A stretch of 34,142 nt of DNA from assembly GCA_030655775.1 (NCBI GenBank), contig JAUSPI010000246.1:1-34142 (forward strand), given 5' to 3'. A program made the position numbers and the translations under genes. The notes below the pieces were generated by a model. It ran no database searches, was not told the origin of the DNA, and saw only the letters and a program-made list of their open reading frames with translations. The stretch is from Syntrophales bacterium. GTDB lineage: Bacteria; Desulfobacterota; Syntrophia; Syntrophales; JADFWA01. This document shows, in pieces, positions 1-34,142 of this stretch. Positions within the stretch are counted from its first letter, which is position 1, and the number at the start of each line of letters is the position of its first letter.

Positions 1-46
1 GTTTCGAATTTGACCGCGCCGAAGGCGTGTACATTAACTTTAGCTC

Positions 47-91
47 ACTTTAGGCACTTCAAACTTTAGGCACTTCAAACTTTAGGCACTT
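47..91. repeat. 16-bp tandem repeat, 2.8 copies
   Basis: The unit ACTTTAGGCACTTCAA occurs at 47-62 and 63-78, with a third copy (79-91) truncated after 13 bases. It lies just beyond the terminator of the Fo genes. Nothing coding was recognised in 1-136, and atpE, which often follows atpB, is not present before the window ends. Confidence 0.9.
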
Positions 92-136
92 TTGGGGTTG
101 CGGCTTTGTCGCTTTAGGGATTTCGATAATAGATGT

Positions 137-178
137 AAAAAAATGAGGGAGTTGCAAAAGGCAACTCCCTCATTTTTA
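137..178 (-). terminator. Rho-independent terminator after atpB
   Basis: A perfect stem is formed by 139-154 and 161-176 (core GAGGGAGTTGC / GCAACTCCCTC) with a six-base loop. On the minus strand it is followed by a run of T, 30 nt past the atpB stop. The plus strand also has T after the stem, so it could act in both directions. Confidence 0.9.
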
Positions 179-207
179 TTGTGACAGCTAAAAAGCTGAA
201 AGCTTTT

Positions 208-861
208 TCAGTGAGCTTCTTCCATCGCCCCTGCTATATACATCATCGACAGCAGTACGAAAACCAGTGTCTGGATTGCCGCTATAAGAAGTTTGAGCAC
301 GAGAATTGGAAGCGGTACAAGAAGCGGAACCAGTACAAACAACACGGCAAGGACAATATGTCCTCCCTCCATATTTCCGAACAATCGTACTGAAAGGGAG
401 AGGGGTCGTGACAGATGACTGATTATCTCAATTGGAAACATAAGTGGTGCCAGCCACCATACAGGCCCCATAAATTGTTTGATATACTTAAATCCATGGA
501 CCTTGACGCCGACGACATGTGTTGAAACGAAAACTACCAGCGCCATGGAAACAGTCGTATTGAGATTATTTGTGGGCCCATCGAATCCGGGGATGAGACC
601 AAACAAGTTAGAAGTGAAAATGAAGAGGGTCAGTGTTGCCATAAGCGGAAAAAACTTTTTTCCTTCAGGCCCCATGACATCTGTAAGCAGAGCATCTATA
701 CCACCAATAACAACCTCCATGAAATTCTGAAACCTGCCCGGATAAATGTTCAATCGGCGTGTTGCCAGAAAGGAAAACAAAAGCAGGAGCACCATTATAA
801 ACCAGGTGTAAGTAACGTGTGGTGGGAAAAAGTCATTCTGAAGAAATAACAAAGGGTGCAT
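208..861 (-). CDS. atpB: F0F1 ATP synthase subunit a
   Basis: Subunit a of the membrane Fo sector forms the half-channels that bring ions to the c-ring. The 217-residue product has about five to six hydrophobic segments and the family signature around [12 protein letters not shown]; Arg159 corresponds to the essential arginine facing the c-ring. Length is normal for the shorter bacterial form. The start at 861 has AGGAGG about ten bases upstream, and only 3 bp separate it from the AtpI-like gene, so they are cotranscribed. A strong terminator follows at once, so atpE is not directly continued from this transcript within the window. Coupling ion (H+ or Na+) cannot be told from this subunit alone. 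Confidence 0.97.
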
Positions 862-864
862 TGC

Positions 865-1260
865 TTATTTGACCTCCTCAGCGCAGTTTTTTTTTGAAAG
901 TTCAAGAACTGTTGTAAATATGATGCTTATTACAACTGTGGAAAGCCCGATTATTAAACCAATCACGTCGACAGGTGTTTGTGTAATGACAAAAAAAAGC
1001 ACAATCGCCGTGACGGCAAGTCTGATGTAGTACTTCAATACTACAGCCGACTTTGTCTTATCCGTGACCCTCTGAAATGCCTTTCGAAGGCCCTGATAAA
1101 GCCAGTAATAATTTATAATGCTTATAAGTCCACCCAACAGTATCCCAAGAGTAAATCTGTATGACATAAAGATTAAGCTGACTGTGAGAAATATTCCGAG
1201 AATAATCCAGTTTCTAAACTCAAGCTTTCTTGGGATGTGGTCTTTTTCTGTGCGGTTCAT
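865..1260 (-). CDS. AtpI-like ATP synthase assembly protein
   Basis: A 131-residue membrane protein with four predicted hydrophobic helices (about residues 18-34, 35-52, 73-92 and 97-118) separated by a basic loop. It matches the pattern of ATP synthase I / AtpI proteins, which sit at the head of Fo operons and are thought to help c-ring assembly or Mg2+ supply. The family assignment rests on topology, size and position immediately before atpB, as primary sequence is poorly conserved. The start at 1260 overlaps the preceding gene by about 40 bp and has no good Shine-Dalgarno sequence, so translation may be coupled. Confidence 0.75.
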   Translation of the reverse strand: MNRTEKDHIPRKLEFRNWIILGIFLTVSLIFMSYRFTLGILLGGLISIINYYWLYQGLRKAFQRVTDKTKSAVVLKYYIRLAVTAIVLFFVITQTPVDVIGLIIGLSTVVISIIFTTVLELSKKNCAEEVK

Positions 1261-1504
1261 ATTTTAAAAGCTTTATTATAGGCTTTTCATCCCTGAAGTT
1301 CTTTTTGATTACAACATATACATTCCTGAATCCCGCAATAGTTCCTATAAGAAAAAATAACAGTGCAAGTTTATGTCCTGTCCCCAGTTTCCTATCCAGA
1401 TATGCTCCAAAAAGGAGACCCCCGGCACTCATGATGACCATTGCAAAGCCGAGACTGCTAACATAAGCCATCTGGACCATGGATTTTCTTGTTCCCTTAT
1501 CCAT
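1220..1504 (-). CDS. AtpZ/AtpQ-like Fo-associated membrane protein
   Basis: A small two-helix membrane protein of the AtpZ-type family found with AtpI at the start of atp operons; its role is thought to be in ion supply or assembly of Fo. Two hydrophobic hairpin helices with a YLDRKLG-type turn between them are visible, followed by a basic C-terminal tail (HRKRPHPKKA). I chose the ATG at 1504. A GTG at 1525 is in frame, but the best promoter -10 box lies on top of it, which would exclude it from the mRNA. With the ATG the leader is only about five bases, so the message may be nearly leaderless. Confidence 0.75.
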   Translation of the reverse strand: MDKGTRKSMVQMAYVSSLGFAMVIMSAGGLLFGAYLDRKLGTGHKLALLFFLIGTIAGFRNVYVVIKKNFRDEKPIIKLLKYEPHRKRPHPKKA

Positions 1505-1515
1505 TGCAGTTTGGC

Positions 1516-1544
1516 CTATTAGCACAAAGTGTTGTGGAAGTCAA
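1516..1544 (-). promoter_or_regulatory. Sigma70-type promoter for the Fo operon
   Basis: On the minus strand, TTGACT (1539-1544) is followed by 17 bases and TAATAG (1516-1521), with a TG one base upstream of the -10 box (extended -10). Transcription would begin near 1509, about five bases before the chosen ATG of the AtpZ-like gene. Confidence 0.7.
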
Positions 1545-1592
1545 GAAACCATTGCATAACATCCTCACTTGACCGGGAGCGCACCCCGCAAG

Positions 1593-1671
1593 CCCCGCCT
1601 TGTAGGCGGGGTAAGGGGCGCAATATAATTAAATTATTCCTTACCGGGAAGCCCCGGCCCTGTGGGCGGGG
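1593..1671. repeat. Pair of GC-rich hairpins
   Basis: Two similar hairpins, CCCCGCC-TTGTA-GGCGGGG at 1593-1611 and a related one at 1652-1671, lie between the Fo promoter and fcl. They share an AGCCCCG start and a GCGGGG end, like members of a REP-type family. No gene is seen in 1545-1907. Confidence 0.8.
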
Positions 1672-1697
1672 AGCTTCACTTGAACAAGATTGATGCA

Positions 1698-1874
1698 TTC
1701 GTAAAAAGTCATTTTTACTCGCTCAGAGAGTATTTTGGGGATGCTGGTATTACCTGGCTAAAAATCTAAAACTCGCGCTTATGCACTCAAACAATTAGAT
1801 TTTTTTAACGCCAGGTACCACCATCATCTTTTTCCCAAAATCCTCAAATTCACTCGCAAAAGACTTTTTACGAG
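1698..1874. repeat. Long imperfect inverted repeat
   Basis: The ends TCGTAAAAAGTC (from 1699) and GACTTTTTACGA (to 1874) are exact inverted copies. Further inward, matching blocks recur in the same order: ATTTTGGG, GATG-TGGT-TACCTGGC and AAAAATCTAA. The same TTCGTAAAAAGTC end motif occurs at 29251. It has no coding capacity and looks like a non-autonomous mobile relic or a large foldback structure. Confidence 0.75.
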
Positions 1875-1907
1875 ACTGTCAAAATTGAACATTCTGTAAA
1901 GGTTTTG

Positions 1908-3886
<1,979 letters not shown>

Positions 3887-3973
3887 TTCAAAACACCTCT
3901 GTTTAAGATAGGAGAACAAGTTTTAAATTGTGGTTCTTCTCCCGATTAGTTGATGCAAAGGGTTCGAGGATTC

Positions 3974-4096
3974 AAGGATTCAGGGGGTCGAGTATTTTGT
4001 AAACTTCTAAACATAGATGATATGACCTTTGCCAAACTTTTAACTCTTTATAATTCCTAAGGATTTCACTCGAACCCTTGACCCCTTGAATCCTTA
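3974..4096. repeat. Imperfect inverted repeat
   Basis: AAGGATTCAGGGGGTCGAGT at 3974-3993 is mirrored by ACTCGAACCCTTGACCCCTT followed by GAATCCTT at 4068-4096, with an eight-base indel. It lies in the 400-bp gap between gmd and the carboxyltransferase genes, which holds no gene. Confidence 0.7.
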
Positions 4097-4131
4097 TGAT
4101 CCTACCAACTCTTTTGGAGATGATCCTAAAT

Positions 4132-4187
4132 TGTAGGGTCGGGTTTCACACCCGACCGCACGGTGGCATGTAAAATGCCACCCTACA
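4132..4187. repeat. Composite cruciform: two hairpins inside outer arms
   Basis: Outer arms TGTAGGGT (4132-4139) and ACCCTACA (4180-4187) enclose two separate perfect hairpins, GTCGGGT/ACCCGAC (4138-4156) and GGTGGCAT/ATGCCACC (4162-4182). This clover-like geometry resembles paired REP elements (BIMEs) rather than a terminator. Confidence 0.85.
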
Positions 4188-4293
4188 CAGTGTTACGAAT
4201 AGTATCTTTACTGAATTTTGAAATCAAGAAAATAAAAGGCATTGCAGAAAAGAAACCTGGTCGTTTCTGACCGGTAGATATGAAAAATGTGTT

Positions 4294-4329
4294 AAAAAAA
4301 AGGGGCACCTTTTCCGGTGCCCCCTTTTA
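4294..4329 (-). terminator. Rho-independent terminator of the carboxyltransferase genes
   Basis: Stem GGGGCACC / GGTGCCCC (4302-4324) with flanking A and T tracts, 16 nt beyond the stop of the second carboxyltransferase gene. The minus-strand copy ends in TTTTTTT. Confidence 0.92.
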
Positions 4330-4344
4330 AAGCTTCAACCTGTC

Positions 4345-5922
4345 TTACTCTGGCATAATATCGTGCTTCTTATACGGCAACTTCGTGTCCTTATTCTTGA
4401 ACAGCTTAAGTGCCCTGCATATTAACGGTCTTGTTTGTACAGGATCTATAACCGTATCCAGATTCAGATTGGCTGCTGGTGCCGTGGGTACCAGGAAGCG
4501 GTTTACGTACTCTTTGACTAACTCCTCTCGCTTTGCAGCGGGATCTTCCGCCTCTTTTATCGCTGTACGCTCGATAATACCTACTGCGCCCGATGGCCCC
4601 ATAACCGCCATCTCGCAAGGGGGCCATACCATAACTATATCTGCACCGACGTCCTTGGAGCACATGCCCAGGTAAGAACCTCCGTATGCCTTTCGTATAA
4701 CGACAGTTATTTCAGGTACGGTTGCTTCGGAATAGGCATAGAGCATTTTTGCACCATGCCTTATTATACCATTCCACTCTTGATCCGTTCCCGGAAGATA
4801 TCCTGGGACATCAACAAGATTGAGTATAGGTATATTATAGGCATCGCAAAATCTGATAAATCTGGAGCCCTTATCGGAACAGTCGACATCAAGGCAGCCC
4901 GCCATAACCATAGGATTCTGTGCCAGTATACCTACAGTGTTTCCATCCATTCTGGCTAAAGCACATATCATATTTCTGGCATACTTTTCCTGCCACTCCA
5001 TAAAGTCCCCGTTGTCTACTACTTCGCCCATCAGTTTTTTCATGTTGAAGGGACGTGTCGCTTTGTCGGGTACTATTGTCGCCAGCGCCTCTGATGTCCT
5101 GTCCGCAGGATCACCCGTTTCAACATACGGCGGTTTTTCCTTGGCGCTACCCGGGAGGAAGCTGAGAAACCTTTTTATCTGTTCGATACAGTCATCTTCG
5201 CTCTTAGTCAAGAATGTACCGACCCCGCTTTTTCCGCAGTGAACGGCCGCGCCACCGATATCTTCATCTCCGACTTCTTCGCCGGTAACCTTCGTTATCG
5301 TTGATGGGTCATTGGCATACATCTTGGTTATTTTATCCACGGTGAACACACAGTCTGCGAGTCCCGGGACAATTGTCATTCCACCCGAGCATGTTCCCAT
5401 GACAGCACAGATCTGAGGAATGGCTCCTGAATAGATGGTCATGTTATACGCCAGATCACCAAGACCGGCCAGCGAATCGGGCCCTTCCTTTATCCTCAAT
5501 CCCTCTGAGTCGACAACATAGAGCATAGGACAGCCAACATTGTTAGCCTCCTGGAGAACTCTGACTATCTTGGCAGCGTGTATTATTCCAAGTGTTCCAC
5601 CCATGACTGTAGCATCCTGGAAGGCACCGTAAACAATTTTACCATCGATAGTCCCGTATCCTGTTACTACGCCATCCGCGGGTAGGTCCTCCTTGAATAT
5701 ATCATAATGCGGTGTTACCGACCGGCAGAATTCCCCGATTTCTAAAAAGGACCCGGGGTCAAACAATTTTTCTACCCTTTCCCTTGCTGTATACTTTCCC
5801 ATGTCATGTTGGAGCTTTACTGCCTCTGCTCCGCCCATTTCATAGATTCTTGCCTGCTCACTTTTCAAAAAACCAGACTTTTCTACTGTTGACATCTCTG
5901 CGAACGTTTTTTCACTAACCAT
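4345..5922 (-). CDS. Biotin-dependent acyl-CoA carboxyltransferase, paralog B
   Basis: PccB/MmdA/12S-type carboxyltransferase (two crotonase-like halves), expected to move CO2 between biotin and propionyl/methylmalonyl-CoA. The C-terminal half is canonical: VDVPGYLPGTDQE (370-382), YAYSEATVPEIT, and RKAYGGSY (410-417). The N-terminal half keeps FQDATVMGG (101-109) but the usual SGGARIQEG loop reads SEGLRIKEG (139-147), replacing the first oxyanion-hole glycine by Glu140. I start at the ATG at 5922 (525 residues) because GGAGG lies nine bases upstream; an in-frame TTG at 5931 would directly abut that GGAGG. It is 32 bp downstream of paralog A and they share a terminator. No biotinyl domain or biotin carboxylase is encoded nearby. 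Confidence 0.9.
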   Translation of the reverse strand: MVSEKTFAEMSTVEKSGFLKSEQARIYEMGGAEAVKLQHDMGKYTARERVEKLFDPGSFLEIGEFCRSVTPHYDIFKEDLPADGVVTGYGTIDGKIVYGAFQDATVMGGTLGIIHAAKIVRVLQEANNVGCPMLYVVDSEGLRIKEGPDSLAGLGDLAYNMTIYSGAIPQICAVMGTCSGGMTIVPGLADCVFTVDKITKMYANDPSTITKVTGEEVGDEDIGGAAVHCGKSGVGTFLTKSEDDCIEQIKRFLSFLPGSAKEKPPYVETGDPADRTSEALATIVPDKATRPFNMKKLMGEVVDNGDFMEWQEKYARNMICALARMDGNTVGILAQNPMVMAGCLDVDCSDKGSRFIRFCDAYNIPILNLVDVPGYLPGTDQEWNGIIRHGAKMLYAYSEATVPEITVVIRKAYGGSYLGMCSKDVGADIVMVWPPCEMAVMGPSGAVGIIERTAIKEAEDPAAKREELVKEYVNRFLVPTAPAANLNLDTVIDPVQTRPLICRALKLFKNKDTKLPYKKHDIMPE

Positions 5923-5954
5923 CTGGAACAACCTCCTTTCTCTTTTTTAAGGTT

Positions 5955-7577
5955 CTAATGCGGCTTGATGTTATGTTTCTTGTAAGGCAGATCGACAGAT
6001 TTCTGCTCAAACATATTGAGCGCCTTACATATAAGTGGCCTGGTATCAGCAGCATCTATGATTTCGTCAATGTGCAACTTTGTTGCCGGTACAGCCGGAT
6101 CTGCGAAGCGATTTCTGTAATCCATCTCATCACCCCCGATAACGCTCACGGCCTGCTCAGGGCTTGCAGCCGCCATTTCACATGTTGGCCATACCAAGAC
6201 TAAATCAGAACCAAGGTTCTTAGAACCGAGTAGAGCTGGTCCCCCAAATGCCTTTCTGGTAATAATTGTAATTTTGGGGACAGTAGCTTCGGCGTAAGCC
6301 TGGATCAGCTTTGCACTATGTCTGATTATCCCGCCTACCTCCTGCTCCTTTCCGACGGCGTATTCGGATGCATCGACAAAGCTTATAAGAGGTACGTTGT
6401 AAGCGTCGCACAGTCTCATGAATTTTGATCCCTTGTCGCCGGAGTCTATTGTCACAGCACCATTAAGATGCATCGGATTCTGTCCAATTATACCGACCGA
6501 ATTTCCATTCATTCTGGCAAAGGCACATACAAGACTCGGCGCGAAGAGCTCCTGCCATTCAAGGAAGTCCCCATTGTCGACGACTGTTTCAATGATCTTC
6601 TTCATGTCATATGGCTCAGTCAGACTGTCAGGTATTATCTTCCTCAGCTCCGGTGTGGTCCTGTCCGGTGAATCGCCGGTTTCTACGTAGGGAGGCTTCT
6701 GCTTGGCGCTACCCGGGAGGAAGCCCAGCAGTTTCTTCAGCTGCCCTATAAATTCATCTTCATCCTGTGCCATAAATGCAGCGTTTCCGCTCCGCTCACA
6801 ATTAACTCTGGCGCCGCCAAGTTCTTCCTTTCCGACGTCCTGTCCCAGAACAGCCTTTATCACGATTGGTCCGGTGATAAACATTTCAGTTTCACCTTCT
6901 ACCGTGAAGATACAATCCATCAGCGCGGGAGAATAAACGGCTCCTCCGGCACATGGCCCTATTATACCGCAGAGCTGTGGAACACAGCCGGAATATATGC
7001 TGTTTACGTAAAACAGGTCGCCGTAGCCAGCCAGAGAATCAGTTCCCTCCTGTATCCTGGCACCACCGGAGTCGGCGATATACACGATAGGGCAGTTGTT
7101 CTGCACAGCCTCACCGGAAACTCTCTTAATCTTTTCCGCGTGTGTCTTTCCAAGTGTTCCACCCCATGTTGTAAAATCCTGGAAGAAGGCATATACCGGC
7201 CTTCCGTCGACGAGTCCGTAGCCTGCAAGTATACCGTCCGCAGGCATATCCTCGGGGGCAACCTTATACAGATCGTACGAGAGGCATGAGGATTTGCAAT
7301 GCAATCCAATTTCGACAAATGATCCCGGGTCAAACAATTTATCTGCTCTCTCCCTTACCGTATACTTACCCCTGTCATGTTGCCGTTTTATTCCCCTTAC
7401 ACCACCCATCCGTTCCAGAACGGCCTTGCGTGCTTCAAAAACTTCGTATTTCTCCTCTGTGGTCAACTCGGGCCATTTTTTATCTTTATACTTTTCCTTA
7501 ACTTCGTCATACTTCTTTTCTCTTTCAAGAGCCCACTCTTCAGTAGTGGTCCATTTCGCTCCCTTCTCCTCAGCCAT
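5955..7577 (-). CDS. Biotin-dependent acyl-CoA carboxyltransferase, paralog A
   Basis: Second member of the PccB/MmdA family, 540 residues, with a charged N-terminal extension of about 50 residues (rich in K, E and W) not seen in paralog B. The N-terminal half is canonical: QDFTTWGG (133-140) and DSGGARIQEG (169-178). The C-terminal half departs from the family: the VDVPGFLPGTDQE segment reads VDASEYAVGKEQE (401-413) and the RKAYGGAY oxyanion loop reads RKAFGGPA (441-448), with a proline where a backbone NH is needed. AAGGAGGTG precedes the ATG. These losses are opposite to those in paralog B, which suggests that the two form one heteromeric enzyme. Confidence 0.9.
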   Translation of the reverse strand: MAEEKGAKWTTTEEWALEREKKYDEVKEKYKDKKWPELTTEEKYEVFEARKAVLERMGGVRGIKRQHDRGKYTVRERADKLFDPGSFVEIGLHCKSSCLSYDLYKVAPEDMPADGILAGYGLVDGRPVYAFFQDFTTWGGTLGKTHAEKIKRVSGEAVQNNCPIVYIADSGGARIQEGTDSLAGYGDLFYVNSIYSGCVPQLCGIIGPCAGGAVYSPALMDCIFTVEGETEMFITGPIVIKAVLGQDVGKEELGGARVNCERSGNAAFMAQDEDEFIGQLKKLLGFLPGSAKQKPPYVETGDSPDRTTPELRKIIPDSLTEPYDMKKIIETVVDNGDFLEWQELFAPSLVCAFARMNGNSVGIIGQNPMHLNGAVTIDSGDKGSKFMRLCDAYNVPLISFVDASEYAVGKEQEVGGIIRHSAKLIQAYAEATVPKITIITRKAFGGPALLGSKNLGSDLVLVWPTCEMAAASPEQAVSVIGGDEMDYRNRFADPAVPATKLHIDEIIDAADTRPLICKALNMFEQKSVDLPYKKHNIKPH

Positions 7578-7685
7578 AAGACACCTCCTTTTTTATATTT
7601 GGTTCAGCTTTTGTAAATTCGAGAAAATGTGCCTGATCAGAACAAACCGAGCGGAGTAGAGTTTCACTCGATAATAATTTGAAAA

Positions 7686-7729
7686 AGGACTCTTCGATGC
7701 TCAAAATATTTTTTTACTCTCAGAGTCCT
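7686..7729. repeat. Short inverted repeat between sdhB and paralog A
   Basis: Arms AGGACTCT (7686-7693) and AGAGTCCT (7722-7729) enclose an AT-rich stretch upstream of the carboxyltransferase genes. It may be a regulatory fold or a relic; no promoter was convincingly identified next to it. Confidence 0.5.
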
Positions 7730-7765
7730 ATTTCTACGCTTTAGTAAATATTTTGGTTATCTTCC

Positions 7766-7791
7766 AAAAACCGGGCAATAAAACTACCCGG
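7766..7791 (-). terminator. Terminator after sdhB
   Basis: On the minus strand CCGGGTA-loop-TTGCCCGG is followed by TTTTT (7766-7770), 21 nt past the sdhB stop. It would separate or attenuate the sdh transcript from the downstream carboxyltransferase pair. Confidence 0.8.
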
Positions 7792-7812
7792 ATTGTCCAT
7801 CCGTTTTTACTT

Positions 7813-8628
7813 TTACTGTTCTACCGTAAATGCGGGGGCCTCAATCTTCGGTTTGGCCTCACCAGTCGGAGGACCCACCAATTTGGCCGGTTTTTTAGCG
7901 CCCTTAAGTCTCAGATAACCTAAGACCAGCTCCTTTTTCATCAGCTGGATAGCCCTTGCCGGGTCTACCCCCTTAGGGCATACTTTGGAACACTCTCCGG
8001 CATAATGACAGCTAAAAACACCGTGGGCCCTACTCACCACACCGTTTCTCTTCTTTTCACCGTCATCACGGGTATCTACATTATAGCGGTATGCCTGTGT
8101 AAGGGGCATCGGTCCAAGATATTCCCGGTCAGTAGCCGACCCGGGGCAGGCAGCGATACAACAGCCGCACTTCATGCAATAGGTGAACTGAAGGTACCTT
8201 TCAAGCTCCTCGGTAGATTGTATGTATTCTGCTGTAGGATTTTCCATCTCCTGGACGTCCGTCCGCTCGATTTGAGGGAAGATGGAGGCGTGTGTCTCGA
8301 ACATCGGCGTTAAATCCGGTACCAGGTCTTTGATTACATTGAAGTTTGGAAGAGGTGCCACCGTTAACAAACGATCAGTTACGTGCAGGATCTGGGTGTT
8401 ACAGGCCATACATGGTGTTCCATTTATCAACATGGCGCAGGAACCACATACTCCCATCCGGCAGGAATAGCGCCAGGCGAGGGTCGCATCCTGGTTCTCT
8501 CTGATCCAGTGTAAGCCGTCCAGCACAGTCATTCCGGGTTCCACCGGTAGGGTAAACTGCTGCCACCGTGGAGCCTCATCCTTCTCAGGATCAAAACGTC
8601 TAATATTATAGGTAATGTTGGTTGCCAT
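7813..8628 (-). CDS. sdhB: Succinate dehydrogenase/fumarate reductase iron-sulfur subunit
   Basis: Electron-transfer subunit of complex II, carrying electrons from the flavoprotein to the membrane quinone site. The 271-residue protein has the [2Fe-2S] ligands C56, C61, C64 and C76 (CRMGVCGSC ... CMAC) and two C-terminal cysteine clusters, CMKCGCCIAACPG (151-163) and CHYAGECSKVCPKG (207-220), for the [4Fe-4S] and [3Fe-4S] centres. The C-terminal tail after residue 235 is longer and Pro/Lys/Ala-rich. Last gene of sdhACDB, 13 bp after sdhD; a terminator follows. In this pathway it would work as succinate dehydrogenase or, in reverse, fumarate reductase; sequence alone does not decide. Confidence 0.97.
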   Translation of the reverse strand: MATNITYNIRRFDPEKDEAPRWQQFTLPVEPGMTVLDGLHWIRENQDATLAWRYSCRMGVCGSCAMLINGTPCMACNTQILHVTDRLLTVAPLPNFNVIKDLVPDLTPMFETHASIFPQIERTDVQEMENPTAEYIQSTEELERYLQFTYCMKCGCCIAACPGSATDREYLGPMPLTQAYRYNVDTRDDGEKKRNGVVSRAHGVFSCHYAGECSKVCPKGVDPARAIQLMKKELVLGYLRLKGAKKPAKLVGPPTGEAKPKIEAPAFTVEQ

Positions 8629-8641
8629 TTTATTGTCCTTT

Positions 8642-9016
8642 CTAAAGTGCTGTTTCTACTGTTCGTACTGCGATAGCGGCATAAGTTCCAACGATGAAAA
8701 GAACGGTGCCCACTGCCAACAAAAAGATGGTCCAACCACGTTCTACCGCTTTTCTGGGTCCAAGCTCAAATATAATGGTTCGTAGCCCGTAAAATCCATG
8801 GTAGAGCGCTGCTCCCAGCAAAATAATGTAAGTGACAGTAAAAAAGTTAGACTTACTTCTCTGAATAACATTTTCCCAGGCAAGGGCCGAACCTCCCGCG
8901 GGACTGAGGATCCCAAAGATTCCATCCAGGTGAACAACAACCATGTGTAAACCGAGAAGGACAAAAACTACAACTGCCGCAAGGATAAATAATATCCAAT
9001 TTCCACTTTTATTCAT
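8642..9016 (-). CDS. sdhD: Complex II membrane anchor subunit, SdhD-type
   Basis: A 124-residue membrane protein with three helices (about 8-30, 56-82, 92-116). Histidines in LLGLHMVVVH and ALYHGFYGLR are placed where haem b or quinone ligands lie in complex II anchors. Together with the next gene it forms the two-subunit anchor, so this is a C/D-type enzyme rather than a single fused cytochrome b subunit. The assignment rests on topology and position between sdhC and sdhB, since anchor sequences diverge quickly. Confidence 0.82.
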   Translation of the reverse strand: MNKSGNWILFILAAVVVFVLLGLHMVVVHLDGIFGILSPAGGSALAWENVIQRSKSNFFTVTYIILLGAALYHGFYGLRTIIFELGPRKAVERGWTIFLLAVGTVLFIVGTYAAIAVRTVETAL

Positions 9017-9034
9017 GAAAAAATCCTCCCTTAT

Positions 9035-9469
9035 TTATGCCAAAAAGATGAGATCTACCATCCCGAGCAATATAAGTAGCCCAGCGATTATCATTACTGT
9101 TATCATTAGAGGTCGTTGCACATTCAGTGATGATTGGTACGGATAGACCGGCTGTTCTGGTTTTCCTACCATAAATCCCAGCTCGATCAGAATGAGCCGG
9201 ATGCCGTTCAAAGCATGAAAGGCGAATGCTATAAAGACAAGGGCCTCACCCATCTTAAAAATGGGATGGTGCATCGCTGCCATAATTGGATCCCAAACTT
9301 TCATGCCAAAGATTCTGGTAGAGCTTTCAAATATATGGATCATGAAAAAGAGCAGGATACCTACTCCCGTGATCCGGTGAAGGGTATATAGATAGCGCTC
9401 TATTCCCCACTTGCCACCTGCTACCCATCCCAAAAGTTCCAGGTGATTATCGTATCTCTTTTTTTCCAT
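9035..9469 (-). CDS. sdhC: Complex II cytochrome b subunit, SdhC-type
   Basis: A 144-residue anchor with three predicted helices and the SdhC motif LHRITGVGILLFFMIHIFES; the HRITG histidine-arginine pair and a second histidine in FAFHALNGIRLILIELG fit haem b and quinone-site positions. It starts 10 bp after the sdhA stop and is followed 18 bp later by the second anchor gene. Mixed short spacings indicate one sdhACDB transcript. Acts in the cytoplasmic membrane to pass electrons between SdhB and the quinone pool. Confidence 0.93.
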   Translation of the reverse strand: MEKKRYDNHLELLGWVAGGKWGIERYLYTLHRITGVGILLFFMIHIFESSTRIFGMKVWDPIMAAMHHPIFKMGEALVFIAFAFHALNGIRLILIELGFMVGKPEQPVYPYQSSLNVQRPLMITVMIIAGLLILLGMVDLIFLA

Positions 9470-9479
9470 TTTCTTCTCC

Positions 9480-11234
9480 TCAGTATGTACGTTCTACCGG
9501 TTTCCATTTGGTGATCGTTACCGGTTTGTAACTAAGTTTTGGCCCACCTTTCGTATAGGTTATCAGTGTATGTTGGAGCCAGTTTTCATCGTCACGCACC
9601 GGAAAATCAGTCCGGGCATGTCCCCCACGGGATTCCTTACGGGCCAGCGCCGCCGAAACCAATCCTTCAGCCAGATCGAGGAGGTTTTCTGTCTCAAGGG
9701 CATTGATCATATTGTTATTGTACACATGACCACTGTCCTGAATATAGATGTCAGCAAATCGTTTCTTTAGTTCTCTGATTTTTTCCAGCCCTTCACTTAG
9801 GCCTTCTCCGGTACGGTAGACCCCTACATATTTGTCCATTGCTCTCCTGAGTTCCATCTTGATATCGTAAAGATTTTCTTTACCTTTCTTCTGCAGGAGA
9901 TCAACAAAGAGGCGTTTGTATTCCGCATCAACTTTATCCGACGGCATATCTGCCAGTGGCGGGTTTGTGTCGAGATATTTTATTATCTCCTGGCCGGTAA
10001 ACTTTCCCCAGAGAATGCACTCGATCGTGGAGTTACAACCGAGGCGGTTAGCGCCGTGGAGAGAATAGCAGGCGCATTCTCCTGCTGCCCAGACACCCTT
10101 CATAGCGGTTGCACCGTTAATGTCTGCCTCGATTCCTCCCATGGAGTAATGGGCAACGGGACGGACCGGAATCGGTTTTTCGATAGGATCGAGTCCGATA
10201 TAATCAATACAGACCTCCCTGATTAACGGCAGGACATTATTGATCTTGTCTGCTCCCAAGTGGGTAAGATCCAAATGGAGATAATCCAACCCTCCGGGCC
10301 CCTTAAAGCCTCGACCTTCTAAAATCTCGGTTATCATAGATCGGGAGACGAGATCGCGGGGTGCCAGCTCCATCTTTTCCGGGGCATATTTATCCATAAA
10401 CCTGTCACCATTTGAGTTTCTCAGATACCCTCCTTCACCACGACACGCTTCGGTCATAAGGATACCGTTAGGGACGAGGCCGGTGGGGTGAAACTGGAGA
10501 AATTCCGAATCTTCAAGGTGCAACCCGGCCCGATATGCTGCCACATGTCCATCCCCGGTGACGGTCTGGGAATAGGTGGTGAAACCGTAAAGGTTTCCAA
10601 TACCACCGGTAGCAATGAGCATCGCCTTGGCACGCATGACATAGAATGTTCCGGTACACATGTCTATGGCCGTAACGCCGCAAAATTCGCCATTCTTACC
10701 TGTCAAGATAGAGGTGACAAAGTATTCATCGTACCGGCAGAAGTTTTTATACTTCATCAGGGTGTCATAAAGGGTCGATATCTCAAAGTAACCGGTCTTG
10801 TCTGCGGCCATCACGGCTCGAGGATAGCTGTGTCCTCCGAAGGGACGCTGTTTGACCCTGCCATCCTCGGTTCGTGACCAGGGCATTCCCCAGTGGTCCA
10901 TCTGCAAGATCTCTTTGGGGGCGTTTTCCACAAAGTGGTATACCACATCCTGGTCTGCCAGGAAGTCTGAGCCCTTGACGGTGTCCCATGCATGAACATC
11001 AAAGTTGTCACCCTGATCCTCTCGCATAACTGCTGCCGAACCACCTTCGGCACATACCGAGTGGGGACGCTGGAGCTGAACCTTGGAGAGAAGGCCCATA
11101 TTTACCGAGTCCTTAGTTTTCCGGGCAATCTCCAGCGCTGCCCGAAACCCGGCCAGCCCTGTACCAAAGATCAAGACGTCATGCGTAACCACTTCTGTCT
11201 TATTAGTGTATCCCAAATTTACCATATCTTCCAT
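9480..11234 (-). CDS. sdhA: Succinate dehydrogenase/fumarate reductase flavoprotein subunit
   Basis: Catalytic FAD subunit that interconverts succinate and fumarate. Length 584 residues. Visible motifs: dinucleotide-binding GTGLAGFRAALE near residue 25, QRPHSVCAEGGSAA whose histidine is the covalent FAD attachment site, FLQFHPTG, ACRGEGGYLRN, PRDLVSRS, and PVAHYSMGGI with GANRLGCNST. These are complete for a functional enzyme. It heads the sdhACDB group, separated from fumarase beta by a 264-bp gap that contains palindromes, so it may have its own promoter. Oxidation of succinate with menaquinone is uphill, which is the step that limits syntrophic propionate oxidizers. Confidence 0.98.
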   Translation of the reverse strand: MEDMVNLGYTNKTEVVTHDVLIFGTGLAGFRAALEIARKTKDSVNMGLLSKVQLQRPHSVCAEGGSAAVMREDQGDNFDVHAWDTVKGSDFLADQDVVYHFVENAPKEILQMDHWGMPWSRTEDGRVKQRPFGGHSYPRAVMAADKTGYFEISTLYDTLMKYKNFCRYDEYFVTSILTGKNGEFCGVTAIDMCTGTFYVMRAKAMLIATGGIGNLYGFTTYSQTVTGDGHVAAYRAGLHLEDSEFLQFHPTGLVPNGILMTEACRGEGGYLRNSNGDRFMDKYAPEKMELAPRDLVSRSMITEILEGRGFKGPGGLDYLHLDLTHLGADKINNVLPLIREVCIDYIGLDPIEKPIPVRPVAHYSMGGIEADINGATAMKGVWAAGECACYSLHGANRLGCNSTIECILWGKFTGQEIIKYLDTNPPLADMPSDKVDAEYKRLFVDLLQKKGKENLYDIKMELRRAMDKYVGVYRTGEGLSEGLEKIRELKKRFADIYIQDSGHVYNNNMINALETENLLDLAEGLVSAALARKESRGGHARTDFPVRDDENWLQHTLITYTKGGPKLSYKPVTITKWKPVERTY

Positions 11235-11321
11235 CCCCTCATTAAGATTATAAAGAAGTTTTAATAAATCTTTCTTTATTCGTTAAGCACTGAGCAAAAA
11301 ATGGAAAAACAATCTATCTAA

Positions 11322-11333
11322 TGGAACGTTCCA
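11322..11333. promoter_or_regulatory. 12-bp perfect palindrome, possible operator
   Basis: TGGAACGTTCCA is a perfect palindrome located 88 bp upstream of the sdhA start, and a weaker relative, TGAAACGTTCTA, lies at 11474-11485. They share the AACGTT core. This is the only notable structure in the 264-bp fumarase-sdhA gap. Regulator unknown. Confidence 0.4.
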
Positions 11334-11498
11334 CAGGTAAACTTTTATGAGCTTGCAATGGATAAATTTACTGTATGGACAATGAGATGACTTAAAACCA
11401 CACAATACAAATAGAGCAGTGTAGATTGCTTCATTACCCTCCGTAATTGCAAATGCCGTTGTGAAGCCTTGACTGAAACGTTCTATTAGTTAGTTGAT

Positions 11499-12056
11499 TT
11501 ACTCTTTCCTGTATTTTTTAGCTCCTTCAACGTAAAGATCTCCTCCCCTGACATCATTAACCACCACTACCGGAAAATCTTCTACCTCCAATTTCCGGAT
11601 GGCTTCGGGTCCGAGTTCTTCATAGGCAACAATCTCTGCCTTCTTTATGCTTTTGGCAATGAGAGCCCCTGCTCCTCCGGTAGCGCCGAAGTATACTGTC
11701 TTATGTTTTTTCATAGCTTCGATAACTTCCGGGGCACGGTTTCCCTTTCCAATCATTCCTTTCAGCCCCAACTCCATAAGCCTGTAGGCATAGGCATCCA
11801 TGCGGTAACTGGTTGTGGGACCGGCGGAACCGATTGCCTGTCCGGGTTTGGCGGGCGCTGGCCCAACATAGTAGATTATCTGACCTTTGATATCTATAGG
11901 CAGTTCCTTACCCTCATCGAGCAAATCTACTAACCTCTTATGGGCGGCATCCCTTCCGGTGTAGATGGTACCACTCAAGAATACCTTATCCCCAATGTTT
12001 AACTTTTCCACATCTTCATCAGAAAGTGGGGTAGTCAATTTTATCTGTTCTGACAT
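11499..12056 (-). CDS. Class I fumarase, beta (C-terminal) subunit
   Basis: The C-terminal domain of iron-sulfur fumarase as a separate 185-residue polypeptide. Motifs of the family are visible: LSGTIYTGRDAAHKR, YVGPAPAKPGQAIGSAGPTT with SYRMD, GMIGKG, and YFGATGGAGALIAK. With the alpha subunit it hydrates fumarate to malate. It is encoded downstream of the alpha gene, 147 bp away, an unusually wide gap for two parts of one enzyme; that gap shows no clear gene or terminator. L(+)-tartrate dehydratase has the same organisation, but the succinate and malate genes around it favour fumarase. Confidence 0.93.
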   Translation of the reverse strand: MSEQIKLTTPLSDEDVEKLNIGDKVFLSGTIYTGRDAAHKRLVDLLDEGKELPIDIKGQIIYYVGPAPAKPGQAIGSAGPTTSYRMDAYAYRLMELGLKGMIGKGNRAPEVIEAMKKHKTVYFGATGGAGALIAKSIKKAEIVAYEELGPEAIRKLEVEDFPVVVVNDVRGGDLYVEGAKKYRKE

Positions 12057-12203
12057 TTTTCCCTCCAGCGTTAGTACTTCCCTGAGCTACAAATAGGAAG
12101 TGTTTTTAGCGCACCATCGCTCAAGTATTCACACCCATGATGTAACCAAATGTCATGCTAAAGAACACTGTCCTATGTAATATAGGGCTTGTGTGAGTAA
12201 TCG

Positions 12204-13046
12204 TTAAATAACTGCCTCTTTATGTCTTGCCGCATGGCACTGGACATTGACCGCACACGGTAAGCTGGCAATGTGGCATGGTTCCATTTCGAATAGTACA
12301 TCGAGGGAGGTTGTATTTCCTCCGTATCCCATCGGACCAATTCCCAGCTTGTTAATTCTTTCCAAAACTTCCTTTTCTGCCGCTGCCAGCTCTGGATCGG
12401 GATTCCGCTCTCCTATCTTTCTGAGCAATGCCTTTTTGGCTAAAAATGCCGAGCGTTCAAATGTTCCACCCACACCTATACCGATCACCGTGGGAGGACA
12501 GGGATTGGAACCGGCTTCTGACAATCTTTGCACTACAAAATCCTTCACACCTTCGATACCAACAGCGGGAGTGAGCATGGTTACCCTGCTCATGTTTTCA
12601 CTGCCTCCACCTTTAGGGGCGATGGTAATTTTCATCTTGTCTCCCGGGACGATCTCGGTATGAATAATGGCAGGGGTATTGTCTCCGGTATTCTTTCGTG
12701 TAAATGGATGACAGGCCGATTTTCTCAGGAAACCATCGGCGTATCCCTGTCTGACCCCTTCGTTAACGGCCTCTTTGAAATCACCGCCCACGATGTGGAC
12801 TTCCTGTCCCAGTTCAATAAAAAGGACGGCAAGACCGCAGTCCTGACAGATGGGGACCAGTTCTTCCCGGGCAATCTGTGAATTCTCCTTCAGCTCTTTT
12901 ATGACCTCCACGGCTACAGGGGATTCATCCGTTTCGATTGCCTTATCAAACGCGGCCTCGACATCATCTCCCAGATTACAGCCGGCGTCAATACAGAGGT
13001 CTCGTATGACCTTAATAATCTCATCGCAAGAAATCTCTCTCATCAC
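12204..13046 (-). CDS. Class I fumarase, alpha (N-terminal) subunit
   Basis: The [4Fe-4S] catalytic domain of two-subunit, oxygen-sensitive fumarase, 280 residues. The three cluster cysteines are evident in ICQDCGLAVLF, RKSACHPFTRKNTGDNTP and GSNPCPPTVIGIGVGG. Length is typical. It lies between malic enzyme (upstream) and fumarase beta (downstream), consistent with the fumarate to malate to pyruvate sequence. The use of iron-sulfur fumarase fits an anaerobe. Confidence 0.95.
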   Translation of the reverse strand: MMREISCDEIIKVIRDLCIDAGCNLGDDVEAAFDKAIETDESPVAVEVIKELKENSQIAREELVPICQDCGLAVLFIELGQEVHIVGGDFKEAVNEGVRQGYADGFLRKSACHPFTRKNTGDNTPAIIHTEIVPGDKMKITIAPKGGGSENMSRVTMLTPAVGIEGVKDFVVQRLSEAGSNPCPPTVIGIGVGGTFERSAFLAKKALLRKIGERNPDPELAAAEKEVLERINKLGIGPMGYGGNTTSLDVLFEMEPCHIASLPCAVNVQCHAARHKEAVI

Positions 13047-13075
13047 CTTGCTCCTTTTAATTTTACAACATTACC

Positions 13076-13109
13076 TTCAGGGGGGATGGACATGAGTCCA
13101 TCCCCTGAA
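13076..13109 (-). other. Hairpin between malic enzyme and fumarase genes
   Basis: TTCAGGGG-GGATGGAC and GTCCATCC-CCTGAA pair over about 15 bp with one bulged G. There is no T run, so it is more likely an mRNA stabilising or processing structure (or a REP) than a terminator. Confidence 0.6.
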
Positions 13110-13124
13110 AGCTTGGACCAACTA

Positions 13125-14582
13125 TTAACTGCTCAGTACCGCGTCAACAGCTCTCTTAAGTGCACCTTCCAGCATTTCGATAGGAGGCTGTTTAATAAAC
13201 CCTGCCTCCATCAAGCTACTATAGAGGGCAGTTGATTCTTTGATGTCATCTTCTGTTTTCTTGAATACTTCTTCCGCAGTCATTTGTACTCTGGCGACGC
13301 CGTCTTCTATTGCCTGCATGGCTACATCGGCTGCTTCCTGTGGAAAGACTTCCAGTTCGCTCATCAGAGGAGAGATTTTCTCCGGATGGATGCCTAACCT
13401 TTCGCCGGTTTTAGCTATGGACCTGGCGGCAGTAATGGCCATATTGTCCGTAACTTTGGATGCCCTGACAGTGAGAGCGCCTTTTAAAATTCCCGGGAAT
13501 CCGAGGGAGTTATTCACCTGGTTGGGGAAATCTCCTCTTCCCGTAGCAACGATATAGGCACCTGCTTCCTTCGCTTCATAGGGATAAATTTCCGGTACCG
13601 GGTTGGAACAGGCGAAGACTATCGATTTATCAGCCATGCCTTTTACCCACTCGCCTTTAACCACACCGGGTCCCGGTGTTGAGAGAGCAACAAGCAAGTC
13701 CGCACCTTTCATTGCGTCTACTATGTTGTCAACCTTCTTTTTGTTGGTGGATTCACAGATTTCCCATTTACGATAGAATCTTGTATCGGCCTTGATATCT
13801 TCGCGGCCAGTATGGAGACCACCCTTGGAGTCGCACATAACTATCCTTTCCGGATCTCCACCCGCTGCGACAATTAAACGACAACATGTAGTATTGGAGG
13901 CGCCGGCGCCCAGAAAAGCCATACTGATATCACCGATAGGTTTATCAACAAGTTTCAGGGCATTGATGAGACCGGCCAGGGTTACGCAGGCTGTTCCCTG
14001 CGCGTCATCATGCCACACGGGAATATCACAATCCTGCAGGTCATCCAGCACTTTAAAGCAGTTCGGCTGAGAAATATCTTCAAGGTTGACAGCGCCGAAA
14101 CTGGGTGTAAGCATCCTCACAAAATCGATGATCTTATCTGCATCGTGTTCTCCTTTTTCGTTATAACTATTGACACAGAGGGCGACCGCATCAATACCGG
14201 CCAGAGTCTTCATCAGGTATGCCTTTCCTTCCATGACACCGAGACCACCGGAAGGTGTACAGTCTCCATCACCCAGGACTCTGGTAGAATCACTAACAAC
14301 TGCAACAAAATTCCCCCTGTTTGTGATATCAAAGGAGGTACGATTGTCATCTCTGATGGAGGTCGAAATCTTGGATACTCCGGGCGTATAGTAGACGTTG
14401 TACCAGTTCCAGCCGTAAAATCCACACTTGGGGACGGTTACCATTTTACCGCCGTAGTATTTGTGTACATCGCCGGCCAGCTCTTTGAGGAACAGGGTCT
14501 GTCCTTTAGCAAGCTGTGCTTCCGTGAAATCCTTGGGAAATGCACCTCTGATATCGGTAAGTCCTAAATCTATTTTACTCAT
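13125..14582 (-). CDS. NAD(P)-dependent malic enzyme
   Basis: Oxidative decarboxylation of malate to pyruvate, 485 residues. Motifs: YYTPGVSKI, a FVAVVSDSTRVLGDGD segment (family VVSDGTAVLGLGD), VNLEDISQPNCF, PVWHDDAQGTACV with the metal-binding Asp pair, LGAGASNTTCCR nucleotide site, and GRGDFPNQVNNSLGFPGI. The C-terminal 70 residues after the conserved core are helical and acidic. The coenzyme site lacks an easily read NADP signature, so NAD versus NADP is open. Placed between epimerase and fumarase, it would provide the pyruvate branch of the pathway. Confidence 0.93.
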   Translation of the reverse strand: MSKIDLGLTDIRGAFPKDFTEAQLAKGQTLFLKELAGDVHKYYGGKMVTVPKCGFYGWNWYNVYYTPGVSKISTSIRDDNRTSFDITNRGNFVAVVSDSTRVLGDGDCTPSGGLGVMEGKAYLMKTLAGIDAVALCVNSYNEKGEHDADKIIDFVRMLTPSFGAVNLEDISQPNCFKVLDDLQDCDIPVWHDDAQGTACVTLAGLINALKLVDKPIGDISMAFLGAGASNTTCCRLIVAAGGDPERIVMCDSKGGLHTGREDIKADTRFYRKWEICESTNKKKVDNIVDAMKGADLLVALSTPGPGVVKGEWVKGMADKSIVFACSNPVPEIYPYEAKEAGAYIVATGRGDFPNQVNNSLGFPGILKGALTVRASKVTDNMAITAARSIAKTGERLGIHPEKISPLMSELEVFPQEAADVAMQAIEDGVARVQMTAEEVFKKTEDDIKESTALYSSLMEAGFIKQPPIEMLEGALKRAVDAVLSS

Positions 14583-14633
14583 AATTTACTCCTTTCTTAA
14601 ATGAAAAACGTTAATTTACTGATTAAAAGCATC

Positions 14634-15035
14634 TTACCTTTCGGTCAGCTCAATCATAACTCCGAAAGTCTCTTTCGGGTGAACAAAGGCAATTTTTGCG
14701 CCTCCGGCCCCTTTCCTTGGAGTTTCATCAATGAGACGAACACCTTTTTCTTTCAATTCTTTCAGCGCCTCTTCGATATTTTCAACCCGAAAGGCGAGAT
14801 GTTGCATCCCTTCACCCTTTTTCTCAATATACTTGGCTATTGGTCCGTCGGGTGAGGTAGATTCGAGAAGCTCTACTTCAGTATCCCCAACAGGAAGAAA
14901 AGCCACCTTAACGTTCTGCTCTTCAACTGTTTCAACTTCTTCCAATTTTAGTCCCAAGACACCCTCATACAATTTAAGGGCTTCTTCGATACTGTTCACC
15001 GCCACTCCGATATGATCTAATTTCAATATTTTCAT
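14634..15035 (-). CDS. mce: Methylmalonyl-CoA epimerase
   Basis: VOC-superfamily enzyme that interconverts (2R)- and (2S)-methylmalonyl-CoA, linking the carboxyltransferase product to the B12 mutase. The 133-residue protein shows the metal ligands His8 (LDHIGVAV), His79 (GMQHLAFRV) and Glu129 (GVMIELTE), and the [18 protein letters not shown] block typical of the family. GGAGG precedes the start. It sits between sucD and malic enzyme. Confidence 0.96.
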
Positions 15036-15149
15036 ACAAATCCTCCTTTTCTTTCTGCCTCTGTTCTATTTAAAAACAGGGCTTATTTGAGCTTTTTTCT
15101 GTTTGCCTACCTTGCCAATTCACTAACATTCACAGTGGTTGTTCGGGCC

Positions 15150-15168
15150 GGAATATTTCTGATATTCC
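15150..15168. promoter_or_regulatory. 19-bp palindrome upstream of the epimerase gene
   Basis: GGAATAT and ATATTCC are perfect 7-bp arms around five bases. It lies in the 167-bp sucD-epimerase gap, 115 bp before the epimerase start. The lack of a T run argues against a terminator. It could be an operator for an internal promoter, but no clear -35/-10 pair was found. Confidence 0.35.
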
Positions 15169-15202
15169 CTGTCTTTTCAATTGAATGAGGAGTTGCACGT
15201 GT

Positions 15203-16090
15203 CTATTTGAGCAGCCCCCGTTCTTCGAGTATCTTTTTTACGGTTATCCCGATTTCGGCGGGGTTCGTTACTACCGCTATACCTGCTTCCGTCAGCGCCT
15301 TCATCTTTTCTGCGGCGGTTCCTTTCCCTCCGGCGATGATCGCACCGGCATGCCCCATTCTTCTGCCTGGGGGGGCAGTCTGACCGGCGATGAAGGCAAC
15401 AACCGGCTTTGTCATGTAGTCTTTGACGTACTGAGCGGCTTCTTCCTCCGCGGTTCCACCGATCTCACCGATAAGAACGACAAGATCCGTCTGGGGATCT
15501 TTTTCGTACAACTCCAGAAGATCTATAAAACCGGAACCTACGATAGGATCACCACCAATGCCGATGGAGGTTGATTGCCCGATTCCCAGAGCGGTTAGCT
15601 GATCAATTGCCTCATAGGTCAGTGTTCCGCTTCGAGATATAACCCCCACATTACCTTTTTTGTGGATAAAATTAGGCATGAAACCGATTTTCCCCACACC
15701 GGGTGTTGTAATACCGGGGCAATTAGGTCCAATAAGATAAGCTCCGGAACCCTTCATCACCTTTTTTACCTTGACCATTTCCAGGACGGGAACGCCCTCC
15801 GTTACGGCTACAACAAATTTAATTCCTGCTTCGATGGCCTCCAGGATGGCATCGGGAGTAAAGGCAGCAGGAACATATATTCCTGCGACGTTAGCCCCTT
15901 GTTCTGATACAGCTTCACTTACACTATTATAGACAGGGATTCCATCAACATCCATCCCTCCTTTACCGGGAGTTACACCGGCCACTACGTTGGTTCCAAA
16001 CTCTACTGCTACACGGGTATGGAAGGTTCCTTCGCCTCCCGTGATACCCTGAATTACTACCCGACTATTTTCATCTAATAGAATGCTCAC
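15203..16090 (-). CDS. sucD: Succinyl-CoA synthetase, alpha subunit
   Basis: ADP/GDP-forming ligase subunit that binds CoA and carries the phosphohistidine, making ATP from succinyl-CoA. The 295-residue protein contains [49 protein letters not shown] and [13 protein letters not shown] with the active His247. It is complete and lies 16 bp after sucC. In propionate oxidation this is the substrate-level phosphorylation step. Confidence 0.98.
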
Positions 16091-16106
16091 TGTTTTACCT
16101 CTCTCT

Positions 16107-17279
16107 CTAAGATTGTTGCTTTGCTATATTTACCGCTTTTTCGGCTGCTTCATAGAGACCATCAGCTACTTCAAATTTTACAGATGATTCGTTGAGAATT
16201 TTCTTGCCTTCTTCTTCATTGGTACCATGAAGTCTTATCACCATAGGAATTGTTAAGTCCAAATTACTTACTGCTTGAACGATTCCATTTGCCAGGCGAT
16301 CACACCTGAGGATTCCCCCGAAGATGTTAACGAGTATGACTTTAACATTTTTGTCTGAAGTGAGGATCTTGAATGCGTTTTCTACCTGTTCAGGCGTGGC
16401 TCCACCTCCTACGTCGAGGAAGTTGGCCGGCTCACCACCCGCCAGTTTTATGAGATCCATGGTGGTCATGGCAAGTCCTGCGCCATTGACCATGCAGCCT
16501 ACGTTTCCATCAAGTTTTATATAGTTTACTCCCAACTTTTTTGCCTCTACTTCAAGGGGATCTTCTTCGTCAACGTCATACAGTTCCTTGATTTCCGGAT
16601 GACGAAACAGACCATCATCATCAAAATTTATCTTGGCGTCCAAAGCTACAAGTTGATCATCCTCGGTAATGACAAGAGGGTTGATCTCCACTAACGAAGC
16701 ATCCTTTTCAATCATCAGGCGGTACAGGCTTGCTACGATTTTGGAGCACTGGCCAATAAGGGGTTTATCCAGGCCAAGACCGTAGGCGATTTTCCTTCCC
16801 TGGTATCCACTGAAACTTCCGGCGGGATGGGCAACCACTTTTATGATCTTTTCGGGGGTCGCTGCCGCTACTTCCTCAATAGACATTCCACCTTCCTGAG
16901 AAGCCATAACTACAGGCGCTTCCGTATCTCGAGACCGATCGACTACTATTCCCAGGTAGAGCTCCTTTTTAATCTTTCCGGCCTTTTCTACCAGGACATT
17001 TTTTACTTTTTTGCCCTCCGGACCAGTCTGTGGGGTTACCAGTTGCATGCCGATAATTTCTCTTGCTGCCGCTTCTGCTTCATCGGGAGAGGAAACCAGC
17101 TTTATTCCTCCTCCTTTTCCTCTTCCACCGGCATGGATCTGGGCTTTGACAACCACCTTCCCGCCAATTTCGGAAGCAATTTTTCTGGCCTCTTCAGGGG
17201 TACTTGCTACCCTTCCTTCAGGAACCGGGATTCCATACTCCCTCAAGATCTCCTTCGCTTGATACTCATGAATATTCAT
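16107..17279 (-). CDS. sucC: Succinyl-CoA synthetase, beta subunit
   Basis: Nucleotide-binding ATP-grasp subunit of succinyl-CoA synthetase, 390 residues. It starts [20 protein letters not shown], has [36 protein letters not shown] and the C-terminal [12 protein letters not shown] and [11 protein letters not shown] blocks. First gene of the long minus-strand metabolic cluster; its start faces the mutase operon across a 328-bp divergent region. Confidence 0.98.
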
Positions 17280-17344
17280 ATTCTGTTTCCTTCCTTAAAA
17301 CTTTTTGTAGGATGAACTATTACTGCTCACCGTCGCCTAACATA

Positions 17345-17362
17345 ACAACATAGTTGTGTCAA
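17345..17362 (-). promoter_or_regulatory. Possible -35 box and palindrome upstream of sucC
   Basis: On the minus strand a perfect TTGACA (17357-17362) is 78 bp from the sucC start. It overlaps by one base a small palindrome, ACAAC-ATA-GTTGT (17345-17357). The matching -10 at optimal distance is poor, so this is only a candidate. The 17280-17607 interval holds no gene and should contain promoters for both divergent operons. Confidence 0.4.
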
Positions 17363-17505
17363 TATTTTTTTTAAATTTTGACTCTCTACATAAGGGGAAG
17401 TTTTAGAAAAAAAATGATATTTTGAGAACATAGGATATGTGGCCTTGTTAAATGGTGGCGTGCTCCTAATTTCTATGTGCTCAGACAGTTTGGGACACTA
17501 AATGC

Positions 17506-17534
17506 TTGACACGTTATCAACTCTTTGCTATAGG
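17506..17534 (+). promoter_or_regulatory. Strong sigma70 promoter of the mutase operon
   Basis: TTGACA (17506-17511), a 17-base spacer and TATAGG (17529-17534), with a TG one base before the -10 (extended -10). The start point would be near 17541, giving a leader of about 67 nt with AAGGAGGT just before the mutase ATG. Confidence 0.8.
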
Positions 17535-17607
17535 GACGGAAGATTTTCAATAATCAATGGAACAGGGGATTGTCACAAGGAAACAACTTTTTAAAAGGAG
17601 GTAGACA

Positions 17608-19287
17608 ATGATTGATAAGAAGGAATTAGAGCAGGTTAAAAAAGGAAAAGCGAACTGGGAAGCGGGAACGCTGGGGAAGACTTTGAGCAAACAGGGTGAA
17701 CGAAGAGAGGTCTTCACCAGTATCTCTGGAATCCCCATCGAACGTCTTTATACCCCTGAAGACGTAAAAGATCTGGACTACGGAAAAGAAATTTCCTTTC
17801 CCGGAGAGTATCCTTACACACGTGGAGTCCAGCCAACCATGTACCGGGGCAGATTCTGGACCATGCGACAGTATGCCGGTTTCGGTAGTGCCAAAGATAC
17901 CAATGCCCGTTACCGTTACCTTTTGGAACAAGGCCAGACGGGTTTGAGCGTAGCATTTCATCTTCCCACCCAGGCAGGCTATGACAGCGATCATCCTCTT
18001 TCAATGGGGGAAGTTGGGAAAGTCGGAGCGGCCATCGATTCAATCGATGATATGCGTGTTCTCTTTGATCAGATCCCCCTGGACAAGGTTACCACCTCCA
18101 TGACCATCAATGCCGCGGCCACAGTGCTCCTTGCTATGTATCTGAGCCTTGCGGAAGAACAGGGTGTCCCATTTGACAAGATAGGCGGAACGATTCAGAA
18201 TGACGTCCTGAAGGAGATCATCTGTCGTGGACAGTACATCTTTCCTCCCAAGCCGACCATGCGTCTTACTACCGATCTGATAACGTACTGCCAGAAAAAT
18301 GTTCCCCGGTGGAATAGCATCAGTGTCAGCGGGTATCACATTCGTGAGTCAGGATCCACAGCTTCCCAGGAGATGGCCTTTACCATTGCTGATGGGATTG
18401 CCTACGTACAGGCATGTATCGATGCGGGCATGGATGTAGATGACTTTGCCCCGCGGCTGAGCTTCTTCTTCAATGTCTTCACCAATGTGTGTGAAGAGGT
18501 GGCCAAGTTCAGGGCAGGTCGACGTTACTGGGCCAAGGTAATGAAGGAACGTTTTGGAGCCAAGAATCCCGCCTCCCAGATGATGCGTTACCATGTTCAG
18601 ACCGGTGGTGTTACACTTACATATCAACAGGTGTTGAACAATATTGTGCGTGTGGGTCTTCAGACTTACGCCGCGGTTGTAGGAGGATGCCAGTCTCTCC
18701 ATACTGATTCTTATGACGAGGCCCTGTGTCTCCCGACGCAAGGAGCTGTGCTTGTCGCCCTGAGGACACAGCAGATGGTGGCCGAAGAAAGCGGCGCCTG
18801 CGATACCATTGATCCATTTGCCGGATCATATTATGTGGAAGCCCTGACAGATCAGATCGAGGCTGAAATTGATCAGTACATCAAGAAGATTGATGAAATG
18901 GGTGGTACCCTGGTCGCCATAGATGAGGGATACATTCAAAAAGAAATCCAGAACAGCGCTTATATATTCCAGAAGGAGATCGAATCCGGAGAGAGGGCCT
19001 ACGTGGGAGTGAACAAATATATCATGGAGGAACCCCCTGCAACCGGTCTTCTCAAAGTTGATATGGCGCTGGGAGAGATTGAGGCCGCAAAACTGAAGAA
19101 ACTCCGAGCCGAGCGTGACAATGCTGCATGGCAGAAGGCTCTGGACAATCTGCGTGAAGTCTCTAAGACTGACGAGAATGTCATGCCAGCGGTTATCGAA
19201 GCAGTGAAGGCCAAGGCCACAGTCGGCGAAGTATGTGATGTGTGGCGTGAACTTTTTGGAGAGTATCGACCAAAGGAATTCGTTTAA
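17608..19287 (+). CDS. mcmA1: Methylmalonyl-CoA mutase, large (catalytic) subunit
   Basis: The TIM-barrel substrate domain of B12-dependent methylmalonyl-CoA mutase without its B12 domain, 559 residues. Numbering runs parallel to the Propionibacterium enzyme, and the substrate-carboxylate and radical residues Arg82, Tyr89, Gln197, Arg207 and His244 are present, which favours methylmalonyl-CoA over isobutyryl-CoA (where position 207 is usually Gln). Deviations: Gln75 in place of the Tyr of classical enzymes, and AFHLPTQ (116-122), where related split enzymes commonly have Asp rather than His118. The B12-binding subunit follows 19 bp downstream. AAGGAGGT defines the start. Role: succinyl-CoA to or from (R)-methylmalonyl-CoA. 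Confidence 0.95.
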   Translation: MIDKKELEQVKKGKANWEAGTLGKTLSKQGERREVFTSISGIPIERLYTPEDVKDLDYGKEISFPGEYPYTRGVQPTMYRGRFWTMRQYAGFGSAKDTNARYRYLLEQGQTGLSVAFHLPTQAGYDSDHPLSMGEVGKVGAAIDSIDDMRVLFDQIPLDKVTTSMTINAAATVLLAMYLSLAEEQGVPFDKIGGTIQNDVLKEIICRGQYIFPPKPTMRLTTDLITYCQKNVPRWNSISVSGYHIRESGSTASQEMAFTIADGIAYVQACIDAGMDVDDFAPRLSFFFNVFTNVCEEVAKFRAGRRYWAKVMKERFGAKNPASQMMRYHVQTGGVTLTYQQVLNNIVRVGLQTYAAVVGGCQSLHTDSYDEALCLPTQGAVLVALRTQQMVAEESGACDTIDPFAGSYYVEALTDQIEAEIDQYIKKIDEMGGTLVAIDEGYIQKEIQNSAYIFQKEIESGERAYVGVNKYIMEEPPATGLLKVDMALGEIEAAKLKKLRAERDNAAWQKALDNLREVSKTDENVMPAVIEAVKAKATVGEVCDVWRELFGEYRPKEFV

Positions 19288-19306
19288 TTTGTGGAGGTAA
19301 TATATT

Positions 19307-19705
19307 ATGGCAGATAAGAAGATAAAGATTATTGTGGCGAAACCAGGACTGGACGGACACGATCGTGGTGCTAAGCTGCTTTCCCGGATATTTGCAGAAG
19401 CCGGCATGGAAGTGGTTTACACTGGTTTAAGGCAAACACCGGAGATGATAGTGGAAGCGGCCCTTCAGGAAGATGCTGACGTTATAGGCCTCAGCAGCCT
19501 TTCAGGAGTGCACAATCACTTCTTTCCGAAGGTGATGGAACTTCTCAAGGAAAAGAAACTTGACGATGTCCTGGTGGTGGGAGGAGGGATCATTCCACTG
19601 GAAGATATACCAGGACTGAAAGAGGTAGGAATATCAGAGATTTTCGGACCCGGGACACCTACTCCCACGATTGTCGATTACATCACAAACAATGTCCGTT
19701 CTTGA
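19307..19705 (+). CDS. mcmA2: Methylmalonyl-CoA mutase, B12-binding subunit
   Basis: A 132-residue cobalamin-binding domain with the DxHxxG signature (Asp16-Gly-His18-Asp-Arg-Gly21); His18 replaces dimethylbenzimidazole as lower cobalt ligand. Later motifs [14 protein letters not shown] and VVGGGIIP are the SxL and GG motifs of the fold. It completes the catalytic subunit just upstream. GGAGGT lies eight bases before the ATG. Split large/small mutases of this type are known in archaea and many anaerobes. Confidence 0.97.
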
Positions 19706-19726
19706 GATTAACAGGAAAGATAAACT

Positions 19727-20731
19727 ATGACCATTGATTATGCTGGTGAAGTACTCCAGGGATCCTCGAAAGCTGTCGCGCGAGTGATCAGCTGGCTGGA
19801 AAATGAAAATGAGCTTGCCCGTTCCTGTATGGAGAGTCTTTATCCACACACCGGGAGGGCTTACATCGTAGGGATTACAGGATCACCTGGTACCGGCAAG
19901 AGTACACTTACGGATAAACTCACCCGGCATATACGTGAAAAGGGGCTTACTGTAGGGATCATAGCTGTCGATCCCTCAAGCCCCTTTACCGGCGGCGCCA
20001 TACTTGGAGATCGGATCCGAATGAGCGAAATTGCACAGGATCCGGGAGTCTTCATCCGGAGTATGGCTACTCGCGGTTTTCTGGGAGGTTTGACTCAATC
20101 CACGGGTAAGGTGGTTAATGTTCTGGATGCTGCGGGAAAGGACGTAATTATTATTGAAACGGTGGGAGTGGGGCAGGATGAAGTGGAAATCATGCGGATC
20201 GCTGATACCACCTGTCTGGTTTTGGCTCCCGGCCTGGGAGACGCTATCCAGAGCATGAAGGCGGGGCTGATGGAGATTGCAGACGTTTATGTCATCAACA
20301 AATCCGACCGCCAGGGGGCAGATCAGCTTTTTGTAGAGGTGTCCCATCGAGTGAATCAGGACGACCAGATCAAGGGTAAGAGCCGGGACCGATCGTGGAC
20401 ACCTTGGATTGTACAGACCACGGCCGTTGATGATGTCGGGGTTACAGATGTTCTGGATGCTGTATTGTCACATCAGAACCATCTGAAACAGGGCGGCACT
20501 TTTATGGAAAAGCGGCGCGAGCGGACCCAGCAACAGACTCTTCAGATGATCCACTACGAAATTTTCAGCCTTCTCCGGAAGTACTTGTCTGAAAGTGGCA
20601 AAATGGAACAATTGGTAGATGCTATTATGAAGCACGAGCAGGATCCTTACAGTGTTGTGCAACAGGTGCTCAGCGAGTGGATCAGAGTGCCGGAAGGGAA
20701 GGGCAGGGTAGTACTACAAACGAAAAAATAG
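19727..20731 (+). CDS. meaB: Methylmalonyl-CoA mutase chaperone GTPase MeaB
   Basis: G3E-family GTPase that protects the mutase and gates cofactor loading. The 334-residue protein has the P-loop GSPGTGKST (52-60), the VDPSSPFTGGAILGDRIRM block, METVGVGQDEVEI-like switch (here IETVGVGQ), and VINKSD for guanine specificity. It is the third gene of the mutase operon and ends at a strong terminator. ArgK is an old name for the same family. Confidence 0.97.
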   Translation: MTIDYAGEVLQGSSKAVARVISWLENENELARSCMESLYPHTGRAYIVGITGSPGTGKSTLTDKLTRHIREKGLTVGIIAVDPSSPFTGGAILGDRIRMSEIAQDPGVFIRSMATRGFLGGLTQSTGKVVNVLDAAGKDVIIIETVGVGQDEVEIMRIADTTCLVLAPGLGDAIQSMKAGLMEIADVYVINKSDRQGADQLFVEVSHRVNQDDQIKGKSRDRSWTPWIVQTTAVDDVGVTDVLDAVLSHQNHLKQGGTFMEKRRERTQQQTLQMIHYEIFSLLRKYLSESGKMEQLVDAIMKHEQDPYSVVQQVLSEWIRVPEGKGRVVLQTKK

Positions 20732-20751
20732 TTGTCTAAAAAACAGATATT

Positions 20752-20795
20752 AAAAGAGGCGCACTCATGTGATGAGTACGCCTCTTTTATTTTTG
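20752..20795 (+). terminator. Terminator of the mutase operon
   Basis: AAAAGAGGCG (20752-20761) pairs with CGCCTCTTTT (20779-20788), with an inner ACTCAT/ATGAGT extension, followed by TATTTTT. It is 21 nt after meaB. Confidence 0.95.
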
Positions 20796-20888
20796 TGGTC
20801 GGTGTTGTGAAAGCATTGAAAAACCATTTTTTTCAGTTTTTCAAAAGTCTAACAATGTTTCCAGACTGAGCTGAGTAGCAGGGACAAA

Positions 20889-21149
20889 CGACAAAAAGGG
20901 GTAACATGAACAAACGACAAGAGACCCTTGCAAAACACCCCCTTTTTGTCATTCCCACGAAACCTGTCTTCGACTCCGATCGGGGAGTGGGAATCCATAA
21001 CAAGTTTAAAATGCTTGTCCTCGACCCGATCGGGGACTGGATTCCCGTTTGCACGGGAATGACCATTCAGACTATTTATGGCAAAATTCAAAGGTCTCGA
21101 CAAAAAGGGGTGGCAGGGACAAACGACAAAAAGGGGTGGCAGGAACAAA
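20889..21149. repeat. 26-bp direct repeats flanking palindromic repeats
   Basis: The 26-bp unit beginning CGACAAAAAGGGGT occurs in tandem at 21098-21123 and 21124-21149, again at 20889-20914, and a partial unit follows at 20915. An inverted copy of its core (CCCCTTTTTGTC) is at 20939-20950. Between them lie two copies of a CGATCGGGGA-centred element next to GTCATTCCC and GGGAATGAC ends. The 470-bp interval between meaB and the capD-type gene has no recognisable gene. Confidence 0.8.
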
Positions 21150-21202
21150 CCATGTGCCGGACTTTGATCCGGCATTGTTTGTCCGTGCGTGTCACAATTA
21201 TT

Positions 21203-23059
21203 TTACCACTGCGGTGTGTACTCCGGTACGATTTCCTGGAGTTTCTTCTTTATGGCTGTCGCATCATAGGTGTCTGCAACAGCTAAAAGTTCATCAATTT
21301 TCGTATTAAGAACATCCCGGTCGTGTCTGTTTCCTCGAATGACAAGAACCTTCTCATGGTTTGTGGCCACGATTCCTTCACCTTCTGTAATCAGTTCTTC
21401 ATAAAGCTTTTCCCCGGGGCGAAGCCCGGTAAATTTAATAGGAATATCACGATCCGGTTCAAATCCGCTGAGACGAATCAGATCCCGCGCCAGGTCAACT
21501 ATGCGCATGGATTTTCCCATATCCAGGATGAATATCTCGTTCCCCTCACCCATAGCGCCGGCCTGAAGGATTAATTGCGCGGCTTCCGAAATGCTCATGA
21601 AGTAGCGGGTTACTTCCGGGTGGGTAACGGTCACAGGAACACCCCTGGAGATCTGTTTCTGGAAGGTGGGAATGACCGATCCGGAGCTCCAGAGAACATT
21701 TCCGAAACGTACAGCCATAAAACGGGTTGCAGCATTCTCATTCACACATTCCACTAACATCTCTGCCACTCGCTTTGTAGCCCCCATTACACTGCTGGGA
21801 CGCACCGCCTTGTCGGATGAAACAAGGACAAAGCGTTCCACCTGATTTTCCAGAGCGGCCTGAACCAGATTTCGTGTTCCTAAGACATTGTTGAATGTTG
21901 TCTCCCACGGGTTCATCTCCTGCAGGGGCACGTGTTTATAGGCAGCCGCATGAAAAACCACATCCGGCTTAAATTCCCGAAATGCCCTGCCTACGGAAGC
22001 ACGGTTCTTTATGTCGAGCAGGAATTCCGATGTCGGGATAAACTCAAAACGCTGTTTACACTCCATCTCTATCTTGAAAAGATTCTCCTCGCTAAACTCC
22101 ATAAAAGCTATCGCCTGGGGATGAAAACGGCATACCTGCCTCACCAGTTCAGCCCCTATGGAGCCCCCGGCCCCCGTAATCATAATGCGCTTATCTTTAA
22201 TATACTGGCGAATCTCTTCTTCATCCAGATGTATTTCTTCACGATCCAGCAAGTCCTCCATATGTACCTTGCGAATTGCCCTTACTGAAATTTTTCCTTC
22301 GATAAGTTCCGCCATTCCGGGCAAAGTTCGAAACTGTTTGCCTGTTTCTTCACACAATGAAACAATCCTCCGCATCTTTTCACCTCTTACTGAAGGGGTG
22401 GCAATCAGGATTTCATCAAATTCCTTCCGGATTTTGTTAATATCGTCCACCGTTCCAAGAACCGGAACTCCATGAATGGTCATTCCTTGCTTGCTAAGGT
22501 CATCGTCGAGGAGTCCCACAGGCTCAAGTTTGATTGAGGGCGTTTCCCGGATTTCCCTCAGAATCTTCTCTCCTGAATTACCGGCTCCGATAATCATCAA
22601 TCTCTTTTTTGGGGTTGATGGGCTCTTACGGAGCTTGAATATCCACAATGATGGATGATCGCCAAGGAAAATTCGAATAGCTACCCGAATTCCCCCGACA
22701 AAGAGCAGGGTAAATACCCAGTCAATAACAAATACGGAGCGGGAATACCCATGAAAGCGGTATAGAAAAAGAATGGACAAGACAATAATTATTGAGGAAA
22801 GGCTGGAGGCATTGATAACGTTTCTCAGATCGACCAGGCTTGTATATCTCCACATCCCTCTGTAGAGTCCGAATATAAAAAAGCAGATCAGCTTAAGGGG
22901 GATTATAAACGGCAGTGTGCCTTTAATTTGTGCCCAGTGAGCTACGGGGAGCTGGCCTTCAAAACGTAGCAGGTACGCAAAAAAATAGGCTATCGTTACG
23001 AGGACCGCATCCAGAAGGAGCATTGCATAGAAGTTTTTATTGCGTATAACGTTTTTCAT
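21203..23059 (-). CDS. Membrane nucleoside-diphosphate-sugar 4,6-dehydratase, CapD/WbpM/PglF-type
   Basis: Large 618-residue polysaccharide-biosynthesis dehydratase, probably acting on UDP-GlcNAc. The N-terminus has four hydrophobic helices (about 12-30, 47-66, 83-100, 112-128). A CoA-binding-like Rossmann domain follows with IIGAGNSGEKIL (near 152), then the SDR domain with ITGAGGSIGAELVRQ (near 296) and the catalytic SSDKAVRPSSVMGATKR, where Met takes the place of the usual Tyr, as is normal for this subfamily. C-terminal block GLRPGEKLYEEL. It probably supplies a 4-keto-6-deoxy sugar for glycan or lipid-linked sugar synthesis together with the sugar-phosphate transferase at 24236. Confidence 0.93.
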   Translation of the reverse strand: MKNVIRNKNFYAMLLLDAVLVTIAYFFAYLLRFEGQLPVAHWAQIKGTLPFIIPLKLICFFIFGLYRGMWRYTSLVDLRNVINASSLSSIIIVLSILFLYRFHGYSRSVFVIDWVFTLLFVGGIRVAIRIFLGDHPSLWIFKLRKSPSTPKKRLMIIGAGNSGEKILREIRETPSIKLEPVGLLDDDLSKQGMTIHGVPVLGTVDDINKIRKEFDEILIATPSVRGEKMRRIVSLCEETGKQFRTLPGMAELIEGKISVRAIRKVHMEDLLDREEIHLDEEEIRQYIKDKRIMITGAGGSIGAELVRQVCRFHPQAIAFMEFSEENLFKIEMECKQRFEFIPTSEFLLDIKNRASVGRAFREFKPDVVFHAAAYKHVPLQEMNPWETTFNNVLGTRNLVQAALENQVERFVLVSSDKAVRPSSVMGATKRVAEMLVECVNENAATRFMAVRFGNVLWSSGSVIPTFQKQISRGVPVTVTHPEVTRYFMSISEAAQLILQAGAMGEGNEIFILDMGKSMRIVDLARDLIRLSGFEPDRDIPIKFTGLRPGEKLYEELITEGEGIVATNHEKVLVIRGNRHDRDVLNTKIDELLAVADTYDATAIKKKLQEIVPEYTPQW

Positions 23060-23118
23060 GTTTTATCAGCAAAAAGTGGCCACCCCCAAAATAGACATTG
23101 ACCCTTCCAGTACAGTAG

Positions 23119-23137
23119 GACAAGCGTCCCGCCTGTC
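23119..23137. repeat. Palindromic element GACAAGCG-TCC-CGCCTGTC
   Basis: Near-perfect 8-bp arms around three bases, in the 209-bp gap upstream of the capD-type gene. It resembles short REP sequences. Confidence 0.6.
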
Positions 23138-23226
23138 TATGAATGTCCGTGGTATATCACAGGCCGTTCCATATAGCACATGAATATCTTGAGATCTTTG
23201 CAAAACCCACATTTTGCTCAATTCTG

Positions 23227-23257
23227 GTCATTGCGAGGAGCAGAGCGACGTGGCAAT
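23227..23257. repeat. REP-like element with ATTGC...GCAAT ends
   Basis: GTCATTGCGAGGAGC ... ACGTGGCAAT: ATTGC (23230-23234) is inverted as GCAAT (23253-23257). A longer relative occurs at 29271-29335. Confidence 0.8.
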
Positions 23258-23268
23258 CCTGTTGTTTT

Positions 23269-23697
23269 TCACCACCCCTTTGCCCAGCCGAAGTATGCTA
23301 AGACCGCTGTATAGAATTCTTCCAGATCTGATAGATGCTTACTCAGGATAGATTTTAAAATCTTTTCATTAATAGATTGATAGTCATGTACGGCAATATT
23401 TCTGAAACCTACCATCCGTTCCATTTTTATGGCCAGTCCTTTATCTATTATCTTATTTTCCAGAAGCAGCCGAAAGTTGTCCTTGATCGTGTCGGGCAGG
23501 CCAAGTCCCTCAGACGCAACAATATGAGTTGCCAGATCTATTACTGCCTGCACCGACCTTTGCAGGTTCAATACGAATATATCCTGTTTGTCAATATCAT
23601 CTAAGCTGTCGGGATTATTGTCTGTAGTTTCTATTATACGTTTTAGGCACCTCTGGACAATGGCAATCTTGGCCATAATTACGTCTTTGTCAGGCAT
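23269..23697 (-). CDS. hepT: HepT-type toxin (DUF86 HEPN ribonuclease)
   Basis: HEPN-fold toxin of a type VII toxin-antitoxin pair, 142 residues, mostly helical. It carries the RX4HXY motif as RNIAVHDY; Arg and His form the RNase site and the Tyr is the residue AMPylated by the partner in characterised systems. The gene overlaps the upstream mntA by eight bases, the usual order (antitoxin then toxin). The C-terminus FGWAKGW ends next to a REP-like element. Confidence 0.9.
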   Translation of the reverse strand: MPDKDVIMAKIAIVQRCLKRIIETTDNNPDSLDDIDKQDIFVLNLQRSVQAVIDLATHIVASEGLGLPDTIKDNFRLLLENKIIDKGLAIKMERMVGFRNIAVHDYQSINEKILKSILSKHLSDLEEFYTAVLAYFGWAKGW

Positions 23698-24088
23698 ATA
23701 TTCTACTCCTCAGAACACTGTCTTCTGCTTCCCTTCTCAGGTATTTTAAATCACAGTATTCATTTAAAGTACGAACAAAAAAGTCATTGTATATTTTATC
23801 ATCTTTTTTGATCAACAGGCCGTATTTCAGTACCTGTACCCTTATTATAGGGGAGGCTGTATTCAATGTAAGGATATCCACTTCTCTTCCAAGATGACTC
23901 GATAGCTGATCCTTGAGGTTGCTGACCTCATAAAAATCAGGTAAAAATTCAAACATAATAGCCAAGTCAATATCGCTTTTGTCTGTGGCGAAACCTTTTG
24001 CAAATGAGCCAAACAAAAAAACCAGCAGAAAATCTTTACGATCAATCAAAGGTAGAAGGGTGCTTCTTAAATTATGAGATTTTTCCAT
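23690..24088 (-). CDS. mntA: MntA-type antitoxin, minimal nucleotidyltransferase
   Basis: Minimal nucleotidyltransferase that AMPylates and silences HepT. The 132-residue protein has the GSx10DxD motif: GSFAKG followed by DKSDIDLAI, plus a third acidic residue in REVDIL. The downstream hepT gene overlaps, so the pair is a coherent intact module. It lies between two polysaccharide genes, suggesting insertion into a surface-glycan locus. Confidence 0.9.
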   Translation of the reverse strand: MEKSHNLRSTLLPLIDRKDFLLVFLFGSFAKGFATDKSDIDLAIMFEFLPDFYEVSNLKDQLSSHLGREVDILTLNTASPIIRVQVLKYGLLIKKDDKIYNDFFVRTLNEYCDLKYLRREAEDSVLRSRIYA

Positions 24089-24202
24089 CAGCTCTTCTCA
24101 TTTCTTCATTTCCCGAAGTATAATAAATGTGTAAACAATTCTCAATCTCTTTTCCCCCACTTAAACAATTTATATCCACTTTTCTATGCGCCTTTGCGTG
24201 AC

Positions 24203-24235
24203 CGTCTCCTGCCTCCCGTCTCCTGCCTCCTGCCC
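24203..24235. repeat. Heptanucleotide repeat tract 1
   Basis: Consecutive 7-mers CGTCTCC, TGCCTCC, CGTCTCC, TGCCTCC and TGCCCC run up to the stop codon of the sugar transferase. It is preceded by GCGCCTTTGCGTGA, a motif also found near 29815 and 31530. See the similar tracts at 24809, 25541, 32297, 32363 and 33398. Confidence 0.85.
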
Positions 24236-24838
24236 CTAATGCGTAACCCCTTCTCTCCTTAAAACCTTTGCTAATGTCATCCACAATATCTTAAAGTCAA
24301 GGGCGAAAGACCTGTTTTTAAGATAATACTCATCAAACTCCACCTTTACCGGGATCGGCAATTCATCCCTTCCGTTTACCTGCGCCCAGCCTGTAATTCC
24401 AGGGATGAGTTTGTGTATCCCTTTTCCTGTTCTAAGCTCGACCAGATCATCCTGATTATATAAGGCCGGGCGGGGACCCACAAAACTTATGTCACCTTTC
24501 AAAATACTGTACAACTGCGGCAATTCATCCAGACTGAACCTGCGCAAAAAAGAGCCGACCGGCGTAAGGTAAACATCAGGATTTTTCATGAGATGAGTCG
24601 CAACGGCAGGGGTATCTATAATCATCGTCCGAAACTTGGGCATCCTGAAAATAGTATTGTTGATCCCCACCCTGTCCGACCAGTATAATACCGGACCTTT
24701 TGAAGTCAGCTTTACCATCAGTCCAATAAAAAGAATCGGAATACTCAAAAAACATAATAAAAAACCGGCCAAAGCTATGTCAAAGATACGTTTAACAAAA
24801 GAAAGACCGGAGGACGGAGGAAGGAGGACGGAGGACAT
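24236..24838 (-). CDS. Undecaprenyl-phosphate sugar-1-phosphate transferase
   Basis: Initiating glycosyl-1-phosphate transferase of the bacterial sugar transferase family (small PglC/WcaJ-C type), 200 residues. It has one N-terminal hydrophobic hairpin (about 18-40), then KLTSKGPVLY, KFRTM, the SLDELPQLYSILKGDISFVGPRP core with the DE catalytic pair, and GITGWAQVNGRDEL. Only the catalytic core is present. The first ten residues, SSVLLPPSSG after the Met, are encoded by a GGAGGAC heptamer tract, so the native N-terminus may have been altered; AAGGA lies upstream of the ATG at 24838. It loads the first sugar onto lipid carrier. Confidence 0.92.
   Translation of the reverse strand: MSSVLLPPSSGLSFVKRIFDIALAGFLLCFLSIPILFIGLMVKLTSKGPVLYWSDRVGINNTIFRMPKFRTMIIDTPAVATHLMKNPDVYLTPVGSFLRRFSLDELPQLYSILKGDISFVGPRPALYNQDDLVELRTGKGIHKLIPGITGWAQVNGRDELPIPVKVEFDEYYLKNRSFALDFKILWMTLAKVLRREGVTH
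24809..24836. repeat. Heptanucleotide repeat tract 2 at the start of the sugar transferase
   Basis: Four perfect-phase 7-mers: GGAGGAC, GGAGGAA, GGAGGAC, GGAGGAC. It encodes most of the first ten residues of the sugar transferase on the minus strand, and its last C is part of the ATG codon. Confidence 0.9.
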
Positions 24839-25046
24839 GCTAAAATCTTTCCTTTCTGACTTTTATGAAATTATGAAGCATTGCAGAAATCTTCCTTGTC
24901 GATTCCAGCAACTCGTCGCCGGTTGTCTTGTCAAAAACACCTACCTCTACAGCCAGATAAATCTGAGTTCTTAATTCAGAACAAGAACCCTTTGCGATAT
25001 ATAGAAAATGGACAAAATCCTTGTTTGTGTTTCTTTCGTAACCTTT

Positions 25047-25301
25047 TTACCCTGTTAAATAAGATTTGAGCCTTTTTCGGATGAACATTTTTCCGTGATA
25101 TGATTTTAAATATTTTTCTCGTTTTGTCGCATCTTCTTGACTTAAGCAAGCTTCATAATAAATCAGCTTCAATGGACGTCTATCCTTCGTTGATTCTACC
25201 AAACCCTTATTGTGTTGCTCAAATCTTAGCTTGAGGTCTTTAGTAAACCCTGTGTAAAACTTCATATCCTTTATACTCTGCAATACATATGTGTAATACA
25301 C
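25047..25301 (-). CDS. GIY-YIG domain protein, small
   Basis: An 84-residue single-domain GIY-YIG protein (UvrC/URI-like nuclease fold): YYTYVLQS as the first strand, YTGFTKDLKLRFEQHN as the second motif with the catalytic-type Arg, and a later Glu in REKYLKSYHG. Begins with GTG at 25301, with GAGG six bases upstream. Its last codons (LTG, stop) run through the left inverted repeat of the element that carries it. The whole gene lies within the interrupted four-helix-bundle gene. Free-standing proteins of this kind are common and mostly uncharacterised. Confidence 0.88.
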   Translation of the reverse strand: MYYTYVLQSIKDMKFYTGFTKDLKLRFEQHNKGLVESTKDRRPLKLIYYEACLSQEDATKREKYLKSYHGKMFIRKRLKSYLTG

Positions 25302-25326
25302 TTCAACCTCAAGCTATTTAACAGGG
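25050..25326. mobile_element. 277-bp GIY-YIG cassette with perfect 12-bp terminal inverted repeats
   Basis: CCCTGTTAAATA (25050-25061) and TATTTAACAGGG (25315-25326) are exact inverted copies located at the two breakpoints of the four-helix-bundle gene. The interval contains only the GIY-YIG gene. No transposase and no obvious target duplication are seen; exact junctions are uncertain by a few bases. Confidence 0.7.
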
Positions 25327-25444
25327 CAAGTGTTTGATGGAACAGAAACAGCAGCTCTCTGCATCTGGTCACGCAACCCATAATCACGGCAAGCATTCAA
25401 CGTCCGATATATTTTAACAGCCAGTCGCATACCCTCTTTCTTTA

Positions 25445-25494
25445 CCCTGTGGAATCCTCCGAAGGAGGGGCGACATAATCGCCATTCCATAGGG
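25445..25494. repeat. Small palindromic element inside the four-helix-bundle reading frame
   Basis: Outer arms CCCTGTGGAAT and ATTCCATAGGG (one mismatch) enclose two hairpins, CCTCC-GAA-GGAGG and GGCGA-CATAA-TCGCC. It adds about 20 codons in frame after FEDLEA. A related, shorter element is at 29890-29921. Confidence 0.8.
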
Positions 25495-25540
25495 CGGGCC
25501 TCAAGGTCTTCAAACCTACCAACCTTTTCTTCCATTTCTT

Positions 25541-25660
25541 ATCTCCTGCCTCTTGCTTTTCCGTCTCCTGTTTTCTGTTTTTTCTGTTTCCGTTCTCCCG
25601 CCTTCGGTCTCCGTTCCCCCATTTCTTATCTCCTGCCTCCGTTTTCCTATTCTTACCTTT
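25541..25660. repeat. Pyrimidine-rich heptamer tract 3
   Basis: About 120 bases of degenerate 7-mers such as CTCCTGC, CTCTTGC, TCTCCTG, TGCCTCC and GTTTTCC. No credible gene; minus-strand reading gives low-complexity K/E/R/G-rich peptide. It fills the interval between the four-helix-bundle relic and the ATPase. Confidence 0.75.
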
Positions 25661-25739
25661 TTTCTTGACACCATTAAATAATCGTGTCATTTTGCAAGTC
25701 AACCATCAATATACATGTTTTTTATTGGAAGGTCGAAAA

Positions 25740-26903
25740 ATGTACAAAAGAAATCTTCGATTGCCTGAGAAACCAAAGCAAAGTTTTTTCCTCTGGGGGG
25801 CGCGCCAGACCGGTAAAACAACGTTGTTAAAGACATGCTACCCGGATGCGCTGCGAATTGATCTCCTCAAAACCGATGAACTCATGCGATACGCAAAGGA
25901 GCCGTCGCTCTTGCGGGAAGAGGTGGCAGCGCTTTCACATGAACGACTGATTGTGATTGACGAAATTCAGAAGGCCCCTGTACTTCTGGATGAAATCCAT
26001 TACATGATTCAGGAGTGGCAACGTGTTTTTGCATTGTGCGGCTCCAGTGCGAGAAAAGTTAGACGAGGGCATGCAAATTTATTGGGCGGCCGTGCGATTC
26101 GCTATGAACTCTTCGGCCTGGTGGCACAAGAACTTGGCGCTGATTTTTCCATTGAACATTTCGTCAACACCGGCCCGCTTCCGGATCATTATGGGGCTGA
26201 AAACCCTGCTCTGGCGCTTCGTGCCTATGTAGATGACTACTTGCGGGAAGAAATTCTGGAAGAGGGCATGACGCGTCGCCTGCCAATATTTTCCGACTTT
26301 CTCAGGGTGGCAGCCATCGGGGACACGGAAATGCTGAACATGTCCAACATTGCACGAGAAACGGGGATCTCAGTTACCACGGTCCGGGACCATTATGGCA
26401 TCCTGGTCGATACCTTGATGGGCACCTTCCTGCCGGCCTTCACATTGCGGCCCAAGCGCCGCACGATTCAGGCGCCGAAATTCTATTTTCGGGATCTGGG
26501 TGTGGTCAACCATCTGGCAAGGCGTGGGGCCATCCAGCCCGGATCGGAACTGTTTGGCAAAGCTTTTGAAAACTGGCTGTTTCATGAACTGTCGGTTCAC
26601 GCAAAATACAGCGAATTGTTCTATGAACTTTCATACTGGCGACTTTCCAGCGGTATTGAAGTCGATTTTATCCTGGGAACAGGTACTGTCGCCATTGAAG
26701 CAAAAGGCAAGTCAAAAATCACCTCCGGGGATATCCGGGGACTTGTCAATTTCAAAAAAGATTTTCCTGAGGTAAAGTCGCTGATCATCGTTTGTCTTGA
26801 AAAAAGGATGAGGAAGACCGACGAGGGTATTCATATCGTGCCTTATCAAGAATTCACCAAATTGCTCTGGGATGGAAAATGGACCCAGGATCTCTATCGA
26901 TAA
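25740..26903 (+). CDS. AAA-type ATPase with DUF4143 C-terminal domain
   Basis: A 387-residue ATPase of the large family of accessory P-loop proteins with a DUF4143 nuclease-like C-terminal domain; molecular role not established. Walker A is GARQTGKTTLL near residue 20, Walker B is LIVIDEIQKAP, and a sensor-like ALCGSSARK follows. The C-terminal half has FGKAFENWLFHEL, YWRLSSGIEVDFILG and VAIEAKGK, which resemble the PD-(D/E)XK layout (D...ExK). An in-frame ATG at 25665 is possible, but 25740 has GGAAGG eight bases upstream and begins like homologues. Often found singly in accessory regions. Confidence 0.9.
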   Translation: MYKRNLRLPEKPKQSFFLWGARQTGKTTLLKTCYPDALRIDLLKTDELMRYAKEPSLLREEVAALSHERLIVIDEIQKAPVLLDEIHYMIQEWQRVFALCGSSARKVRRGHANLLGGRAIRYELFGLVAQELGADFSIEHFVNTGPLPDHYGAENPALALRAYVDDYLREEILEEGMTRRLPIFSDFLRVAAIGDTEMLNMSNIARETGISVTTVRDHYGILVDTLMGTFLPAFTLRPKRRTIQAPKFYFRDLGVVNHLARRGAIQPGSELFGKAFENWLFHELSVHAKYSELFYELSYWRLSSGIEVDFILGTGTVAIEAKGKSKITSGDIRGLVNFKKDFPEVKSLIIVCLEKRMRKTDEGIHIVPYQEFTKLLWDGKWTQDLYR

Positions 26904-27132
26904 TCACCGCCCCTGGAAAGAAATTTTTCCTTATGGCCGATGATAAGTTCTTTTAATTTTTCTTTTTCCATCCTCTAACCGCCATTATATTTCATTGATG
27001 TTGCATTATAATGTCATATATATAGCAATGTCAATGCCCTTTTAAGGCACCGGTATTAGATCCCAGCCCTTTTTGCCGGTTTCCGCCGCGTTCAGCGGTT
27101 ATTTTTTCGTTTCCTTTACTAATCTGCGCCTG

Positions 27133-27161
27133 CCCCGTAGGTAGGCACTATCGTACTGGGG
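27133..27161. repeat. GTAG...GTAC palindromic repeat, copy 1
   Basis: CCCCGTAGG ... ATCGTACTGGGG. Member of a family also present at 29958-29984, 29996-30025 and 32242-32270. The 316-bp gap from the ATPase to 27219 otherwise shows only AT-rich sequence with repeated ATTATAATG-like motifs and no gene. Confidence 0.75.
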
Positions 27162-27193
27162 TTAAAATGATTCTGCTTTTATACTTAACTGGG

Positions 27194-27216
27194 GCCTTAG
27201 GCGGAAGTGGGTAAAG
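27194..27216. repeat. Dispersed 23-bp repeat, copy 1
   Basis: GCCTTAGGCGGAAGTGGGTA plus AAG recurs with two changes at 32796-32818, just upstream of the epimerase. Confidence 0.7.
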
Positions 27217-27219
27217 GTA

Positions 27220-27495
27220 TTAGAAAATTATTTTTGACGTTTTAATATGGTTTTCTGGGTTAAACGTTGCTCGGCGTTCTTGAATGTTTGGCTTTTGGTG
27301 AAAGCGTCTTGGATTGCCACACATAAAACAGGAGCAAACCTTCGGTGTACGGGAATACATCCCCACCCGACGTGCAGGGAGATCTGTCGCATACATAAAA
27401 TAGTGGCCCAGCGTTTTGCGAACCCATGCCTTTTTGCGTTTATCATGATGACGACGCAACGCACGTTTATGGCTTCCTGGTTTTCCTATAATCAT
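27220..27495 (-). CDS. Small basic protein with CSCxMCGNPRR motif
   Basis: A 91-residue, strongly basic protein. The core RTPKVCSCFMCGNPRRF, with three closely spaced cysteines before NPRR, is a pattern I recognise from short conserved hypothetical proteins found in many environmental bacteria; it looks like a small metal-binding or nucleic-acid-binding knuckle. Function unknown. It overlaps the gene upstream by four bases (ATGA), so the two are translationally coupled. The C-terminal 20 residues after NIQERR may be extension into non-conserved sequence. Confidence 0.7.
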   Translation of the reverse strand: MIIGKPGSHKRALRRHHDKRKKAWVRKTLGHYFMYATDLPARRVGMYSRTPKVCSCFMCGNPRRFHQKPNIQERRATFNPENHIKTSKIIF

Positions 27496-27728
27496 TTTCT
27501 CATGAGTTCCGGATACTTCTCAGGATCAAAAAATGCCTTGCCATCCTTATCCATAAGCCAGGGGTTCCCGGCCTGCCTGCGGTGCATGAGCAGCGTCTCA
27601 TCAAGGAAATGGCCAAGGAGCCGGCAGTTCCTGTGCCGTTCCTTTCGGTTGGCGAGTTGCTTATCTTTTTTCTCGCTCTCCGCTGTAGTGATGCCCCTCA
27701 TGGGGGTTTTTCTTCGAGATCTTGACAT
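27492..27728 (-). CDS. Small conserved basic protein, MSRSRRKTP-type
   Basis: A 78-residue protein starting MSRSRRKTPMRGITTAESEK and ending FFDPEKYPELMRK. The N-terminal SRRKTP and the C-terminal FDP-x-PELMRK blocks look conserved in small uncharacterised proteins that accompany the CSCxMCGNPRR gene. No function is known. The pair forms a two-gene unit; a dispersed repeat lies right upstream of the start. Confidence 0.7.
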   Translation of the reverse strand: MSRSRRKTPMRGITTAESEKKDKQLANRKERHRNCRLLGHFLDETLLMHRRQAGNPWLMDKDGKAFFDPEKYPELMRK

Positions 27729-27738
27729 AATGTTTTTC

Positions 27739-27771
27739 TCGCGAAACGAGGACTATTTTTATCCGAGCAGG
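27739..27771. repeat. Dispersed 33-bp repeat, copy 1
   Basis: TCGCGAAACGAGGACTATTT (first 20 bases) recurs with three changes at 32166-32198, where it lies inside the epimerase coding region. It is followed by a GC-rich CCCGCC...GGCGGG foldback. Confidence 0.8.
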
Positions 27772-27817
27772 CCTACCCGCCATCGCTCTCGCTCAGGCGA
27801 GGCGGGCGGGTCGCTCG

Positions 27818-27838
27818 CTGTGCCCCACAGCTTTTAAA
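27818..27838. repeat. Dispersed 21-bp repeat, copy 1
   Basis: CTGTGCCCCACAGCTTTTAA plus A; exact second copy at 28514-28534. In this copy it is followed by a GGAGTCTGACCCC segment. Confidence 0.85.
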
Positions 27839-27878
27839 TGGAGTCTGACCCCATTTACTCCAGCGGCTAATTCAGTTT

Positions 27879-28110
27879 TCACGTTTCATTGACTTGTTTA
27901 AGTGCGAAATCAACAACCTTTTGACTCAAATAAATACCCTGAGATTCTCACTCCAAAGCCCGAAGTCCCACCCGCTTCAATTTCCTTACAAACCTCAAAA
28001 GGAACAAGAACACGTTTGTAAAGCAGCTTTAGCAAAGATAAGTCGCCAACACCGGCTATGAGAGCAAGTAAAGGCCCCGTGTTAATGACAAGTTTTTCTG
28101 TTTCAGGCAT
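27879..28110 (-). pseudogene. PIN-domain toxin (DUF3368-like), internally deleted
   Basis: The N-terminal part, MPETEKLVINTGPLLALIA through VLVPFEVCKEIEAGG, is a PIN-domain start with the first catalytic Asp position read as Asn-Thr in this subfamily. The sequence then jumps, with a frame change, to GIYLSQKVVDFALKQVNET and a stop at 27879, which looks like the C-terminal helix of the same family. About 80 residues, including the remaining acidic residues, appear deleted. Toxin partner of the antitoxin gene it overlaps by eight bases. Probably dead. Confidence 0.7.
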
Positions 28111-28357
28111 TTTGCATATCCGATAAAAGCTCATCTTCTTCAAGATCAATCATTGGCACATTGAACCGATGAAGATTGAGTAAAAAATTAACCCTGTCAA
28201 GTCCGGCCAATGATGCCGCCATGCCGGATGACAGCCTTTTCATCTCGAACAACTTTACCGCCATCGCCATTCGGGCTTCTTCCTCAAATGCCTTCTTTGT
28301 TGTTTGAAGAATATCCGGTAAATTTTGTGGATATTCAATATTGAGTTGATTGGGCAT
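28103..28357 (-). CDS. UPF0175-family antitoxin
   Basis: An 84-residue protein with the UPF0175 pattern: LNIEYPQNLPDIL, then EEEARMAMAVKLFEMKRLSSGMAASLAGLDRVNFLLNL in which an HTH-like helix pair can be seen, ending MIDLEEDEL. GGAGG seven bases upstream marks 28357 as the start; the longer reading frame to 28471 lacks a ribosome site. Usually paired with a DUF3368 PIN toxin; here the partner is internally deleted, so this is a solitary antitoxin. Confidence 0.82.
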   Translation of the reverse strand: MPNQLNIEYPQNLPDILQTTKKAFEEEARMAMAVKLFEMKRLSSGMAASLAGLDRVNFLLNLHRFNVPMIDLEEDELLSDMQNA

Positions 28358-28513
28358 ATCGCACCTCCGAACCCTTATTAGATTAACCTTAGTCCATAAT
28401 AGCAAATAACTTATGATAGTGTCTATATTTTCTGCGACTAATTCTTTGGTGTATAAAATGTCTGCGTTCATCCGCGCCCATTTAATTCCATTCGAGAGTG
28501 TAGCGTGGGATCT

Positions 28514-28555
28514 CTGTGCCCCACAGCTTTTAAAAGGGCGCTGTCCCTATTAAAA
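28514..28555. repeat. Repeat pair abutting vapC stop
   Basis: The 21-bp repeat (28514-28534) is followed by GGGCGCTGTCCCTATTAAAA (28536-28555), which recurs exactly at 29375-29394 in the RelE relic. The vapC stop codon overlaps its end. Confidence 0.85.
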
Positions 28556-28954
28556 AATCCAGTTTTCCAGATGCAGGCCGGCAATTCTTTCAAATTCTTT
28601 GGTATTGTTGGTCACCAATATCATGTCCCGTGATCTGGCCAGGCCTGCTATGAGTAGATCATAAGGACCAATCGGCATTCCTTTCTTTTCAAGTTGCGCG
28701 CGAATAGTCGCGGCTTCCATAGCAGAGGAACGATCCATGTCAATAAGATTCAACGGCAAGAAAAACTTGGTAAGAGCATCTTCGGAACGTTGCCGGTATT
28801 GGCTTTTTTCAATCCCATATTGAAGTTCAAACAGGGTAATAGTGGAAACCGCGACATCCTGTGGAGAATGCTGCTTGAATCTCGCAAGAACCTCCGATGG
28901 GCGTTTTTTAATGAGGTATATGCAAATATTGGTATCAAGCAGATAGTGCATCAA
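28550..28954 (-). CDS. vapC: VapC-type PIN ribonuclease toxin
   Basis: A 134-residue PIN-domain toxin. YLLDTNICIYLIK holds the first Asp, FELQYGIEKS the conserved Glu, and PIGPYDLLIAGLARSRDMILVTNNTKEFERI the C-terminal Asp and the TxN motif. All four acidic positions appear present, so an active nuclease is likely; tRNA or rRNA cleavage is the known role of the family. Overlaps vapB by four bases. Two consecutive ATG codons (28954 and 28951) are possible starts. Confidence 0.93.
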   Translation of the reverse strand: MMHYLLDTNICIYLIKKRPSEVLARFKQHSPQDVAVSTITLFELQYGIEKSQYRQRSEDALTKFFLPLNLIDMDRSSAMEAATIRAQLEKKGMPIGPYDLLIAGLARSRDMILVTNNTKEFERIAGLHLENWIF

Positions 28955-29181
28955 AAAGACCCCCTCTTCTGCATGGCAGGCTGATTACGACCGTCTTTCA
29001 TAAAGTCTTCCGGGAATTCACTAAGAGACTCGAACAACGAGTCCCACGTCGTTACTATGGGCTCCAATATAATCTGGTTGCCTTCCTTGAATATTTTCAC
29101 CTCATTACCGGGAATTCTAAACGCCTTGGGCAGTCTTACTGCTTGAGAACTCCCATTCTGAAATAACTTTGCTGTTTCCAT
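28951..29181 (-). CDS. vapB: VapB-type antitoxin (AbrB-like)
   Basis: A 76-residue antitoxin with an N-terminal swapped-hairpin AbrB domain: METAKLFQNGSSQAVRLPKA, FRIPGNEVKIFKEGNQIILEP, and a C-terminal acidic and aromatic tail (SLFESLSEFPEDF) that binds VapC. GAGGGTAAT precedes the ATG. The upstream TATATATTTTTAGTATATAC palindrome region probably contains its autoregulated promoter. Confidence 0.92.
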   Translation of the reverse strand: METAKLFQNGSSQAVRLPKAFRIPGNEVKIFKEGNQIILEPIVTTWDSLFESLSEFPEDFMKDGRNQPAMQKRGSF

Positions 29182-29270
29182 TTTATTACCCTCCTTATCG
29201 TATATATTTTTAGTATATACACCAATAATCTAAAAGTCAACTATGATGAATTCGTAAAAAGTCACAACCC

Positions 29271-29335
29271 GGGTCATTGCGAGAAGCGTGTGAGCCTTTA
29301 GCCGCGAGCGGAGCGTGGCGGGACGAAGCAATCTA
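29271..29335. repeat. REP-like element with ATTGC...GCAAT ends, long copy
   Basis: GTCATTGCGAG starts and GACGAAGCAATCT ends the element; the interior is GCG/GAGCG-rich. It is directly preceded by TTCGTAAAAAGTC (29251-29263), also the end motif of the inverted repeat at 1698-1874. Confidence 0.8.
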
Positions 29336-29374
29336 ATAAATACAGATGGTTATAACGCATGAGATCGGGTAAAT

Positions 29375-29533
29375 GGGCGCTGTCCCTATTAAAATGCAGT
29401 TTACGACTCCCGGGGGATGGGGATTGTCAGGTAGTGTTTCAATAGTTTGAAGAATTCTTGAAATGGTCTTCTTCTGAAGTTTCTTGAGCTCTTTTCGAGC
29501 CGATTGTTTCCACTCGATCTTATATGAAGCCAT
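29375..29533 (-). pseudogene. RelE/ParE-type toxin relic
   Basis: The first 42 residues, MASYKIEWKQSARKELKKLQ through TIETLPDNPHPPG, match the start of RelE-like toxins. After the run of C and G at about 29406-29413 the frame shifts (an SRKL continuation is in another frame), and the exact 20-bp dispersed repeat at 29375-29394 then replaces the expected C-terminal strand region. Reading continues only into REP sequence. The catalytic C-terminus is absent. Confidence 0.75.
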
Positions 29534-29717
29534 CGGTTTTTAACTCAGCAAGAAACTTTTTGTGAGATATTGTTGGTTCATCTCTTTTCTCAGCTACGGC
29601 AGCCAAATCTTCGATATCCTCGATCAACTCTTGAAATTTAGAGATCGACAAAATAACTGATTTTTTCTTACCCTTTTCATCCGTTATATATTGAGGGTAA
29701 ACATTGTCTAACCTTAT
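29520..29717 (-). pseudogene. Antitoxin of the RelE relic, lacking a normal start codon
   Basis: An open frame without ATG, GTG or TTG encodes TIRLDN-like sequence followed by VYPQYITDEKGKKKSVILSI, LIEDIEDLAAVAEKRDEPT and HKKFLAELKTDGFI, then TAA, overlapping the toxin start by 14 bases. This is the typical antitoxin partner of RelE-like toxins (Phd/YefM-like or prevent-host-death-like). GGAGG lies ten bases before an ATA codon at 29717, so the start has either mutated from ATG or is non-canonical. Since the toxin is broken, decay is likely. Confidence 0.65.
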
Positions 29718-29889
29718 CGTTGGAGTACCTCCTTCCTGACCGCAATAATACTATCACCTCAAAGATGGGATCGCAAACCAAATTGGCATTCCTGCCGTTC
29801 GTCCTATTAGCGCCTTTGCGACTTTGCGTGAGATTTAATCTGCGAAAATCTGCGCCTGCCCCGCCTGTCGAAGATGCCGCCGTGCGGTG

Positions 29890-29921
29890 CCCTGTGGAAT
29901 CCGAAGGCCATTCCTCTGGGG
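29890..29921. repeat. Short relative of the palindrome at 25445
   Basis: CCCTGTGGAATCCGAAGG and then CCATTCCTCTGGGG: same outer arms with a reduced interior. It lies in the 360-bp stretch 29718-30080, which is a mosaic of repeats with no credible gene. Confidence 0.7.
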
Positions 29922-29957
29922 TTTACCCCGTTAAATTCCGAAGGACAGCGAAGTTTA

Positions 29958-29984
29958 CCCAGTAGGTCCGGAAGATCGTACTGG
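29958..29984. repeat. GTAG...GTAC palindromic repeat, copy 2
   Basis: CCCAGTAGGTCCGGAAGATC followed by GTACTGG. CCAGTA and TACTGG are inverted arms. Confidence 0.8.
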
Positions 29985-29995
29985 AGCGTATTTAA

Positions 29996-30025
29996 CCGGG
30001 GTAGCTCCAGCAGATGGTACTGGGG
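29996..30025. repeat. GTAG...GTAC palindromic repeat, copy 3
   Basis: CCGGGGTAGCTCCAGCAGAT followed by GGTACTGGGG, only 11 bp from copy 2. Confidence 0.8.
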
Positions 30026-30080
30026 TAATCTGCTGATATATGTTCTTTCCCGCCATTCACAATCTGCGTTAATCCGCGAA

Positions 30081-31231
30081 TCAATCCTCACCAGCCATAA
30101 AGTAACCACCTGTTTTAGGAGCTCCTTTAAAAACAATCCTGTTTTCGTCCCGTAGTTTCTTAATCCACCGTTCGTTGGTCTTTGCCGGAACATGAAGCTG
30201 TTCGGAAAGCTCTGGTATCCTCAAGCCGGGTTTATTCTTGATGCAATCCATCAAGCTGCTTACTCCCTCACTTACTCCCTCACTTACTCCCTCACTGATC
30301 GACACAAGGGTGCTGAAAGTCACCAAAACACCGCCGCCAGTCTCCTCCACATCGAAGATAACCTCTGGATATGCTTCAAGCTCCTTACGAATACGAATAA
30401 ATCCACTGCCATATTTTTCAATATTTTTTGTCAGATAAAACGCTTCAGCGATTAACTTGTTACGGATATGCCATCAAACTCGAACGCCACGCTGATATGT
30501 GAGATAAGAAATTTCATCGCCTGCTCAACCGCATCAAACAGGGTATCTGTAATCTGACGATCATCTATAATTATGGTTGGGGTTTTAAAGCGACCTATAT
30601 GAATATGATGACGCAGCGGGTTATTGGCAAACAGGAGCATGGCCGCCCAGGTCGGACGGTTATTGACAATATACTTGAGCTTTTCAAGGGCCAGCAGCGG
30701 AGATTTGTCCAAGGTAAAACGGTCGCACTGATTGACCTGACCGATAAATTGTTCAATCTTGCTCACAGACAGGGAATTAAGATCTTCCTGGAGAGCTTCG
30801 TAAGCATCCCAGGAGAGTTGTAACGACTGCATGTATAGATCGGTTATTTCATTCAAACTGAGCTGATGATTGGAACTGGCAATCCGTTTAAAATATTTTC
30901 CCCTGGTATTGATCGGTTTAATCGGATACTCACTGATGCGTATGGCGACAACAGTTCGGCCATCAATATCAAACGCTTCAATATCCGGAATAATAGAGGG
31001 ACTCGTCGAAGATTTTACTTGTCCCAGCCATTTATTGAGCGTCTCTTTACCCAGACTTACCCCCAGGACAGTGCCGTTATCCTCAACTCCTACCAGCACA
31101 GTTCCCCCGTTTGCATTGGCAAAAGCCACGAGTGTTTCAATCGATTTACGGTCGAATGAGGATTTATATTCAAGTGTCAGAGATTCGCCTATACGAATCA
31201 GCTCACTAATATTATCGGTTGATGCAAACAT
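30081..31231 (-). pseudogene. RecG-like/AlbA-domain ATP-binding regulator, internally deleted
   Basis: The N-terminal frame (30452-31231) starts with an AlbA_2 domain: LTLEYKSSFDRKSIETLVAF, ANGGTVLVGVEDNG and YPIKPINTRGKYFKR, and continues to SVAFEFDG. It then stops. In another frame just downstream, RNKLIAEAFYLTKNIEKYGS, GFIRIRKELEAYPEVIF and EETGGGVLVTF continue the same family, then a SEGV repeat and a winged-helix-like end (IPELSEQLHVPAKTNERW). The expected histidine-kinase-type ATP-binding stretch of about 70-80 residues between them is missing. The break is near 30455-30470. Probably inactive unless the N-terminal part alone is used. Confidence 0.8.
30259..30294. repeat. 12-bp tandem repeat within the AlbA relic
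   Basis: CTTACTCCCTCA three times in a row, encoding SEGV-SEGV-SEGV on the minus strand. Such a linker repeat is a usual polymorphic feature of this protein family. Confidence 0.95.
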
Positions 31232-31379
31232 AGCAAACTGTCCTGTTAATCATATATACTTTACCCCCAATAACCACAATAAGCGAAGCCTGACCCCCGT
31301 TAATATTGGCATCAAAAAGTGCACTCTAAGACCCTTTTAGCCCCTGATTCAGGCAATATCTTATATAAAAACAAAAACT

Positions 31380-31400
31380 TATCGGGGTCAGACCCCGATA
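31380..31400. repeat. 21-bp perfect palindrome
   Basis: TATCGGGGTC-A-GACCCCGATA, 10-bp perfect arms. It directly follows the stop codon of the small relic at 31401. GACCCC-type ends recur near 27847 and 31290. Confidence 0.9.
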
Positions 31401-31502
31401 TTATGTGTTGACCGCCTTGAGCGCCTCATACTGTGCAGCGCGGATACGCTGTTTGATCTCACCCAGCAAAGCTGGGTAGTTAGTTGGCAAATTAGTTGTC
31501 AT
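31401..31502 (-). pseudogene. DUF1016 (YhcG-type nuclease) N-terminal fragment
   Basis: A 33-residue open frame MTTNLPTNYPALLGEIKQRI followed by RAAQYEALKAVNT. The LLxEIKxRIxxAQYEALKAVN pattern is the start of DUF1016/PDDEXK nuclease family proteins, which are normally more than 300 residues long. It ends in the 21-bp palindrome, suggesting that the rest was removed or replaced by the repeat. Confidence 0.65.
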
Positions 31503-31521
31503 AATTTTCTTTTATATTTTA

Positions 31522-32772
31522 TTATCTTTGCGCCTTTGCGCCTTTGCGTGAGACATCTTTTTCCGCGTAATCTGCGGACTGATACCAATCAACAGTTTCC
31601 TGAATACCCTGCTCAAAGGTGTATGGGGCCTGCCAATCTAAAAGTTCACGTATTTTACTGGAATCAACACACAAAGAACCTGTCAAACGATCAATTTCAG
31701 CCCTTTTCCCTGTCAACAAGCCCAATGCTTTGAGCATAACCAAAGGAACGGGCAAAAGGGTTGCCTTGCGGCCCATGGCAGAGGCCATTTTTTGTACCAA
31801 TTCAGCAGTAGAGACATCCTCTCCATCACTGATTAGAAACGTTTCGCCTGCTGCTCTGCGGTGCTCCAAACAGGTCATGATGGCGCTTACGAGATTGCCA
31901 AGGTAAACCATACTGCGACGATTACGCACAAGTCCCAAAGGCAAAGGAATGCCCTTGTGGATCAGTTTCAATAGACGCAAAAAATTTGCTTTTACTCCAG
32001 GCCCATAAACCAAAGGCGGTCTCAAAACAACCACCTCCAAACCAGTATCAGCCGCAATATCACGTAAAATCTGCTCTGCTTCCCATTTGGAAACAGCATA
32101 CGGATCCCGCGGCTCAGGAACATCCATTTCGGTGTAAGGATCAGAGCTGTCTTCAGCCTTTTCTTTCGCGAAGCGATGACTATTTTTGTCCGAGCAGGTC
32201 GCTCGGACAAATGTCTGTGTCAGTCTGTGTGGGTCTGCCTGCCCTGTAGCTCCGGCAGATGGTACCGGGGTGGCTAATTCTTCATCTTTTTCATTCGACG
32301 TTGGGCGTTCGATGTTCGATGTTGGACGTTCATCCCTTTTCCTTCCGATCTCTGTCTTTTCCTGACCACTGACCACTGACCACTGACCACTGTACCTCGT
32401 CCTTTCCCCATTAACCTTCACCGAGCTTATATAAACAAAACGTTTAACGCTGGCATTCGCAGCCGCAATCGCAAGGCATTTAGTCCCCTCAACATTAACT
32501 TCCCTGAACGCGGCAAGCGGATCAGCAGCGCTCTCGCACATAACATGCACCCGGGCTGCAAGATGCACAATGCCCTCAATACCGTCCAGCGCTTCAGACC
32601 AATCAGTCTCCGGGCCAATATCCCCGATCATCGCCCCTTCAACACCTGAAGGCAAAGCCGTCATTTGATCCGCGCGCCTGACAGCTCCCCGCACCTGGTA
32701 TCCAGCCGCCATCAGTCTTTTGCATAAGGCCTGTCCGATAAATCCGTTAGCACCTGTTATTAAAATATTCAT
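31522..32772 (-). CDS. NAD-dependent sugar epimerase with an in-frame repeat insertion
   Basis: Extended SDR of the UDP-glucose/UDP-GlcNAc 4-epimerase-like group, 416 residues. TGANGFIG (6-13) binds NAD; the catalytic YAVSK is at 225-229; VVLRPPLVYGPGVKANFL and DGEDVSTAEL are typical. Residues 126-207 (about 82) are not from the enzyme: they are encoded by repeats (32152-32397) and separate VKVNGERT from DPYTEMDVPEPRDPYAVSKW, which are normally close. Without them the protein would have the usual length. The last ten residues (VSRKGAKAQR) come from a TTTGCGCC repeat. Frame is kept. Substrate unknown; it may modify the lipid-linked sugar made by the sugar transferase. Confidence 0.88.
   Translation of the reverse strand: MNILITGANGFIGQALCKRLMAAGYQVRGAVRRADQMTALPSGVEGAMIGDIGPETDWSEALDGIEGIVHLAARVHVMCESAADPLAAFREVNVEGTKCLAIAAANASVKRFVYISSVKVNGERTRYSGQWSVVSGQEKTEIGRKRDERPTSNIERPTSNEKDEELATPVPSAGATGQADPHRLTQTFVRATCSDKNSHRFAKEKAEDSSDPYTEMDVPEPRDPYAVSKWEAEQILRDIAADTGLEVVVLRPPLVYGPGVKANFLRLLKLIHKGIPLPLGLVRNRRSMVYLGNLVSAIMTCLEHRRAAGETFLISDGEDVSTAELVQKMASAMGRKATLLPVPLVMLKALGLLTGKRAEIDRLTGSLCVDSSKIRELLDWQAPYTFEQGIQETVDWYQSADYAEKDVSRKGAKAQR
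31527..31551. repeat. TTTGCGCC octamer repeat
   Basis: TTTGCGCC, TTTGCGCC, TTTGCGTGAG. Related stretches at 24187-24201 and 29810-29832. It encodes the last residues of the epimerase. Confidence 0.85.
32152..32397. repeat. 246-bp repeat mosaic inserted in the epimerase gene
   Basis: Contents from low to high coordinate: the 33-bp dispersed repeat copy 2 (32166-32198), the GTAG...GTAC palindrome copy 4 (32242-32270, ending GTACCGGGG), five GAYGTTS heptamers (32297-32331), and four TGACCAC heptamers (32363-32390). The total is divisible by three and contains no stop in the epimerase frame. Boundaries are inferred from where enzyme homology stops and resumes. Confidence 0.8.
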
Positions 32773-32784
32773 TACAAATTAATC

Positions 32785-32818
32785 TTACCCAAATCAGCCT
32801 TGGGCGGAAATGGGTAAA
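32785..32818. repeat. Hairpin upstream of the epimerase; 23-bp repeat copy 2
   Basis: TTACCCA (32785-32791) and TGGGTAA (32811-32817) are inverted arms; the inner GCCTTGGGCGGAAATGGGTA matches the repeat at 27194 with two changes. It lies just upstream of the epimerase start. Confidence 0.7.
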
Positions 32819-32935
32819 GATTGCAGCTCCAAAAAGCCAAATTAATCCTTTACGCAGACAACCCCTCTGGTTTCTTCGAGATTAGGGTAATTGTACCAGT
32901 GATTCTATTTCTTGAAGGACAGTGGCCAAATCGCT

Positions 32936-33226
32936 TCAATTCGCAAACCGGATGCCTCTTAGTGTGTCTGCCTTTTCCCGTAGCCGTGTCAACATCCTAA
33001 ACTCACCAATCCATTCATCAAAATTTGTGGTCTCTTTCATTTTATCGTTTTCGTAACGGGAGATAAACTCTTGAGTCCTAAGGTGGTATTTTTCCTCAAA
33101 CCCCAAGAGTCTTTGTTCCGTTCGGCGAATGCCTGCTTCCAGTAAACGTAATTCATTAAATAGAGCTCCTTCCACTAGTGGTTTTAGCTCGCATTTGCGT
33201 GTAGATACCAATCTGAGATCAGCCAT
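32936..33226 (-). CDS. Small helical protein of unknown function
   Basis: A 96-residue, mostly helical and charged protein that reads MADLRLVSTRK, GIRRTEQRLLGFEEKYHLRT, FISRYEND and DEWIGEFRMLTRLREKADTL. The layout (two helices, acidic middle, W-G-E-x-R motif) resembles short proteins found beside toxin-like genes, but I cannot assign it to a named family with certainty. I chose the ATG at 33226, which has GGGGGGA seven bases upstream, over one at 33241. The toxin gene expected downstream is not recognisable; only short broken frames occur at 32830-32935. Confidence 0.6.
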   Translation of the reverse strand: MADLRLVSTRKCELKPLVEGALFNELRLLEAGIRRTEQRLLGFEEKYHLRTQEFISRYENDKMKETTNFDEWIGEFRMLTRLREKADTLRGIRFAN

Positions 33227-33374
33227 CTTTAATCCCCCCATAGAATACCATAGCGAATCTTCCTTAACCTGATCCTGATAAAAATCGAGTCTTTCTTCCA
33301 GGCCATCCAGCCTCTTAAGAGGCTTATCTATTTTCAGGTTGCTTAATATTTTTTAAACTATCACACTCTCAACT

Positions 33375-33735
33375 TTAGGTCAACAAATCTCCTGTTTCCG
33401 GGCCAATATCACCGACCTCCGCCCTTAGTCCTCCGACATCTGACCTCAGACATCCGACTGCTGTCTTTTCCTGCCTCCTGCCCTCTACCTTCTGTTTCTT
33501 TTGTTTTTCATTCGACGTTGGACGTTCGATGTTCGATGTTGGACGTTTATCCCTTTTCCCTCCGACATCTTTCCTCTGACTTCTGTCCTTTCCCGACATC
33601 TGACCTCAGACATCCGACTTCTGTCTTTTCCTGCCTCCTGACAGCTCCCCACACCTGGTACCCGTCAGCCATCAGCCTCTTGCATAAAGCCTGGCCGATA
33701 AAGCCGTTTGCGCCTGTTATAAAGATATTTTTCAT
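33375..33735 (-). pseudogene. Truncated second copy of the epimerase, split by repeats
   Basis: The start MKNIFITGANGFIGQALCKR, then LMADGYQVWGAVR, is nearly identical to the intact epimerase. It then enters heptamer repeat sequence. After about 250 bases the enzyme sequence resumes as GDIGPETGDLLT and a stop at 33375, matching GDIGPETDW of the intact gene. The remaining ~280 codons are missing. So this copy suffered a repeat insertion at a different position (after GAVR) and loss of its 3' part. Confidence 0.85.
33398..33642. repeat. Heptamer repeat tract in the epimerase relic
   Basis: Contains five GAYGTTK units at 33514-33548 in the same order as in the intact epimerase (GACGTTG, GACGTTC, GATGTTC, GATGTTG, GACGTTT), flanked on both sides by a recurring run of CATCTGA, CCTCAGA, CATCCGA, CT(T/G)CTGT, CTTTTCC, TGCCTCC (near 33437 and 33596). 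Confidence 0.85.
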
Positions 33736-33927
33736 TGATTTGATTCAACCCTTATGCAGCATACTGTCATTACTGTCCTGCTTTGAACCAATATCAACAT
33801 CCTGGGGCCATGATCTTTTTTTGCACGACTTGCTTTACGTTAATTGCCCTATCAGATTTATCGATCTCGTCTAATACTTGTGCAAAAGCAGAAGCGGAAA
33901 TGAAGCGCCAGCTCATCTTGCTATGTT

Positions 33928-34142
33928 TTATGCAACCGCCAGTTCTCTCAATGGGACCTGAATTAGCTTCTTGGGAGTTTCTCTCGAATGAGCCAGTCTT
34001 TCCATCTCCTTTACAATTTCAGCCTTAAGATATTGTTCTCCACAAACCTGGCAGACCCCGGTTGGAACATTCTTGATCAGAGCAATCAGTTCATCTCCCC
34101 AACGGTAGTCTACCGTTATCCTTTTTTCTACAACATCTCCTC
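33928..34142 (-). CDS. YgiT-type zinc-finger protein, partial
   Basis: The 3' part of a gene whose start is beyond the window. The frame reads VEKRITVDYRWGDELIALIK, NVPTGVCQVCGEQY and LKAEIVKEMERLAHSRETPK to a TAA at 33928. The second CxxC pair with GVCxxCGE-Y is the signature of YgiT/MqsA-like zinc-finger proteins, which are usually antitoxins of RelE-like or MqsR-like toxins. The partner is not visible in the window, so its function remains open. Confidence 0.85.
   Translation of the reverse strand, partial: GDVVEKRITVDYRWGDELIALIKNVPTGVCQVCGEQYLKAEIVKEMERLAHSRETPKKLIQVPLRELAVA

Follow-up and report, generated by a model that had tools for sequence, protein, structure and literature searches.

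A NAD-dependent epimerase/dehydratase gene from a Syntrophales bacterium carries an in-frame insert composed of dispersed repeats, and related genes of other Desulfobacterota are filled at the same codon with repeats of different content and length. The gene lies in a stretch of 34,142 nucleotides, which we call the window. We consider it probable that heptanucleotide-type arrays occupy a permissive loop of this epimerase and become a disordered linker on translation, with in-frame versions surviving.

Under this explanation, repeat arrays that are degenerate, mostly heptanucleotide and scattered through this Desulfobacterota genome and those of its relatives would enter a surface loop in which the extended-SDR sugar epimerase tolerates them, and translation would turn them into a disordered linker. 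Array content and length would turn over between lineages, with growth presumably occurring by slippage and by copying or recombination between repeats. In the complete gene, only in-frame, stop-free versions would survive, and out-of-frame versions appear to be confined to truncated duplicates.

The epimerase gene and the composition of its insert

The gene (31522..32772, minus strand) is an open reading frame of 416 amino acids plus a stop codon. Membership in the extended SDR family (PF01370) is indicated by the Rossmann motif TGANGFIG (consensus TGxxGxxG), an active-site Ser/Thr (Ser116/117) and Y225xxxK229 (consensus YxxxK) in an alignment, and by a profile search of the ORF, in which Pfam Epimerase (PF01370) matches in two stretches that flank the insert on both sides. 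The remainder of the enzyme is therefore intact, as had been proposed from the sequence. The best Foldseek matches of the epimerase model are UDP-hexose(uronate) 4-epimerases, of which UDP-glucuronate and UDP-glucose 4-epimerases are nearest. Because every NCBIfam match to a named equivalog (GalE, HpnA, RmlB and others) scores far below the curated cut-off, we assign no substrate name. Codons 1-125 (32398..32772, minus strand) encode the NAD-binding half. The C-terminal tail SADYAEKDVSRKGAKAQR (31525..31578, minus strand), which had previously been missed, also has a repeat-derived look and overlaps the D10 and D11 families.

The insert corresponds to residues 126-210 (32143..32397, minus strand) and is bounded by VKVNGERT and DPYTEMD. 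It consists of 85 codons including DSS; without DSS, it is the 82-codon insertion at 32152-32397 that was originally predicted to be repeats kept in frame, and it is indeed stop-free in the epimerase frame. It is open in that frame only, with stops in the two other sense frames and in all three antisense frames. When dinucleotides were shuffled, 297 of 5000 sequences (6%) were open in one given frame, a figure that precedes the one-in-three chance of the right length.

In sense order, the insert contains four blocks, all on the minus strand. These are a heptamer array, (GTCAGTG)n, that encodes SGQWSVVSGQ (32361..32392; D2 family), a ERPTSNIERPTSNE block with heptamer-like GTTCGAT/GTTGGAC units (32287..32356), a 36-bp repeat encoding ATPVPSAGATGQA (32236..32271) and a repeat (32166..32211) with an 11-bp hairpin, whose arms are 32185-32195 and 32201-32211. 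The assignment of the insert to four repeat families holds, since each family has copies in the window and three (all but the hairpin block) are also matched elsewhere in the genome, on contigs C195, C101, C44, C67, C240 and C87. Specifically, the ERPTSNIERPTSNE block has copies on C195 and at 33504-33573 of the window (91%; 62 bp at 95% over 33504-33565), the 36-bp repeat has copies on C101 (97%) and C44 (89%) and at 30001-30026 (26 bp at 92%), and the hairpin block has a copy at 27739-27771 (33 bp at 91%).

Taken alone, the window insert is weakly 7-periodic (lag-7 match 0.37), because two of the four blocks are not heptameric. Its predicted RNA fold (z = -0.99) shows no significant overall structure and a single local 11-bp hairpin. 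A known structured RNA was rejected on the basis of an Rfam search of the window, which gave no match. Pfam searches detected no domain of its own within the insert, and the peptide SVVSGQ gave no match when the literature was searched.

Inserts in relatives, predicted structure and selection

In our alignment, the stretch from VKVNGE to PxDPYxxSK comprises 12-17 residues in approximately 40 homologs, versus 97 residues in the window gene. A longer stretch is present in only a few Desulfobacterota genes and is always at the same codon, namely in the window and at loci L027 (Desulfobacterales), L028 (Desulfobacteraceae), L029 (Ca. Desulfaltia bathyphila), L145 and L148. The inserts at the latter five loci are in frame and differ in content and length (48-258 nt). 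The differing inserts of relatives at this codon were not part of the original prediction, and an insert unique to the window gene is rejected because relatives are filled at the same site. The L027 insert shares two repeat families with the window insert, in the same order; it has 54 bp in common with the ERPTSNIERPTSNE block (96%) and also contains the 36-bp repeat.

These observations bear on an unlikely alternative, in which no dispersed repeats were inserted and the arrays instead grew in place, as replication slipped at a heptamer-like seed within the gene. Such an origin would account for the 7-nt periodicity of the inserts, host codons such as GTCAGG and GGAAAGGACA do resemble the heptamer, and polymerase slippage has been connected with heptamer excess in bacteria (as discussed in PMC4692102). 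However, the four families combined in the window insert are unrelated and have copies of 90-97% elsewhere, and two of them recur in the same order in L027; slippage alone cannot supply the 36-bp, hairpin or ERPTSN blocks.

In an AlphaFold2 model (21 sequences), the epimerase core has pLDDT values mostly above 90, and residues 130-207 have values below 50. In this model, the insert follows the strand at 111-115, which leads up to the active-site serine, and precedes the helix starting at 224 that carries Tyr225 of YxxxK. The model and the alignment thus agree with the earlier placement of the insert in a loop before the catalytic Tyr, and the insert is predicted to be a disordered loop on an intact epimerase core. 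Among insert-bearing genes, dN/dS is 0.11-0.21 in the N-terminal part, which indicates purifying selection. All complete genes with an insert at this site are open through it, although this frame maintenance is partly a matter of ascertainment, given that complete genes were recognized by both halves in one continuous frame. Truncated copies, by comparison, are frameshifted or terminated by stops. Complete genes have thus kept the frame and dead copies have lost it, in accord with the expectation that selection maintained it. The insert-bearing protein is presumably made and active.

It had been suggested that the loop could tolerate or exploit the insert. Tolerance is well supported, and we found no positive evidence for benefit. 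A selected, variable loop that modulates substrate access, oligomerization or partners, with repeats as its raw material, seems to us quite improbable, even though several lineages and a second SDR have the same loop filled, and loops in both halves of GET3 are filled in three genomes (see below). Neither the sequence nor the length of the insert is conserved, most homologs do without it, and it is predicted to be disordered. Moreover, similar arrays occur between genes and at C termini, as tolerated insertion would give.

It is in our view very improbable that the frame is open by chance in a pseudogene undergoing decay or in a chimerically assembled gene. The metagenome-assembled genome does comprise 276 contigs, and truncated repeat-filled copies are nearby, but the same site is filled in independently assembled genomes (L027, L028, L029, L145 and L148), the C-terminal half is intact with conserved motifs, dN/dS is low, and an open, in-frame insert would arise by chance in roughly one-third of 6% of cases. 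Removal of the segment after transcription or translation (intron, intein or bypassing), which an in-frame insertion near the active site might bring to mind, is hardly credible for an insert composed of dispersed repeats that has neither an Rfam match nor its own Pfam domain nor a notable RNA fold.

An apparently mosaic gene and its truncated copies

DNA identity among the window gene, L027, L028 and L029 is high from approximately -40 to approximately +690, and then falls to the level seen with any homolog. This segment covers approximately 40 bp of upstream sequence and the codons up to approximately 236, including the insert; similarity to the other insert-bearing genes reaches background just 3' of the post-insert segment with YxxxK (32065..32151, minus strand), which would place the breakpoint of the mosaic there. 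For the insert-bearing genes, dS is 0.45-1.0 in the N-terminal part and saturated or nearly so in the C-terminal part. Because the 5' half and insert are shared across classes at this dS, whereas the 3' half is saturated, the gene appears to be a mosaic.

Phylogenetic trees are consistent with this conclusion. The window gene, L027, L028 and L029 form one clade in the N-part tree (support 86, which is not conclusive) and are scattered in the C-part tree. For the C-part, the AU test rejects a single clade of the four insert genes (p=6.6e-6), as well as a clade of window, L027 and L028 alone (p=0.0085). The C-part groupings are not rejected when the N-part proteins are considered by themselves (p 0.41-0.57), and the case for a mosaic therefore depends on DNA divergence and on the test of the C-part.

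The window is unlikely to be a contaminating contig of the G510 family (f70), because its methylmalonyl-CoA mutase finds its nearest relatives within its own order (57-58%, vs 48-49% to f70 genomes). Given this affiliation, the shared epimerase 5' segment points to transfer between classes. Judging by dS and the trees, the 5' half with its repeats has probably been exchanged between lineages, perhaps through flanking repeats that mediated the exchange. The association of repeat arrays with a mosaic gene whose 5' half is common across classes adds to the interest of these elements.

A fragment of 33 amino acids, MTTNLPTNYPALLGEIKQRIRAAQYEALKAVN, is located downstream of the epimerase (31404-31502, minus strand) and has a counterpart in L027 (approximately 4355-4580). 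The fragment DNA is 96-98% identical between the window and L027, despite the diverged epimerase C-terminal halves between. A Pfam search of the fragment gave no match; we presume that it resembles the start of a DUF1016-type nuclease.

The epimerase 5' end is present a second time in the window, as a truncated copy (33383..33735, minus strand) that was not noted earlier and has repeats at approximately codon 34. Nested in this copy is an insertion of 160 bp, and a direct duplication of 48 bp flanks the insertion; 160 is not a multiple of three, and the frame of the copy is lost. Truncated copies in genomes G224, G797 and G699 reach stops in or after repeats. Such 5' copies are scattered over several genomes (L092-L095, L144, L149 and L153-L155), and in some of them the ATG is closely preceded by a AATCTGTGGA-type repeat or, at a distance of 15-20 bp, by AATCTGCGTAATCTGTGGAT repeats. 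A second in-frame repeat site is present at codons ~34-50 in Ca. Desulfaltia bathyphila (AEKTEIGYLRSDVGGLRAEVGDIG; L029 3001-4077 and L049/L153), in the same place as the repeats of the truncated copy in the window.

Repeat arrays in other genes and known systems

Comparable inserts are found in other enzymes. A different SDR (L151) has an in-frame repeat insert at the same structural place as that of the epimerase. Tandem GET3/ArsA ATPases in genomes G000, G627 and G224 carry in-frame repeats in the homologous loop of both halves, and these differ per genome (L008/L156 on G000 C240, L157, L158, L159 and L160); the G224 loops also hold several KSPLEGGLRGV-type repeats. In a second GET3 subfamily, an orthologous loop is filled in G699 and empty in G000 (C195). 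With filled and empty versions of one loop in orthologs, tolerance versus benefit becomes directly testable. In a hybrid histidine kinase, one loop of the ATPase domain contains a short array. Across 15 in-frame inserts from four enzyme families, the 7-nt period typical of heptanucleotide tandem repeats (STRR-like) is evident, with a match of 0.53 at lag 7 and 0.50 at lag 14, versus 0.23-0.30 at other lags.

Our census consists of pattern searches and the loci that they returned. The bacterium's own genome has 102 matches to a GTCAGNG x3 pattern (GTCAGNGGTCAGNGGTCAG, at most 3 mismatches) versus 2 for the reversed control, and a further count gave 14 versus 0, so that the arrays are dispersed genome-wide, as STRR-like repeats are. 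Of 297 genomes sampled from the phylum, 28 contain the GTCAGTG form. Other arrays are between genes or form C-terminal tails. Heptamer C-terminal ends were seen in proteins that, by inspection, are PyrF-, CDC48-, FolC- and GvpL/F-DnaJ-like (L097, L117, L125 and L003). Within the window, further heptamer-type arrays (TCTCCTGCCTCC) are located between genes (24169-24224 and 25527-25648), near a bacterial sugar transferase gene.

Since relatives carry different repeats at the same site and an unrelated enzyme behaves alike, repeat DNA has probably been turned into protein time and again in these bacteria. More tentatively, heptanucleotide arrays could continually supply core enzymes (epimerases, GET3/ArsA and histidine kinase) with disordered loops that are in frame and vary in length, and the same repeats could be junctions at which the epimerase 5' half is swapped between lineages, which would yield mosaic enzymes and leave truncated 5' copies behind.

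Heptanucleotide repeats of bacteria include TAACTGA in Beggiatoaceae (PMC4679880) and GGGAATC-type repeats in Xanthomonas and Nostoc (PMC4692102). TAACTGA arrays are largely intergenic, with ORF cases mainly at protein ends or in hypothetical proteins (PMC4679880), and the elements of G. metallireducens were reported within genes too (PMC2700814). Our arrays resemble these and cyanobacterial STRR repeats in having dispersed 7-nt units that are mostly intergenic and overlap few ORFs. However, their unit sequences (GTCAGTG, GTCAGAG, GCGGATT and GTTCGAT) differ from the known ones and, unlike TAACTGA, they lie inside conserved enzymes, in a homologous loop, in several genera. Enterobacterial ERIC/RU elements are in-frame MITEs with terminal inverted repeats and mostly with target-site duplications (PMC2229807, PMC2759123). 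They too are small repeats fused in frame to genes. At the epimerase insert we saw no terminal inverted repeats and no evident target-site duplication, but a 48-bp direct duplication does flank the nested insertion in the truncated copy.

Partial coverage of the literature turned up no earlier description of heptamer arrays that recur in frame in homologous internal loops, whereas in-frame intragenic repeats as such are already known from Rickettsia palindromic elements (RPEs; Ogata 2000). RPEs are dispersed palindromic elements of 105-146 bp with terminal inverted repeats that lie in frame in conserved genes and are read as peptide, including a translated, active case in gmk reported in review (PMC2229807, PMC10969869). 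Like an RPE, the epimerase insert is dispersed repeat DNA in frame in a conserved gene. It was rejected as an RPE because it has no terminal inverted repeats or long stem-loop, only the one 11-bp hairpin. Unlike RPEs, it is a composite of mostly heptanucleotide arrays, and the same loop has been refilled with different repeats across lineages.
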